DNA of 64,000 nt from Frigidibacter sp. ROC022. GTDB lineage: Bacteria; Pseudomonadota; Alphaproteobacteria; Rhodobacterales; Rhodobacteraceae. The translations under genes were made by a program, and so were the position numbers. The notes beneath the pieces were generated by a model that was not told the origin of the DNA, made no database searches, and saw nothing but the letters and a program-made list of their open reading frames with translations. Position 1 is the stretch's first letter, and each line of letters opens with the position of its first letter. The stretch covers positions 1-64,000 of the forward strand of contig NZ_JANQDU010000005.1 in NCBI RefSeq assembly GCF_024723735.1, written 5' to 3'. This document shows positions 1 through 64,000 of the stretch, piece after piece.

Positions 1-209
1 CATGGGGGATTTCCTCCAGGGATTTCGGTTGCAATCTCGGCGTCTTGGTAGGCGAGCCGGAATGGCTGTGCAATCCGGACAGCGCTAACAATTGCCCGAC
101 TGGCGGAAGAAAATTTCGCAAACCGGCGGCCGATGCGACAGGCCGGCAGGCCGCCGCCCCTTGACCTTGCCGGGCGGGCATGCAGCCTTGGCGCGAGGCA
201 GGAGGCAGC
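1..209. other. Upstream region of the cox-like cluster, no gene seen
   Basis: I see no convincing coding sequence here. The last bases carry a strong AGGAGG ribosome-binding site (200-205) for the ATPase starting at 210. At 81-89 there is AGCGCTAAC. Together with the three preceding bases it matches 10 of 12 positions of the palindrome found upstream of zwf (43114-43125), so it may be a degenerate operator. No clear -35/-10 pair was recognised. Confidence 0.4.
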
Positions 210-1118
210 ATGGCGGACACTCAGACAATCGACGATGTGGCGGCGCTGCTGGCCGGGCAGGGCTATGTCGCGGGCCGGGCGCTGGCCACGGTCATCTTCC
301 TGGGGCTGCGGCTCGGCCGGCCGCTGTTCCTGGAGGGTGAGGCCGGGGTCGGCAAGACCGAGATCGCCAAGGTCCTGGCCTCGGCCCTCGGCCGCCGGCT
401 GATCCGGCTGCAATGCTACGAGGGGCTGGATGCGGCCTCGGCCGTCGCGGAATGGAACTTCGCCGCGCAGATGGTGGCGATCCGCACCGCCGAGGCTTCG
501 GGCGGCGCCGACCGCGACGTCCTGACCGACGAGCTCTTCACCGAACGCTACCTGATCGAGCGCCCCCTGCTTCAGGCGATGCGGCCGCAGGCCGGCGGCG
601 CCCCGGTGCTGCTGATCGACGAGGTGGACCGTACCGACGAACCTTTCGAAGCCTTCCTTCTGGAGGCGCTCAGCGACTTCCAGGTGACGATCCCGGAACT
701 CTGCACGATCAAGGCGCCGGAACCGCCGATCGTGATCCTGACCTCGAACCGGACCCGCGAGGTGCATGACGCGCTGAAGCGCCGCTGTCTGTATCACTGG
801 GTCGATTACCCGGATTTCGCCCGCGAGATGGAGATCCTGGCCGCGCGGGCGCCCGAGGCCAGCGAGACGCTCAGCCGCGAGATCGTCGGCTTCGTGCAGA
901 AGCTGCGCACCGAGGACCTGTTCAAGAAACCCGGCGTGGCAGAGACCATCGACTGGGCGAAATGCCTGCTGGCGCTGGATGTGCTGACCCTCTCGCCCGA
1001 GGTGATCGCCGACACGCTCGGCGCGGTGCTGAAATACCAGGACGACATCGCCCGGCTCCAGGGCTCCGAGGCCAAGCGCCTGCTCGATGCGGTGAAGGCC
1101 GAGGTGGCGCAGCCATGA
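210..1118 (+). CDS. coxD: MoxR-type AAA+ ATPase, CoxD-like
   Basis: A 302-residue AAA+ ATPase of the MoxR family. Walker A GEAGVGKT lies at residues 43-50 and Walker B LLIDEVD at 134-140. A sensor-like stretch with conserved Asn (ILTSNRTREV) follows, then a helical lid. The ATG at 210 is chosen over the one at 180 because AGGAGG sits 4-9 bases upstream and the family usually begins close to this point. MoxR ATPases act with VWA-domain partners; here the CoxE-type VWA gene lies 440 bases downstream. In Oligotropha carboxidovorans, CoxD and CoxE are needed to mature the [CuSMoO2] centre of CO dehydrogenase, so a cofactor-maturation role is inferred. The symbol is by family and context; whether Cu is involved in a form II enzyme is unknown. 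Confidence 0.85.
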   Translation: MADTQTIDDVAALLAGQGYVAGRALATVIFLGLRLGRPLFLEGEAGVGKTEIAKVLASALGRRLIRLQCYEGLDAASAVAEWNFAAQMVAIRTAEASGGADRDVLTDELFTERYLIERPLLQAMRPQAGGAPVLLIDEVDRTDEPFEAFLLEALSDFQVTIPELCTIKAPEPPIVILTSNRTREVHDALKRRCLYHWVDYPDFAREMEILAARAPEASETLSREIVGFVQKLRTEDLFKKPGVAETIDWAKCLLALDVLTLSPEVIADTLGAVLKYQDDIARLQGSEAKRLLDAVKAEVAQP

Positions 1119-1468
1119 CGCGGCTGCTCAGGGCCGAGGCTGCGGTGCTGGCGCTGGTCCTGCTGGCCATGCTGGTGCAGATCGGACCGCCCTGGTGGCT
1201 CTGGGTGCTGGTGCTGGTGACGCCCGACCTGTCCCTGTTCGGCTATCTGCGCGGCCCGCGGCAGGGGGCGGTGATCTACAATCTGGCGCACAGCTCGATC
1301 GGCCCGGCGCTGCTGGGCCTCGTCTCGATCCTTGCCGGCCCGGCGCCGCTGCTCTCGGCGGTGGCGATGCTCTGGGGCCTGCATGTCGCGGTGGACCGGG
1401 CGCTCGGCTACGGGCTGAAGCACAGGACCGTCTTCCGGGACACCCATCTCGGGCGGATCGGGCGATGA
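1115..1468 (+). CDS. DUF4260 family small membrane protein
   Basis: A 117-residue protein with about four hydrophobic segments and a His-containing centre (YNLAHSS, LGYGLKHR), which matches my recollection of the DUF4260 family. It overlaps the preceding ATPase gene by four bases (ATGA), a sign of translational coupling. Its position between the MoxR and CoxE genes suggests co-expression with the CODH-like cluster, but I know of no demonstrated role for DUF4260 in molybdoenzyme maturation. It should sit in the inner membrane. Confidence 0.75.
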   Translation: MTRLLRAEAAVLALVLLAMLVQIGPPWWLWVLVLVTPDLSLFGYLRGPRQGAVIYNLAHSSIGPALLGLVSILAGPAPLLSAVAMLWGLHVAVDRALGYGLKHRTVFRDTHLGRIGR

Positions 1469-1557
1469 ACGGCATGCATCTTTGGGTCTCAAATACTCAT
1501 GCGACGACGGCGGCCGGAAGCACGACGGGGACGGGGCCGCGCCCCGGTCGCGGCTAG

Positions 1558-2805
1558 GTGGAATTCCCGGCGCTCGATATCCCCGACGACGGCAAGCTGA
1601 CCGCGAACATCACCCATTTCGCGCGGGCGCTGCGCAAGGCCGGTCTGCGGGTCGGCCCGGCCCGGACGCTGGACGCCATTGCGGCGGTGGCGGCGGCGGG
1701 GTTCTCCAGCCGCAGCGATTTCTACTGGACCCTGCATGCCTGTTTCGTCTCGCGCCCCGAGGAGCGGCTGACCTTCGCCCAGGTGTTTCGGCTATTCTGG
1801 CGCGACCCGCGCTATCTGGAACACATGATGTCGCTGATGCTGCCTGCGGTGAAGGGGGCGCAGGAGGCCCGCGCCGCCGCCGCGGCCGAGAAGCGCGCCG
1901 CCGAGGCGCTTCTCGACGGGGCCAATGCGCCGGTGGATCAGCCCGAGGGCGAAGCGCCGGAAGAGCTCGAAATCGACGCCAGCCGCACCGCTTCGAGTGC
2001 CGAGCAACTGCGCAGCCTCGATTTCGAGCAGATGTCGGTGGCCGAGATGGCCGAGGCGCGGCGCATGCTGTCGCAGCTCAGCCTGCCGGTGAAACCGCGC
2101 GATTCGCGGCGCTGGCGGTCCGCGGCCGGGCGGCGGATCGACCGTGCGGCGACGCTGCGGGAGGCGATGCGCCGCGGCGGCGAGATCGGCGCCCTGAAGA
2201 CCCGGACCCAAAGGCCGCGTGCCCCGGTTCTGGTGGTGCTCTGCGACATCTCGGGGTCGATGTCGGCCTACAGCCGGGTGGTCCTGCATTTCCTGCATAC
2301 CGTCGCCAATGCCAGGGGCCAGGGCTGGGCCCGGGTGCATGGCTTCACTTTCGGCACCCGGCTGACCAACATCACGCGGCATCTGGCGACCCGCGATGTC
2401 GACGCGGCGCTGGCGGCGGCGGGCGCGCAGGCGCAGGACTGGCAGGGCGGCACGCGGATCGGCGAGGCGCTGCACCGCTTCAACCGCGACTGGTCACGGC
2501 GGGTGCTGGGCGGCGATGCGGTGGTGGTGCTGATCTCGGACGGGCTGGACCGCGGCGACCCCGAACTGTTGTCGCGCGAGGCGGAACGGTTGCAGAAATC
2601 CTGCCGCCGGATCATCTGGGTCAACCCTCTGCTCCGGTGGGACGGGTTCCTGCCCCAGGCGCAGGGAATCCGGGCGCTGCTGCCGCATGTCTCCTCGTTC
2701 CGGGCCGGGCACAATATCGAGGCGCTCGAGGCGCTGGCCGATGCGATCGGACGACCGGGCGACCAGGGCGAGAAGGCCCGGCTGATGGCGCTGCTCGAGC
2801 CCTGA
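1558..2805 (+). CDS. coxE: CoxE-type VWA-domain protein
   Basis: A 415-residue protein of the CoxE-like VWA family. The N-terminal part (about 1-130) is helical with an Ala/Glu-rich stretch. The VWA domain follows, with its MIDAS motif DISGS (in VLCDISGSMSAYS) near residue 225-230 and the conserved GGTRIGEAL region about 75 residues later. The start is GTG at 1558, directly after an in-frame TAG, so it cannot be longer; the ribosome-binding site is weak. A partner of the MoxR ATPase at 210-1118. In the CO dehydrogenase system this pair is needed for active-site maturation. Cytoplasmic, with no signal peptide. Confidence 0.85.
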   Translation: MEFPALDIPDDGKLTANITHFARALRKAGLRVGPARTLDAIAAVAAAGFSSRSDFYWTLHACFVSRPEERLTFAQVFRLFWRDPRYLEHMMSLMLPAVKGAQEARAAAAAEKRAAEALLDGANAPVDQPEGEAPEELEIDASRTASSAEQLRSLDFEQMSVAEMAEARRMLSQLSLPVKPRDSRRWRSAAGRRIDRAATLREAMRRGGEIGALKTRTQRPRAPVLVVLCDISGSMSAYSRVVLHFLHTVANARGQGWARVHGFTFGTRLTNITRHLATRDVDAALAAAGAQAQDWQGGTRIGEALHRFNRDWSRRVLGGDAVVVLISDGLDRGDPELLSREAERLQKSCRRIIWVNPLLRWDGFLPQAQGIRALLPHVSSFRAGHNIEALEALADAIGRPGDQGEKARLMALLEP

Positions 2806-2897
2806 GCGCGGCGGGGCAGGGGCCGGACCCGCAGGAAACGGGTCGCCACGGCGTGGGACCGTACCCAGGATGGGGCATCCAACAACCGGAGCCTCCC

Positions 2898-3410
2898 ATG
2901 CCGATCCGCTGTCACCCCTATGATGCCGAATTCGTCGCCCGCGTCCGTGCCGGCGGGCCGGATGCCCACGGCATGCCCGCCGAGCGCCATGTCTCGGATG
3001 GTCAGGGCAATCCCTGCCGCGCCTGCCTGCACCCGATTCCGGAGGGCGCCGCGATGCTGATCCTCGCCGCGCGCCCCTTTCCCGAGCCGCAGCCCTATGC
3101 CGAGACCGGGCCGATCTTCCTCTGCGCCGATCCCTGCCTGCCCTGGTCCGGCGCCGGGCTGCCGCCGATCCTGCGCGAGGCGCCCGACTTTCTGCTGAAG
3201 GGCTATGGCCCCGACAACCGCATCGTCTACGGCACCGGCAGGGTTGTGCCGGGGGGCGACATTCTGGCTCGGGCCGTGGCCCTTCTCTCTGACCCCGGCA
3301 TTGCCTATGTTGACGTAAGATCATCCCGCAACAACTGTTTCCAGACCCGGATCACCCGTGCCAACACCGCCCCCATCCTCCCCCTCCGCCCAATCCACCC
3401 CGAAACATGA
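2898..3410 (+). CDS. DUF1203 domain-containing protein
   Basis: A 170-residue protein matching my recollection of DUF1203: a Cys-rich half with RACLHPIPEG and RPFPEPQPYAETGPIF, then a C-terminal half with YGTGRVVPGG and an NCFQTRI end. The function of the family is unknown. The start ATG at 2898 is chosen because the conserved domain begins right there (MPIRCHPYDAEF); upstream sequence in this frame is only the shadow of coxE. It overlaps or closely abuts the coxF-like gene, so it looks like part of the same transcript. Cysteines suggest possible metal or redox chemistry, but nothing proves this. Confidence 0.75.
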   Translation: MPIRCHPYDAEFVARVRAGGPDAHGMPAERHVSDGQGNPCRACLHPIPEGAAMLILAARPFPEPQPYAETGPIFLCADPCLPWSGAGLPPILREAPDFLLKGYGPDNRIVYGTGRVVPGGDILARAVALLSDPGIAYVDVRSSRNNCFQTRITRANTAPILPLRPIHPET

Positions 3411-4371
3411 CGCCGTGCTCGAGGCCGCGCTCGACTGGCACAGGGCCGGCAAGGGCGCGGTGCTGGCCACCGTGGTCGAGACCTGGGGTTCGGCGCCGCG
3501 CCCGGTCGGCGCCAATCTGGCGGTGTCGGGCGATGGCGACATGGTCGGCTCGGTTTCGGGCGGCTGCGTCGAGGGTGCGGTGGTGGCCGAATCCTTCGAT
3601 GCTCTGGAAAGCGGCGAGAGCAAGCTGCTGAACTACGGCGTCAGCGACGACGACGCCTTCGCGGTCGGGCTGGCCTGCGGCGGCAAGATCGGCGTGCAGG
3701 TGCAGCCGGTGGGCAAGCCCGGCGGCATCCCCGAGGCGATCCTGGCCGAGCTGGTGGCCGCCCGTGCCGCCCGCAAGCCGGTCGCCTATGTCGTCGATAC
3801 CGAAAGCTGGGACCGGCGGCTGGCCGGCCCCGAGGAGTTTCCCGACCGGTTCCGCGCCGACCGCTCGGGCTTCGAGCCGGACGGAAAGACCTTCGTGGCG
3901 GTGCACAACCCGCCGCTGCGGATGGTGGTCGTCGGCGCGGTCCATATCGCCCAGCCGCTGATGCCGATGGCCCGGCTGGCCGGCTATGATGCAACCCTTG
4001 TGGACCCGCGCGAGGCCTTCGGCGCCGCGGCGCGCTTCCCCGGCGAGACGATCATGAACGACTGGCCGGACGAGGCGTTGGCCGAACACGGGCTCGACGC
4101 CCGCACCGCGGTGGTGACGCTGACCCATGATCCGAAGCTGGATGATCCGGCGATCATTGCGGCGCTGAAATCGGATGTCTTCTACCTCGGCTGCCTCGGT
4201 TCTCCCCGGACCCATGCGAAACGGGTCGAGCGCCTGACGGCGGCGGGGTTGAGCGAGGCGCAGATCGGCCGGATACATGCGCCGGTCGGTCTGGACATCG
4301 GTGCCAAGTCGCCCGCCGAGATCGCGGTGGCGATTCTGGCCCAGATGACGCAGGTGCTGCGCCAGCGATGA
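3358..4371 (+). CDS. coxF: XdhC/CoxF family molybdenum-cofactor maturation protein
   Basis: A 337-residue XdhC/CoxF family protein. The N-terminal XdhC domain has WGSAPRPVGANL and SVSGGCVEGAVV; the C-terminal half is a Rossmann-like domain (MVVVGAVHIAQPL then VDPREAF, and a late YLGCLGSPRTHAKR). XdhC proteins bind molybdenum cofactor and aid its sulfuration and insertion into xanthine-oxidase-family enzymes. The start is uncertain: GTG 3358 overlaps the DUF1203 gene by 53 bases, while GTG 3415 lies 4 bases after its stop codon and would allow coupled re-initiation. Neither has a good ribosome-binding site. Context with coxE and coxSLM supports service to this molybdoenzyme. Confidence 0.85.
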   Translation: MPTPPPSSPSAQSTPKHDAVLEAALDWHRAGKGAVLATVVETWGSAPRPVGANLAVSGDGDMVGSVSGGCVEGAVVAESFDALESGESKLLNYGVSDDDAFAVGLACGGKIGVQVQPVGKPGGIPEAILAELVAARAARKPVAYVVDTESWDRRLAGPEEFPDRFRADRSGFEPDGKTFVAVHNPPLRMVVVGAVHIAQPLMPMARLAGYDATLVDPREAFGAAARFPGETIMNDWPDEALAEHGLDARTAVVTLTHDPKLDDPAIIAALKSDVFYLGCLGSPRTHAKRVERLTAAGLSEAQIGRIHAPVGLDIGAKSPAEIAVAILAQMTQVLRQR

Positions 4372-4402
4372 CCATGGCGCTGCGCCAGGACCGGGGGCAG
4401 GG

Positions 4403-5389
4403 ATGAGGTTCGGGCCGCTGCCTCTGGACCAAGCGCTCGGCGCGATACTGGCCCATTCCCACGCGGTTCCGGGTGGCCGGCTGCGCAAGGGCAAGGTGCT
4501 GACGGTCGAGGACATCGCGGCGCTTCGTGCGGCGGGCGAGGTCGAGGTGGTGGTCGCCCGGCTCGATCCGGAGGATCTGGCAGAGGACGCGGCGGCGGCC
4601 CGGATCGGCGCGGCGCTGCTGGGCGATCCCGAAGGGCAGGGGCTGCGGGCGACCCCGGCGGCGACCGGCCGGGTGAACCTGATCGCCACGGGGCCGGGCA
4701 TTCTCGATCTCGATCCGGCCGGGGTGGCGGCGCTGAACGCGATCGACCCGGCGATCACCCTGGCCACGCTGCCGCGCTACGCGCGGGTCGGACCGGGGAC
4801 CATGGCGGGCACGCTGAAGATCATTCCCTACGGCGTCGCCGGTGCCTCGGTGGCGCGTGCCTGCGCCGTGCCGGTCGGGCTGCGGGTCCGCGGGCCGGTC
4901 TTTCGCAACGTCACCCTGATCGAGACCCATCTGGGCCCGCACGACCCGCAAAAGGGCGAAGCAGCGATCCGCGCCCGGGTCGAGGCCCTGGGCATGGCGC
5001 TGGATGAGGTGCTTTCGGTGCCGCATCGCTGCGCCGAGGTGGCAGGGGCGATCCGGGCGGCCGGCGGCGGGCTGGTGCTGATCCTGACCGCTTCGGCCAC
5101 TTCGGATATCGCCGATGTCGCGCCGCAGGCGCTGCGCGAGGCCGGAGGAACCGTCACCCGCTTCGGAATGCCCGTCGATCCCGGCAACCTGCTGTTTCTG
5201 GGCGAGGTCGGCGGCCGCGCCGTGATCGGCCTGCCGGGCAGCGCCCGCTCGCCGGTGCCGAACGGGGCCGACATGGTGCTCGACCGGATCGCCTGCGGGG
5301 TGGCGGTGAGCGATGCCGACATCGCCGCGATGGGCGTCGGCGGGCTGCTGAAGGAGACGCGGGCACGGGGCCGGCCGAGGGCCGGGTGA
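4403..5389 (+). CDS. Molybdopterin-binding protein (MoCF-type domain), stand-alone
   Basis: A 328-residue protein with a molybdopterin-binding (MogA/MoeA-like) fold, judged from FGPLPLDQALGAIL at the N-terminus, VFRNVTLIETHLGP in the middle, LILTASATSDIADV, and the VIGLPGSARSPVPNGADMVL loop. In related alphaproteobacterial proteins this domain is often followed by a MobA/MocA-like nucleotidyltransferase domain; this copy stops at GVGGLLKE plus a short tail and lacks it. Probably works in molybdenum-cofactor handling for the CODH-like enzyme just downstream. ATG 4403 is preceded by a G-rich ribosome-binding site. A 31-base gap separates it from coxF. Confidence 0.75.
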   Translation: MRFGPLPLDQALGAILAHSHAVPGGRLRKGKVLTVEDIAALRAAGEVEVVVARLDPEDLAEDAAAARIGAALLGDPEGQGLRATPAATGRVNLIATGPGILDLDPAGVAALNAIDPAITLATLPRYARVGPGTMAGTLKIIPYGVAGASVARACAVPVGLRVRGPVFRNVTLIETHLGPHDPQKGEAAIRARVEALGMALDEVLSVPHRCAEVAGAIRAAGGGLVLILTASATSDIADVAPQALREAGGTVTRFGMPVDPGNLLFLGEVGGRAVIGLPGSARSPVPNGADMVLDRIACGVAVSDADIAAMGVGGLLKETRARGRPRAG

Positions 5390-5625
5390 GTCGTTCGGGG
5401 ACCGCCCCGCAAAGCCGCATGACCGATCGGCTGAATCCGGCCGACCTGTCCTGCAAGTCCAGAAGAACGCGCGGAAAACCCAGCAGGGGCGGGCTCTGCG
5501 CCGACTGCCGGCGCCCCGGCGGCCACGCGCGTCGCCCCCGCTCACGAATTCCTTTGCATTGGGGTGTTCCCATCTTCCGGGCTTGGTGCTTTAGTGCTGG
5601 TCAAACGGCATCCAGGGAGAGAATG
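5390..5625. other. Intergenic region upstream of coxS, no gene seen
   Basis: This 236-base gap is the longest inside the cox-like cluster and could hold a separate promoter for coxSLM, but I could not pick out a convincing -35/-10 pair. The reading frame stays open into coxS without any conserved sequence. Confidence 0.3.
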
Positions 5626-6108
5626 ATGACCAAGGTGTCCATGACCGTGAATGGCAAGACCGTCTCGGGGGAGGTCGAGGGGCGCACGCTCCTGGTGGAA
5701 TTCCTGCGGGAAGGGCTGGGACTGACCGGCACCCATGTCGGCTGCGATACCAGCCAGTGCGGGGCCTGCGTGGTGCATGTGAACGGCGAGGCGACCAAGT
5801 CCTGCACGACCTTCGCCAGCCTCTGCGACGGGGCCGAGGTGACCACCATCGAGGGCATGGCCAATCCGGATGGTTCGCTGGGCAAGATCCAGCAGGCCTT
5901 CCAGGATCATCACGGGCTGCAATGCGGGTTCTGCACGCCGGGCATGGTGATGTCGGCGGCGGCGCTTCTGAAGGACAATCCGAAGCCGACCGAGGCCGAG
6001 GTGCGCCACTATCTCGACGGCAACATCTGCCGTTGCACCGGCTATCACAACATCGTCAAGGCGATCATGGCGGCATCCGGTCAGGATGTCTCGATCGCGG
6101 CGGAATAA
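5626..6108 (+). CDS. coxS: CO dehydrogenase-type small subunit, two [2Fe-2S] clusters
   Basis: A 160-residue iron-sulfur subunit of the xanthine oxidase/CODH family. The plant-type ferredoxin cluster is seen in [16 protein letters not shown]...SC, and the second, helical cluster in [10 protein letters not shown]...[11 protein letters not shown]. It passes electrons from the Mo site in the large subunit to FAD in the medium subunit. Two ATGs lie in tandem (5623 and 5626); 5626 gives better spacing from AGGGAG at 5614-5619. First of the S-L-M structural genes, the order usual for form II CODH-type enzymes (form I is M-S-L). Confidence 0.92.
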
Positions 6109-6145
6109 CAGACCCAATTCGGACAGTTTTTCAGGGAGGAAGACT

Positions 6146-8518
6146 ATGCCAGATGGCGGCATCGGCGCACCCACCAAGCGGCGCGAGGACCTGCGGTTTC
6201 TGACCGGCAAGGGCCGTTACACCGACGACATCAACCTGCGGGGGCAAAGCTACTGCGTCTTCGTGCGCAGCCAGGTTGCGCATGGCAGGATCGTCTCCAT
6301 CGACACCAGCAAGGCCGCGGCCATGCCCGGTGTCATCCAGGTCTTCACCGGCGACGATTTCGCCGAGGTCGGCAGCATTCCCTGCGGCTGGCAGATCCAT
6401 GACCGCAAGGGCGAGCCGATGCTGGAGCCGGCACACCCGGTGCTGGCCCGCGGCAAGGTCCGCTATGTCGGCGATGCCTATGCCGCCGTCGTGGCCGAGA
6501 CCGAGGCCCAGGCACGCGACGCCGCCGAAGCCGTCGAAGCCGAGATCGAGGAACTCCCGGCCGTGATCGACATGGTCAAGGCGGTCTCGGACAAGTCCAA
6601 CCTCGTGCATGACGAGATCGGCTCGAACCTCTGCTACGACTGGGGCTTTGTCGAGGAGAACCGCGAGGCGACCGCCAAGGCGATCGACGAGGCCTATCAC
6701 GTCACCACGCTGGAACTGGTCAACAACCGGCTGATCCCGAACGCGATGGAACCGCGGGTGGCGGTCGGCGACTATGACGAGACCAACGACCATTCCACGC
6801 TCCACACCACCTCGCAGAACCCGCATGTGATCCGGCTTCTGATGGGCGCCTTCGTGCTGGGCATCCCCGAGCACAAGCTGCGCGTCGTGGCGCCGGATGT
6901 CGGCGGTGGTTTCGGCTCGAAGATCTTCCACTATGCCGAAGAGGCCTTCGTCACCTTCGCGGCCAAGCAGATCAAGCGTCCGGTGAAATGGACCTCGACC
7001 CGGTCGGAAGCCTTCATGACCGACGCACATGGCCGCGACCATGTCACCAAGATCGAACTGGCGCTGGACAACGAAGGCCATTTCCTGGCGCTTCGGACAA
7101 ACACCTACGCCAACATGGGCGCCTATCTCTCGACCTTCTCGACCTCGGTGCCGACCTATCTGCACGGCACCCTGATGGCGGGGAACTACAAGACCCCGCA
7201 TATCTACGTGAACGTGAAGGCGGTCTTCACCAATACGGTGCCTGTCGATGCCTATCGCGGCGCCGGACGGCCCGAGGCGACCTTCCAGCTGGAACGGGTG
7301 ATCGACAAGGCGGCGCGCGAGATGGGGATCGACCCGATCGAAATCCGCCGCAGGAACTTCATCCAGCCGGACGAGTTCCCCTATCAGACCCCGGTCGCGG
7401 TGTCCTATGACACCGGCAACTACCAGGCGACGATGGACAAGCTGATCGAGATCGCCGATCTGGACGGATTCGAAGAGCGCCGCGCCGCCTCTGCCGCCAG
7501 GGGCAAGCTGCGCGGTCTGGGCGTGAACTGCTATATCGAGGCCTGCGGCATCGCGCCGTCGAACCTCGTCGGCCAGCTCGGCGCCCGCGCCGGCCTTTAC
7601 GAAAGCGCCACGGTCCGGGTGAACGCGACCGGCGGGCTGGTGGTGATGACCGGCAGCCACAGCCACGGGCAGGGGCATGAAACCGCCTTCCCGCAGGTGA
7701 TCGCCTCGATGATCGGCATCGACCCTTCGATGGTCGAGATCGTGCATGGCGACACCGCCAACACCCCGATGGGCATGGGCACCTATGGCTCGCGCTCGCT
7801 GGCGGTCGGCGGTTCGGCCATGGTCAAGGCCACCGAGAAGATCATCGCCAAGGCCAAGAAGATCGCCGCCCATATCCTCGAGGCGTCGGATCAGGACATC
7901 GAGCTCAAGGACGGCATGTTCACCGTCAAGGGCACCGACAAGTCCAAGGCCTGGGGCGACATCACCCTGGCGGCCTATGTGCCGCACAACTACCCGCTGG
8001 AAAGCCTGGAACCGGGGCTGGAAGAGACGGCCTTCTACGATCCGTCGAACTTCACCTATCCCGCCGGCGCCTATGCCTGCGAGGTCGAGGTCGATCCCGA
8101 GACCGGGCAGGTGGAGATCGCCAGCTTTGCCGCGGCGGACGATTTCGGCAACATCATCAACCCGTTGATCGTTTCCGGCCAGGTCCATGGCGGGATCGGG
8201 CAGGGCATCGGCCAGGCGCTTCTGGAACAGGCGGTCTATGACGACAACGGCCAGCTGCTCTCGGGCAGCTACATGGACTATGCCATGCCGCGCGCCAGCG
8301 ACGTGCCGTCCTATGTCGTGGATCATTCCTGCCAGACGCCGTGCACCCACAACCCGCTCGGGGTGAAGGGCTGCGGCGAGGCCGGGGCGATCGGTTCGCC
8401 GCCGGCCGTGGTCAATGCCGTGATCGACGCGCTGCACCGCGGCGGCCACACCCATGTTTCCCATATCAACATGCCGCTCAGCCCGTCCCGGGTTTGGGCC
8501 GCGATGCAGAAATCCTAG
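6146..8518 (+). CDS. coxL: CO dehydrogenase-type large (molybdopterin) subunit, form II
   Basis: A 790-residue molybdopterin subunit of the xanthine oxidase superfamily. Key motifs: GGFGSK in the substrate/cofactor channel, the active-site loop AYRGAGR at residues 369-375, and the catalytic Glu at about 745 in GCGEAGAIG. Form I CO dehydrogenases have AYXCSFR, whose Cys binds Cu; AYRGAGR marks form II (BMS clade) enzymes, for which CO oxidation is uncertain and the true substrate often unknown. The start ATG 6146 follows a strong GGGAGGA site and leaves 37 bases after coxS. Cytoplasmic, in a complex with coxS and coxM. Confidence 0.92.
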
Positions 8519-8527
8519 GAGGCGCGC

Positions 8528-9322
8528 ATGTACGCATTTGAAATCGAGACCCCCTCGACCGTGCAGGACGCGGTGGCGGCGCTCAAGTCCGAGGGCGCCC
8601 AGGCCCTCGGCGGCGGGCATACGCTGATCCCGACCCTGAAGTCGCGGCTGGCCGCGCCCGAGAAACTGGTGGCGCTGTCCGGAATCGACGAGATCAAGGG
8701 CGTCCGTATGGGCGATGACAGCCGGCTCTGCATCGGCGGCGGCACCACCCATGCCACCGTGGCGGCCGAGGCCGCCGGGCATTATCCGGGCCTGGCCCGG
8801 CTCGCCTCGCTGATCGGTGATCCGGCGGTGCGCAACCGCGGCACGATCGGTGGTTCGCTGGCCAACAACGACCCGTCGGCCTGCTACCCGGCCGGCACCC
8901 TGGCCTCGGGCGCGACCATCGTCACCAATGCCCGCGAGATCGCGGCGGATGACTTCTTCCAGGGCATGTTCACCACGGCACTGGACGAGGGCGAGATCAT
9001 CACCGAGGTCAAGTTCCCGATCCCGGAGAAATCCTTCTACGCCAAGATGTTGCAACCCGCTTCGCGGTTCCCGCTCACTGCGGTCTTCGTGGCGAAATTC
9101 GCCGACGGGGTGCGGGTCGCGGTCACCGGCGCCTCGGAAAGTGGCGTGTTCCGCTGGGCCGAGGCCGAGGCAGCGCTGTCTAGCGATTTCTCGAAAGCCG
9201 CGGTGGATGCGCTCAGCGCGCCGCCGGCCGACGGAATGATCGGGGATATCCACGGCACGCCGGAATACCGCGCCCATCTGGTCAAGGTGATGACCGGGCG
9301 CGCGGTCGAGAACGCCGCCTGA
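8528..9322 (+). CDS. coxM: CO dehydrogenase-type medium (FAD) subunit
   Basis: A 264-residue FAD-binding subunit. FAD motifs are visible as AQALGGGHTLIP near residue 30 and TIGGSLANNDPSACYPA near residue 110; the C-terminal part is a CO_deh_flav_C-type domain. A strong AGGAGG site at 8517-8522 overlaps the coxL stop codon, so translation is coupled. Last structural gene of the cluster. It hands electrons from the coxS clusters to an acceptor such as quinone. Confidence 0.92.
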   Translation: MYAFEIETPSTVQDAVAALKSEGAQALGGGHTLIPTLKSRLAAPEKLVALSGIDEIKGVRMGDDSRLCIGGGTTHATVAAEAAGHYPGLARLASLIGDPAVRNRGTIGGSLANNDPSACYPAGTLASGATIVTNAREIAADDFFQGMFTTALDEGEIITEVKFPIPEKSFYAKMLQPASRFPLTAVFVAKFADGVRVAVTGASESGVFRWAEAEAALSSDFSKAAVDALSAPPADGMIGDIHGTPEYRAHLVKVMTGRAVENAA

Positions 9323-9327
9323 GGGCC

Positions 9328-9344
9328 GGGCGGCTTCGCCGCCC
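9328..9344. terminator. Hairpin between convergent coxM and kynU
   Basis: GGGCGGC-TTC-GCCGCCC forms a perfect 7-bp stem with a 3-base loop between two converging genes. There is no T-tract on either strand, so termination is only a guess. Confidence 0.35.
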
Positions 9345-9394
9345 TGCCTGGGAAATATCCACGGGGCCGGGGGGCAGTCAGCCTCCCGGTCTTT

Positions 9395-10588
9395 TCATGT
9401 CACTCGTGCCCGCTGGTGATATTCAGGCCGATCCCAGAGCCTGCCGCCCATCACCTCGGCGATGATCCCGGCGGCGCGGCTGATATCCGCCTCGTCGAGA
9501 TAGAGCGGGCAGATGCCGAAACGCATGATGTCCGGGGCCCGGAAATCACCGATCACGCCCCGCGCGATCAGCGCCTGCATTGCCGGGTAGCCCTGCGGAT
9601 GACGGAACGAGACCTGCGAGCCGCGGGCCTGCGGATCGGCCGGCGAGGCCAGGTGCAACTCGGGTGTGCTCTGGCTGACAAGCTGGATGAACTTCTCACT
9701 CAAAGCAATTGATCTTGCTCGCAATTCATCCATGTCCACATGGTCCCATATGTCCAGCGCCGCGGCCAGGGCCGCCAGTTGCAGGACCGGCGGTGTGCCG
9801 ACCCGCATGCGCTCGATCCCGGCGCCGGGACGGTAGGACGGTTCGAAGGCAAAGGGCGCGTCATGCCCCAGCCAACCCGAGAGTGCCGGGCGGATGTGTT
9901 CCTGCAGGCCGGGCCGGACATAGACAAAGGCCGGGGCGCCGGGGCCGGCGTTGAGATACTTGTAGGTGCAGCCTAAGGCCATATCGACGCCGCAGCCGGC
10001 CAGATCCACCGGCAGGGCGCCGGCGGAATGCGCCAGATCCCAAAGACTTAGCGCGCCATGTTCATGGCTCAGCGCGGTCAGGGCCGCCATGTCGTGCAGC
10101 CGCCCGGTGCGGTAATCGACCTCGGTCAGCATCACCGCCGCGACATCGGGGCCGATCGCCCCGGCGACCTCCTCGGGGGCCACGACGCGCAGCTCATGGC
10201 CCTGTTTCAGCGCCGCAATCAACCCTTCAGCCATGTAAAGATCAGTCGGGAAGTTCCCGGAATCACTCAGGATTATCTTCCGGTCCGGCCGCAGTTCCAG
10301 GGCTGCCGCCAGGGCCTGATAGACCTTGATCGACAGGGTATCGCCCAGCACCACCGCGCCCGGCTCGGCGCCGATCAGACGTCCGACCCGGTCGCCCAGA
10401 GCGGTCGGCCAGCCCATCCAGCCGGCCTTGTTCCAGCCGGTGATCAGCATCTCGCCCCATTCCCGGGTGACGGTCTCGGCAATCCGCGCCGCAGCACCGC
10501 GCGGCAGCGGCCCAAGGGAGTTGCCATCGAGGTAGATGATCCCGTCGGGCAGTTGAAATTCGGCCTTCAACGCTTTGAAATCCATCAT
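9395..10588 (-). CDS. kynU: Kynureninase
   Basis: A 397-residue PLP-dependent kynureninase (class V aminotransferase fold). Seen are IIYLDGNSLGPLP at the N-terminus, the substrate-region NKAGWMGW, GDTLSIKVYQ, and the Schiff-base lysine in GCTYKYLNAGPG. It splits kynurenine to anthranilate and alanine (or 3-hydroxykynurenine to 3-hydroxyanthranilate) in tryptophan breakdown. Two ATGs at 10588 and 10585 are possible. It follows a DUF1304 gene with a 3-base gap and is the last gene of a three-gene minus-strand unit. No tryptophan dioxygenase or kynurenine formamidase gene lies in this window. Confidence 0.93.
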   Translation of the reverse strand: MMDFKALKAEFQLPDGIIYLDGNSLGPLPRGAAARIAETVTREWGEMLITGWNKAGWMGWPTALGDRVGRLIGAEPGAVVLGDTLSIKVYQALAAALELRPDRKIILSDSGNFPTDLYMAEGLIAALKQGHELRVVAPEEVAGAIGPDVAAVMLTEVDYRTGRLHDMAALTALSHEHGALSLWDLAHSAGALPVDLAGCGVDMALGCTYKYLNAGPGAPAFVYVRPGLQEHIRPALSGWLGHDAPFAFEPSYRPGAGIERMRVGTPPVLQLAALAAALDIWDHVDMDELRARSIALSEKFIQLVSQSTPELHLASPADPQARGSQVSFRHPQGYPAMQALIARGVIGDFRAPDIMRFGICPLYLDEADISRAAGIIAEVMGGRLWDRPEYHQRARVT

Positions 10589-10591
10589 GTT

Positions 10592-10948
10592 TCAGGCCAC
10601 CCACCAGGCCAGGAGCGCGATCAGGGCCGGGGTGGCCTGAGCAAAGAGAATGCGCAGATTGACGGTCACCCCGCCGTAGACCCCGGCGACCAGGATGCAG
10701 GCCAGAAGGTAATAGACAAGATCGCGGCCCGAAGCGCCGGTGAGAAGTCCCAGCAGCAGCCCGACTGCGAGAAAGCCGTTGTAAAGTCCCATGTTGGCCG
10801 CCAGGGCCTTGCTGTCAAAGGCGAATTCCGGCGTGATCCCGAAGATCTTCCGGGTTCGCGGCCGTTCCCATTCGACCATTTCCAGCCAGAGGATATGGCC
10901 ATGCAATGCCGCGACCCCCAGGGTCAGTATCCAGGCGATATAGAACAA
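10592..10948 (-). CDS. DUF1304 family membrane protein
   Basis: A 118-residue, four-helix integral membrane protein. The N-terminal HGHILWLEMVEW segment and the NMGLYNGFLAVGL motif match my recollection of DUF1304, whose function is unknown. It sits between an SDR gene (12 bases upstream) and kynU (3 bases downstream), so it is probably co-transcribed with them. Confidence 0.8.
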   Translation of the reverse strand: MFYIAWILTLGVAALHGHILWLEMVEWERPRTRKIFGITPEFAFDSKALAANMGLYNGFLAVGLLLGLLTGASGRDLVYYLLACILVAGVYGGVTVNLRILFAQATPALIALLAWWVA

Positions 10949-10960
10949 TTCCGCTTCCCC

Positions 10961-11710
10961 TCAGACTTGGCCGCCAGCGATTTCGATGGCCTGACCGTTG
11001 ACGCTGGACGCGGCGTCCGAGGCCAGCCACAGCGCCGCCGCCGCGACCTCGTCGGCGTGGATCAGCCGTCCATGGCGATTGGCCGAGACCATGATCTCCA
11101 TGGCCGCATCGGCGTCGATCCCGGCGCGGGCGCTGATGCTTTCGACATTCCGGGTGACGATATCGGTATCGACATAGCCCGGGCACAATGCGTTGAAGGT
11201 GATCGCGCTGCCAAGATGGTCCTCGGACAGGGACCGGATCAGGCCGATCATGCCGTGTTTCGAGGCGCTGTAGGCCGGGGCGCCCTTCAGGCCCCGCAGC
11301 CCGGCGATGGAGGCGACCGCGATGACCCGGCCGCGGCCCTCGGCCTGCATGTCGGGCAGGCAGGCGCGGATGCTCAGATAGGCGCCGTCCAGGTTGGTCG
11401 CCATGATGCTGCGCCAGAACTCGGGCGTGGTCTTGCGCAGCGAGCGGCCCTCGGCGATCCCGGCATTGGCGACATGGATCAGGATCGGTCCCCGCGCGGC
11501 CCGGGCCGCCGCGACCCCGGCCTCGACGCTTTCGGGCTCGGTGACGTCCATGACCTGCGGGAAAAGCCCCGGCGTCTCGGCCGCGGCGGCCTCCAGCACC
11601 TCGGCCCGGCGTCCGGTGATGGTGACGGGATGGCCCTGTGCCGCCAGCGCCCGGGCGATGGCCAGGCCGATTCCGCTGCCGCCTCCGGTGATCAGGACAT
11701 GGTCAGGCAT
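10961..11710 (-). CDS. Short-chain dehydrogenase/reductase
   Basis: A 249-residue classical SDR: NAD(P)-binding TGGGSGIG near residue 8-15, NAG motif, and the catalytic Ser...Tyr-x-x-x-Lys (ASIAG then YSASK). Overall it resembles 3-hydroxybutyrate dehydrogenase/3-oxoacyl-ACP reductase-like SDRs, but the substrate cannot be read from sequence. The ATG at 11710 is chosen because the Rossmann fold begins right after it and an AAAGGA site lies just upstream; longer starts to 11770 lack support. First gene of the unit with DUF1304 and kynU. Confidence 0.85.
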   Translation of the reverse strand: MPDHVLITGGGSGIGLAIARALAAQGHPVTITGRRAEVLEAAAAETPGLFPQVMDVTEPESVEAGVAAARAARGPILIHVANAGIAEGRSLRKTTPEFWRSIMATNLDGAYLSIRACLPDMQAEGRGRVIAVASIAGLRGLKGAPAYSASKHGMIGLIRSLSEDHLGSAITFNALCPGYVDTDIVTRNVESISARAGIDADAAMEIMVSANRHGRLIHADEVAAAALWLASDAASSVNGQAIEIAGGQV

Positions 11711-11851
11711 GGTCGGGTCCTTTCGACGGAGCCTTGGGGGAATTCCGGAGCTCCCGCGCAGATTAGCCATGCTGCCCGGCAGTGGAAAGGCGGATCACGG
11801 GCCGAAGGCGGTTGCAGCCCCATGGCCGGCAATGTCATGTATCTTCAGAAC

Positions 11852-11896
11852 TTTGCCGTTCGGCTCCTTGTTTGCCGTTGCGGCAAAGTGTTTAAT
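11852..11896 (+). promoter_or_regulatory. pntA promoter with palindrome in the -35/-10 spacer
   Basis: A sigma70-like promoter can be read as TTGTTT (11868-11873), 17 bases, TTTAAT (11891-11896), about 30 bases before the pntA start. The inverted repeat TTTGCCG-TTG-CGGCAAA (11871-11887) lies almost exactly in the spacer, the place bound by MerR-type activators or blocking repressors. A second TTTGCCGTT copy starts at 11852. The regulator is not identifiable here. Confidence 0.45.
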
Positions 11897-11925
11897 CACT
11901 CGAAACAGCTTTGGGGGATTGCAAT

Positions 11926-13500
11926 TTGAAGATCGGTACGCCGAAAGAGAGTTTTGCGGGCGAGGCGCGGGTGGCGATGACGCCGGACAGCGCCAAGGCT
12001 CTGGCCAAGCTTGGTCACAGCTGTGTCATCGAGAGCGGTGCCGGCCAGGCGGCGGGCTTTACCGATGCGGCCTATGAAGCGGCCGGGGTCGAGGTGGCCA
12101 AGACCGCGGCAAGCCTCTGGAAGATGGCCGATGTCGTGGCCAAGGTCCGGCCCCCGTCGATCACCGAGGCCAAGCGGCTGACGGCGGGCAAGACGCTGAT
12201 TTCCTTCTTCTACCCGGCGCAGAGCCCGGAGTTGCTGGAGCTTTGCAGCAAGCAGGGCGCGACGGTGATCGCGATGGACATGGTGCCTCGGATCAGCCGG
12301 GCGCAGAAGATGGACGCGCTGTCCTCGATGGCGAATATCGCCGGCTACCGGGCGGTGATCGAAGCCGGCAACAACTTCGGACGCTTCTTTACCGGGCAGG
12401 TCACGGCGGCGGGCAAGGTGCCGCCGGCCAAGGTGCTGGTGATCGGGGCCGGGGTGGCCGGACTGGCGGCGATCGGCACCGCGACCAGTCTCGGCGCGAT
12501 CACCTATGCTTTCGACGTGCGCCCGGAGGTGGCCGAGCAGATCGAGTCGATGGGTGCCGAATTTGTCTATCTCGATTTCGACGGTCCGGCCCAGGACGGC
12601 GCCGCGACGGGCGGCTATGCGGCACCTTCCAGCCCCGAGTTCCGCGAGAAGCAGCTGGAGAAGTTTCGTGAACTGGCGCCGGATATCGACATCGTCATCA
12701 CCACGGCGCTGATCCCGGGCCGCGATGCGCCCAAGCTCTGGCTGGCCGACATGGTCGCGGCGATGAAGCCAGGCTCGGTCGTGGTCGATCTTGCGGCGGA
12801 ACGTGGGGGCAACTGCGACCTGACCGTGGCCGACGAGAAGGTGGTCAGCGACAACGGCGTGACGGTGATCGGCTATACCGATTTCCCAAGCCGGATGGCG
12901 GCCCAGGCCAGCACGCTTTATTCCAACAATATCCGCCACATGCTGAGCGATCTTACACCGGCGAAGGACGGCGTGATCCAGCATGACATGGAAGACGACG
13001 TGATCCGCGGCGCGACCGTGACCAAGGGTGGCGAGGTGACCTATCCACCACCGAAACCGAAGGTGGCGGCGATCGCGGCGCAGAAGCCGAAGGAAAAGCC
13101 GCGCGAGCTGACGCCCGAGGAACGCCGCGCGCAGGAAGTGGCCGAGTTCCGGGCCCAGACCCGCTCGCAGGTGACGTTGCTGGTCGCCGGTGGGCTGTTG
13201 ATGGGGCTGGTCGGGGCCTATGCGCCGGCCAGTTTCATGAGCCATTTTATCGTGTTCGCACTGGCCTGTTTCGTCGGTTTCCAGGTGATCTGGAACGTCT
13301 CGCACAGCCTTCACACGCCGCTGATGTCGGTGACCAACGCGATCTCGGGCATCGTGATCCTGGGGGCGCTGTTGCAGATCGGTTCCGGCTCCTGGGTGGT
13401 GATGATCCTGGCCGCATTGTCGATCCTGATCGCGACGATCAACATCGTTGGCGGCTTCCTGGTCACGCGCCGGATGCTTGCCATGTTCCAGAAATCGTGA
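11926..13500 (+). CDS. pntA: NAD(P) transhydrogenase subunit alpha
   Basis: A 524-residue alpha subunit of proton-translocating transhydrogenase. The NAD(H)-binding domain I (about 1-380) has KIGTPKES at the start, [15 protein letters not shown] as dinucleotide fold, and [13 protein letters not shown] charged Lys/Pro-rich linker leads to about four transmembrane helices at the C-terminus ([17 protein letters not shown] onward). The start is the TTG at 11926, giving MKIGTPKES, typical for the family, with GGGGGA 8-13 bases upstream; no in-frame ATG fits. It is the full-length (E. coli-like) alpha form, not the split form of Rhodospirillum rubrum. With PntB it makes NADPH at the expense of proton motive force. 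Confidence 0.93.
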
Positions 13501-13510
13501 GGGGACGGGC

Positions 13511-15019
13511 ATGAGCATCGGACTTGTCGGAGCGGCCTATGTGGCGGCCGCCATTCTGTTCATCCTCGCACTGGGCGGGCTGAGCGGGCAGGAGAGCGCC
13601 AAGCGTGCGGTCTGGTACGGCATCGCCGGGATGGCGCTGGCGGTCGGGGCGACGATCTTCGGCCCCGGGGTCGGCGCCTATGCGCTGGTGATCCTGATGC
13701 TGGCGATCGGCGCCGCCGTGGGCAGCTATGTGGCGATGCGGGTGCAGATGACCGAGATGCCGCAACTGGTGGCGGCGCTGCATTCCTTCGTCGGCCTGGC
13801 TGCGGTCTTCATCGGCTACAACGCCCATATCGAACTGGGCAACGTGCTGGCGCTGAAGGCCGGCTTGTCACCGACGCTGAACGATGTCGGGCAGCTGGCG
13901 GCGCTGCAGGAGGCCGGGGTCAAGGGCTTTGCCCTGGTGCTGGCGCAGAAGGACGCGGTCGAGATCAACATCCTGCGGGTCGAGGTCTTCCTGGGCGTCT
14001 TCATCGGCGCGGTGACCTTCACCGGCTCGGTCGTGGCCTTCGGCAAGCTGGCCGGCAAGATCGACGGCAAGGCGAAGAAGCTGCTGCTGCCGACGGCCGA
14101 GTCGCCGGTGCCCTTCATCTCGGGCCATTACCTGAACGCGGCGGCGGCGGTGCTGTCGGCGCTGCTGCTGATCGCCTATTTCTCGGGCGGCGGGCTCTGG
14201 GCGCTGCTGTTGATGACGCTGCTGGCCTTCTTCATCGGCTGGCACCTGATCATGGGGATCGGTGGCGCCGACATGCCTGTCGTGGTCTCGATGCTGAACA
14301 GCTATTCCGGCTGGGCGGCGGCGGCGATCGGCTTCACCCTCGGCAACGATCTGCTGATCGTCACCGGGGCCCTGGTCGGATCGTCCGGTGCGATCCTCTC
14401 CTACATCATGTGCAAGGCGATGAACCGCAGCTTCATCTCGGTGATCCTGGGCGGTTTCGGTGCGGCGGCCGGCCCGGCGCAGGAGGTCGAGGGCGAGCAG
14501 GTATCGATCGACGCCGAAGGCGTGGCCGCGGCGCTGAACGATGCCGACAGCATCATCATCATCCCCGGCTACGGCATGGCGGTGGCCCAGGCGCAGCAAT
14601 CTGTCAGCGAGCTGACCCGCAAGCTGCGCGCCGCGGGCAAGGAGGTGCGCTTTGCCATCCACCCGGTCGCGGGCCGGCTGCCGGGGCACATGAACGTGCT
14701 GCTGGCCGAGGCCAAGGTGCCCTATGACATCGTGCTGGAGATGGACGAGATCAACGACGACTTCCCCGACACCGACGTGGCGATCGTCATCGGCTCGAAC
14801 GACATCGTTAATCCGGCGGCGCAGGACGATCCGAACAGCCCGATTGCCGGCATGCCGGTTCTGGAATGCTGGAAGGCCAAGCAGGTCATCGTTTCGAAGC
14901 GGGGCCAGGGCACCGGCTATTCCGGGATCGAGAACCCGTTGTTCTACAAGGACAACACCCGGATGTTCTATGGCGATGCCAAGAAATCGGTGGACAGCCT
15001 GCTGCCTCTGATCGACTGA
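13511..15019 (+). CDS. pntB: NAD(P) transhydrogenase subunit beta
   Basis: A 502-residue beta subunit. About eight to nine transmembrane helices (domain II, residues 1-300) are followed by the NADP(H)-binding domain III with [36 protein letters not shown] and [12 protein letters not shown]. It starts 10 bases after pntA with a GGGGACGGG region upstream and forms one transcription unit with it, closed by the terminator at 15046. Confidence 0.95.
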
Positions 15020-15045
15020 ACCGGGTAGGGTATTCCCGCCCCTCG

Positions 15046-15079
15046 AAGGCCCCTGACCGTGATTGTCAGGGGCCTTTTT
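15046..15079 (+). terminator. Rho-independent terminator of pntAB
   Basis: AAGGCCCCTGAC pairs perfectly with GTCAGGGGCCTT across a 7-base loop, and the stem runs into five T residues (15075-15079). It lies 26 bases after the pntB stop. Confidence 0.9.
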
Positions 15080-15182
15080 CGTGCCTAATTAGGTCTCAGT
15101 TCAAGACGAAGAGAATTTTTCATCAAGGCCCCGCCGCCCCTTGGCATCGGGTTCTTGCGTCATATTCGGGAGAGAGAAAGCC

Positions 15183-15791
15183 ATGCCCACGAAGATCATC
15201 AACGGCGGCAACAAGTTCAAACACATCGATCTCAAGGGCGAGACGCTGGAGGCGATCGACAAGCAACGGCGCAAGTCGGGTTGCAAGGATCCGAACTCGC
15301 CCGGCAAGAGGTTCTATGGCCTCACCGAGGCGACGATCGCGCTCACCCCGGGCGAGATCATTCCGATCTTCCAGTCAATGATGGGGCTGGGTGCCCAGGT
15401 GACGGTCAAGTTCAAGGACGTGGAGGCGAAATACTCGGCCGTGACCACCCTGTGCCGGCCCGCCAACAAGGCCAAGCTGACCCCCAAGGCCAAGGCCGAG
15501 TGGGAGCGCTTCGAAAAGGAACTGATCAAGCACGAGAAGCTGCATTTCGACGACGCCAAGGCGCTGGCCGATACGGTCGCCACCGAGGTTCACAAGATGT
15601 CGGTGACCGGCAAGGGCAAGACCCTGGAGGAAGCCGGGGTGAATGCCGCGAAGGCGCTGAAGTTCGAATACAGCAAGACCTTCACCGGCAAGAAGCTGGT
15701 CGATCGGATCAACAAGGGCATGGCCAAGCGCGACTCGATCGACGGCCATGGCACGGGGTCGGGCGCCAAGCTGAAATACGCGATCAAGTAG
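15183..15791 (+). CDS. HExxH-containing protein, DUF922-like
   Basis: A 202-residue Lys-rich protein of unknown function. The clearest signal is HEKLH at residues 117-121, a zinc-metallopeptidase HExxH motif, in the setting W-x-x-F-x(3)-L-x-x-HE-x-x-H-x(3)-A that resembles DUF922 putative Zn proteases. Unlike most of those it shows no signal peptide or membrane helix. The start ATG 15183 follows GGGAGAG; an upstream ATG at 15141 is less likely. It stands alone after the pntAB terminator. The richness in Lys differs from its neighbours. An alternative reading is a secreted effector or toxin-like protein exported without a Sec signal; nothing here proves it. Confidence 0.6.
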   Translation: MPTKIINGGNKFKHIDLKGETLEAIDKQRRKSGCKDPNSPGKRFYGLTEATIALTPGEIIPIFQSMMGLGAQVTVKFKDVEAKYSAVTTLCRPANKAKLTPKAKAEWERFEKELIKHEKLHFDDAKALADTVATEVHKMSVTGKGKTLEEAGVNAAKALKFEYSKTFTGKKLVDRINKGMAKRDSIDGHGTGSGAKLKYAIK

Positions 15792-15911
15792 GGTCGGCTG
15801 TGCCCTGATTGCCAGTCGACAATTGCATACCTGCCTGCGACCCCTTGCGCGGTTGTCTCGCGGGGGCGCTTCGGGGAAGTCTGGACCCCACGCCGCTGCT
15901 TCGAGGCCCCG

Positions 15912-17180
15912 ATGATTGCCGACCACGACCTGCGCTATACCCTGTCGAACGAGCTTCACGCCCGCCCGTTTCCGGTGGTCTCGGCCCCTTCGGTCGTGGC
16001 CTGGCTGGCGATCAAGGCGCCCGAGGATGCCGCCGGGCGCGACCGTGAGGCCGACCGGGCCCAGCTTCTGGCGCTGCTCGACCGATATGGTGCGACGCAT
16101 CCACCCCCCGGGGCGACGCATTGGTCGGGGGCGCTCGGCCGGCACCAGCTGAAATGGGAATGCCATACCGAGTTCGTGACCTACAGCGCCTTCGCGCCGG
16201 GCGCCGGGGCGCGGCCCTTCGATCCTTCCGCCTTCGATGTCTTTCCCGCCGACTGGCTGGACCGGATGCCGGGGGTGCGGATGACCTCGGCGCTGATCGA
16301 GGTCTCGCGCGGGGACGATGATCGCTGGGCCGCCGGACTGGAAACCGGGTTCGAGGCCGAAAGCCTCGCCGTTTCCTCGGTGCTGGACGGGGCGGCGAAG
16401 ATTGCCGGGGATTTCCGGATCGACCCGGCCGGGCATGTCCGCTTTGCCCTGCATGTCTCGGAAGGCACCGGCGACCGCCGCGTCGGCCGGATCGTGCAGC
16501 GCCTGGCCGAGATCGAGACCTACAAGGCGATGTCGATGCTGGGCCTGGCCCGGGCGCGTGAGATGTCGGGCCGGATGGGCCTGCTGGACCGTGACCTGGC
16601 GCGGCTGATCGCCGAGATGCAGCATGGCGCCGACCCGGCCGCGACCCTGGCCGGGTTGCTGGGCGTCTCGGCAGAGCTCGAGGCGATGGTACAGGGGGCC
16701 TCGTTCCGCTTCGGCGCCACCGGGGCCTACGAGGCGCTGGTGCTGTCACGGATCGCCGCCCTGCGTGAGACCCGCTGGCAGGGCCGGCAGACCTTCGCCG
16801 AGTTCATGGCCCGGCGTTTCGATCCGGCAATGCGGACGGTGAAATCCACCGAGAGCCGTTTGATGCGGATGACCGAGGCCGCCAGCCGCGCCGGGGAACT
16901 GCTGCGGACCCGTGTCGATGTGGACCGCTCGGCGCAGAACCAGAAGCTGCTGGAAAGCATGGACCGCCGCGCCGATCTGCAACTACGGCTGCAACAGACC
17001 GTCGAGGGGCTCTCGGTGGTGGCGATCAGCTATTACGCGGTCAGCCTGGGCAGCTATCTGCTGCTGCCGCTGGCCGAGGCCTGGCACTGGCCGAAAAGCT
17101 GGCTGAGCGCCGCGTTGGTGCCGCCGGTGCTGGCCGGGGTCTGGCTGGCCATGCGGCGGATCCGCAAGCGGCTGCACTAG
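15912..17180 (+). CDS. DUF3422 family membrane-anchored protein
   Basis: A 422-residue protein matching DUF3422: the N-terminal LSNELHARPFPVV and the HWSGALGRHQLKWECHTEFVTY segment are characteristic. The middle is helical and the C-terminus carries two hydrophobic helices (about 375-415), so it is anchored in the membrane with a long cytoplasmic part. The function of the family is unknown. Converges on the peptide-transporter operon with an 18-base gap. Confidence 0.85.
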   Translation: MIADHDLRYTLSNELHARPFPVVSAPSVVAWLAIKAPEDAAGRDREADRAQLLALLDRYGATHPPPGATHWSGALGRHQLKWECHTEFVTYSAFAPGAGARPFDPSAFDVFPADWLDRMPGVRMTSALIEVSRGDDDRWAAGLETGFEAESLAVSSVLDGAAKIAGDFRIDPAGHVRFALHVSEGTGDRRVGRIVQRLAEIETYKAMSMLGLARAREMSGRMGLLDRDLARLIAEMQHGADPAATLAGLLGVSAELEAMVQGASFRFGATGAYEALVLSRIAALRETRWQGRQTFAEFMARRFDPAMRTVKSTESRLMRMTEAASRAGELLRTRVDVDRSAQNQKLLESMDRRADLQLRLQQTVEGLSVVAISYYAVSLGSYLLLPLAEAWHWPKSWLSAALVPPVLAGVWLAMRRIRKRLH

Positions 17181-17198
17181 GGGGTTTCCCCGCGCGGC

Positions 17199-18134
17199 TC
17201 AGCGCCCGCGAATCCGCGGGTCCAGCGCGTCGCGCAGCCCGTCGCCGATGTAGTTCACGCTCAACACGGTCAACGAGATCGCCACCCCCGGCAGCACCAC
17301 CCGCATCGGATAGAGCTGCAACTGGTCCACCGCGTCATAGAGCAACCGCCCCCAGGTCGGAAAATCCGGCGGAAAGCCGAGGCCGAGGAAGCTCAGCGCG
17401 CTCTCTGTGATGATCGCGTTTGCGATGCCCAGTGTGGCCGAGACCATGATCGGCGACAGCACGTTCGGCAGGATGTGGCGCGAGATGATCCGCCGCGACG
17501 GGGTGCCGATCGATTTCGCCGCCAGGACATATTCCCGCTCTTTCAGTGCCAGCACGTCACCGCGCACGATCCGCGCGGTCTGCATCCAGGAGGTGACGCC
17601 GATGGCGCTGACGATCAGGATGAAGATGCCGGTCTCGGGGCCGAAGCTCTGCGACAGGGTCTCGCGGAACAGCATCACCATGACCAGCAGCAGGGGCAGC
17701 AACGGCAGCGCCAGGAACAGGTCGGTGAAGCGCATCAGCGGCCCGTCGAGGCGGCGGAAATAGCCCGCCAGCACGCCGATCAGGGTGCCCAGCACCAGGC
17801 TCAGCGCCATCGCCATCAGCCCGACGAAGATCGACACCCGCCCCCCTGCCATCATTCGGGCCAGGAAATCGCGGGCCAGTTGATCGGTGCCCATCGGATG
17901 CGCCAGGCTGGGCGGCTGGTTGCGGCCCCGCAGCAGGTCGATCGCCTTGCTGGGCGATTCCGAGGGGTCCAGTTGCCAGATCCAGGGCCCGATGCTGACG
18001 AACAGGACGATCAGGATCATGATGACGGCGCCCAGCATCGCGCCCTTGTGGGTCTTGAACTGATCCCAGACATCCCACCACTGGTTGCGCGGCGGGCGGT
18101 GGCTCATGTCGGTTCCGGCCAGCTCGTCAGTCAT
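17199..18134 (-). CDS. oppC: Peptide ABC transporter permease (OppC/DppC type)
   Basis: A 311-residue inner-membrane permease. An N-terminal OppC_N segment (WWDVWDQFKTHKGAMLGAVI) is followed by five further helices and the EAA loop (EYVLAAKSIGTPSRRIISRHILPN), which contacts the ATPases. The start at 18134 overlaps the upstream permease gene by 8 bases, so the two are coupled. Last gene of the five-gene importer operon; a longer start at 18176 lacks conservation. Confidence 0.92.
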   Translation of the reverse strand: MTDELAGTDMSHRPPRNQWWDVWDQFKTHKGAMLGAVIMILIVLFVSIGPWIWQLDPSESPSKAIDLLRGRNQPPSLAHPMGTDQLARDFLARMMAGGRVSIFVGLMAMALSLVLGTLIGVLAGYFRRLDGPLMRFTDLFLALPLLPLLLVMVMLFRETLSQSFGPETGIFILIVSAIGVTSWMQTARIVRGDVLALKEREYVLAAKSIGTPSRRIISRHILPNVLSPIMVSATLGIANAIITESALSFLGLGFPPDFPTWGRLLYDAVDQLQLYPMRVVLPGVAISLTVLSVNYIGDGLRDALDPRIRGR

Positions 18135-19428
18135 AGCGGATCCTCGGGTCGAGCATGCCGTAAAGCACGTCTGCAATCAGGTTGAACAGCACGATCAGCA
18201 CCGCGAAGATGAAGGTCAGGGTCTGGACCATCGGAATGTCGCTGCCCTGGATCGACAGGATCAGCTGCTGTCCCAGCCCGTTCACCTTGAAGACCTGCTC
18301 GGTGATGATGGCGCCGCCGAAGATCGTCGGCACCCCCAGGGCGATCACCGTGATGACCGGGATCATCGAGTTGCGCAGCACATGGAGCAACACCACGACC
18401 CGCTCGGTCAGCCCCTTGGCGCGGGCGGTGCGGACATAGTCCTGATGCAGGTTGTCCAGCATCGAGGCGCGCATGAAGCGTGAAATCTGGCTGGCGTTGA
18501 ACAGTGCCAGCACCGCCACCGGCATCGCCATCTGTTTGACCTGTTTGACGAAACTGGGCCAGTCCACGACCTTCAGCGTGGTGTCGTAGATCGACGGGAA
18601 CCATTGCAGCTTGACCGAGAAGATGATGATCAGCAGCACCCCGGTAAAGAAGGTCGGCACCGAAAAGCCGATCATCGAGATGAATGTGCCCAGCTGGTCG
18701 AACCAGGAATACTGGCGATAGGCAGAGATGATCCCGATCGGCAGCGCGATCAGCACCCCGACGAGATAGGCGATGCCGACCACCTTGAGGGTCTGGGGCA
18801 TCCGCTCCAGCACGATGTCCATCACCGGGCTGCGGCTCTGGAACGACAGGATGCGCTGCCGGGGCCGGGTGCCCTCGGTCACTTCGACGGTAAAGCCGTC
18901 GCCGGGCACAAATGCCGTGTCGCCCTGCTTCAGTTCGAACCCGATCGAGCCTTCCAGCGGCTGGCCGACCCGGACCTCTCCCAGCGTCTTGCCGTCCGGT
19001 CCCCGAACCTCGAAGGCCGGCCCGTCGGGGCCATCGGTTCCGGCCAGCGCCGTCAGCGCATAGCTGCCCGCTGTGCCGGCGGCGGGGGCGGCAACCATCA
19101 GCGTGCCGTTGCCGGTGTTGCCGGGGCTGACCGCGACCACGGCATCGACGAAATCGGTCATCCGCAGATTGGTGCCGAACCAGTGGTCGATCAGATACAT
19201 CGGTTCGGTGATGAAGAAATTGCCCAGCCATTTGACATAGCGGACATAGACCGGCTCCCCGAGACCCAGGCTCTCGCGGATACGCTCGCGGACCTCGGGC
19301 GGGATCGTCAGCGGCATGTTCGAGACCGGATCGCCGGGCGCAAGGTCGAGCAGCAGGAAGATCACCAGAGAGATGAACAGCAGGGTCGGGATCGCCAGGA
19401 CCAGTCGCCTGATCGTGTAATTCAGCAT
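18127..19428 (-). CDS. oppB: Peptide ABC transporter permease (OppB/DppB type) with large insertion
   Basis: A 433-residue permease, about 100 longer than usual OppB/DppB (near 310-335). Helix 1 (residues 1-30) and the RIRESLGLGEPVYVRYVKWL region look normal, and the core resumes at SFQSRSPVMDIVLERMPQTL near residue 195. In between lies an extra Gly/Ala/Thr-rich periplasmic segment (about 80-190) without membrane helices. The EAA loop YVRTARAKGLTERVVVLLHVLRN near the end is intact. Partner of the OppC-type permease; together they form the channel. Confidence 0.9.
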   Translation of the reverse strand: MLNYTIRRLVLAIPTLLFISLVIFLLLDLAPGDPVSNMPLTIPPEVRERIRESLGLGEPVYVRYVKWLGNFFITEPMYLIDHWFGTNLRMTDFVDAVVAVSPGNTGNGTLMVAAPAAGTAGSYALTALAGTDGPDGPAFEVRGPDGKTLGEVRVGQPLEGSIGFELKQGDTAFVPGDGFTVEVTEGTRPRQRILSFQSRSPVMDIVLERMPQTLKVVGIAYLVGVLIALPIGIISAYRQYSWFDQLGTFISMIGFSVPTFFTGVLLIIIFSVKLQWFPSIYDTTLKVVDWPSFVKQVKQMAMPVAVLALFNASQISRFMRASMLDNLHQDYVRTARAKGLTERVVVLLHVLRNSMIPVITVIALGVPTIFGGAIITEQVFKVNGLGQQLILSIQGSDIPMVQTLTFIFAVLIVLFNLIADVLYGMLDPRIRYD

Positions 19429-19477
19429 CAGCGCCTCGCATCAGCCCGGGGCCAGAGGGCAACGGGAAGGGCAGGGT

Positions 19478-19503
19478 GGGGCGGTCCGTCGCCGGGCCGC
19501 CCC
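19478..19503 (-). promoter_or_regulatory. Stem-loop between binding-protein and permease genes
   Basis: GGGGCGGTCC and GGGCCGCCCC pair over 10 positions (one G-T) around a 6-base loop, just after the stop codon of the binding-protein gene. There is no T-tract. Such hairpins behind binding-protein genes often slow 3' decay or partly terminate, raising binding-protein levels over the permeases; that role is inferred here. Confidence 0.5.
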
Positions 19504-19513
19504 GGTTTTCCGG

Positions 19514-21211
19514 CTACTTGATCCGGTACCAGTCGGCAGCGTTCCAGATCTCGCTGTCCCAGACATTCATGATCACGCCACCCAGGGTGTTGGAATGGGC
19601 TGCGTTGCGGCCGCGGTAGACCAGCGGGATGATCACGTATTCCTGCATCAGCATGTCGTTCATCGCCTTGGCCAGGCGACCCCGCTCGTTGATGTCGCCG
19701 GTCTGCGCCATTTCGGCACGCAGGGCGTCATACTCGGCCGAGCAGAAGCGCGGCATGTTGTTGCCCTGCCACTGGTTCTCCGGCGCCGGGATCTGGCCGC
19801 AGGTCCAGTTCGACATGTAGGCTTCCGGATCCGTGCCGTCGAAGTTGTTGGTGAACATCTCGATATCGGCAAAGAACTTCTGGAACGTGTCGGGCGAGCC
19901 CGGGTCCGATCCGAAGAATACCGAGGCGTCGATGTTGCGCAGTTCGACCTCGACACCGATCTCCTGCCACCAGCCCTTGATCAGGGCCTGGAAGTCCTGG
20001 CGCACGGCATTGGTCGATGTCTGGAAGACCACCGACAGCCGCTTGCCGTCCTTCTCGCGCACGCCATCGGGGCCCGGCACCCAGCCGGCATCGTCGAGCA
20101 GCTTCTTGGCGCCCTCGATGTCCTGGTTGACGCAGTCGTCATTGGCGGTCGAGGCATAGACCGCCGGGGCCGGCAGCACGTTGCAGGTCAGCCGTCCGAA
20201 GGAGCCATAGCCGATCTCGACCAGCAGCGCCCGGTCGATGGCCTTGGACAGGGCCTCGCGGACCGGCTTCTCGGTCAGGAAGGGATGCGGATGCTTGATC
20301 GTTCCGCGCTCGTCACCGAGCGCCGGGTCCACGTCGGTCAGGTTGACCAGGATCCGTTCGACCGAGGTGCCGAAGGCGACGATGTTCTTGCCCTTGCCCA
20401 CCGATTCCATCTGCTCGAGCACTTCCGGCGCCAGCTGAAGGTTCCAGGCATAGTCGAATTCGCCGGTTTCCATCACCGCACGACCGGCCGCCGCCGCATC
20501 GCCGCCGCCCTTGAAGGTCACCGTCGCGAAGGCCGGCTTGTCCGGATCGCGATAGTTCGGGTTGGCTTCCAGCGAGATCACGTCATTGGTCCGGAACTCG
20601 GTGACGACGAAGGGGCCGGTGCCGATCGGGCCGAAGTTGGCATCGGTGCATTCCGGCGCCTTGGCCCCCATGCAGTCCTTGAACTGGGCCTTCTGGATGA
20701 TCGGGGCCTGGGCGCCGACGAAGGGTCCATAGGGGAAGGGCTTGGGCACGCTGAAGTGCACGATGACCGTCTGCGGGTCCGGCGTATCGACCGAGACCAC
20801 GTCATTGAATTTCTCGATCTGGGCGCAGCCGCCGCCATCGGCGGTGCAGTATTCCCAGGTGAATTTCACGTCTTCCGAAGTCACCGGCGTGCCGTCGGAC
20901 CACAGGAGACCGTCCGACAGCTTCCATGTGATGCTCTTCAGATCGGCCGAGACGCCGCCGTTCTCGACGGTCGGGATTTCATCGACAAGCCAGGGCGTCA
21001 GGGCGCCGTCCTGGTCATAGCGGGCCAGCGGTTCGATGATCAGCGACGAGGATTCCAGGTCCTTTGTGCCGCCGGACAGATAGGGATTCAGGATCGAGGG
21101 CGCTTGCCAGTAGATGATGTTGAGGTGGCCATCCGATCCGCGCTCGGCCATCGCGGCAGGCGCGATGACGGCAACGGCGGCAGCACCTAGCAGGGCTGTC
21201 TTCAGTTTCAT
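19514..21211 (-). CDS. Peptide ABC transporter substrate-binding protein (SBP_bac_5)
   Basis: A 565-residue periplasmic binding protein of family 5 (OppA/DppA). A clear signal peptide ([22 protein letters not shown]) precedes the mature protein, which shows [15 protein letters not shown] and the DVKFTWEYC region typical of the family. The ligand, probably a peptide, cannot be deduced. The ATG overlaps the stop of the upstream ATPase gene (ATGA), and a stem-loop separates it from the permease genes. Confidence 0.93.
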
Positions 21212-22296
21212 GATCGTCTCCTTGTTGGGTGCTCGTTGGCCTCGGATGCCGCGGTTTCTTCCACGGTCCCGCTCTTTGGGTCGACATAGAGATGGCAGGC
21301 GACGAAGCGGCCCGGCTGCACCTCGCGAAACTCTGGGTCCTCGACATGGCAGCGTTCCACCGCCACCGGACAGCGGGTGCAGAAGTTGCAGCCCTTCGGC
21401 GGATTGGCGGGCGAGGGCACGTCGCCTTGCAGGATCACCCGCTCGACCTTGTCCTCGATCCAGGGGTCGGGCTCGGGCACCGCCGACAGCAGCGCCCGGG
21501 TATAGGGGTGGAACGGATCGGAATAGAGCTCTTCGCGCGGCGCCAGTTCCACCACCTTGCCCAGGTACATCACCGCCACCCGGTCGGCGATGTGGCGGAC
21601 CATGGAAAGGTCGTGGCTGATGAACAGATAGGTCAGCCCCAGCCGATCCTGCAGGTCTTCCAGAAGGTTCACCACCTGGGCCTGGATCGAGACGTCCAGC
21701 GCCGCGATCGGCTCGTCGCAGATGATGAACTTCGGGTTCAGCGCCAGCGCTCGGGCGATGCCGATCCGCTGCCGCTGACCGCCGGAAAAGGCATGCGGAT
21801 ACCGGTTTGCAAAGCTGCGCGCCAGGCCGACGGCATCCATCAGCTCGTAGATCCGGGCCAGCTTTTCCTTCTTGCTCAGGCGGGTGTGCTCATCCAGCGG
21901 CTCGCCGATCAGCGCCGCCACGGTCATCCTCGGGTTCAGGCTGGCCTGCGGGTCCTGGAACACCATCTGCATGGTCGGGCGCAGGTCGCGCAGATTGGCC
22001 TGCGGCACCTTGGCGATTTCCGCGCCATCGACCACGATCGAGCCATCAGTTACGTCATACAACCGCAGGATCGCCCGGCCGCAGGTGCTCTTGCCGCAGC
22101 CGCTTTCGCCGACCAGCCCCAGGGTCTCGCCTTCATATATGTCGAAGCTGACCCCATCGACCGCCTTGACCTCGCCGACCCGGCTGCGCAGCACCCCGGC
22201 ATAGATCGGGAAATGCATCTTCAGCCCGCGCACCTCGACCAGCTTGCGTTGCGTTGCCCCGCGGGCCGGAGCTTCGGTCGTCGCGATATCAGACAT
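21208..22296 (-). CDS. oppF: Peptide ABC transporter ATP-binding protein (OppF/DppF type)
   Basis: A 362-residue ATPase. Walker A GESGCGKS, signature [15 protein letters not shown], Walker [13 protein letters not shown]. The C-terminal oligopeptide-transporter extension contains the Cys cluster [14 protein letters not shown], as in OppF/DppD proteins. The ATG at 22296 overlaps the upstream oppD-like gene by 8 bases; longer starts are shadows of that gene. Confidence 0.92.
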
Positions 22297-23293
22297 GCCG
22301 GGCCGTCCCGGTCTTGGCGTCCCAGAAACAGGCGGCGTCATGGCCCGGACCGGTGGCATAGCGGGGCGGGTTCCGGCTGGCACAGATTTCCAGAGCATGG
22401 GTGCAGCGTCGCCGGAACGGGCAGGAGCCGGGCTGCGCGGTCAGCATCGGCGGCTGACCCTCGATCACGCTCAGCTTCGGCTCGCGGGCGCCGCGCACCC
22501 GTGGCACCGTCTTCAGCAGCGCCCGCGTATAGGGATGCTGCGGATTCTTGAACAACTCGCGCACCGGGGCCTGCTCGACCACCTGGCCGCCATACATCAC
22601 CATCACCCGGTCGGCGATGCCGGCAATGACGCCCAGGTCATGGGTGATCCAGACGATCGCCATGCCCAGCTTGTGCCGCAGCTCCTTCACCAGTTCGAGG
22701 ATCTGCGCCTGGATCGTCACGTCCAGCGCCGTTGTCGGTTCGTCGGCGATCAGCACCTCCGGGTCGCAGGCCAGCGCGATGGCGATCATCACCCGCTGCC
22801 GCATCCCGCCCGAGAACTGGTGCGGATAGTCGGCCAGCCGCGCCTCGGGGTCGGGGATGTTGACCAGTTTCAGCAACTCTGCCGCCCGCACCCGCGCCGC
22901 CGCCTTGTCCATTCCCATGTGTTTGCGCAGCGGCTCCATGATCTGGTAGCCGACGGTGAACACCGGGTTCAGGCTGGTCATCGGGTCCTGGAAGACAAAG
23001 CCGATCCGGGCACCCCGGATCTGGCGCAGCGCATCCTCGGGCAGCCGCAGCAGGTCCTGGCCGTCGAACAGCACCTGGCCGTCGCGGATCTCGGCCGGCG
23101 GCATCGGCAGCAGCCCGATCAGCGACATCATGGTGACCGACTTGCCCGACCCGCTTTCGCCCACGACGCCCAGCAATTCGCCCGGCTTCAACTCGAAGCT
23201 TACGGAATTGACGGCATGTATCTCGCCGGCGCGTGTCCGAAACACGGTCTTGAGGTCCTTGACATCAAGGACGGGCAAGGCCCCATCGGGCAT
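22289..23293 (-). CDS. oppD: Peptide ABC transporter ATP-binding protein (OppD/DppD type)
   Basis: A 334-residue ATPase. Walker A GESGSGKS, signature [16 protein letters not shown], Walker [13 protein letters not shown], and a C-terminal Cys-containing extension ([16 protein letters not shown]). First gene of the operon, preceded by a good GGGGAG ribosome-binding site. Together with OppF it powers peptide uptake. Confidence 0.93.
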
Positions 23294-23548
23294 AGGCGAC
23301 TCCCCAGTCGGACGTTTTTTGTTCTTGTTATTGTTCTTGTCTTTTTGTCTGGCCGGGTCTGACGCCCGATCTCAGGATTACCGGGACGTTAGCACCAATT
23401 CCCCGTCCGACAACAGCTAATCAGCGGAAATGGCGTAACGGTATGCATATGCCCGTTTGACTGGCAGGACCGCGTCGGAAAGCGGCGGCAGCGCTTGACC
23501 TCGGGCGCAGCCGGGGCCACCGTTTGCGCGCAGCCCGGGAGAAAGCCA
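23294..23548. promoter_or_regulatory. Divergent region between oppD and argE
   Basis: This 255-base region must hold promoters for both the importer operon and argE. The oppD leader is unusual for this GC-rich DNA: a T-rich stretch on the plus strand near 23313-23348 contains GTTCTTGT twice, separated by TATT, giving an A-rich untranslated leader in the mRNA. No convincing -35/-10 pair was chosen. Confidence 0.35.
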
Positions 23549-24712
23549 TTGGCCAAACACATGACAGCACGGGAAATTCTGGAACGGCTGGTGGCCTTCC
23601 CGACCGTCTCGCGCGATTCCAACCTGGCCCTGATCGACTGGGTCGAGGACTATCTGGCCAGCCACGGCGTCAGCGCACATCGGGTCTATGACCCGACCGG
23701 GCAAAAGGCCTCGCTCTTTGCCAATATCGGCCCCGAGGTCGCCGGGGGCACGCTGCTCTCCGGCCATACCGATGTGGTGCCGGTGGACGGGCAGGACTGG
23801 GCCTCGGACCCCTGGGTCGTGACCGAGCGTGACGGCAGGCTCTACGGGCGTGGCACCTGCGACATGAAGGGGTTCGACGCGCTGGCCCTGGCGGCGGTGC
23901 CGCTGGCGCTGGAGCGCGATCTCAAGCGGCCGCTGCAGATCGTGCTGACCCATGACGAGGAGGTCGGCTGCATCGGCGCGCCGCTGGTGATCCCGCATGT
24001 GCTGAAGACCCTGCCGAAAGCGGCAGCGGTGATCGTGGGCGAGCCGTCGATGATGGACTGCGTGACCGGGCACAAGGGCGGCACCGGATTCAAGGTTCAT
24101 GTCCGGGGGGTCGAAATCCATTCCTCGATGATGCACCGGGGGGTCAGCGCGGTGATGTGGGCGGCGCGGCTGATCGACTGGGGCAACCAGGAGAACGAGC
24201 GGCTCTGGGCCGAAACGCCGTCCGATCTTGCGGCGCTGTTCGATCCGCCCTTCACGACGCTCCATACCGGCATGATCCAGGGTGGCACTGCACATAACAT
24301 CACCGCCGGCGACTGCTGGTTCGACTTCGGCTACCGGGTGGTGCCGGGAGAGGATATCGAGGCGCATATGGCCCGGTTCCGCGCCAAGGTTGCCGAACTC
24401 GAGGCGCAGATGCAGGCGATCCACCCCGACGCAAGGATCGAGGTCGAAGGTCGCTGGCCGGTACCGGGGCTGAAGCCCGAGACCGATGGCGCCGCCGAGA
24501 CCCTGGCCCGCAGCATCACTGGCGACAATGGCCGCCATGTCGTCAGCTACGGCACCGAGGCGGGCCAGTTCCAGGAGGCGGGCTATTCCGCCGTGGTCTG
24601 TGGCCCCGGCAGCATCGACCAGGCGCATCAGCCGGACGAATACATCGCCCTCGACCAGTTCGCCCGCGGCGAGGCTTTCGTGCGCCGGGTCGTTGATCGG
24701 CTCTGCGACTGA
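23549..24712 (+). CDS. argE: Acetylornithine deacetylase
   Basis: A 387-residue M20-family metallo-deacylase. Metal ligands are visible as GHTDVVPVDGQDW and the GRGTCDMKGFDA block, with catalytic THDEEVGCIGA. It removes acetyl from N-acetylornithine in arginine synthesis, or acts on a related N-acyl amino acid. TTG 23549 is preferred because GGGAGA lies 6 bases upstream; ATG 23561 would shorten it by four residues. Divergent from the peptide importer. Confidence 0.88.
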   Translation: MAKHMTAREILERLVAFPTVSRDSNLALIDWVEDYLASHGVSAHRVYDPTGQKASLFANIGPEVAGGTLLSGHTDVVPVDGQDWASDPWVVTERDGRLYGRGTCDMKGFDALALAAVPLALERDLKRPLQIVLTHDEEVGCIGAPLVIPHVLKTLPKAAAVIVGEPSMMDCVTGHKGGTGFKVHVRGVEIHSSMMHRGVSAVMWAARLIDWGNQENERLWAETPSDLAALFDPPFTTLHTGMIQGGTAHNITAGDCWFDFGYRVVPGEDIEAHMARFRAKVAELEAQMQAIHPDARIEVEGRWPVPGLKPETDGAAETLARSITGDNGRHVVSYGTEAGQFQEAGYSAVVCGPGSIDQAHQPDEYIALDQFARGEAFVRRVVDRLCD

Positions 24713-24782
24713 GTTCCGGCGATCCGGTCACTCCGGCCGGAGGGCCGCCACCGCCGGGGCGCATGGGGCAGGGACGCCGCTC

Positions 24783-24947
24783 TCAGCCCCGCCTCTGGCC
24801 CGGCCGTTTCGTAAGGGCCGGTTCCCGCACCGCCAGCAGGGGATGCCGGGCCGGGATCGACCGCCCCTGTGCCCGCAGCCAGACCCACAGATAGATCAGC
24901 GCCCAGATCAGCCCGACGAGCCCCTGGCCGGCGAGGTCCGGCAGCAT
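24783..24947 (-). CDS. 54-residue single-TM basic protein downstream of fliG-like gene
   Basis: A short ORF that begins 3 bases after the stop of the fliG-like gene, with GAGGA spaced 7 bases before its ATG (24947); a GTG sits one codon earlier. It encodes one hydrophobic helix (LAGQGLVGLIWALIYLWVWL) followed by a basic Arg/Pro-rich tail ending RPGQRRG. The spacing, ribosome-binding site and membrane-plus-basic-tail build argue that it is real and co-translated with the FliG-like protein. Function unknown. Confidence 0.5.
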   Translation of the reverse strand: MLPDLAGQGLVGLIWALIYLWVWLRAQGRSIPARHPLLAVREPALTKRPGQRRG

Positions 24948-24950
24948 CAC

Positions 24951-25994
24951 CTAGTCCTCGCCCGCGATCAGGAAAATCTCGCCCGCCGCCTCCAGTTCGC
25001 GGATCGCAGCGACGACCGCATTCATCGCCGTTTCGCCGTCCTTCTCGCGCACCTTGCCCAGAGCCTCCATCTCTTCCCGCAGTGTCGCCGCCATGCGTTG
25101 CGACATGTTGCCCAGGATGAACTCGACCGTGCGGCCCAGATTGCGCTGGCCGGCGGCCTGAAGGGCGGTGACGAGCACCGCCTGATCGATGCCCCGCACG
25201 ATCCGGGCGACATCGCGACTCTCGATCCGGTCGGGGATATTGGCGAATGTGAAGATTGCCAGCCGCACCTCTTCCGCCAGGGTCCGGTCGGTTTCGTCCA
25301 GGCCGGCCAGCACGTCGTCGCGGGTGTTGGACGGCGAGAAGTTCAGGATCGCCCCGATCCGTTCCACCGGGCCCTTGGCAAAGGCGGGAACCGGCATCGC
25401 GTCGATCTGGTCCAGGATGGTGCGCCCGATCCGCTGCACGATCGCCGGCCGCACCGCCTCGGTCAGCGACATCGCATAGGCGATGCGGCGTGCCCTTGGC
25501 CCCGGCAACCGGCCCAGGATTTCGGCGGCCTTCGAGACCTTCAGCTTGGCCAGGACCACCGCCCCGACTTCGTTGCTTTCGGCTTCGATCAGCGGCAGCA
25601 GCTCATCCGTGGACAGCGCCGCGACCCGCTCCCACGGGTCGCCCATCGCCTCGGCCCCGAGCTGTCGGCGGAACCGATCGGCTGCCACGGGCGAGATGGC
25701 CGGACCCAATGTGCCGAGCGCCCCGGCGATCCCGCGCGGAAAGGACAGGCCGATGCCATCGACCTCGCTGGCGAATTCCGAGGCGACCGCGGCAAGGGTG
25801 GCATGGTCGATGGTGCGCATCTTCGACATCTGCACCACCAACTCGTCCTGCAACGCGTCGGGCAGGTCGGCCAGCGACAGTGATGCTCCCTCGGCCAGCA
25901 AGAGCCGAACGATGACCGCGGCTTTCTGCGGTCGCGTCAAACGGCGCGGCAGCGGCGGCTCCGGCGCCCCTGCGGATTCTGGCTGGACCTGCAT
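24951..25994 (-). CDS. fliG: FliG-like flagellar motor switch protein
   Basis: A 347-residue protein with FliG features: an N-terminal LTRPQKAAVIVRLLLAEG domain, a middle ARM-like part, and a C-terminal torque domain with FTFANIPDRIESRDVARI and ILGNMSQRMAATLREEMEALG. FliG couples the stator to the switch complex at the inner face of the membrane. ATG 25994 is preferred over GTG 26003 because of the GGGAG spacing. No other flagellar gene is in the window, so this may be a solitary fliG or a divergent paralogue. A 54-codon ORF follows at once. Confidence 0.82.
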   Translation of the reverse strand: MQVQPESAGAPEPPLPRRLTRPQKAAVIVRLLLAEGASLSLADLPDALQDELVVQMSKMRTIDHATLAAVASEFASEVDGIGLSFPRGIAGALGTLGPAISPVAADRFRRQLGAEAMGDPWERVAALSTDELLPLIEAESNEVGAVVLAKLKVSKAAEILGRLPGPRARRIAYAMSLTEAVRPAIVQRIGRTILDQIDAMPVPAFAKGPVERIGAILNFSPSNTRDDVLAGLDETDRTLAEEVRLAIFTFANIPDRIESRDVARIVRGIDQAVLVTALQAAGQRNLGRTVEFILGNMSQRMAATLREEMEALGKVREKDGETAMNAVVAAIRELEAAGEIFLIAGED

Positions 25995-26071
25995 CCGGCA
26001 CACTCCCGATCCTGTCGGATCAGGAAAACCAGAACAGGCTTAAGACCGGGTTAACCGCGCCGGGGCCGGTG

Positions 26072-26230
26072 TCAGCTCGAGGCGATCGGCACGCAGGCCG
26101 AGGCTTCGGCGTCCCAGGTGTGTCCGTCGGCGCAGGTGGCGGCGGCCTGTCTATCGTGCTCGCAGCCCTCTGCCGTTGCGGCAAGAGGCGAAAGCGCAAG
26201 GATCAGCGCAACAGAGGCGGTCTTCAGCAT
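26072..26230 (-). CDS. Small secreted Cys-containing protein
   Basis: A 52-residue ORF with a strong GGAGGT site and a signal peptide (MLKTASVALILALSPLAATA), leaving a mature part of about 32 residues with three Cys in the pattern C-x(9)-C-x(12)-C (GCEHD, ATCADGHTWD, ACVP). The C-x-D-G-x-x-W-D-x(5)-C-V-P layout recalls short chitin-binding (CBM14)-like modules. It lies 65 bases downstream of purB on the same strand. Function unknown; secreted to the periplasm. Confidence 0.7.
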   Translation of the reverse strand: MLKTASVALILALSPLAATAEGCEHDRQAAATCADGHTWDAEASACVPIASS

Positions 26231-26295
26231 CGGGAACCTCCTTGGATACTGTGCGCCCCCAGCCTAACACGATTCTCGCCGCGCCGCGCCGGTTT

Positions 26296-27603
<1,308 letters not shown>

Positions 27604-28119
27604 CGGGCCGTCCTTGGCTGCGGCGGGGTCGGAGCGGGTTTAGACTCCCCCCATGCAGAGGGCAAGAGCCGAGGCGTCCCCATGGGGACGGGGGTCAAGG
27701 GGTTGATTTTGTTGAGAAAGCCGTGCGGACGGGGGTTGTGGTTAATGGGAGGTGAAGGGGGATGGGGGGTGTAGGGTGCGTGTTTACACGCACCAAGGGA
27801 GCGGAGGCGCGGTGAGTGGGTAGCTTTAGGTGTGGCAAGCCACTCGGTTTGCTATCCATTTCCTTGCCGTCATCCGGATCAATTTAAAGTTGTTCGTGCG
27901 ATTGAACTGCTTTCCAGCAGCTAGTAGAGAATTCGCAGGAAGAGAGGTCTTGGGAGTTCCCTTTTTTGGAGACGCGGTGGGAAGATGCCTTCCTAGCTCG
28001 TCGTCGGGTTGTCTTTGGATGTGCCGACCAATCTTGTTTTGGTTTTCCCCAAATCAAAATTGGTTCCCATTCTTGGGATGATTTTCCAGAAAATAAGGTT
28101 CCACGTAGGAGTAGAATAT
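27604..28119. other. Intergenic region, left edge of AT-richer island
   Basis: This 516-base gap starts as normal GC-rich DNA upstream of purB, then passes the palindrome at 27775-27794 into visibly AT-richer sequence from about 27830. Short open frames exist (for example 27830-28081) but show no ribosome-binding site, conserved motif or codon bias, so I call none. Confidence 0.4.
27775..27794. repeat. Dispersed palindrome GGTGCGTG-N4-CACGCACC, copy 1
   Basis: GGTGCGTG, loop TTTA, CACGCACC. Same 8-bp arms as at 28634, 28741, 29728, 29791 and 36789, with a different loop. It is preceded by GTAG and marks the left edge of the AT-richer island behind purB. Confidence 0.8.
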
Positions 28120-28479
28120 ATGGCGGTTTACCGAAGGCGCTATCATGTCGCGCATCGATATCTTGTAGGCAGGCTTGTTTGCTGGATTCTCGAGCTCTTG
28201 GGATGGGTCATCGTGGCTGCTGGATGCCTTCTGATTATTGCAGGCTGGATCAATGGGGAAATGGTCGTGCAGTTCTTGGATATAGCCGATACAACTGGCC
28301 CACGGTTCATCAATATCGTGGCGTCAATCTCGGGTGGCATTATCATAATGACGGGTTTGATCATGGTCGCGGTGTGCCAATATTTCGTGGCGACCTTTGA
28401 CAACTCCATGACTACGCAAAAGCTGCTAGTGTTGGCCGAGGAAGAAGCCTCGGCATGGGAGGACGAGGAGTCCTCTTGA
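28120..28479 (+). CDS. Hypothetical two-helix membrane protein
   Basis: A 119-residue protein not recognised as any family. Two transmembrane helices (about 24-45 and 66-90) follow a basic N-terminus (MAVYRRRYHVAHRYL) and precede an acidic tail (LAEEEASAWEDEESS), suggesting both ends face the cytoplasm. ATG 28120 has AGGAG 8 bases upstream; a longer start at 28009 lacks one. Base composition is visibly AT-richer than the neighbours, in a segment bounded by palindromic repeats, so transfer from elsewhere is likely. Confidence 0.6.
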   Translation: MAVYRRRYHVAHRYLVGRLVCWILELLGWVIVAAGCLLIIAGWINGEMVVQFLDIADTTGPRFINIVASISGGIIIMTGLIMVAVCQYFVATFDNSMTTQKLLVLAEEEASAWEDEESS

Positions 28480-28594
28480 GTGCCGACGATATCGCGTGCA
28501 GCGGTGAGGATAAGGTGCCTAGCGCCACAACATCTCGGTGCTCCCGTTGTGTGAGTGAATTCGATAAATCCGAATTGTCGGGGTCACGATACAT

Positions 28595-28662
28595 GGTGCG
28601 TGATGTCACGCGCATATGGGATCGCGGATGCATGGTGCGTGCGAGCACGCACCCTACGGGTG
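28595..28662. repeat. Paired palindrome (BIME-like) unit 1
   Basis: An imperfect palindrome (GGTGCGTGATGTCACGCGC, from 28595) is followed 39 bases later by the perfect GGTGCGTG-CGAG-CACGCACC (28634-28653) and CTACGGGTG. The same two-part layout recurs at 28701, 28808 and 29688. Confidence 0.8.
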
Positions 28663-28870
28663 TGCGGGGCGGTTCATGCGGGAAGTGCGGCGGTTGGTGG
28701 GGTGCGTGATGTTGTGCGCCATGTGAGGTCGCGGGGGTGTGGTGCGTGCGAGCACGCACCCTACGGGTGTGCGGGGCGGTTCATGCGGGAGGAGTGGCGG
28801 TTGGTGGGGTGCGTGATGTTGTGCGCCATGTGAGGTCGCGGGGTGTTGTGCGTGCGAGCACGCACCCTAC
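28634..28870. repeat. 107-bp tandem duplication, about 2.2 copies
   Basis: Copies run 28634-28740 and 28741-28846, with a partial third from 28847 that breaks off after CACGCACCCTAC. They differ only at a few positions (for example GGGAAGTGCGG versus GGGAGGAGTGG). Each copy carries the perfect CGAG-loop palindrome at its start and an imperfect GGTGCGTGATGTTGTGCGCC palindrome further on (28701-28720, 28808-28827). Confidence 0.85.
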
Positions 28871-28925
28871 TTGACGTACCCGACAGCTACGTGAAAGCTT
28901 CGCCTATCTTCTAGGAGGCGAAATC

Positions 28926-29567
28926 ATGATCGCTACGTGCCCCCGGTGCGGGTTGATATTTCCTAGCGCATTTACCAACGGCAGCGTTTTCGGAAACATC
29001 CGCCAAGGCACTATCGTAACTTCGAACAGCGCCGAGCAATGCCCTCGCTGTGGCGCGATGGCCCGCACAGGGGACGGTACAACGGAAATCAGGGACGGTA
29101 TCGCGCGAGTTGTATCGGCAGACTGGGCGACGATTGAGAATATTCGGAAGCTTCAAACTCTCTTTGCCGCAGCACAACAAGGGAACATTGAGAAGACAGC
29201 CGCAATCAGCGCCGCTGAAAAAATCCACCGCGAGGCCGCCATAACGCTTAAGGACGTTTTCAACGCGGGGCCGAATTGGGGCATGCTACTTCTTAGCGCC
29301 ATCATGCTTTACTTGAACAGTTGCGTTTCTAACCCACCCCTTACCGATGAGGATGTGGAGAGAGCCATAGTATCCGCCGTTGAGGCCGCCGCGCAGGCGG
29401 CGTCGGAGGAACAGATGGCTAAGGCGAGAAACAGAAATCTAGACGCCGAAGAAAAGCATCCTAGTTCCGTACGAAACTACACATCCGAGCGTGAACCCAC
29501 GTATGAAAATCGTAAAGCGAGGAGAGCAAGAAAGGCGAAGGAGAGAACCAAGAGCAGAACACGATAG
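28926..29567 (+). CDS. Hypothetical zinc-ribbon protein with one membrane helix
   Basis: A 213-residue protein. Two CPRCG knuckles (Cys 5/8 and 39/42) make a likely N-terminal zinc ribbon with a long insertion. A helical stretch, a hydrophobic segment (about 117-134, GMLLLSAIMLYLNSCV), an Ala/Glu-rich helix and a strongly basic tail (RKARRARKAKERTKSRTR) follow. AGGAGG at 28913-28918 lies 7 bases before the ATG. I do not recognise the family. AT-richer codon use and flanking palindromic repeats on both sides suggest an acquired gene. The basic tail might contact nucleic acid. Confidence 0.6.
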   Translation: MIATCPRCGLIFPSAFTNGSVFGNIRQGTIVTSNSAEQCPRCGAMARTGDGTTEIRDGIARVVSADWATIENIRKLQTLFAAAQQGNIEKTAAISAAEKIHREAAITLKDVFNAGPNWGMLLLSAIMLYLNSCVSNPPLTDEDVERAIVSAVEAAAQAASEEQMAKARNRNLDAEEKHPSSVRNYTSEREPTYENRKARRARKAKERTKSRTR

Positions 29568-29687
29568 AGCGAATAGCCCCCTTCTAGCTATCATCTTTGT
29601 CATCAGTAGCCGCGCGCAGCCGCGACGTCCACACCGTTGGAGCGGTGCGCGCCGGGGGGGGCGGGCGTGCAATCGGTGCGAAGTAGC

Positions 29688-29756
29688 GTGCGTGATGTCA
29701 CGCGCCATATTGGACCACCGGGGGGGTGGTGCGTGCGAGCACGCACCCTACGGGTG
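29688..29756. repeat. Paired palindrome (BIME-like) unit 4
   Basis: Imperfect GTGCGTGATGTCACGCGCC (29688-29706) then perfect GGTGCGTG-CGAG-CACGCACC (29728-29747) with CTACGGGTG after it. Same order and spacing (about 40 bases) as the units at 28595-28870, but 0.9 kb away on the other side of the zinc-ribbon gene. Confidence 0.8.
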
Positions 29757-29790
29757 CGCCGGGCGGGGGCATGCTCTCGGTGCGGAGGTA

Positions 29791-29812
29791 GGGTGCGTGA
29801 TCTCACGCACCC
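29791..29812. repeat. Dispersed palindrome with ATCT loop
   Basis: GGGTGCGTGATCTCACGCACCC region: the arms extend to 10 bp (GGGTGCGTGA/TCACGCACCC) around TC. It lies 62 bases after the typA stop on the minus strand. Confidence 0.75.
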
Positions 29813-29873
29813 TGTCGGATCGCGGAGGTGCGCCGAGGACGGGTCATGCGGAAGGGATGGAGGGCGGCGGCGC

Positions 29874-31691
<1,818 letters not shown>

Positions 31692-31865
31692 GGGTCGCTT
31701 TCCTGAGGTCGCGCGGGGCTTATCGCGCATGCGCAGAAAAGGCTAGGGGAAAGCGGTGCAACGCCCCGTCAGAGCGCCATATCGGGGCGGAAAGCCGGGG
31801 CGGGGCGCCGGGGGGCCGCGGAAATCCGGACTATGCCGGGCGGCAATCCGTGCTAGGCTGGCGCC

Positions 31866-32267
31866 ATGATCCGTTGTCTTCGCCTGTCGATGATCCTCGG
31901 CCTTGTCGCCACGACGGCGCTGGCCGACCGTCCGCCGCCCGAGTTCTTCCAGGGCCGCTACCGCGTCGTCGGCCGGGATGCCGCGACCCCGCCGAAGCTG
32001 ATCGACGAGGATGTGCGGCTGGAGGTGGCGGGCAAGGGGCTGACCTCGCATCTCTGCGGCCGGCCCGAGGGGCGGATGGATTACGATTCGATCTTCGAGG
32101 CCGACAATTTCCTGCATGGCGGTGTCGGGCCCTGGGTGGTCTGGTGTCTCTACACCAACAACGGCTCGAACTATCCGATCCTGAACTGCGGTGGCGATGC
32201 CGGAGAGCTGTTCACCCTGTTCCCGGACGAGGGCGGCTTTGCCGAGCCGCTGGACTGCGGCGACTAG
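31866..32267 (+). CDS. Hypothetical secreted protein
   Basis: A 133-residue protein with a signal peptide (MIRCLRLSMILGLVATTALA). The mature part has three Cys (SHLCGRPEG, LNCGGDAG, LDCGD) plus WVVWCLY, allowing disulfides in the periplasm. Family not recognised. It is divergent from typA across 174 bases and converges on the YitT-type gene. Confidence 0.65.
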   Translation: MIRCLRLSMILGLVATTALADRPPPEFFQGRYRVVGRDAATPPKLIDEDVRLEVAGKGLTSHLCGRPEGRMDYDSIFEADNFLHGGVGPWVVWCLYTNNGSNYPILNCGGDAGELFTLFPDEGGFAEPLDCGD

Positions 32268-32278
32268 GCCGGGGCGGC

Positions 32279-32881
32279 TCAGGTCGCGATATAGCGGTCG
32301 CGGCGGTGGTTGATCGCCAGGGTCAGGTTCAGCACCAATGCGCCGAGGAAGGACCAGCCGACGATCTGCGCCGGAACCAGCGTGAAGGCGAGCCCGAACA
32401 TCACCGCGTCGAAGGCGAGCTGGGTCCAGCCGGCGCGAAAGCCGGTATGGTCCTGGATCAGCAGGGCGAGGATGCCGATGCCGCCGAGGCTGGCGCCATG
32501 CCGGAACAGCGCCAGCAGCCCGGCCCCGGTGATGCAGCCGAAGATCACCGCGGTGGCTCCGGGCTGGATCGCGCCCAGCGGGATCAGGCCCGGAATGAAG
32601 CTGGTGAACAGGGTCAGCAGGGCGACGGCGATGAAGGTCTTGATGGTGAAGGCCAGTCCGAAGCGGCGGTAGCCGAGCCAGTAGAACGGGATGTTGACCA
32701 CGAAGAAGACCGGGCCGAAGGCCCAGCCGGTGGCATAGGAGATCAGCACCGCCATGCCGGCGGTCTGGCCGGTGACCAGCCCGGCCGACAACAGGAGATG
32801 CATCCCGAAGGCCGCCATCAGGGAGCCGAAGCCGAGCCCCTGGGCGTCGTCGAGCAAGGTGTGACGTGGCGCGTCGCTCAT
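32279..32881 (-). CDS. YitT family membrane protein
   Basis: A 200-residue integral membrane protein with about five to six helices. LVTGQTAGMAVLISYATGW near the N-terminus and LFRHGASLGGIGILALL match the DUF161/YitT family; it lacks the C-terminal DUF2179 domain of longer members. Transport function is assumed for the family but the substrate is unknown. Shares the strand with acnA, 78 bases downstream of that gene's stop. Confidence 0.82.
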   Translation of the reverse strand: MSDAPRHTLLDDAQGLGFGSLMAAFGMHLLLSAGLVTGQTAGMAVLISYATGWAFGPVFFVVNIPFYWLGYRRFGLAFTIKTFIAVALLTLFTSFIPGLIPLGAIQPGATAVIFGCITGAGLLALFRHGASLGGIGILALLIQDHTGFRAGWTQLAFDAVMFGLAFTLVPAQIVGWSFLGALVLNLTLAINHRRDRYIAT

Positions 32882-32915
32882 CGCGTGGTGCGGCCCGGTC
32901 CTGCGGGGGGCAGCG

Positions 32916-32952
32916 GTGCCGGGCCGAAGCCGCAGGGGCCCGGGCCCGGCAC
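32916..32952 (-). terminator. Large stem-loop after acnA
   Basis: GTGCCGGGCC (32916-32925) and GGCCCGGCAC (32943-32952) pair perfectly over 10 bp with a 17-base loop, 7 bases past the acnA stop. There is no T-tract, so this is either a Rho-dependent-type end with a protective hairpin or an RNA stabiliser. Confidence 0.4.
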
Positions 32953-32959
32953 GCCCAAT

Positions 32960-35647
<2,688 letters not shown>

Positions 35648-35965
35648 GGCGGTCTCCCGTGAAGGGTTGGCTGATGTCCCGGAATTTTCGGGTTCCAGGA
35701 TCGGGTCCGGTGTAAGGGGTCCGAGGCTCGTGCCGCATGTGCCAAATCGGCGACCGCGTTGCAAGGATCGACTGAGCGAGCGGCCTGCGTGCGGCGTCGG
35801 AAATGGTCCGGTCCGGCGACTCGGTCCCAATTGGTATGCAATTGCATACAATGACCGTCACGGCGATGCAACGGCCTCGAATATGTCGCGCCTATCGCAA
35901 AACCTTGATTGGCCCGGCGCCGGGCATGGGGGTAGGAAGGGGGACCACATGGGGAACCAGGCAGC
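35648..35965. other. Divergent intergenic region acnA / DUF1223
   Basis: 318 bases with no coding sequence. It contains the 16-bp palindrome at 35834-35849 and a possible acnA promoter overlapping it. The remainder shows no further structure I can name. Confidence 0.4.
35834..35871 (-). promoter_or_regulatory. 16-bp operator-like palindrome and candidate acnA promoter
   Basis: GTATGCAATTGCATAC (35834-35849) is a perfect palindrome, with the half-site form TTGCATAC seen at GntR/FCD-type operators. On the minus strand TTGCAT (35866-35871), 17 bases, TATGCA (35843-35848) could be a promoter for acnA whose -10 lies inside the palindrome, which would suit a repressor. The resulting leader would be about 190 bases, which is long. 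The regulator is not identifiable. Confidence 0.4.
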
Positions 35966-36688
35966 ATGAAGACCCTCGCGATCGCCCTTGGGGCGGCTCT
36001 AGCCATCGGCTCGGCGGCCCAGGCGCAGGTCGGCCCGGAGAAGGACGCGGCTGCGACCCCCCTGGTGGTGGTCGAACTCTACACCTCGCAGGGCTGTTCC
36101 TCCTGTCCGCCGGCGGATGCTTTGCTCGAGAAGCTGGCGGCGCGGAGCGACGTGCTGGCCCTGGCGCTGCATGTCGATTACTGGGACTACATCGGCTGGA
36201 AGGACACCTTCGCCTCGCCGCAATACACCCAGCGGCAGAAGCTCTATGCCCGGGCCGCCGGGCATCGGACGATCTACACCCCGCAGATGGTGATCGAGGG
36301 GCAGGATCATGTGGTCGGGTTCCGCCCGATGGAGGTGGCCGACCTGATCAGCCGGCACCGCGACGTGGCGCCCGAAGCCGGGATCACGCTGAGCCGGGAC
36401 GGCGACCAGTTGACGGTGCGGCTCTCGCCGACCGGCAAGGTCAGCGGGCCGCTGGTGGTGCAGCTGATCCGGTTCACCCCGTCGCAGGATGTCGAGATCG
36501 AGCGCGGCGAGAATGCCGGCAAGCGGATCCATTACGCCAATGTGGTGACCGAGTGGAGCCGGATCGGCGAATGGGACGGCCGCGCCGACATGGCCATCGA
36601 GGCTCCGGCGGCCGGCGATGCGGGCGTGGCGGTGATCGTGCAGAAGAAGGACATGGGGCCGATCGTGGCGGCGGCGATGCTGAAGTAG
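35966..36688 (+). CDS. DUF1223 thioredoxin-like secreted protein
   Basis: A 240-residue protein with a signal peptide (MKTLAIALGAALAIGSAAQA) and a DUF1223 domain: VVELYTSQGCSSCPPADALL with C44 and C47 as CxxC, then HVDYWDYIGWKDTFASPQYT and TPQMVIEGQDHVVG. The family has a thioredoxin-like fold and an unknown periplasmic redox role. Strong start: ATG directly ahead of the signal peptide. Confidence 0.9.
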   Translation: MKTLAIALGAALAIGSAAQAQVGPEKDAAATPLVVVELYTSQGCSSCPPADALLEKLAARSDVLALALHVDYWDYIGWKDTFASPQYTQRQKLYARAAGHRTIYTPQMVIEGQDHVVGFRPMEVADLISRHRDVAPEAGITLSRDGDQLTVRLSPTGKVSGPLVVQLIRFTPSQDVEIERGENAGKRIHYANVVTEWSRIGEWDGRADMAIEAPAAGDAGVAVIVQKKDMGPIVAAAMLK

Positions 36689-36788
36689 GGCCTGTGGCCT
36701 GATTTCCGGCGCCGGTCCTTTCCGGTTCATCCTGGCAGCGGGCATTGCCCGGCCGAGTCGGATGTGTGCGGAGGGGTCGGGGCGGAAT

Positions 36789-36808
36789 GGTGCGTGAGAT
36801 CACGCACC
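36789..36808. repeat. Dispersed palindrome with AGAT loop
   Basis: GGTGCGTG-AGAT-CACGCACC followed by CTACGG, in the 241-base gap between the converging DUF1223 and acyltransferase genes. It is the only member seen outside the 27.7-29.9 kb region. The rest of this gap shows no gene. Confidence 0.8.
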
Positions 36809-36929
36809 CTACGGCGTGAATCGCGATGCCCCGTGCCGTGGCTTTGACGATGGGTGGTGGCGCGCGCGGGCCTGCATCCTGTCGGCCACGGTCGGCAACC
36901 GCACCCGCCGGCGGTGCGGGCGGTGTCCT

Positions 36930-37856
36930 TCAGGCCCCGGGTTTCGTGACCTGCTGGTGGCGCTCGGGCTTCCAGCGCCGGTGAATCCAGAACCATTGGT
37001 CCATGTGGTCGCGAACCAGCGCGGTCAGGCTGTCGTTCAGCGCCTGGGTCATGGTCACCGGGTCGGACGCGGGGATCGGCGGTTCGATCCGGATGTCGAA
37101 GCCGAGCCCGTCGGGCTGGCGGATGCCGTAGATCGGGACCAGCAGCGCGTCGTATTTCAGCGCCAGTTCGGCCGCCGAAAGCGCGGTCGGCGCGGGCTGG
37201 CCGAGAAAGTCGAGCAATTCGCCATGGCTCATGTACTGGTCGATCACCATCCCGACCATGCCGCCGGATTTTAGGAACCGGATCATCTCGGCCATGCCCT
37301 TGCGGCTGCGGGGAAAGACCGGCGTGCCGATGCCCGAGATCGCGGCCACATAGTGATCGTTGAACCAGGCGTTGCGCATCGGGTTGTAGAGCCCGCCGAC
37401 CTTGTAGCCATGGGCGATCAGCCAGGCGCGCGGAGCATCGTAATTGCCGAAATGCCCGGTGACGAGGATCACCGGCCGGCCCGAGTCGCGGGCCTCGCGC
37501 AGCGCCTCGACCCCGGCGCCCGTCGGGGTCAGGTCGCGGACCCGCGCGATGAATTCGGGGGCCGAGTAGATCTCCATCAGCGCGCGTCCGAAATTGTCGG
37601 GCACGCGGCGGATCAGGCGGCGGATTTCGGCCTCGGGCAGATCGGGCGTGGTATGGGCGAGATTGCCGCGCACCCGTTTGCCCCAGCCGGCCAGCGGCGC
37701 GATGACCCGGGCGGTCAGCCAGCCCATGGTGGCGATCCGGGCCCGGTAGGGCAGCAGCCGCACCGCGCCGATCATGCCGCGCACCGCCAGATCCACCGCC
37801 AGCCGGGGCAGGCTGCGATCCTGGGTCTTGCTGTCCTTGGGTTTCCTGCCTGCCAT
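36930..37856 (-). CDS. Lysophospholipid/lipid A acyltransferase (LpxL/HtrB family)
   Basis: A 308-residue acyltransferase. The HX4D motif is HFGNYD (H135, D140); GTPVFPRSRKGMAEMIRFL and the late DQWFWIHRRWK segment are typical for LpxL/HtrB. These enzymes add secondary acyl chains to Kdo2-lipid A at the inner membrane. An N-terminal hydrophobic stretch (about 40-60) could anchor it. Whether it acts on lipid A or another lysolipid is not readable. It converges on the DUF1223 gene. Confidence 0.87.
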   Translation of the reverse strand: MAGRKPKDSKTQDRSLPRLAVDLAVRGMIGAVRLLPYRARIATMGWLTARVIAPLAGWGKRVRGNLAHTTPDLPEAEIRRLIRRVPDNFGRALMEIYSAPEFIARVRDLTPTGAGVEALREARDSGRPVILVTGHFGNYDAPRAWLIAHGYKVGGLYNPMRNAWFNDHYVAAISGIGTPVFPRSRKGMAEMIRFLKSGGMVGMVIDQYMSHGELLDFLGQPAPTALSAAELALKYDALLVPIYGIRQPDGLGFDIRIEPPIPASDPVTMTQALNDSLTALVRDHMDQWFWIHRRWKPERHQQVTKPGA

Positions 37857-37934
37857 CCCCGGCCCCTGCCATTCGGTGCCGAGATTTAGGCCGGGCGGCC
37901 CGGGTTCACAAGCCGCGCGGCGCCGCGGCGCCGG

Positions 37935-38609
37935 TCACGCGCCGGGGCTGCGCGGCAGGCCGGTGCCGATCATCGAATCGCGGGTGACCAGTTCCGCCAG
38001 CGCCTCGGCCGTCATGCCCTCGGTGCCCTCGGGACGGGCGGGCAGCACGATATAGCGCATGTCGGCGGTGGAATCATGGACCCTGACCGTGGTGCTTTCG
38101 GGCAGGGTCAGGCCGAATTCGGCCAGCACCCGGCGCGGCTCCTTGACGGTGCGCGAGCGATAGGCGCGCGACTTGTACCAGTCCGGCGGCAGGCCCAGAA
38201 GGTTGCGCGGGTAGCAGGAGCAGAGCGTGCAGACGATGACGTTGTGCACCTCGTCGGTATTCTCGACCGCGATCAGCCGCAGCGGGCCGATGTCGAATCC
38301 CATTTCACGGCTGGCCTCGGAGGCATCGGCCAGCAGGCGGGCCTTGAAGGCGGGATCGGTCCAGGCGCGGGCCACGACCGCGGCGCCGTTGGCCGGGCTG
38401 CGGGCATCCATCGTCTCGATCTGGGCGGCGATCTCGGCCGGGGTGATCAGGCCGCGCTCCACCGCCAGTTCGCGGACCGCGATTTCCATCACCTGCCAGT
38501 AGCTGAGCGCGGTGTCCTGGTCCGGGCGGTAGGGATGGCCCGAGGGCGACATGCCGGTATGGTCGTGCGGCACCGCGCCGTCATGGCTGTGGTCATGGTC
38601 ATGCGGCAT
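37935..38609 (-). CDS. nthA: Nitrile hydratase alpha subunit, cobalt type
   Basis: A 224-residue alpha subunit. The metal loop VCTLCSC (C127, T128, L129, C130, S131, C132) has Thr rather than Ser between the first Cys and Leu, the mark of the Co(III) type. Two of the Cys become sulfinic/sulfenic acids in known enzymes. The N-terminus is His/Asp-rich (MPHDHDHSHDG), possibly a metal-loading tail. The conserved YKSRAYRSRTVKEPRRVL follows the loop. It hydrates nitriles to amides. It overlaps the upstream beta-C gene by 11 bases. Confidence 0.92.
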   Translation of the reverse strand: MPHDHDHSHDGAVPHDHTGMSPSGHPYRPDQDTALSYWQVMEIAVRELAVERGLITPAEIAAQIETMDARSPANGAAVVARAWTDPAFKARLLADASEASREMGFDIGPLRLIAVENTDEVHNVIVCTLCSCYPRNLLGLPPDWYKSRAYRSRTVKEPRRVLAEFGLTLPESTTVRVHDSTADMRYIVLPARPEGTEGMTAEALAELVTRDSMIGTGLPRSPGA

Positions 38610-38907
38610 CGAGTGGCTCCAGCCAGTGGGCGAAGATTTCGGCGTCGAGCGTATCGGTCGGGGTCTCGGCCGCCTTGCCCCAGACCTCGGCCATGGTGAA
38701 GCGGACCCGGTAGAGTGGGACCGGGTCGGCGGGCTGGCGCAGGGCGAGCTGTTCGGGGTTCGGGAAGGCACCGAGCGCCCGTTCGATCCGGCCCTCGCGC
38801 CCGCGCAGATACCAGGGCGTACGGATATGGCCCGGTGCGGCCCAGCTGCGGACCCGCACCCGGGCCCGGACCGGAAGCTGCGGCTCAGACACGGTTGGCG
38901 CCGCCAT
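38599..38907 (-). CDS. Nitrile hydratase beta subunit, C-terminal part as separate gene
   Basis: A 102-residue protein equal to the SH3-like C-terminal domain of nitrile hydratase beta: VRVRSWAAPGHIRTPWYLRG, then YRVRFTMAEVWG and a C-terminal HWLEPL. In most two-subunit enzymes this is fused behind the helical N-terminal domain. Here it starts at its own ATG (38907), 23 bases inside the upstream gene in another frame, and overlaps the alpha gene by 11 bases. This corresponds to one subunit of a three-subunit enzyme, as in toyocamycin nitrile hydratase and thiocyanate hydrolase. Confidence 0.85.
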   Translation of the reverse strand: MAAPTVSEPQLPVRARVRVRSWAAPGHIRTPWYLRGREGRIERALGAFPNPEQLALRQPADPVPLYRVRFTMAEVWGKAAETPTDTLDAEIFAHWLEPLDAA

Positions 38908-39217
38908 AGGTGCCGCCGCGGCGGGCGACCTCTTCCATCTTCGCCGCCAGTTCGGCGGTGCTCCAGGCCCCGGCCTCGACCATGTTGCGGCTGACCGAGG
39001 CGATCCAGCGTTCGTAATAGGTCATGGTCTCGAATGCCTCGGGGCCGAGATCCTCGATCGCCCGGCGCAGCCCGTCAACGGTGAAATGTCCCTTGCCGGA
39101 CAGGAGCACCATCAGCGCGTCCACCCGTTTTTCCCACAGCGCATAATCATGCGTCGAGAGGTCCACCGCTCCGGCGGCCTCACCGCCCATGTCATGCCAT
39201 GCGTGTCCGGGTTCCAT
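38885..39217 (-). CDS. nthB: Nitrile hydratase beta subunit, N-terminal part as separate gene
   Basis: A 110-residue helical protein matching the N-terminal domain of the beta subunit. It keeps the HDMGG start motif of beta subunits (MEPGHAWHDMGGEAAG) and the LRRAIEDLGPEAFETMTYYERWI core. The related activator proteins (P14K type) share this fold but not the HDMGG start, which favours the structural subunit. Order betaN-betaC-alpha with overlaps shows a tight operon. No separate activator, amidase or aldoxime dehydratase gene is nearby. Confidence 0.82.
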   Translation of the reverse strand: MEPGHAWHDMGGEAAGAVDLSTHDYALWEKRVDALMVLLSGKGHFTVDGLRRAIEDLGPEAFETMTYYERWIASVSRNMVEAGAWSTAELAAKMEEVARRGGTYGGANRV

Positions 39218-39284
39218 GAGGCGAGCCTATGCAGGCGGATGCGGGCTGTCCAGAGGCGTGACGCCGCGCGGGTCGAGAGGGCAG

Positions 39285-39318
39285 GCGCCTCCGGCGGGAG
39301 TATTTGGGACCCGAAGAT
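39285..39318. repeat. Intergenic hairpin element near pgi
   Basis: The core GGCGCCTCCGGCGGGAGTAT is followed by TTGGGACCCGAAGATG. CTCC-GGC-GGGAG style pairing makes a short hairpin ending in TATTT on the plus strand. From memory, near-identical motifs are common between genes of Rhodobacteraceae; only one copy is seen here, so repeat status rests on that recollection. Confidence 0.4.
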
Positions 39319-39347
39319 GGGGCGGCCGGCCCCAAGGGGATGCGGGG

Positions 39348-40952
39348 TCAGCCGCGCAGACGGGCGAGCAGCATCCGGGTGGAGCCGTCCTTGCCGGCGG
39401 GGTCCTCGCTGCCGTCGACCATGGGCCCGAGCGCGGTGGCGAGTTCCTTGCCCAGTTCCACCCCCCATTGGTCGAAGGAGTTGATCCCGAGAATTACGCC
39501 TTCGACGAAGACCCGATGCTCGTAGAGCGCCAGGATCCGGCCCAGGGTGGCCGGGTCGAGCAGGTCGTAGACCAGCGTGGTCGAGGGGCGGTTGCCGGGG
39601 AAGACCCGGTGCCGGGCCTGGCGGTCGAGCTCGGCGCCAGTCAGGCCGCGGGCCGCCATCAGCGCGGTGGCTTCCTCGAGCGAGCGGCCGCGCATCAGCG
39701 CTTCGGACTGGGCCAGGCAATTGGCGATCAGCAGCCGGTGCTGGGCTGCGAGTTCGGGCTCGTGGCCGCGGGCGCCGATCATGAATTCGCAGGGCACCAC
39801 CCGGGTGCCCTGGTGGATCAGCTGGTAGAAGGCGTGCTGGCCATTGGTGCCGGGTTCGCCCCAGACCACCGGGCCGGAATCGCAGGGCAGGTCGGCGCCG
39901 TCCATGGCGACGCTCTTGCCGTTCGATTCCATCTCGAGCTGTTGCAGATAGGCGGGCAGCCGGGCCAGGCGTTGTTCGTAGGGCAATACCGCGCGGGTGG
40001 CATGGCCGCAGATCTGGTTGTGCCAGATCCCGACCAGCGCCAACATCACCGGCATGTTGTCGGCGCCCTCGGCCTGGCGGAAATGCGCGTCCATCTCGGC
40101 GGCGCCCCGGCAGAAGGCGCGGAACCGCTCGGCGCCGATGGCCAGCATCAGCGACAGGCCGATCGGGCCCCAGACCGAGTAGCGGCCGCCGACCCAGTCC
40201 TCGAACCCGAAGACCCGCTCGGGCGCGATTCCCCAGTCGGCGGTCCTGTCCAGGTTCGAGGACAGGGCGCAGAGATGCCCGCCCGCCGAATCGGCCCCGA
40301 CCTTGGCGGCCAGCCAGTCGCGCGCGGCGGCGGCATTGGTCATGGTCTCGATCGTGGTGAAGGTCTTCGAGGCGATGATGACCAGCGTGGTCTCGGGCGG
40401 GCAGAGCGCCAGCGTGTCGTGGATATGGGCGCCGTCGACATTCGATACGAAATGGCAGCGCGGCCCGTCGGCATAGGGCGACAGGGCGATATGGGCCATC
40501 GCCGGGCCGAGGTCCGAGCCGCCGATGCCGATGTTCACCACATCGGTGAAGCGGCGGCCGCCGGGGGTGGTGATCTCGCCCTCCCGCAGGCCGGTGGCGA
40601 AGCGTGCCATCCGGTTCCGGGTCGCCACGACGCCGGGCATGACATCGGTGCCGTCAACCAGTATCCGGGCATCGTCGGGCGTGCGCAGCGCGGTATGCAG
40701 CACGGCGCGGCCCTCGGTCTCGTTGATCTTCGCCCCGGAGAACATGGCGTCGCGTTTCCCGGCCAGGTCGGCCCGTTCGGTCAGGTCGAGCAGGGCGCGA
40801 CGGATCTCGGCGTCGATATTGGTCTTGGAATAGTCGAACAGCATGCCGCAGGCCGTGACCGAGAAATCCCGCGCCCGGTCCGGGCTGTCGAACAGCGACA
40901 GGATGCGGCGGCCGGAACTGGCCGAATGGAGCGATTTCAGCGCGGCGAACAT
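39348..40952 (-). CDS. pgi: Glucose-6-phosphate isomerase
   Basis: A 534-residue phosphoglucose isomerase. VNIGIGGSDLGPAM, SKTFTTIETMTNA and the QLEMESNGKSV and FDQWGVELGK segments are family signatures. It interconverts glucose-6-phosphate and fructose-6-phosphate. Third gene of zwf-pgl-pgi; 25 bases behind pgl. In organisms that use the Entner-Doudoroff route it lets fructose-6-phosphate flow back to zwf. Confidence 0.96.
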   Translation of the reverse strand: MFAALKSLHSASSGRRILSLFDSPDRARDFSVTACGMLFDYSKTNIDAEIRRALLDLTERADLAGKRDAMFSGAKINETEGRAVLHTALRTPDDARILVDGTDVMPGVVATRNRMARFATGLREGEITTPGGRRFTDVVNIGIGGSDLGPAMAHIALSPYADGPRCHFVSNVDGAHIHDTLALCPPETTLVIIASKTFTTIETMTNAAAARDWLAAKVGADSAGGHLCALSSNLDRTADWGIAPERVFGFEDWVGGRYSVWGPIGLSLMLAIGAERFRAFCRGAAEMDAHFRQAEGADNMPVMLALVGIWHNQICGHATRAVLPYEQRLARLPAYLQQLEMESNGKSVAMDGADLPCDSGPVVWGEPGTNGQHAFYQLIHQGTRVVPCEFMIGARGHEPELAAQHRLLIANCLAQSEALMRGRSLEEATALMAARGLTGAELDRQARHRVFPGNRPSTTLVYDLLDPATLGRILALYEHRVFVEGVILGINSFDQWGVELGKELATALGPMVDGSEDPAGKDGSTRMLLARLRG

Positions 40953-40977
40953 CGGATGTCCTCTTTCGGGAATTGGC

Positions 40978-41649
40978 CTAGTCGGCGTAGTGGATGGTGG
41001 CGTTCGCCAGCACCCCGGCGACCGGCGCCTGGGCCGGTTCGAGGTCGCGGGCGCGCATCAGCGCCTCCTTCTTGTCCTCGCCGAGCAGCAGCAGATGCAG
41101 CGACATCGCCGAGGTCAGATAGGGCAGGGTGATGGTCAGCCGGATCTCCTCTTCGCCGGGGCGGCGCATCGGCATCAGCAACGGCGCGTCCGGGGCCAGC
41201 GCCTCGGCCAGGCGGTCGGAGTCGGGGAAGATCGAGGCGGTATGCATGTCGGCGCCCATCCCGAGCCAGAGCAGGTTGAAGGGCAGATGCGGCGTGACCA
41301 TTTCGGTCAGCTCGTCGAGCACGTCCTCGGGCTGCGGGGTGTCGCGCCAGAGCGGGTGGAAACGCGCCGCGGCGGCGTGGCCGGTCAGCAGGCGGCGGCG
41401 GATCAGCCGTGCATTGGAACGGTCCGAGCTTTCCGGCACCCAGCGTTCGTCCGAAGGCAGGATGTCCACCCGGTCCCAGTCCAGCGCGACGCCCGCGAGC
41501 GTGTCGAAGATCGGCCCCGGGGTGGTGCCGCCGGGAACCCCGAAGCTGACCCGCTCCTCGTGCCCCAGGGCGGCGCGCAATTCGCTGGCCATCATGTCGG
41601 CGGCCCGCATGAACAGGAAGTCACGGTCCGGATATTCGATCATCTTCAT
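40978..41649 (-). CDS. pgl: 6-phosphogluconolactonase
   Basis: A 223-residue lactonase of the SOL/DevB family, seen from VSFGVPGGTTPGPIFD (phosphate loop), ILPSDERWVPESSDRSNARLI and LLWLGMGADMHTASIFP. It opens 6-phosphogluconolactone to 6-phosphogluconate. Its ATG overlaps the zwf stop (ATGA), so the two enzymes are translationally coupled. Two candidate ATGs (41649, 41643) are close together. Confidence 0.94.
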   Translation of the reverse strand: MKMIEYPDRDFLFMRAADMMASELRAALGHEERVSFGVPGGTTPGPIFDTLAGVALDWDRVDILPSDERWVPESSDRSNARLIRRRLLTGHAAAARFHPLWRDTPQPEDVLDELTEMVTPHLPFNLLWLGMGADMHTASIFPDSDRLAEALAPDAPLLMPMRRPGEEEIRLTITLPYLTSAMSLHLLLLGEDKKEALMRARDLEPAQAPVAGVLANATIHYAD

Positions 41650-43097
41650 GGCTTGATCTCCCGCCAGCGGCGTCCGTCGCGATGCAGAAGCATCATCGAA
41701 TCCTCCGGACCGTTGGAGCCCGGGTCGTAGGGTTTCGGCACGTCATGCCGGGCTTCCCAGCCCTCGATGATCGGGTCGGTCCAGGCCCAGGCGGCCTCGA
41801 CCTCGTCACCACGCATGAACAGGGTCTGGTTGCCGCGGATCACGTCCATGATCAACCGCTCATAGGCATCCGGCGCCTCTTCCAGCTCGGGGCCGAGCGC
41901 ATCGGCGAAGGTCATGTCCAGCGGCACGTCGATGAGCCGCATCCCGCCCGGTCCCGGTTCCTTGATCGTGACGCCGAGCGTCATGCCCTCGTTCGGCTGC
42001 AGCCGGATGGTCAGGATGTTGCGGTGCTGGCCGGCATCGTCGCCGAAGATCGAATGCGGCGCGTCCTTGAACACCACGGCGATTTCCGAGGCGCGGCTCT
42101 TCAGCTTCTTTCCGGTGCGCAGATAGATCGGGGTCCCGGCCCAACGCCAGTTCGAGATATGGATCTTCAGCGCGATGAAGCTTTCGGTGCGGCTCTTCGG
42201 ATCGCCCGCATCCTCGCGGTAGCCGGGTTCGTCGCCGGCGGCATACTGGCCGCGGACGATCTCGTGCGGCTCCAGCGGATCGAGCGCGCGGATCACCTTC
42301 AGCTTCTCGTCGCGCACCGCGTCGGGGTCGAAGCGGGCCGGCGGCTCCATCGCGATCAGGCAGAGGAGCTGCATCATGTGGTTCTGCACCATGTCCCGCA
42401 TGGCGCCCGCGTTGTCGTAATAGGCGCCGCGGCCGCCGACCCCGACCGTCTCGGCCACGGTGATCTGGATGTGATCGACGTAATGCGAGTTCCACAGCGG
42501 CTCGAACAGCATGTTGCCGAAGCGCAGCGCCATCAGGTTCTGCACCGTTTCCTTGCCGAGGTAATGGTCGATCCGGTAGACCTGACTTTCCGCGAAATGC
42601 GCCGCCAGCGTGGCGTTCAGCGCCTTGGCCGAGGCGAGGTCGCGGCCGAAGGGTTTCTCGACCACGATCCGGGAATCGGGGGTGGCGATCTTGTGCTTGT
42701 GCAGGCGTTCGGCCAGGGCACCGAAAAGCGAGGGACCGACCGAGAAATAGAAGGCCCGGATCACCCCCGGCCGCATCCGCTGTGCCAGCTCGGCCCAGCC
42801 GTTTTCGCCGGTGGCGTCGATGGTGACGAAATGCAGGCGGCCGAGGAAGGCCTTGACCTGTTCGGGGTCGCGGTCGGCGTCGGGGACGAATTCGTCGAGC
42901 GCCTCGCGGATCATGGTGCGGAAGTCGGCATCGCCGATATCGGCGCGCGCGGCACCGAAGACCCGCGCCTCGGGCGGCATTTGTCCGGCGACGAAACGGT
43001 GATAGAGGCTGGGGAAGATCTTCCGCCGCGCCAGATCACCTGTGCCGCCAAAAATCACCAGATCAAAATCCTCGACGGGAATGACTCGTGCGACCAT
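41646..43097 (-). CDS. zwf: Glucose-6-phosphate 1-dehydrogenase
   Basis: A 483-residue dehydrogenase. NADP-binding GGTGDLA at residues 17-23 and the active-site signature RIDHYLGK at 175-182. It feeds glucose-6-phosphate into the Entner-Doudoroff and pentose phosphate pathways and makes NADPH. First gene of the operon with pgl and pgi. GAGG lies 6-9 bases before the ATG, and a perfect 12-bp palindrome sits 17 bases upstream of the start codon. Confidence 0.96.
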   Translation of the reverse strand: MVARVIPVEDFDLVIFGGTGDLARRKIFPSLYHRFVAGQMPPEARVFGAARADIGDADFRTMIREALDEFVPDADRDPEQVKAFLGRLHFVTIDATGENGWAELAQRMRPGVIRAFYFSVGPSLFGALAERLHKHKIATPDSRIVVEKPFGRDLASAKALNATLAAHFAESQVYRIDHYLGKETVQNLMALRFGNMLFEPLWNSHYVDHIQITVAETVGVGGRGAYYDNAGAMRDMVQNHMMQLLCLIAMEPPARFDPDAVRDEKLKVIRALDPLEPHEIVRGQYAAGDEPGYREDAGDPKSRTESFIALKIHISNWRWAGTPIYLRTGKKLKSRASEIAVVFKDAPHSIFGDDAGQHRNILTIRLQPNEGMTLGVTIKEPGPGGMRLIDVPLDMTFADALGPELEEAPDAYERLIMDVIRGNQTLFMRGDEVEAAWAWTDPIIEGWEARHDVPKPYDPGSNGPEDSMMLLHRDGRRWREIKP

Positions 43098-43113
43098 GGT
43101 GACCTCGATACCT

Positions 43114-43125
43114 GTTAGCGCTAAC
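43114..43125. promoter_or_regulatory. Operator-like palindrome upstream of zwf
   Basis: GTTAGCGCTAAC is a perfect 12-bp palindrome with central CG, the shape of LacI-family operators. It lies 17 bases before the zwf start codon, where a bound repressor would block transcription of zwf-pgl-pgi. No LacI-type gene is in this window. A partial copy is at 78-89. Confidence 0.55.
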
Positions 43126-43364
43126 TAAGCCCGTCTTAGCTGTGTCGTCGCGACGAGTCTAGCATCAGCGCCGCCCGACACAATCGCCGGAGACCGAATT
43201 CATGCCGCCGGTCCTGCGGGACACTGTTTCGGAACCGGCGGTGGATTGTTTCCGCCGGGCCTGCAATGTCAACCATGGATTGATCCCGCGCAATGCCGCG
43301 CGCCTCGGGCGGGCGGACCCGGGAAGTTTCGGCCCTGACTGACGCAACGTGAGAAGGAATTCCT

Positions 43365-43393
43365 TTGTTCTGCATGGCGACATGACCTATGTT
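43365..43393 (+). promoter_or_regulatory. Candidate sigma70 promoter of the VPLPA-CTERM gene
   Basis: TTGTTC (43365-43370), 17 bases, TATGTT (43388-43393), about 55 bases before the chosen start codon. Both hexamers are fair matches and the spacing is ideal. Confidence 0.4.
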
Positions 43394-43448
43394 GTCCGGA
43401 ACGGTTTGGCGGCGTGTCGGACTGCCGAGCCTGGACATGGGGTATTCT

Positions 43449-44066
43449 ATGAATTTTCTGAAGACATTTGCTGCGGTCGCACTGTTGGGGGCCGGGATGG
43501 CCGGTGGTGCGGTGGCATCGACGGTCCACGACGTGGTGATCGAAGTCAATTCAGCAAGCAACACGGACGTTGTTTCCGACGTCTTCACTTTGTCGAACCC
43601 GATCGGCAGCAACAGCGGTCCGAACTGCCCGTCGGACGCGGGTGAAAGCGTCGAGGCGCCCTGTGGCCTGGTCAACAACGGTCAGATGGGGACACTGACG
43701 GCGGCGCCGCCGGTGGTGGAATTCGATCTGGTGTCGATGTGGATCGAGCGGGTCTGCAACGGACAATGCACGGTTCCCACCTTTGTCGTTAAGGGCTACT
43801 ATGCGAATGGCACGACGATTGCGACCTACTTCTCTGCCGGCTTCGCGGATGGCAAGATCGATTTTGACGACATCGGTAGCGGCGGCTATTGGAACGGGTT
43901 GACCAAGGTCGAGTTCTCCCAGATCGATGGCAGCGGCAACGTGCGCTATGACAATATCGCCGTGCGCTACACCACGGCAGCTGTTCCGCTGCCGGCGGCC
44001 GGTCTGCTGCTGCTGGGGGCCTTCGGTGCCCTGGGGGCGGTCCGGCGTCGGCGCAAGGCCGCCTGA
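43449..44066 (+). CDS. VPLPA-CTERM sorting-domain surface protein
   Basis: A 205-residue secreted protein. Signal peptide (MNFLKTFAAVALLGAG...AVAS), a beta-rich central part with four Cys (GPNCPSD, EAPCGL, RVCNGQC), and a C-terminal VPLPAAGLLLLGAFGALGAV-helix followed by RRRRKAA. This tripartite tail is the VPLPA variant of PEP-CTERM, recognised by an exosortase and usually cleaved during export to the cell surface. No exosortase gene is in this window. The start ATG 43449 is at the signal peptide; ATGs at 43389 and 43437 would add an unlikely leader. Confidence 0.88.
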   Translation: MNFLKTFAAVALLGAGMAGGAVASTVHDVVIEVNSASNTDVVSDVFTLSNPIGSNSGPNCPSDAGESVEAPCGLVNNGQMGTLTAAPPVVEFDLVSMWIERVCNGQCTVPTFVVKGYYANGTTIATYFSAGFADGKIDFDDIGSGGYWNGLTKVEFSQIDGSGNVRYDNIAVRYTTAAVPLPAAGLLLLGAFGALGAVRRRRKAA

Positions 44067-44103
44067 CCGAAAACTGGCTGCGGCCACGGACCGAGCAGGA
44101 TGC

Positions 44104-44126
44104 AGCGCCCCGCGGGGCGCTGTTTT
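44104..44126 (+). terminator. Hairpin terminator after VPLPA-CTERM gene
   Basis: AGCGCCCCGCGGGGCGCT (44104-44121) is a perfect 18-base palindrome followed by GTTTT. It lies 38 bases after the stop codon. Confidence 0.6.
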
Positions 44127-44161
44127 CGTTTGTCCGGGGCGCCGTGCCGCGCCCGGCAAGC

Positions 44162-44186
44162 AAACGGCCCGGACAGAGCCGGGCCG
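44162..44186 (-). terminator. Hairpin terminator after infC
   Basis: On the minus strand CGGCCCGG-CTCTGT-CCGGGCCG is an 8-bp stem with a 6-base loop followed by TTTG. It lies 30 bases after the infC stop and faces the terminator of the converging gene. Confidence 0.6.
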
Positions 44187-44216
44187 CGATGTCGCGTTGA
44201 AATTGTCTCCGAGGCC

Positions 44217-44759
44217 CTATTTGGCCGGACCGACCATCATCACCATCTGACGGCCTTCGACCTTGGGCATCGATTCGACCTTGCCGATCTCTGCGATGTC
44301 GCGGGCGACCCGTTCCAGCAATTCGCGACCCAGTTCCATATGCGCCATCTCGCGGCCACGGAAGCGCAGGGTGACCTTCACCTTGTCGCCGGCCTCGAGA
44401 AACTTGACCACCGAGCGCATCTTGACCTCGTAGTCATGGGTATCGGTTCCCGGGCGGAACTTGATCTCCTTGATCTCGATGGTCTTCTGCTTCTTCTTGG
44501 CCTCGGCCTCTTTCTTCTGGGTCTCGTACTTGAATTTGCCGAAATCCATGATCTTGCAGACCGGCGGCACCGCGTTCGGGCTGATCTCGACCAGATCCAG
44601 CCCGACCTCCTGGGCCATCATCATGGCGCGGGACGGGCTGACGACACCGACATTCTCGCCGTCGGCACCGATCAGGCGGATTTCATGAGCACGGATTCGG
44701 TCGTTGACCTTGGGGCCGGTATCGCGCACCGGCGGGGCGTTGTGAGGTCTGCGGGCTAT
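44217..44759 (-). CDS. infC: Translation initiation factor IF-3
   Basis: A 180-residue IF-3. The N-terminal domain ([21 protein letters not shown]), the basic linker and the C-terminal domain ([18 protein letters not shown]) are complete. The likely start is ATA at 44759, giving the usual alphaproteobacterial opening ARRPHNAPP before [15 protein letters not shown] lies 8 bases upstream. The first standard start codon in frame is a GTG 10 codons later, inside the conserved part. IF-3 discriminates against non-standard start codons, so such a start allows autoregulation, as with ATT in E. coli infC. Confidence 0.94.
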
Positions 44760-44998
44760 GACGCTTGTCCTTTTGCGATTAGCTGAAAGTATCGCGCAAA
44801 TTAGCGGCAGCGGGCCAGCTTTTCAACCGGATTCTAAGCATGGCGGCACGGGGCGGATTCCCGGTGGCCGGGGCCGGGCTGCGGACTTTCCAAGCGCCGG
44901 GCAATCTGGCATAGGACCGCGCAAGGCAGGGCCGGCCCCCGGGGTGGGGATCGAAAGCCGTGCCACAGAGCCGTCTCATAGGACTGGGGGATAGTAGA

Positions 44999-46057
44999 AT
45001 GAATAGAAACGGATTGATTGCAGCCCTGATCGCGGCCGCCGTCGTGGTCGGGGGCGCCTGGTACATGAAGGCGCAGAAGGACGCCGAGATCGCCGCCGCC
45101 GCGGAAGAGAAGGCCGCGGCGGAAGCCAAGGCCGCCGAGGAAGCCGCCGCGGCCGAGAAAGCAGCTGCCGAGGCCAAGGCCGCCGAAGAGGCCGCCGCTG
45201 CCGAGAAGGCCGCTGCGGAAGCCAAGGCCGCAGAAGAGGCGAAAGCCGCCGAGGAAGCCGCCGCCGCCGAGGCCAAGGCTGCCGAAGAGGCTGCGGCCGC
45301 CGAGAAGGCCGCGGAAGAAGCCGCCGCCGCCGAGAAGGCCGCCGCTGAAGCCAAGGCCGCCGAAGAGGCGAAAGCCGCCGAGGAAGCCGCTGCTGCCGAG
45401 AAAGCGGCTGCCGAAGAGAAGGCGGCCGAGGAAGCTGCCGCCGGCGAGGCGGATGAGGAAAAGGCCGCCGAGGAAGCCAAGGCGGCCGAGGAAGCCGCCG
45501 CCGCCAAGAAAGCCGCGGAAGATGCTGCCGCGGCCGAGAAGGCTGCGGCCGAGGCGAAGGCTGCCGAGGAAGCCGCCGCTGCCGAGAAGGCCGCCGAAGA
45601 GGCTGCCGCCGCCGAGCAGGCCGCGGCCGAGGCCAAGGCTGCGGAAGAAGCGGCCGCCAAGGCTGCGGAAGAGGCTGCTGCCAAGGCCGCCGAGGAAGCC
45701 GCTGCGAAGGCCGCGGAAGAAGCCGCCGCGAAGGCTGCCGAAGAGGCCGCTGCCGCTGCGAAAGCGGCAGAGGAAGCCGCCGCGGCCGAGAATGCCGCTG
45801 CCGATGCCAAGGCTGCAGAAGAAGCCGAAGCTGCCGCCAAGGCCGCCGAGGCGGCTGCCGCCGAGGCGCTGCCGGACCCTGCGGTGGTCTTCACCAAGGA
45901 AGGCTTCAACCTGGAAGACGCTCAGAAGCTGATCGATGCCTCCTCGCTGTCGGACAGCGACAAGGAGATGCTGAAGAAGGCGCTGGAGCGGACCGAGAAC
46001 CTGCCGTCGCTGCTGCCCGACGTTCTGACGGCGGCGCGGGAGAAACTGGGGCTCTGA
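44999..46057 (+). CDS. Membrane-anchored Ala/Glu/Lys repeat protein
   Basis: A 352-residue protein in three parts. Residues 1-25 hold one membrane helix (GLIAALIAAAVVVGGAWYM). Residues about 30-288 are an almost pure Ala/Glu/Lys repeat (units such as AAEEAAAAEKAAAEAK), expected to form a very long single helix or coiled coil, as in TolA domain II. Residues 289-352 form a small conserved-looking end (PDPAVVFTKEGFNLEDAQKL). TolA-like architecture suggests a periplasm-spanning arm, but the end domain is not recognisably TolA and no tol/pal genes are near. Stands alone with its own terminator. Confidence 0.75.
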   Translation: MNRNGLIAALIAAAVVVGGAWYMKAQKDAEIAAAAEEKAAAEAKAAEEAAAAEKAAAEAKAAEEAAAAEKAAAEAKAAEEAKAAEEAAAAEAKAAEEAAAAEKAAEEAAAAEKAAAEAKAAEEAKAAEEAAAAEKAAAEEKAAEEAAAGEADEEKAAEEAKAAEEAAAAKKAAEDAAAAEKAAAEAKAAEEAAAAEKAAEEAAAAEQAAAEAKAAEEAAAKAAEEAAAKAAEEAAAKAAEEAAAKAAEEAAAAAKAAEEAAAAENAAADAKAAEEAEAAAKAAEAAAAEALPDPAVVFTKEGFNLEDAQKLIDASSLSDSDKEMLKKALERTENLPSLLPDVLTAAREKLGL

Positions 46058-46079
46058 CCCGGTTCATCCGGAACATCGG

Positions 46080-46107
46080 ACGGGCGACCCATGCGGTCGC
46101 CCGTTTT
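46080..46107 (+). terminator. Rho-independent terminator after the Ala/Glu/Lys repeat gene
   Basis: ACGGGCGACC pairs perfectly with GGTCGCCCGT around a 5-base loop and runs into TTTT. It lies 22 bases behind the stop codon. Confidence 0.88.
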
Positions 46108-46163
46108 CGTTCGCGGTTGCGCGTGGGGCCGAAGGTGCCGCGCCCGGCTGCCCCGGGGACAGG

Positions 46164-46985
46164 CTAGATTCCGTCGCCGACGAAGGACTTCTCGACCACA
46201 TATTCCCGAGGTTCGGAATTGGCGCCCTCGCGCAGGCCGAAACCTTCCAGCACCGCCTTCAGGTCGATGTTGAGCGCCATCGAGCCGCAGACCATGGCCC
46301 TGTCGGTCTCGGCCGACATCGCCGGCAGGCCGAGATCGGCAAAGACCTTGCCCGAGGACAGGTTGTCGGTGATCCGGCCCATGTGCCCGGAGGTCTCGCG
46401 GGTGGTGGTCGGGTAGTAGAGCAGCTTGCCCTTGACGAATTCCCCGATCAGCGGGTCGTCGGGCAGGCTCTCGATCAGCTTCCGGCCGTATTCCAGCTCT
46501 GCCGTTTCCCGGCAGGTATGCATCACGATCACCTGCTCGTAGCGTTCATAGGTCTCGGGGTCGCGGACCAGAGAGGCGAAGGGCGCGATGCCGGTGCCGG
46601 TGGCCAGCATCCAGAGCCGCTTGCCGGGCAGCAGCGCGTCGAGCACCAGGGTGCCGACCGGCTTGGGCCGCAGGATGATCTGGTCGCCGGGCCGGATATG
46701 CTGAAGCTTCGAGGTCAGCGGCCCGTCGGGCACCTTGATCGAGTAGAACTCCAGTTCCTCGTCCCAGCTCGGCGAGGCGATCGAATAGGCCCGCAGCAGC
46801 GGCTTGCCGTTGTCGCCCAGCAGGCCGATCATCACGAACTCGCCCGAGCGGAAGCGCAGGCTGCGCGGCCGGGTGACCCGGAACGAGAACAGCCGGTCGG
46901 TCCAATGCGTGACCTCGGTGACGGTCTGGGCATCGGGCAGGGTCTGGATCGGTTTTGCGTCGGTCATGGGCGAGACGGCACTCAT
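46164..46985 (-). CDS. fpr: Ferredoxin--NADP(+) reductase
   Basis: A 273-residue FAD-containing reductase of the bacterial FPR type. FAD-binding RAYSIASPSWD, NADP-binding GTGIAPFASLVRDPE, and a C-terminal EYVVEKSFVGDGI, close to the Rhodobacter capsulatus FPR. It exchanges electrons between NADPH and ferredoxin/flavodoxin. Three in-frame ATGs (47000, 46985, 46967) are possible; 46985 has the best GGAA spacing. It follows the sulfate-reduction operon on the same strand after 71 bases and could supply reduced ferredoxin to the sulfite reductase. Confidence 0.93.
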   Translation of the reverse strand: MSAVSPMTDAKPIQTLPDAQTVTEVTHWTDRLFSFRVTRPRSLRFRSGEFVMIGLLGDNGKPLLRAYSIASPSWDEELEFYSIKVPDGPLTSKLQHIRPGDQIILRPKPVGTLVLDALLPGKRLWMLATGTGIAPFASLVRDPETYERYEQVIVMHTCRETAELEYGRKLIESLPDDPLIGEFVKGKLLYYPTTTRETSGHMGRITDNLSSGKVFADLGLPAMSAETDRAMVCGSMALNIDLKAVLEGFGLREGANSEPREYVVEKSFVGDGI

Positions 46986-47056
46986 CTGGTTCCGGGGCAT
47001 GGTTTCGGGTCGCTGGGGCGCCTCATAGTGAAAAGCAAGGGATTGGGAAAGATGTC

Positions 47057-48352
47057 TCAGGCGCGCAGGCGCGACTGATAGTCATGCGCGCGCCAGTTTG
47101 CGCGCCGCTGCCACTGCGGCCAGGGCTGGCGGCGAGCCAGCTCGGCGGGGATTTCGACCTCGTCGAAACCCGAGCGGCGGGCCATGGCATATTGATCGGC
47201 GATCACCGGCCCGGCGGCGCGCAGCCGGCCCTGAAAGCCCATCAGCCGCAGCTGCCGGGCATGGGTGAAGCCGCGCCCGTCCGAGAAGCTGGGGAAGCGG
47301 ACCCGGATCATGTCGATCTCGGGCAGATGTCGGGCCAGCAGCTGCGGGTCGTCCTCGGGGCCGATCTCGATGGCCGTCACCGGGCCGGTGGGGCCCGAGA
47401 ACTCGGCCAGCGGCGTTACCGGATGCGACCAGTCGTCAGCGGCAAACCCCTGATCGGTGACGATCACCGGCGCGTCGGGCTGCGGTGCCGGGGTGGCGTC
47501 GGCGGTGTCCTCCTGCGGTGCGTGCTCGTCGTTGCGGACCAGCACCGGGCGCGGGGCCGGCATCGCATCGGCGGGCACCGGGCCGCGCACCATCCGGCCG
47601 TTGACGAAATGGATGCCGCACTCCTTCTTGCCGGTGCCGCGCCAGCGTCCGGCGCGTTCGTCCTCGCCCTCGGCCACCGGCGAGGTGCAGGGCGCGCAGC
47701 CGATCGAGGGATAGCCCCGGGCCACCAGCGGATGCCGGGGCAGGCGGTTGTTTTGGATGTAGTCCTGCACGTCGGCCTTGGTCCAGCGGGCCAGCGGGTT
47801 GACCTTGATGCGGGCCTCGGCCTCGTTCTCGAAGAACTCCAGCGCCGCGCGGGTGCCGCCCTGAAAGCGCTTTCGCCCGGTGATCCAGGTGTCGAAGCCG
47901 CTGAGCGCGCGTTCCAGCGGCTCGGCCTTGCGCAGGAGGCAGCAGGCGTCCATGTCGCGCCGGTGCAGGCTGTTGTCCGGGTCGCGGGCCCGGAGCGCCT
48001 CGGGATCGGGATGGATCAGCCGCACGTCGCGAAGGCCCAGCCGCTCGGTCAGGTCGCGCTGATAGGCGAGGGTTTCGGGAAACAGCAGCTCGGTCTCCAG
48101 GAACAGCACCGGGGTTTCGGGCCGCATCACCGAGAGCATGTGCAGGAGCACCACCGATTCCGCCCCGAAGGAGGAGACCAGCGCGATCCGCCCGACCTCG
48201 GGGTCGTGCAGGGCGCGTTCCATCACCGCGGTGGCGCCGTGGTGGCGATAGCGGGCGTTCAGGCTGGCGACGCGGCGCGCCACCGGGGCCAGGGGGGGCA
48301 GGTCGAGGACCCGGTCCAGCGGTGACCGGTCCGGCGCGGAATCATGCGGCAT
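47057..48352 (-). CDS. cysH: APS reductase (CysH) fused to DUF934 domain
   Basis: A 431-residue fusion. Residues 1-255 are CysH: SSFGAESVVLLHM loop, CC at 137/138, CxxC at 219/222 and catalytic KKECGIH (C245). The CC...CxxC pair binds [4Fe-4S], so the substrate should be adenylyl sulfate (APS) rather than PAPS. A Pro/Ala-rich linker (260-294) leads to a DUF934 domain (295-430: VTDQGFAADDWSHPV, RVRFPSFSDGRGFTHA, GFDEVEIP), normally a separate neighbouring gene. No frameshift is involved. The start is ATG 48352 or 48358, overlapping the cysI end. Confidence 0.93.
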   Translation of the reverse strand: MPHDSAPDRSPLDRVLDLPPLAPVARRVASLNARYRHHGATAVMERALHDPEVGRIALVSSFGAESVVLLHMLSVMRPETPVLFLETELLFPETLAYQRDLTERLGLRDVRLIHPDPEALRARDPDNSLHRRDMDACCLLRKAEPLERALSGFDTWITGRKRFQGGTRAALEFFENEAEARIKVNPLARWTKADVQDYIQNNRLPRHPLVARGYPSIGCAPCTSPVAEGEDERAGRWRGTGKKECGIHFVNGRMVRGPVPADAMPAPRPVLVRNDEHAPQEDTADATPAPQPDAPVIVTDQGFAADDWSHPVTPLAEFSGPTGPVTAIEIGPEDDPQLLARHLPEIDMIRVRFPSFSDGRGFTHARQLRLMGFQGRLRAAGPVIADQYAMARRSGFDEVEIPAELARRQPWPQWQRRANWRAHDYQSRLRA

Positions 48353-50006
48353 TGGCATCGGCCTCTTGATAGAGCGCCGACTTGAAGGGCGCGGGGCCCA
48401 GGCGGCGATAGGTGGCAAGGAAGGTCTCGGAGGGGTCGTGGCGCATTTCGAGATAGGCGCGGACGATCCGTTCCACCGCGTCGGTCACCTCGTCATAGGC
48501 AAAGCCGGGCCCGGTCTTGTCGCCCAGCACGGCGTCTTCGGTGCCGTCGCCGCCGAGGGTGATCTGGTAGTTCTCGACCCCGGCCCGGTCGAGCCCGAGA
48601 ATCCCGATATGGCCGACATGGTGGTGGCCGCAGGCGTTGATGCAGCCGGAAATCTTGATCTTCATCGGGCCGATCTCGTGCTCCAGCTTCAGCGCGTCGA
48701 AGCGCTGCGCGATCTCCTGCGCGACCGGAATCGCGCGGGCCGTGGCCAGGGTGCAGTAGTCCATCCCCGGGCAGGCGATGATGTCCGAGATCAGGCCGAT
48801 GTTGGCGGTCGCCAGCCCGGCCGGCTTCAGCGCCGCGTGCAGGGCCGGCAGGTCGGCGCGGTGGACATGCGGCAGGATGATGTTCTGCTCGTGGCTGACC
48901 CGCAGTTCGGAATGGCCATAGGTCTCGGCCAGATCGGCCATGAGCCGCATCTGCGCGGCGCTGGCATTGCCGGGGGTCTCGCCATGCGCCTTGAGCGAGA
49001 TCGAGACCACGGCGTAATCGGGGTTCTTGTGCGGGCTCAGATTGGTGTCGGCCCAGGCCCGGAACACCGGATCGGTCAGGGCCGCGTGATAGGGCGCGAG
49101 CGGTTTCTGCACATAGTCGGGCGGGGCGAAGGCGCGTTCGATCTCGGCCAGCAGGGCCTGATCGGCGCCGCCGAACTGGGGCCGGAGCGCCTGGAACCGT
49201 TCCTCGACCAGGGCCCGGAACTTGTCGAGACCGTTCTCGAAGACGGTGATCTTGATCCGCGCCTTGAACTTGTTGTCGCGGCGGCCGAGCATGTTGTAGG
49301 TGGCGACGATGGCCTCGCAATAGGGCAGCAGGTCGGCCTTGGGCAGGAAGTCGCGGATCACCGGGCCGATCATCGGGGTCCGGCCCAGGCCGCCGCCGAC
49401 GATGACCTCGAAACCCGGCTCGCCGCGGTCGTTGCGGATCATCCGGAGGCCGATGTCATGCGCCCGGGTCACGGCGCGGTCGTTCGGGCTGCCGGTGACG
49501 GCGATCTTGAACTTGCGCGGCAGGAACTGGAACTCGGGATGGTCGGTGGACCATTGCCGCAGCAGTTCCGCCACCGGCCGGGGATCTTCGATCTCGTCCG
49601 CCGCGGCGCCGGCAAAATGGTCGGCGGTAACGTTGCGGATCGTGTTGCCCGAGGTCTGGATCGAATGCATCCCGACATCGGCCAGTGCCGAGAGGATTTT
49701 CGGCACATCCGGCAGTTTCGGCCAGTTGAACTGGATGTTCTGCCGGGTGGTGAAATGGCCGTAGCCGCGGTCCCAGGTCTCGGCGATCATCGCGAGTTGG
49801 CGCATCTGGCGCGGGTTCAGGGTGCCATAGGGCACGGCGATCCGCAGCATGTAGGCGTGCAGTTGCAGGTAGAGCCCGTTCATCAGCCGCAGCGGGCGGA
49901 ATTCCTCTTCGGTGAGGCTGCCGTCGATCCGCCGCGCCACCTGGGCCGAGAACTGGGCCACGCGCTCACGCACGAAGGCGGCGTCGAAATCGGTATAGTC
50001 ATACAT
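48342..50006 (-). CDS. cysI: Nitrite/sulfite reductase, sulfite-reducing (CysI type)
   Basis: A 554-residue siroheme/[4Fe-4S] reductase. GYGHFTTRQNIQFNWP near the start, and the cluster cysteines in DYCTLATA and SGCINACGHHHVGHIG. In this operon it must reduce sulfite to sulfide. No flavoprotein CysJ partner is present, so ferredoxin is the probable donor. The start ATG 50006 (MYDYTDFDAAFV) overlaps the DUF2849 gene by 8 bases. Confidence 0.92.
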   Translation of the reverse strand: MYDYTDFDAAFVRERVAQFSAQVARRIDGSLTEEEFRPLRLMNGLYLQLHAYMLRIAVPYGTLNPRQMRQLAMIAETWDRGYGHFTTRQNIQFNWPKLPDVPKILSALADVGMHSIQTSGNTIRNVTADHFAGAAADEIEDPRPVAELLRQWSTDHPEFQFLPRKFKIAVTGSPNDRAVTRAHDIGLRMIRNDRGEPGFEVIVGGGLGRTPMIGPVIRDFLPKADLLPYCEAIVATYNMLGRRDNKFKARIKITVFENGLDKFRALVEERFQALRPQFGGADQALLAEIERAFAPPDYVQKPLAPYHAALTDPVFRAWADTNLSPHKNPDYAVVSISLKAHGETPGNASAAQMRLMADLAETYGHSELRVSHEQNIILPHVHRADLPALHAALKPAGLATANIGLISDIIACPGMDYCTLATARAIPVAQEIAQRFDALKLEHEIGPMKIKISGCINACGHHHVGHIGILGLDRAGVENYQITLGGDGTEDAVLGDKTGPGFAYDEVTDAVERIVRAYLEMRHDPSETFLATYRRLGPAPFKSALYQEADANAA

Positions 50007-50304
50007 TCTGGGTTTCCTGCTTGCCGTGCGGATAGTTCGAGGGGCCACGGGCCCGGAACGCCTCGCGGAAATGCACCGGCTCGGGGCCGTTCGGGCCGGG
50101 GCGTGCCTCGGCCAGATAGGGGCCGACGACCTCGGAATCGCGGGCGGAGGCGTCGAGCAGGCGCAGCTCGGCAATCGCCTCGTCTTCGATCAGCTCGGCT
50201 TCGGAATGGACCCGGCTCCAGCGGTTGTCGGCGGTCAGATAGACCACGTCGCCTTCCAGCAGGGCGTTGGCGGTGACGACCTTGGGGGTGAATTTGCGGC
50301 TCAT
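49999..50304 (-). CDS. DUF2849 protein of the sulfate-assimilation operon
   Basis: A 101-residue protein matching DUF2849 (KVVTANALLEGDVVYLT near the N-terminus). Always or often found between cysG and cysI in alphaproteobacteria, function unknown. Its ATG overlaps the cysG stop (ATGA), and its end overlaps cysI by 8 bases, so expression is tightly coupled with the pathway. Confidence 0.88.
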   Translation of the reverse strand: MSRKFTPKVVTANALLEGDVVYLTADNRWSRVHSEAELIEDEAIAELRLLDASARDSEVVGPYLAEARPGPNGPEPVHFREAFRARGPSNYPHGKQETQNV

Positions 50305-51704
50305 GACAGGGCTTCCAGTTGCGGGGAAAGGCGCGCGGTGCTGCGGGCGGCCTCGCGCGGGGCGAGGCCGACAAGGACGATGGCCGGTTGGCCGGACCCG
50401 GTGCCCGAGATCGTCGCATCCAGCCCGGCCAGATCGCAGGCCAGGATCCGTTGATCGGGGCGCGAGGCATTCTCGACGATGCTGACCGGGGTCGCGGGAT
50501 CGGCACCATGCATCAGGAGCCGGCCCTGCACGAAACGGGCCGCCTTCCGGGCCATGTAGATTGCCGCCACCGCGCCGGGCCGGGCCAGCGCCCGCCAGTC
50601 GTGCTCGGCATAGCCCTGCATGTCATGGCCGGTGATCAGCCGCATCTCGGCATTGCGGCCGCGCCGGGTCTGGCTCTGGTCCAGCGCCGCCACCGCGGCC
50701 GAGGCGGCGGTGATCCCGGGAATGACGGCATGCGAGAGCCCGGCCCCGATCACCGCGTCGAGTTCCTCGTCCAGCCGCCCGAACACCGTCGGATCGCCGG
50801 ATTTCAGCCGCACCACATGCAGACCCTGCCGCCCGTGTTCGACGATCAGCGCATTGATGTCGTCCTGCCGTACCGAGGGGCCGAAGCCCTGCTTTCCGGC
50901 GGCGATGATCCGCGCCTCGCGCCGGGCCAGTTCCAGCACCGGGGCCGGAACCAGCCGGTCGTGGATCACCACGTCGGCGCGGTCGAGCGCCTTGCGGGCC
51001 TTGAGGGTCAGAAGCTCCGGATCGCCCGGCCCGGCGCCGACGAAATCGACATGGCCGGCACTTGGGGCCCGGCCCAGGTGGCTGTCCAGCAGGTCGCCCA
51101 GGCTGTGCCGCACCGCATCCTCGCCGCCGCGGGCAAGGGCGCGGGGGCCGGCAGTGTCGTAGTATTCGGCCCAGAAGGCGCGGCGGGCCCGGCCATGCGG
51201 CAGGGCCGCCGCCAGCTTGCGGAAACCCTTGCCGATCCGGGCCAGCGGTCCGAGTGCGGCGGGCAGGCGGTCTTCGAGATCGGCCTTGATCATGCGGGCC
51301 AGCACCGGGGCGGCGCCCTCGGTGCCGATGGCGATGGTGACAGGGCTGCGGTCCACGATGGCGGGGGTCAGGAAGTCGGACCCGGCGAGGTCGTCCACGA
51401 TATTGACCAGCGCCCCCTCGGCCCGGGCGATGGCGGCAACGCGGGCATCCTCTGCGGGATCCTCGGTGGCGCCATAGACCAGTGTCGCCGCGCCTGCGTC
51501 GCCCGCCGCGAACCGGCGCCGGTGCAGGATCAGCCGGCCGGCATCGGCCCAGGCGGCGATCTCCGGGGCGGGCGACTCGGCATGGACGGTGATCCGCGCC
51601 CCGGTGCGCAGCAGCAGCCGCAACTTGGCCAGCGCCGCGTCACCGCCGCCCGCCAGCACCACGCGACGGTCCGAGAGATCCAGGAAGATCGGAAAATGTT
51701 GCAT
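50301..51704 (-). CDS. cysG: Siroheme synthase
   Basis: A 467-residue bifunctional or trifunctional enzyme. The N-terminal 210 residues are precorrin-2 dehydrogenase/ferrochelatase (RRVVLAGGGDAALAKLRLLL, NIVDDLAGSDFLTPAIVDR). The C-terminal part is uroporphyrinogen III methyltransferase (VDFVGAGPGDPELLTLKA, VVRLKSGDPTVFGRLDEE). It makes siroheme for the sulfite reductase two genes on. The ATG 51704 starts the conserved MQHFPIFLDL; longer starts have no conservation. Confidence 0.94.
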   Translation of the reverse strand: MQHFPIFLDLSDRRVVLAGGGDAALAKLRLLLRTGARITVHAESPAPEIAAWADAGRLILHRRRFAAGDAGAATLVYGATEDPAEDARVAAIARAEGALVNIVDDLAGSDFLTPAIVDRSPVTIAIGTEGAAPVLARMIKADLEDRLPAALGPLARIGKGFRKLAAALPHGRARRAFWAEYYDTAGPRALARGGEDAVRHSLGDLLDSHLGRAPSAGHVDFVGAGPGDPELLTLKARKALDRADVVIHDRLVPAPVLELARREARIIAAGKQGFGPSVRQDDINALIVEHGRQGLHVVRLKSGDPTVFGRLDEELDAVIGAGLSHAVIPGITAASAAVAALDQSQTRRGRNAEMRLITGHDMQGYAEHDWRALARPGAVAAIYMARKAARFVQGRLLMHGADPATPVSIVENASRPDQRILACDLAGLDATISGTGSGQPAIVLVGLAPREAARSTARLSPQLEALS

Positions 51705-51849
51705 GTTGCGGGGCCTGATGCCGGGTTGCTCTTGGGCGCAATATAGAACATTGTCCCGATAATCTGCCACCGGCGGCGGCGAATAAGGACGCACGTTCCG
51801 ATATGCGCCGCAGCCGGGAGGAAATCGCCGTCACGGAAGGAAAAGCGGA
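51705..51849. promoter_or_regulatory. Divergent promoter region cysG operon / lrp-type gene
   Basis: 145 bases between divergent start codons. GAACATTGTCC (51746-51756) is a near-perfect inverted repeat and TATATT on the minus strand beside it could be the -10 of the cys operon. An Lrp-type protein acting here, on its own promoter and the cys operon, is a reasonable guess. Confidence 0.4.
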
Positions 51850-52311
51850 ATGGCTGTCCGAATTGATCAAACCGACCGGAAAATCCTGATCGAGCTGCAA
51901 CGCGACGCGGGCCGTTCGCTGGACGAGATCGCCAAGGCGGTGGGCAGTTCCAAGACCCCGGTCTGGAACCGGATTCGCAAGCTTCGCGAGGCCGGGGTGA
52001 TCGGGCCGCAGCGGGTGACGGTGGACCCGGAGGCCCTGGGCTTCGAAGCCTGCTTCTTCGTTCTGGTCCGCACTTCGGAACATGATCTGGAGTGGGAGCA
52101 GAAGTTTCTCGAAGCGGTCTCGAAGCGCCCCGAGGTGCTTGAAGCGCATCGGCTGGCCGGGGAGATCGACTATATCCTGAAGGTCCGGGTCAGCAACGCC
52201 CGGGCCTATGACACCTTTTATCAGGCGCTGATCTCGGAAGTGAAAATCCACAACGTGACGGCGCTCTTGTCGATGCAGGAGATCAAGGCGACGACGGAAC
52301 TGCCGATCTGA
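51850..52311 (+). CDS. Lrp/AsnC family transcriptional regulator
   Basis: A 153-residue regulator: HTH domain (IDQTDRKILIELQRDAGRSL, then VGSSKTPVWNRIRKLREAGVI) and a C-terminal RAM/AsnC ligand domain (VLEAHRLAGEIDYILKVRV). GGAAGG lies upstream of the ATG. Its divergent position next to cysG-DUF2849-cysI-cysH suggests it controls sulfur assimilation, perhaps sensing cysteine or another amino acid. Confidence 0.9.
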   Translation: MAVRIDQTDRKILIELQRDAGRSLDEIAKAVGSSKTPVWNRIRKLREAGVIGPQRVTVDPEALGFEACFFVLVRTSEHDLEWEQKFLEAVSKRPEVLEAHRLAGEIDYILKVRVSNARAYDTFYQALISEVKIHNVTALLSMQEIKATTELPI

Positions 52312-52429
52312 GCCGGAACCCGGCGCCGGCCGTGCGGGTTTCCCCGACGTCGCCGGTCGGGGTTGACGATGCCCCCGGACCGGCACAGGTATATGGCCAG
52401 CGAACACCCCCTCAGGAAAGGACTCCGAA

Positions 52430-53029
52430 ATGGCTTTCTCACTTCCCGATCTTCCCTATGCCCATGACGCGCTGGCTGCGGCCGGCATGTCGAAGGAAAC
52501 GCTCGAGTATCACCACGACCTGCACCACAAGGCCTATGTCGACAACGGCAACAAGCTGATCGCCGGGACCGAGTGGGAGGGCAAGTCGGTCGAAGAGGTC
52601 GTCAAGGGCACCTACAAGGCCGGCGCCGTGGCGCAGTCGGGCATCTTCAACAACGCCTCGCAACACTGGAACCACACCCAGTTCTGGGAAATGATGGGGC
52701 CGAAGTCGGGCCCGATGCCGGGCGAGCTGGAGAAGGCGATCACCGAAAGCTTCGGCTCGGTGGACAAGTTCAAGGAAGAGTTCGCCGCTGCCGGCGCCGC
52801 GCAGTTCGGCTCGGGCTGGGCCTGGCTGGTCAAGGACACCGACGGATCGCTGAAGGTCACCAAGACCGAGAACGGCGTCAACCCGCTCTGCTTCGGCCAG
52901 ACCGCGCTACTGGGCTGCGACGTCTGGGAGCACAGCTATTACATCGATTTCCGCAACAAGCGGCCGGCCTACCTGTCGAACTTCCTCGACAATCTGGTGA
53001 ACTGGGAAAACGTGGCCTCGCGTCTCTGA
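52430..53029 (+). CDS. sodB: Superoxide dismutase, Fe type
   Basis: A 199-residue Fe/Mn-family dismutase. Metal ligands H28, H82, D164 and H168 (DVWEHSYYIDF). Gln78 in FNNASQHWNHT matches the Fe-type position; Mn enzymes usually carry Gly there with Gln further on. Cytoplasmic; removes superoxide. Monocistronic, with an AAAGGA site before the ATG and a terminator-like hairpin behind. TTGACG at 52363 could be a -35, but no -10 at proper spacing was found. Confidence 0.94.
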   Translation: MAFSLPDLPYAHDALAAAGMSKETLEYHHDLHHKAYVDNGNKLIAGTEWEGKSVEEVVKGTYKAGAVAQSGIFNNASQHWNHTQFWEMMGPKSGPMPGELEKAITESFGSVDKFKEEFAAAGAAQFGSGWAWLVKDTDGSLKVTKTENGVNPLCFGQTALLGCDVWEHSYYIDFRNKRPAYLSNFLDNLVNWENVASRL

Positions 53030-53052
53030 GCCGCGAGCCGACGAAATCCGGG

Positions 53053-53080
53053 GGGTCTGCCGTTTCGGCGGGCCCTTCTT
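53053..53080 (+). terminator. Hairpin terminator after sodB
   Basis: GGGTCTGCCG-TTT-CGGCGGGCCC pairs over 10 positions (two G-U) and is followed by TTCTT. It lies 24 bases after the sodB stop. Confidence 0.5.
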
Positions 53081-53094
53081 CGTTCAGGGCGGGG

Positions 53095-53646
53095 TCAGCC
53101 CGCGGCGGCCTTCAGAACCTTCCGGGCTTCGGCCACATCCGGCACCACGGTGATCGCGGCGCGCAGCGAGGGATCGGCGAAGCCCTCGGCGATGCAATGG
53201 TCGATCAGGGCCAGCAGTGGCTGCCAGTAGCCCTCGACATCTATCAGGACGATCGGCTTGTCATGCAGGCCGAGCTGCGCCCAGGTCAGCACCTCGAAGA
53301 ATTCGTCCAGCGAACCGGCGCCGCCCGGCAGCATGGCCACCGCGTTGGCATTCATGAACATCACCTTCTTGCGCTCGTGCATGGTCTCGGTGACGACAAA
53401 GCGGGTGAGGTCGCGCTTGCCCTGTTCGGCCTGGATCAGGTGGATCGGGATCACCCCGAAGGTCTCGGCCCCGTCCCTCTGTGCCGCCCGCGCCACCGCG
53501 CCCATGATCCCGACATCTCCGGCGCCATAGACCAGTTGCCAGCCTTCGGCGGCGATGAGCCGGCCAAGGTCCTCGGCGGCGGCGACATATCCGGGCCGGG
53601 CGCCGGGGCGCGAACCGCAATAGACACAGAGAGAGAAGTCGGGCAT
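53095..53646 (-). CDS. LOG family protein (TIGR00730-type phosphoribohydrolase)
   Basis: A 183-residue Rossmann-like protein with the LOG signatures MHERKKVM and PGGAGSLDEFFE (the common form is PGGxGT). Members hydrolyse nucleoside 5'-monophosphates such as cytokinin ribotides or AMP. Ser replaces the common Thr in the second motif. Converges on sodB with a 65-base gap. Confidence 0.9.
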   Translation of the reverse strand: MPDFSLCVYCGSRPGARPGYVAAAEDLGRLIAAEGWQLVYGAGDVGIMGAVARAAQRDGAETFGVIPIHLIQAEQGKRDLTRFVVTETMHERKKVMFMNANAVAMLPGGAGSLDEFFEVLTWAQLGLHDKPIVLIDVEGYWQPLLALIDHCIAEGFADPSLRAAITVVPDVAEARKVLKAAAG

Positions 53647-53789
53647 CGGCGGGACCTTTCACGGATGGATCAACAGGCCGTGCGCAACAGCACGTGTCGC
53701 AATCGGCTTTTGACCCCTGATAGACGGGTTGCTATGGTCGCTCAAGCGCCGCCTGACCAGGGCAGCGCGGCCATAGGGGGCCATGGGTT

Positions 53790-56006
53790 ATGGCGAAGGC
53801 GGCGGCCGGTGCTGGACCGGCCAGAATTGCGGTATGGGTCGGCGCGGCGGCCGTTGTGGCGGCGTTGGGCTGGTTCGGCATGGCCCGGTTCGGCGGCGAT
53901 GCGAAGCAGGCGGGCTCTGGTGAGGCCGATGCCGGGCAGCTGCCGCAGGCCGGGGCGGAGACGCCCGAGGCGTCGGCCCTGGCCGATGTGACACCGGACA
54001 AGCCCGCAGCCGATGCCGCGCCCGAAACGGCGGCCCCCGAGACCATCACCTCGGCGGCGCCGGCGCCACCCGCCGTCGCGCCGGTGCCGGAACCGCGTTT
54101 CGACGTGGTGCGGGTCGAGGCCGACGGCAGCGCGGTGATCGCCGGAACCGCGGCACCGCAAGCGCTGGTGTCGCTGCTGGTCGATGGGGAGCCTCTGGCC
54201 GAGGTCGCGGCGGATCGCCGGGGGCAGTTCGTCATCCTGACCACCATCGCGCCCGGTGATGCGGTGCGGCAAATCCGGCTGAGTGCCGCCCAGCCCGGGG
54301 CCGAGCCGTTGCTGTCCACCGAAACCGTGCTGCTGGAACCCGCGCCGCCGGTCGTGGCCGAGGAGGTGCCGGCGCCCGATGCTGCGGATGGGACCGGCGA
54401 AGCGGGGGCGGCCGAACTGGCTGCCGCCTCGCCGGTCGATTCCCCCGCCGGGCCGGAGGAAGCCGGTGGCATGGCGGCGTCGGAGGAACTGGCCGAGGAC
54501 ATGGCGGCCCGGGAACCCGCGGCTGTGGATGTCCCGGCCGACAAGCCTGCCGCCACGGAACTGGCGGAGGGGCAGGGCGCACCGCTCGGTGCCGATCTGG
54601 CATCGGTTGAGGACGCCGTGCCCGAAGCCCCGGATGCGCCGGACGAACCGGCCTCGGCCAAGCCCGACATGCCCGAGGAGGCCGTGCCGGAGGTTGCCGA
54701 CGCGGGGCCTGCGGTCACGCCCGATGCGGGTTCGGTGGAAGTGGCCGAGGCAGAGGAGGCTCCCGAGTTGCCCGAGGAGGCCGCGCCGGAAGCCGCCGAC
54801 GCGGCGCCTGCGGTCACGCCCGATGCGGGTCCGGTGGCGGTGGCCGAGGCGGAGGCGGCTCCCGAGTTGCCCGAGGCGGCCCGGGCCGCGGTGGCGGCGC
54901 TGGTCGCACCTGATCTCGAAGTTCCCGATGTGGCCGGTTCACTGGCCGCTGCGGGGGATGAGGACGCCCTGGCCCTGCCGCGCGGCCCGGAAGGCCCGGT
55001 GCTGGGCATGGCCGCGGCGCAGGCGCTGGCCGCGGACACACCGGCGCTCGGCGAGGCGGCGGCAAGGGTTCTGCCGGACGAGGCTGCACCGCTCGGGGCT
55101 GCTGCCGTCGCTGCGGTTTCCGAAGAAGGGCCCGATCCGGTCGGGGCCGGGGCCGCCGCGGCTCTGGCCGAGCTCACGCCTGGTTCAACCGTGCCGGCGT
55201 CGGGTGAAGCCGTCGCGCGTTTGCTGGCAAACCCGGCCCCCGAAACGGCTCCGGAAGTGGCGGAAGACCCGAGCCCGGCCGAGACGGCAGAGGCGGCGGC
55301 ACCGGAACCTGCACCCGCCGTCGCGCCCCGCGTCGCAGCGCTCGCGCCGGACGAACCCGCGCTGCCCGGGGCCGAAGCGGCACCGCCGCAGGTCGCCGTG
55401 GCGCCGCTCGGCCCGGCGCCGGCCGCCGCCGCCAGCCCGGCCCCGCCCCGGGTGCTGCTGGCCGACGAAGCCGGGATCAAGGTGCTGCAGCCTGGGGGTG
55501 CGCCTGCGGTGCTGGACTCGGTGGCCATCGATTCGATCGCCTATGACACCGAGGGAGAGGTGATCCTGACCGGGCGCGGCACGGCGGACGGCTTCGTGCG
55601 GGTCTATATCGACAATTCCGAGGTCATCACCGCCGCCGTCGATGCCGATGGCCAGTGGCGCACCGACCTGCCGGATGTGGACAAGGGCGTCTACACACTG
55701 CGGGTTGACGAGATCGACGCCGAGGGCGCCGTGACCAGCCGGGCCGAGACGCCGTTCCTGCGCGAGGCCGCCGCCGATATCGTCGCGGCCAATCCGGAGC
55801 TGCGCGAGGTCGGCACCGGACCGGGGGCGCAACGGATGTCGGTGATCGTGCAGCCGGGCAATACTTTGTGGGGAATCGCCAAGGAAAACTACGGCCAGGG
55901 GGTGCTCTACGTCCGGGTCTTCGAGGCCAACCGCGACCGGATCCGCGACCCCGACCTGATCTATCCCGGCCAGGTCTTCGACGTGCCAAAGGCCGGGGCC
56001 GAATAG
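53790..56006 (+). CDS. Long LysM-domain protein with low-complexity Ala/Pro/Glu region
   Basis: A 738-residue protein. One membrane helix near residues 10-30 anchors it. A folded segment (about 90-160, FDVVRVEADGSAVIAGTAAP) resembles a short beta domain and reappears as a second copy near 570-650 (GEVILTGRGTADGFVRVYID). Between them lie some 400 residues rich in Ala, Pro and Glu, including a 33-residue tandem repeat. The LysM domain (about 685-733, VIVQPGNTLWGIAKENYG to YPGQVFDVP) binds peptidoglycan at the C-terminus. The protein probably spans the periplasm between inner membrane and cell wall. Confidence 0.85.
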   Translation: MAKAAAGAGPARIAVWVGAAAVVAALGWFGMARFGGDAKQAGSGEADAGQLPQAGAETPEASALADVTPDKPAADAAPETAAPETITSAAPAPPAVAPVPEPRFDVVRVEADGSAVIAGTAAPQALVSLLVDGEPLAEVAADRRGQFVILTTIAPGDAVRQIRLSAAQPGAEPLLSTETVLLEPAPPVVAEEVPAPDAADGTGEAGAAELAAASPVDSPAGPEEAGGMAASEELAEDMAAREPAAVDVPADKPAATELAEGQGAPLGADLASVEDAVPEAPDAPDEPASAKPDMPEEAVPEVADAGPAVTPDAGSVEVAEAEEAPELPEEAAPEAADAAPAVTPDAGPVAVAEAEAAPELPEAARAAVAALVAPDLEVPDVAGSLAAAGDEDALALPRGPEGPVLGMAAAQALAADTPALGEAAARVLPDEAAPLGAAAVAAVSEEGPDPVGAGAAAALAELTPGSTVPASGEAVARLLANPAPETAPEVAEDPSPAETAEAAAPEPAPAVAPRVAALAPDEPALPGAEAAPPQVAVAPLGPAPAAAASPAPPRVLLADEAGIKVLQPGGAPAVLDSVAIDSIAYDTEGEVILTGRGTADGFVRVYIDNSEVITAAVDADGQWRTDLPDVDKGVYTLRVDEIDAEGAVTSRAETPFLREAAADIVAANPELREVGTGPGAQRMSVIVQPGNTLWGIAKENYGQGVLYVRVFEANRDRIRDPDLIYPGQVFDVPKAGAE
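54681..54878. repeat. Two 99-bp direct repeats inside the LysM gene
   Basis: Copies 54681-54779 and 54780-54878 encode 33-residue units with the shared core PAVTPDAG and APELPE. Their period is a multiple of three, so copy number can change without frameshift. Confidence 0.8.
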
Positions 56007-56042
56007 CGATTTGCCGGGCCGATAGCGCCTCTGCCTCTGGTC

Positions 56043-57926
56043 ATGTCCGCGGCTCGCGCCTATGTGAGCGGCGAGCGAGGGCGGATATTGCGACGAACAA
56101 CGGTAAGCGAGGCGCGGCTGGACGGGCGCTACAAGGGCAGCGGCTGGCGCACGGTCAAGCGTGTGGCACCCTATCTCTGGCCCGAGGGTCAGGCCTGGGT
56201 CAAATACCGGGTGGTGCTGGCCATCGCGGCGCTGATCCTGGCGCGGGTTGTCTCGGTCATCACGCCTTTCTTCTACAAGGCTGCGGTGGATGCGCTGTCG
56301 GGCGACGGGCAGGCGGACATCGCCTGGACGCTGGGCGCCGGGGCGGTCGGGCTGACGGTCGCCTATGGTATGGCGCGGCTGATGTCGGTCGGGTTCCAGC
56401 AGCTGCGCGACGTGATCTTCGCCGCCGTCGGCCAGCGGGCCCTGCGGCAATTGGCGCTGGAGACCTTCCGGCACATCCATGCGCTCAGCCTGCGCTATCA
56501 CATCACCCGCAAGACCGGCGGCCTGTCGCGGATCATCGAGCGCGGCGTCAAGGGGGTCGAATTCCTGCTGCGCTTCATGCTGTTCTCGATCGGTCCGCTG
56601 ATCCTGGAACTGCTGATGATCGCCGGGGTGCTCTGGTATCTCTTCGACGCCTGGTATCTGGTCGTCGTCTTCGTCACCATCGCCTTCTACACCTGGTTCA
56701 CCTTCGCGGTCACCGAGATGCGGGTGAAGCAGCGCAAGGTGATGAACGATCAGGATACCGACGCCAACCAGAAGGCGATCGACAGTCTGCTGAACTTCGA
56801 GACCGTCAAGTATTTCGGCGCCGAGGCGCGCGAGGCCGAGCGCTATGACGGTGCGATGGAGAAATATGTCGCGGCGGCTCTGAAGACGACCTATTCGCTG
56901 AGCTTCCTCAACTTCGGCCAGGCGGTGCTGATCACCTGCGGGCTGGTGGGGGTGATGGTCATGGCGGCGATCGGGGTCGGCAAGGGCGTGATGACGGTCG
57001 GGGACTTCGTCATGGTCAATGCCTACATGATCCAGATCACCATGCCGCTGAACTTCCTCGGCACCGTCTATCGGGAAATCCGCCAGGCGCTGATCGACAT
57101 GGCCGACATGTTCGACCTGCTGGGCCAGCCCCCGGAAGTGGTGGATGCGCCCGGAGCCCCGCCGCTGAAGATCACCGGCGGGGCGTTGCGCTTTGACGAT
57201 GTGCATTTCGCCTATGACCCGGACCGGGAAATCCTGAAGGGCGTGACGCTGGAAGTGCCGGCCGGTCAGACCGTGGCCATCGTCGGGTCCTCGGGTTCGG
57301 GGAAATCGACCATCGGGCGGTTGCTGTTCCGGTTCTACGATGTCACCGGCGGCAGCATCACGATCGACGGCCAGGACCTGCGCGACGTGACCCAGGTCAG
57401 CCTGCACAGGTCGATCGGCGTGGTGCCGCAGGACACGGTGCTGTTCAACGACAGCGTCGGCTACAACATCGCCTACGGCCGCCCCGAGGCCAGCCAGGCC
57501 GAGATCGAGGAAGCGGCACGGGCGGCGAATATCCACGATTTCATCTCCGGCCTGCCGCAGGGCTACGAGACCAAGGTGGGCGAACGGGGGCTGAAGCTTT
57601 CGGGTGGCGAGAAACAGCGGGTGGGCATCGCCCGGACCTTGCTGAAGGACCCGCCGATCCTGCTGCTGGACGAGGCGACATCGGCGCTGGATACCGAGAC
57701 CGAGCAGAGCATCCAGGGCGAGTTGAAGGCGATGGGCCGCGGCCGCACGGTGATCGTCATCGCGCACCGGCTTTCGACCATTGCCGACGCCGACCGGATC
57801 GTGGTGCTGGAAGATGGCCGGATCGTCGAGCAGGGCAGCCACGAGGCGCTGCTGGCCAAGGGCGGGCGCTATGCGGTGCTCTGGCAGCGGCAGGCGGCGG
57901 AAGAGGACGAGATCGCCGCGGAGTAG
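56043..57926 (+). CDS. Atm1-type ABC exporter (fused permease-ATPase)
   Basis: A 627-residue half transporter. Six membrane helices (residues about 50-330) are followed by the ATPase with GSSGSGKST Walker A, LSGGEKQRVGIART signature and LLLDEATSALD Walker B. The cytoplasmic loop carries NFETVKYFGAE, the hallmark of Atm1/HMT1 exporters of glutathione-sulfur or metal-glutathione compounds. It works as a homodimer in the inner membrane. The ATG 56043 adds a leader; a TTG at 56088 behind GAGGG is an alternative. Follows the LysM gene after 36 bases. Confidence 0.9.
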   Translation: MSAARAYVSGERGRILRRTTVSEARLDGRYKGSGWRTVKRVAPYLWPEGQAWVKYRVVLAIAALILARVVSVITPFFYKAAVDALSGDGQADIAWTLGAGAVGLTVAYGMARLMSVGFQQLRDVIFAAVGQRALRQLALETFRHIHALSLRYHITRKTGGLSRIIERGVKGVEFLLRFMLFSIGPLILELLMIAGVLWYLFDAWYLVVVFVTIAFYTWFTFAVTEMRVKQRKVMNDQDTDANQKAIDSLLNFETVKYFGAEAREAERYDGAMEKYVAAALKTTYSLSFLNFGQAVLITCGLVGVMVMAAIGVGKGVMTVGDFVMVNAYMIQITMPLNFLGTVYREIRQALIDMADMFDLLGQPPEVVDAPGAPPLKITGGALRFDDVHFAYDPDREILKGVTLEVPAGQTVAIVGSSGSGKSTIGRLLFRFYDVTGGSITIDGQDLRDVTQVSLHRSIGVVPQDTVLFNDSVGYNIAYGRPEASQAEIEEAARAANIHDFISGLPQGYETKVGERGLKLSGGEKQRVGIARTLLKDPPILLLDEATSALDTETEQSIQGELKAMGRGRTVIVIAHRLSTIADADRIVVLEDGRIVEQGSHEALLAKGGRYAVLWQRQAAEEDEIAAE

Positions 57927-57951
57927 GGTCGGGGCATGGCAGCGCCGGGCC

Positions 57952-60900
57952 CTATTCGGCGGCCTTCATCGGCGGGCCGCCGCTTTCGTCATCGCCGGGG
58001 TCGCCGTCGCCCGGGTCGCCGTCGCCGGGGTCCTCCTCGCCTTGCTGCGGGCCATCCCCGGACTGATCCGGGCTCGGCGGCTGCTCTTCGGTTTCGTCCC
58101 CGGCCTCCGCTTCCGCCAACCGCCGGGCGCGCTCCATCAGGGCCGTGGTCGGGGCGTCCAGCGGCGGCAGGTCGTCATGCTCTTCGCCGTCTTCCGCGCT
58201 GCCCCATGCCGCGTCCTGCTGCGGCGGCGGCCAGGCGGTGTCCCAGAGGATTTCCGGCGATGTCACCTCGCGGGCGGCCCGGCGCTGTGCCAGGTCGCGG
58301 GCCGGGCGTGATTGGCGTCCCAGCATCAGCGCCGCGCCGACCGCCCCCAGCCGATAGGCTCCGGCGCCGATCCAGACCGGCAGGCTCAGCATCGCCGGGG
58401 TCAGCACCAGGGTCAGCACCGTGGCAATGCCGAGACCGAAGACCACCGCCGTGGCCAGCTGGGTCCACCACTGCGCTGCCGGCGAGTTGATCGAATAGCC
58501 GCCGTTGATGAAATCCAGCGACAGCGACAGCATCATCGGCGCCAGCCCCGCCATCGTGGTGATCGTGGTCAGCAGCACCGGACGGATGCGCATCTCGGCG
58601 GTGCGGATGATCGCCTCGATCCGGGGCATGTAGCGGGCCAGGTCCTGATAGGTGTCGATCAGCACGATGTTGTTGTTCACCACGATCCCCGCCAGCGCGA
58701 CGATCCCGGTGCCGGTCATGATGATGCCGAAGGGCTGATCCATCACCAGCATCCCGATCAGCACCCCGGTGGTCGAGAGCACCACCGCCAGAAGCACCAG
58801 AACCGCGTTGTAGATCGAGTTGAACTGGGCCAGCAGGATCACGAACATCAGCCCCAGGGCGCCGAGGAAGGCCTGCATCAGGAAGGTCTGGCTGTCGGCC
58901 TCTTCCTGCTGGTCGCCGGTCCATTGCCACGAGACTCCATCGGGCAGCGGATCGGTTTCCAGCCAACGGGTCAGCCCGGCGATGCGCTCGGCCGGGGTGA
59001 TCGCGGTGCCGTCCTCGGTGGTCTGGCCCGGCGCCACGCCGGCCTTGACGTCATAGAAGCGCTGCTGGTCGAAGCGGTCGATCTGGCCGACCTTGCGGAC
59101 CGCCTTTCTGGTGATGAAGTTGGACAGCGGCACCAGCCCCGAACTGGTGCGGACCTTGAGCGTGTCGAGCGTGCTCAGCACCCGGTCGGATTCAGGCAGC
59201 CGGACCCGGATCTCGATCTCCTCGTCGGAACTGTCGACCCGCATGGTGTCGAGCAGGATGCCCCGTGTCACCAGCTGCACCATGCCGCCGACCGAGGCGA
59301 CATCGGCGCCGAAGCGGCCGGCCTTCTCGACATCCACGGCAATCTGCCAGTCGATGCCGGGCAGCGGCAGGGTATCCTCGATCCCGGTCAGGGCCGGGGT
59401 CGCCTCGAACTTCTCGCGGACCCTGATGGCGGCCTCGGTCAGGGCGTCCCAGTCCTCTCCGGTCAGCCGCAGATGCACCGGTTTCGACGAGGCCGGCCCC
59501 ATGGCGAGATTCAGCACCTCGGTCTTGATGCCGGGGATTTCGTCCATTCGCGCCTGCAGACGTTCCAGCACCAGATCGCCGTCAAGTTCGGGAATGTCGC
59601 GGCGGTCCTCCCAGGGCACCGTCTCGATCTGGATCTGACCGATGGAATCGCGCGGTCCCTGTGCAAAGGCGGCATTGCCCAGACCACCCGCTCCGGCAAA
59701 GGCGAAGGCGGTATGCACCCCGGGTTCGGTCAGGGCCACCTGTTCGACCTGGGCCACCAGCCGGTCCTTCTCTTCCAGCGACAGGTTGCCCCGGGCCCGG
59801 ACATAGATGATCGCCTGCTCGGGCTCGGTCGCGGCGAAGAACTCGACGCCCTTGTTGTTGGCGCCATAGACCTGGAAGGTGATGACCACGAAGGTCAGCA
59901 CGGCGCCGATGGCCACGAAGGGCATGACCGGGTTGCCGGTGATCAGGGCGATGAAATGGCCGAAGGGGCTGCGGCGATACCCGGCGCGAATCCGGGTCGG
60001 CTTCCGGGTGATCGTCACCGCGCCCATGGTGATCGAGGTCAGCGCCGCCCCGGCCAGGAACATCGCCCCGCCGGCCAGGCTGCCCAGATTGCCCTGCAGC
60101 CCGATCCGGGCCGGGTTCAGCACCACCATGGCCCCGGCGAAGGCCAGCCAGAGTGAAGGTGGCACCAGCAGGGCCCGCAGCGGCCAGACCGGCAGAACCC
60201 GGCGCAGCCGGGCCGAGGTGCGGTCGAAGATGCGCGAGATCCGGCCCGCGACCCCACCCATCACCGGCAGATAGATCAGCGCCACGATCAGGCTGGCGCA
60301 GAGCACGAAGATCAGCGTCACCGGCAACATGCCCATGAACTCGCCCGCCACGCCGGGCCAGAACAGCATCGGCAGGAAGGCGCAGAGCGTCGTCGCCGTG
60401 GACGAGACCACCGGCCAGAACATCCGCTTGGCGGCGTCGGTGAAGGCATGCATCGGCCCGACACCCTGCGAGATGCGCCGGTCGGCGAATTCGACCACCA
60501 CGATGGCGCCATCGACCAGCATCCCGACCGCCAGGATCAGGCCGAACATCACGATGTTCGAGATCGTCACCCCCATGATGGCCAGGAAGGCGAATGTCAG
60601 CAGGAAGGAGGTCGGGATCGCGAAGCCGACCAGCAGCGCCGAGCGGCTGCCCAGGGCGGCCAGCACCACGATCATCACCAGCGCGATCGCGGTCAGGACC
60701 GAACCTTCCAGCTGGCCGACCATGGAGGCGACCTGACGGCTCTGGTCGTTCGACAGCCCGACCTGCACCGCCTTGCGCAGTTCCGGGTCCCAGCTGGCGC
60801 GTTCCGCCTCGACTTCGGACCGGATCAGCGCCGCGGTGTCGATGATGTTGAAGCCCTTGCGCTTGACCACCTGCAGGGCGACCGTGTCGCGGCCGTTGAA

Positions 60901-61716
60901 CCGGGCGGTGCCGGTCCGATCCTCGAAGGTCAGCCGGATCGTCGCCAGATCGCCCAGGGTCACGGTCCGGTCGCCGTTCTTCTTCACCGGCAGGTCATAG
61001 ACATCCTGAGGGGCCTGGAAACTGGCGGGAATCTTGACCGAGAAACTGCCGCCCGGGGTCTCGACCTCGCCCGCGGCGATGAGCTGGTTGTTGTTCTGCA
61101 CCGCGGCCAGAAGTTCGCCGGCGGTGACGTTGTAGGTCTCCAGCCGCAGCGGGTCGATCACCACTTCCAGCATCTCGTCGCGTTGCCCGGCCAGCCCGGC
61201 CTCGAGCACCGGGTCCAGCGATTCGAGCCGGGTCTGCATCGCCTTGGCCAGGCGCAGCAGGGTGCGTTCGGGCACATCTCCGGACAGGTTGACGATCAGG
61301 ATCGGAAATTCCGAGAAGTTCAGCTCGTTGATCGTGTACTTGTCGGCGCCGGCGGGAAAGGAAGCCTCGACCGTGTTCATCCGGTCGCGCAGGTCGGCGA
61401 TGGTCTTGGTCTTGTCCCAGCCGAATTCGAACTCTAGCGCGATGCCGCCGTAGTTCTCGGCCGCGGTGCCGGTCATCTTCTTTAGCCCGTCCAGATCGGC
61501 CAGCTTGGTTTCCATCGGCCGGACCAGCAGCTTTTCCGAATCCTGCGCCGAGATGCCGGGGAAGGGGACCGAGACGAAGAGCGCCGGGATCTCGATATCC
61601 GGTTCGCCCTCCTTGGGCAGGCCGACATAGGCGATGGCGCCGGCCAGGATCGACATCACGATGAAGGCCAGAACCATGCGGGCCCGGCTGGCAGCCCAGT
61701 CGATCAGCCCGGACAT
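57952..61716 (-). CDS. RND efflux pump permease with extended loop and acidic tail
   Basis: A 1254-residue inner-membrane RND transporter. Helix 4 has GLILAVGMLVDGAIVVVEFADRR with one of the usual two Asp residues; the second position is Gly. Compared with AcrB-type pumps (about 1030-1050), there is an extra segment with two additional hydrophobic helices between helices 6 and 7 (near residues 505-600), and a C-terminal acidic, Pro/Gly-rich tail of about 110 residues ending in GDGDPGDGDPGDDESGG. It works with the adaptor gene just upstream; no outer-membrane channel gene is near. Substrate unknown. Confidence 0.9.
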   Translation of the reverse strand: MSGLIDWAASRARMVLAFIVMSILAGAIAYVGLPKEGEPDIEIPALFVSVPFPGISAQDSEKLLVRPMETKLADLDGLKKMTGTAAENYGGIALEFEFGWDKTKTIADLRDRMNTVEASFPAGADKYTINELNFSEFPILIVNLSGDVPERTLLRLAKAMQTRLESLDPVLEAGLAGQRDEMLEVVIDPLRLETYNVTAGELLAAVQNNNQLIAAGEVETPGGSFSVKIPASFQAPQDVYDLPVKKNGDRTVTLGDLATIRLTFEDRTGTARFNGRDTVALQVVKRKGFNIIDTAALIRSEVEAERASWDPELRKAVQVGLSNDQSRQVASMVGQLEGSVLTAIALVMIVVLAALGSRSALLVGFAIPTSFLLTFAFLAIMGVTISNIVMFGLILAVGMLVDGAIVVVEFADRRISQGVGPMHAFTDAAKRMFWPVVSSTATTLCAFLPMLFWPGVAGEFMGMLPVTLIFVLCASLIVALIYLPVMGGVAGRISRIFDRTSARLRRVLPVWPLRALLVPPSLWLAFAGAMVVLNPARIGLQGNLGSLAGGAMFLAGAALTSITMGAVTITRKPTRIRAGYRRSPFGHFIALITGNPVMPFVAIGAVLTFVVITFQVYGANNKGVEFFAATEPEQAIIYVRARGNLSLEEKDRLVAQVEQVALTEPGVHTAFAFAGAGGLGNAAFAQGPRDSIGQIQIETVPWEDRRDIPELDGDLVLERLQARMDEIPGIKTEVLNLAMGPASSKPVHLRLTGEDWDALTEAAIRVREKFEATPALTGIEDTLPLPGIDWQIAVDVEKAGRFGADVASVGGMVQLVTRGILLDTMRVDSSDEEIEIRVRLPESDRVLSTLDTLKVRTSSGLVPLSNFITRKAVRKVGQIDRFDQQRFYDVKAGVAPGQTTEDGTAITPAERIAGLTRWLETDPLPDGVSWQWTGDQQEEADSQTFLMQAFLGALGLMFVILLAQFNSIYNAVLVLLAVVLSTTGVLIGMLVMDQPFGIIMTGTGIVALAGIVVNNNIVLIDTYQDLARYMPRIEAIIRTAEMRIRPVLLTTITTMAGLAPMMLSLSLDFINGGYSINSPAAQWWTQLATAVVFGLGIATVLTLVLTPAMLSLPVWIGAGAYRLGAVGAALMLGRQSRPARDLAQRRAAREVTSPEILWDTAWPPPQQDAAWGSAEDGEEHDDLPPLDAPTTALMERARRLAEAEAGDETEEQPPSPDQSGDGPQQGEEDPGDGDPGDGDPGDDESGGPPMKAAE

Positions 61717-61718
61717 GC

Positions 61719-63089
61719 TCAGAGCCCCTCGGTCCGGGTCGCCTCGACGGCAACGCCGTCGGTGACATAGTCCTGACCGACGACGATCACCTCGGCCTCG
61801 TCCGGCAGGCCGGTGATCAGCATCCCGTCCTGGCTGTCGCGCACGACGGAAACCGGGTGGAACCGTGCCAGGCCATCGGCCACCAGCCGCACCCCGAGCC
61901 TGCCGTCATCGTCGAGCGTCAGCGCCGAGGCGGGCAGCAGATGCGCCCGGGCCGGATCGCTCTCGATCAGGATTTCGACGGTCTGACCGTCGCGAATCGA
62001 GAGGTCCGGATTGTCCACCGTGACCTCGACACGGAAGGTCCGGGTCGCTTCGTCGGCGGCACGCGACAGGAAGCTGACCTGGCCTGCGACCTCGCGCCCG
62101 TCCGCCAGCCGTGCCCCGGCGCGGGCGCCTTCGCGGACCTTGGCGATCTCGGTCTCCGAAATGAAGCCGACCAGCAGGATCCGGTCGAGCTGCACCACGG
62201 TGGCGCAGAGCCCGCCGGGTTGAAGAAGGCTGCCGCGCTCGGCGCTGTCGGTTTCCAGCAGGCCCGAGAAGGGCGCCCGGATTTCCAGCTTCTCGATCTC
62301 GCGCCGGGCGGCGCCGACCCCGGCCTCGGCCGCAAGTATCCCGGCCTCGGTCGCCTGCACCGCCGCACGGGCCTGTTCGATCGCCGCTTCGGCGCTGCGC
62401 ACCCCGGCGCTGACCGAGGTGACATTGGCCTTGGCGGCGCTGGCCCCGGCGCGGGCGGATTGCAGCGCCGACTGGGCCGAGTTCAGCTGGTTGTCCGAGG
62501 CGAATCCCTGGTCCTTCAGGCTTTCGGCCTGCCGATAGGCCAGTTCCGCCTCGGCCAGCCTGGCCTCTGCCTCGGCCAATCGGGCTTCGGCCTCGGGGAT
62601 TCGGGCCTGGGCTTCGGACAAGGCGGCTTCGGCGGCGGCGATCCGGGCCTGGGTCTCGGGACGATGGGCGCGGGCCTCGGCCAGCCTGGCCTCGGCCTCG
62701 GCCAGGGCCTGCTCGCGGGTGCCGGGGTCGAGACGGCAGAGAAGATCGCCTTCCGAGACGCGCGCGCCGCGCGGTGTCGGTTCCGAGATCACCAGCCCAG
62801 AGGTCTCGGCGCGCACCTCGACCTGCCGCGCCGCTTCGGTCCGCCCCCGGACCAGCACCGCATTGGGCACTTCCTGCGCCCGCGACAGCAGCGAGACGAC
62901 CTTGACCGGGCGCTGCGCGGCGGCTTCCTGCTCGGCAGGCGGGGCGAGTTCGGGCTCGGGTTCCGGGTCGGCGGCGGCTTCGGCCGCCGGGTCGCGGCCG
63001 GCCAGTTGCAGCAGCCAGTCGCGTTCCATCACCAGCGCATAAAGCGCCGCGCCGACCAGGGCTGCCGTCAGGATCGGGAAAAGTCGCAT
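61719..63089 (-). CDS. RND efflux periplasmic adaptor (MFP) subunit
   Basis: A 456-residue membrane-fusion protein with an N-terminal anchor (MRLFPILTAALVGAALYALV), a Pro/Glu-rich linker, lipoyl half motifs around RVSEGDLLCRLDP, a very long alpha-hairpin built from EARLAEA-type heptads, and the beta-barrel end (IRAPFSGLLETDSAERGSLL). It links the pump to an outer-membrane channel. The stop lies two bases before the start of the pump gene, so both are co-translated. The ATG 63089 is chosen at the anchor helix. Confidence 0.9.
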   Translation of the reverse strand: MRLFPILTAALVGAALYALVMERDWLLQLAGRDPAAEAAADPEPEPELAPPAEQEAAAQRPVKVVSLLSRAQEVPNAVLVRGRTEAARQVEVRAETSGLVISEPTPRGARVSEGDLLCRLDPGTREQALAEAEARLAEARAHRPETQARIAAAEAALSEAQARIPEAEARLAEAEARLAEAELAYRQAESLKDQGFASDNQLNSAQSALQSARAGASAAKANVTSVSAGVRSAEAAIEQARAAVQATEAGILAAEAGVGAARREIEKLEIRAPFSGLLETDSAERGSLLQPGGLCATVVQLDRILLVGFISETEIAKVREGARAGARLADGREVAGQVSFLSRAADEATRTFRVEVTVDNPDLSIRDGQTVEILIESDPARAHLLPASALTLDDDGRLGVRLVADGLARFHPVSVVRDSQDGMLITGLPDEAEVIVVGQDYVTDGVAVEATRTEGL

Positions 63090-63333
63090 CTCTCGCCGCT
63101 CGCTCCGCCCGATCTGCTGCCGACCGAAGCAGATTGCCATGCCCGATCGCAGACTGCCCACTGCAAGGGCCGAATTGGCCCCAAATCCCCGAAAATCTAT
63201 AGGTTCCGCGCCACAGGTGCAAGTTCAGCGCCCGCAGCGCCCCGACGAACCGCCGCCGCACTTGTCCGCCGGACGGGCTTCGGAGTATGAGAGGGCAGCG
63301 TTGTCAGCTAACGACCAAAAAAGGGGCAGGGGT

Positions 63334-63966
63334 GTGAGCAGCAATCCCGACAGTTTCATCGACGAGGTGACCGAAGAGGTCCGCCGTGACCGGCTGTTCG
63401 CCTTGTTCCGCAGATATGGCTGGATCGGTGTCCTGGCCATCGTGCTGATCGTCGGCTGGTCGGCCTGGCTGGAATGGGACGCGTCGCGGCAGCGGGCCCG
63501 CGCCCAGGCCTTTGGCGACGCGGTGATCGCGGCGCTGGAAAAGGCCGATCCGGCAGATCGCGCGGCGGCGCTGGAAGGCATCACCGCCAAGGACAAGAAC
63601 CAGGCGACGCTGCTGACGCTGCTGGGCGCCGCCACCAAGGCCGATGCGCCGAAGCTGGCCGAGTTGGCGGCCGACCCGGAGATTCCGGCGGTCTACCGCG
63701 ATCTGGCGGCGTTCCGGCGTCTGCTGCTGTTGAACGATCTCGACGAGGCGGAGCGCATCGCCGGATTCGAGGCTCTGGCGACGCCGGGGGCGCCGTACCG
63801 GGTGCTGGCCGAGGAACAGATCGCGCTGATCGACATCACCGCCGGGCGGACCGACAAGGCGCTGGAGCGGCTCGAGGCATTGTCGGAGGACAGCGAGGCC
63901 TCGGGGGCCTTGCAGCGACGCGCCAAGCAGTTGATGGTGGCGATCGGCGGGACGCCGGGCAACTAG
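63334..63966 (+). CDS. YfgM-like tetratricopeptide membrane protein
   Basis: A 210-residue protein with one N-terminal membrane helix (about 28-48, GWIGVLAIVLIVGWSAWL) and a periplasmic helical part typical of the YfgM/TPR_21 family (ANQ-type helices, YRVLAEEQIALIDITAGRTDKALERL). YfgM works with the SecYEG/PpiD complex in E. coli; in alphaproteobacteria it often precedes bamB and der. The start is GTG 63334 behind AGGGG; a TTG at 63301 is a weaker option. Divergent from the adaptor gene across 244 bases with no other gene. Confidence 0.82.
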   Translation: MSSNPDSFIDEVTEEVRRDRLFALFRRYGWIGVLAIVLIVGWSAWLEWDASRQRARAQAFGDAVIAALEKADPADRAAALEGITAKDKNQATLLTLLGAATKADAPKLAELAADPEIPAVYRDLAAFRRLLLLNDLDEAERIAGFEALATPGAPYRVLAEEQIALIDITAGRTDKALERLEALSEDSEASGALQRRAKQLMVAIGGTPGN

Positions 63967-64000
63967 CCCGGCCGGATGAGGCGGGCAGGGAAGGGGAGAC

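Follow-up and report, generated by a model that had tools for sequence, protein, structure and literature searches.

The Gene and Its Protein Product

The window, i.e., the whole stretch of 64,000 nucleotides that was analyzed from contig NZ_JANQDU010000005.1 of Frigidibacter sp. ROC022 (Rhodobacteraceae), harbors at positions 44999−46057 (+ strand) an open reading frame for an anchored stalk protein of 352 residues. The choice of the ATG at 44999 as the start is backed by the N-termini of related proteins, which are of the MNR, MNK, MKN or MRN type. Residues about 5−22 (45011−45064, +) have a mean hydropathy of 2.23 and flank charges of +2 before and −1 after the segment, and are predicted to form a signal anchor or transmembrane helix with the N-terminus on the inside. 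The stalk (residues 28−290; 45080−45868, +) comprises 263 residues with a net charge of −43, of which 158 are Ala, 68 Glu and 29 Lys (255 of 263, 97%); the eight exceptions are D28, I31, G149, D152, D175, Q207, N265 and D269. The last 62 residues (291−352; 45869−46054, +) constitute a C-terminal domain, which profile matches show to be conserved in Rhodobacteraceae and which is predicted to consist of three helices. An earlier account of this DNA (here called the sequence-only reading) described a membrane anchor, about 260 residues of nearly pure Ala/Glu/Lys repeat and a small end domain, in agreement with these data except that the end domain was given 64 rather than 62 residues.

Judged from its relatives, in which domain, frame and position are kept, the frame at 44999−46057 is a real coding sequence. 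A reverse-strand open reading frame of 376 residues (44779−45909, −) overlaps the gene and is taken to be a putative by-product of composition. Promoter and terminator scans at positions 44600−46300 found nothing.

Genomic Neighborhood

The gene is flanked on one side by infC, which encodes translation initiation factor IF-3 (44217−44729, −; identified with tblastn and annotated alike in Falsirhodobacter) and is transcribed divergently. On the other side lies a convergent gene for a ferredoxin-NADP reductase-like protein (fpr; 46164−47000, −), for which the best NCBIfam match is ferredoxin--NADP(+) reductase, under the cut-off of the model. The position of infC is conserved in relatives and that of fpr often so. 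Among 22 named loci, tblastn located infC at 21, on the opposite strand 1.1−1.9 kb ahead of the domain (the sole exception, L062, begins just 465 bases ahead of the domain), and fpr at 19, from 0.1 to about 3.5 kb past the domain. When 119 loci were considered, most of them covered over about 3 kb, infC was found at 114, fpr at 87 and at least one of the two at 118. The only annotated record found, a Falsirhodobacter orthologue named "hypothetical protein", sits directly between infC and the ferredoxin-NADP reductase. This conserved position signals vertical inheritance and does not indicate a functional partner. The window protein displays each of the features that define the family, i.e., the anchor, the acidic stalk, the C-terminal domain and the infC/fpr locus.

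The one locus of the 119 that shows neither infC nor fpr in the stretch covered (L010, genome G152) encodes a member of 500 residues in which a Thr/Glu/Asp/Ser-rich repeat (23% Ala) replaces the Ala-dominated stalk. Two other observations were made near the gene in the window. The next gene beyond infC (43389−44066, +) encodes a VPLPA-CTERM sorting domain (TIGR03370, above the cut-off), and an open reading frame of 453 residues (47057−48418, −) combines PAPS reductase (residues 78−247) with DUF934 (residues 350−449), both above the Pfam cut-offs. As these are two adjacent genes in Falsirhodobacter, the latter frame looks like a cysH−DUF934 fusion.

Distribution of the End Domain

No Pfam model matches the full window protein and its NCBIfam matches all lie below the cut-off, as do all matches of the end domain alone to Pfam or NCBIfam; a comparison of 30 end domains of family members with Pfam yielded only scattered weak matches. 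The description of the domain as not recognized therefore holds, in the sense that no Pfam or NCBIfam model reaches its cut-off. The profile search with the end domain alone that the sequence-only reading had proposed revealed a family found throughout Rhodobacteraceae rather than a lone oddity. In a sample of 295 genomes of the window's own family, one per genus, the window end domain alone matches 124 genomes at E ≤ 0.1, while a profile built from 30 domains matches 184 of the 295 genera at E ≤ 0.001. Residues K35, P49 and L63 of the domain are kept in at least 90% of the 30 aligned members, and 72 of 112 complete members end in LGL, LGM or MGL.

Wider draws gave matches within the same family. 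The profile matches 5 of 385 genomes in a class-wide draw and 23 of 398 in a phylum-wide draw, and all 5 and all 23, respectively, belong to the window's own family; at most 15−16 first-look candidates were scored per genome in these two scans, so that absence of the domain outside Rhodobacteraceae is not proven by them. In a draw labeled "order", 121 of 149 genomes match and, among the matches listed, all are from the window's own family. The 22 named relatives carry labels such as Rhodobacteraceae, Rhodobacterales or genera such as Thalassovita, Tateyamaria, Shimia, Cognatishimia and Primorskyibacter, which we take to be placed in Rhodobacteraceae, and from these labels we infer that the family of the matched genomes is Rhodobacteraceae. 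Vertical inheritance of a so far unnamed family that is specific to the Rhodobacteraceae lineage is the best explanation of these data.

In genome G003 two members, of 258 and 134 residues, lie near each other (L025 and L052; G003:C1:1070944−1071734), and a second end-domain match was seen in several other genomes. A literature search recognized no description of the family, where papers that give locus tags only would escape such a search. The envelope lipoprotein DalA of Rhodobacterales, as it is presented in PMC10470522, is a different protein.

Architecture and Topology of the Family

The search yielded 120 distinct members, of which 8 were dropped because they were incomplete or had no clear start. 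Each of the 112 complete members analyzed begins with an anchor or an export signal, continues with an acidic stalk and carries the domain at or near the C-terminus. The stalk is 47−434 residues long (median 180, a 9-fold spread), has an Ala content of 16−69% (median 39%) and a negative net charge in every member, and contains little Gly and Pro (together 4.6% in the median). Among the 112 stalks, that of the window has the highest Lys/Arg content (11.4%) and the tenth-highest Ala content, and ranks 94th from the shortest in length. It is by its extreme Lys content that the window species stands apart; the trait of the family is an acidic, usually Ala-rich stalk.

The sequence-only reading had allowed the rod to point into the periplasm or the cytoplasm. 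In all 112 members the anchor is preceded by a flank of more positive charge than the one that follows it. In addition, two members at the infC/fpr locus display what, by eye, appear to be export signals of other types, i.e., a lipobox-like LAAC in L141 and a cleavable signal peptide of the AxA type in L132, which places stalk and domain of these variants outside the cytoplasm. From the flank charges and the two signal-peptide variants, stalk and end domain are most likely periplasmic. An anchored stalk that faces the cytoplasm has nothing specific in its favor beyond K24 and K27, which come after the transmembrane helix of the window protein, and given the charge asymmetry and the two variants we consider it exceedingly improbable.

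Variation in Length and Loss of the Domain or the Gene

Repeat length, which the sequence-only reading had suggested comparing among strains, was compared across species within genera and is not fixed. Stalks span 130−284 residues in g56 (7 species), 100−160 in g295 (6) and 127−143 in g211 (5), where the genera were picked after the lengths of the open frames were known, g56 as the most variable one. From the open frame alone, g570 (332−348) and g572 (409 and 409) look stable.

Presence of the domain also differs within a single genus, as no end-domain match was found in G740 of g56. Of 111 domain-negative genomes, the first 30 by handle were probed. For the 26 of these in which infC was found, open reading frames of at least 80 residues in the 1.5 kb upstream of infC were judged by eye. 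An anchored Ala/acidic protein devoid of the end domain was seen near infC at five of the 26 loci (L152, L153, L156, L158 and L159; in L158 it lies one gene further from infC), while no anchored Ala/acidic protein was seen within this 1.5 kb at the other 21. The domain-less proteins of L153 and L159 have similar ends (KKLLDIGN and KKLLNAN, respectively). Because there are loci that lack the domain or the gene beside infC, both the gene and the domain can be dispensed with.

Sequence Pattern and Codon Usage of the Stalk

The residues of the window stalk are ordered. Glu is found at position i+4 of Lys in 27 of 29 cases and at i+3 in 22 of 29, as compared to 7.3 and 7.4, respectively, expected from 500 shuffles, while the reverse orientation, from Glu to Lys at i+4, occurs 5 times (7.2 expected). 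Residue identity peaks at lags of 5−6, 10−11, 16, 26 and 32, i.e., with a period of about 5.3 residues. A coiled coil was considered and rejected, as there is no heptad and the period is not 3.5. At the level of DNA, codon identity at lags 1−60 does not depart from that of codon shuffles by more than |z| = 2.6; there is no excess at the repeat lags, and a recent tandem amplification was rejected on these grounds. Together, the shuffles show a residue pattern that is ordered while the underlying DNA repeat is degenerate. This much of the sequence-only reading is confirmed, i.e., that the amino-acid pattern is kept while codons vary. Its further suggestion that such variation reflects selection goes less far, since a variety of synonymous codons is not in itself proof that the pattern is under selection, and codon use is itself shifted.

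The Ala codon GCT is more common in the stalk than in neighboring genes in 63 of 65 members (median 17% vs 4%), a comparison limited to members in which stalk and neighbors each provide at least 25 Ala codons; the neighbors were infC, fpr, cysH and cysI where present. A pool of 80 members showed more GCT, GGT and GTT in both stalk and domain than in infC, fpr and cysH; in the same set cysI was partly raised as well, and GCA and ACA were raised in the stalks. Codon usage was also scored against a reference set from the window's genome, composed of 26 genes judged by eye as those of ribosomal proteins and tuf, plus groEL. The window stalk scores 0.277 per codon toward this set, while the 27 reference genes, left out one at a time, score from −0.029 to 0.219 (L12 0.17, GroEL 0.157). 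With only Ala and Glu codons considered, the stalk scores 0.327, a value that 7 of the 27 reference genes reach; on this scale a LysM protein scores 0.142 and TolA 0.102, and fusA and rpoB fall below zero. The end domain of the window protein scores weakly over all codons (0.053). The LysM protein (53790−56006, +) has 738 residues; its long middle part is rich in Ala, Pro and Glu, and a LysM domain (PF01476, E 2.3e-7) lies at the C-terminus. GCT makes up 7% of its Ala codons as compared to 17% in the window stalk.

The codon shift may reflect expression or relaxed selection. The score of the window stalk and the raised GCT, GGT and GTT in the pooled end domains speak for expression, whereas fusA and rpoB, which lack the shift, the weak score of the window's end domain, the partial rise in cysI and the raised GCA and ACA in stalks speak against it, so that high expression of the stalk protein is no more than a possibility as far as codons are concerned. 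Relaxed selection would fit an explanation in which the stalk is a low-complexity by-product, i.e., a GC-rich repeat that drifts neutrally within a dispensable gene, with a length and composition that serve no function. The rapid change in length, the loss of gene or domain in some genomes and the raised GCA and ACA in stalks are consistent with such drift. However, the sign of the charge and the frame are kept in 112 members, the Lys−Glu spacing in the window is far from random, and domain and locus are conserved across Rhodobacteraceae, which makes the by-product explanation quite improbable.

Predicted Structure and Reach of the Stalk

The full-length AlphaFold2 model, calculated for the window protein only, displays helices at residues 3−148 and 154−289 and a separate helical end domain. 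The helices are divided by a low-confidence break at residues 149−153 (45443−45457, +; pLDDT <50, no helix), the site of the only Gly in the stalk. With a pTM of 0.32 the model does not place the parts relative to each other. It should also be noted that AlphaFold tends to predict helix for low-complexity stretches of Ala, Glu and Lys regardless of their actual conformation. The predicted structure agrees with the sequence-only reading of an anchor, a very long helix and a small end domain, where the helix would have one break.

When modeled alone, the end domain is predicted to be a three-helix bundle with no strand (pLDDT 91.2, pTM 0.72). Searches of solved structures with this domain returned generic three-helix bundles only; the best Foldseek E value was 1.9 and the best VIA Z score was 6.4, a value of medium strength according to the note supplied with the tool. 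Comparison with GA or protein A-like domains gave an E value of 0.033 in a profile search of the PDB (9mlu, a fibronectin-binding protein), a Foldseek E value of 2.6 and a VIA Z score of 5.4. The end domain resembles the paramyxovirus P X domain, FbaA and protein A domains (VIA Z 6.4, 5.4 and up to 4.6, respectively) in size and in the order of the three helices, but with identities of mostly 12−20% this is a common arrangement with no sign of common descent. A profile match to 8eoz (E 1.5e-6) was discarded, as it covers 17 positions, has no stretch that passes alone and bears a name like that of a designed protein.

A straight stalk helix at 0.15 nm per residue would be 39 nm long, with halves of about 19 and 20 nm. 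The width of the periplasm is given as 27.3 ± 1.8 nm for parent cells of the related Rhodobacter sphaeroides (PMC10470753), and widths of around 10−25 nm are quoted for E. coli (PMC5668860). If the window species is similar to R. sphaeroides, a straight rod perpendicular to the membrane would not fit. The sequence-only reading of a rod reaching tens of nanometers is thus retained as far as a long predicted helix is concerned, while a rigid reach is doubtful considering the break at the Gly, the 39 nm as compared to 27.3 nm and stalk lengths of 47−434 residues. A rigid ruler of fixed length is unlikely in view of the 9-fold range, the 130−284 residues within one genus and a length exceeding that of the periplasm. 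Variation within genera argues against a ruler; it favors a slack tether, a stalk that is kinked or tilted, or a brush.

Comparison with TolA, SAH Domains and Lpp

The E. coli TolA middle region is rich in Ala, Lys and Glu, and TolA, like the window family, has an N-terminal anchor, a long middle part and a small C-terminal domain, and is periplasmic, as the window family most likely is too. As features of TolA, PMC12204202 describes a Ser-x-His-x-Leu-x-Ser motif within the anchor, binding of the C-terminal domain through β-strand addition, and a tol-pal context; helical domain II, as found in gammaproteobacterial TolA, is according to the same source not the hallmark it was once thought to be. 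The window family shares the N-terminal anchor, while the motif S-x(1-4)-H-x(1-4)-L is found within residues 1−40 in none of the 112 members and His is absent from the anchor of the window protein. Its end domain is predicted to be all-α with no strand, the stalk is acidic and the context is infC and fpr rather than a tol-pal operon.

The genome of the window harbors its own tol-pal row on contig C15, composed of tolQ, tolR, a gene at the position of tolA, tolB and a pal-like gene. Here, tolQ and tolB are above the cut-off and tolR is at 126.6 bits (cut-off 127.3); pal was assigned from its place in the row together with a match to the OmpA family, and TolA from its place only, where the latter shows, by eye, S-x3-H-L close to its start. 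There are two TolQ-like genes in the genome, on contigs C15 and C1, and the window is on contig C17. The TolA-position gene itself has no NCBIfam or Pfam match, so that a missing TolA/TonB match of the window protein carries no weight by itself. Whether the end domain is that of TolA or of another known family, the point on which the sequence-only reading had said it could fail, was checked and no such identity was found among Pfam and NCBIfam models or solved structures. Membership in TolA was rejected considering the missing motor motif, the predicted all-helical domain and the separate tol-pal row. A force transducer similar to TolA or TonB, driven by a TolQR/ExbBD motor, would share the overall layout and, with domain II of TolA being helical (PMC12204202), a helical middle part. 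Yet, with the motif at 0 of 112, no His in the anchor, TolQ-like genes on other contigs, a predicted all-helical end domain and a tolQRAB-pal row elsewhere, this mode of action is very improbable.

SAH (ER/K) domains offer another comparison. Like these, the window stalk has a long Glu/Lys run with opposite charges from i to i+4 and no heptad, and is predicted to be a single helix, with one break. In contrast to SAH domains, 60% of the window stalk is Ala, the orientation is from Lys to Glu instead of from Glu to Lys, and Lys/Arg reaches at least 5% in only 12 of the 112 family members. Braun lipoprotein, Lpp, for which PMC10470753 states that there is no known homologue in alphaproteobacteria, is similar in that the window family may be a helical periplasmic spacer. 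In terms of description the family differs from Lpp in being anchored in the inner membrane, much longer, variable in length and equipped with a globular end domain.

Functional Implications

The reading we favor, to which we assign somewhat less than an even chance, is that of an anchored periplasmic stalk that acts as a passive tether or spacer and presents a small helical adaptor domain to a partner in the envelope. The N-terminal helix would anchor the protein in the inner membrane, its N-terminus facing the cytoplasm, and the long, acidic and mostly α-helical stalk, presumably held in the window species by salt bridges from Lys to Glu (i, i+3/i+4), would extend into the periplasm with the three-helix adaptor domain at its C-terminal end. 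By virtue of the stalk, the adaptor would be able to extend to a partner at the peptidoglycan or the outer membrane and keep hold of it, passively, i.e., without being driven by TolQR. This reading builds on the observed anatomy, family and locus and on a predicted topology, helix and fold, from which we infer the tethering and the partner. The shared three-part layout, the flank charges in 112 of 112 members and infC and/or fpr at 118 of 119 loci speak for it, while the free length of the stalk (47−434 residues), which is odd for a spacer across a fixed gap, the absence of gene or domain from some genomes, and the Thr/Asp/Ser/Gly-rich stalks of many members, which may be partly disordered, speak against it.

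The main rival to a passive tether is a polyanionic brush, where the acidic, Ala-rich stalk is the working part and the domain only caps or locates it. The periplasmic side of the inner membrane would be coated by many copies, which together make up a hydrated helical layer of negative charge with roles in spacing, crowding or osmotic buffering, or chaperone-like shielding. Such a layer would be in line with stalks that are acidic in all 112 members, low in Gly and Pro (median 4.6%) and free in length, with the five infC-adjacent loci that keep anchor and stalk without the domain and, as a weak hint of abundance, with stalk and domain codons that lean partly toward those of ribosomal genes. 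However, the domain marks 184 of 295 genera and keeps K35, P49 and L63, more than a mere cap needs, and the codon shift is not seen in fusA and rpoB, for which good expression is likewise expected. We regard the brush as rather unlikely, though with a real chance of being correct.

Returning to the passive tether, the width of the periplasm and the manner in which the envelope is tethered without Lpp in alphaproteobacteria are described as not settled in PMC10470753. A bolder version of the tether, which we consider speculative and unlikely, is that Rhodobacteraceae, lacking a known Lpp homologue, have a spacer or tether of their own between the inner membrane and the cell wall or outer membrane, composed of an abundant, lineage-specific helical stalk of free length that is anchored in the inner membrane and a new three-helix tip that binds the wall or the outer membrane.

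The window protein is real, ordered and conserved, and belongs to a lineage-specific family without a name, with a layout of a known kind. The family marks most of the sampled Rhodobacteraceae genera (184 of 295), yet no Pfam or NCBIfam model reaches its cut-off, and anchored Ala/Glu/Lys-rich proteins of Rhodobacteraceae should not be named TolA from composition. The family probably helps to organize the cell envelope, and it offers a concrete, deletable candidate for envelope tethering without Lpp.
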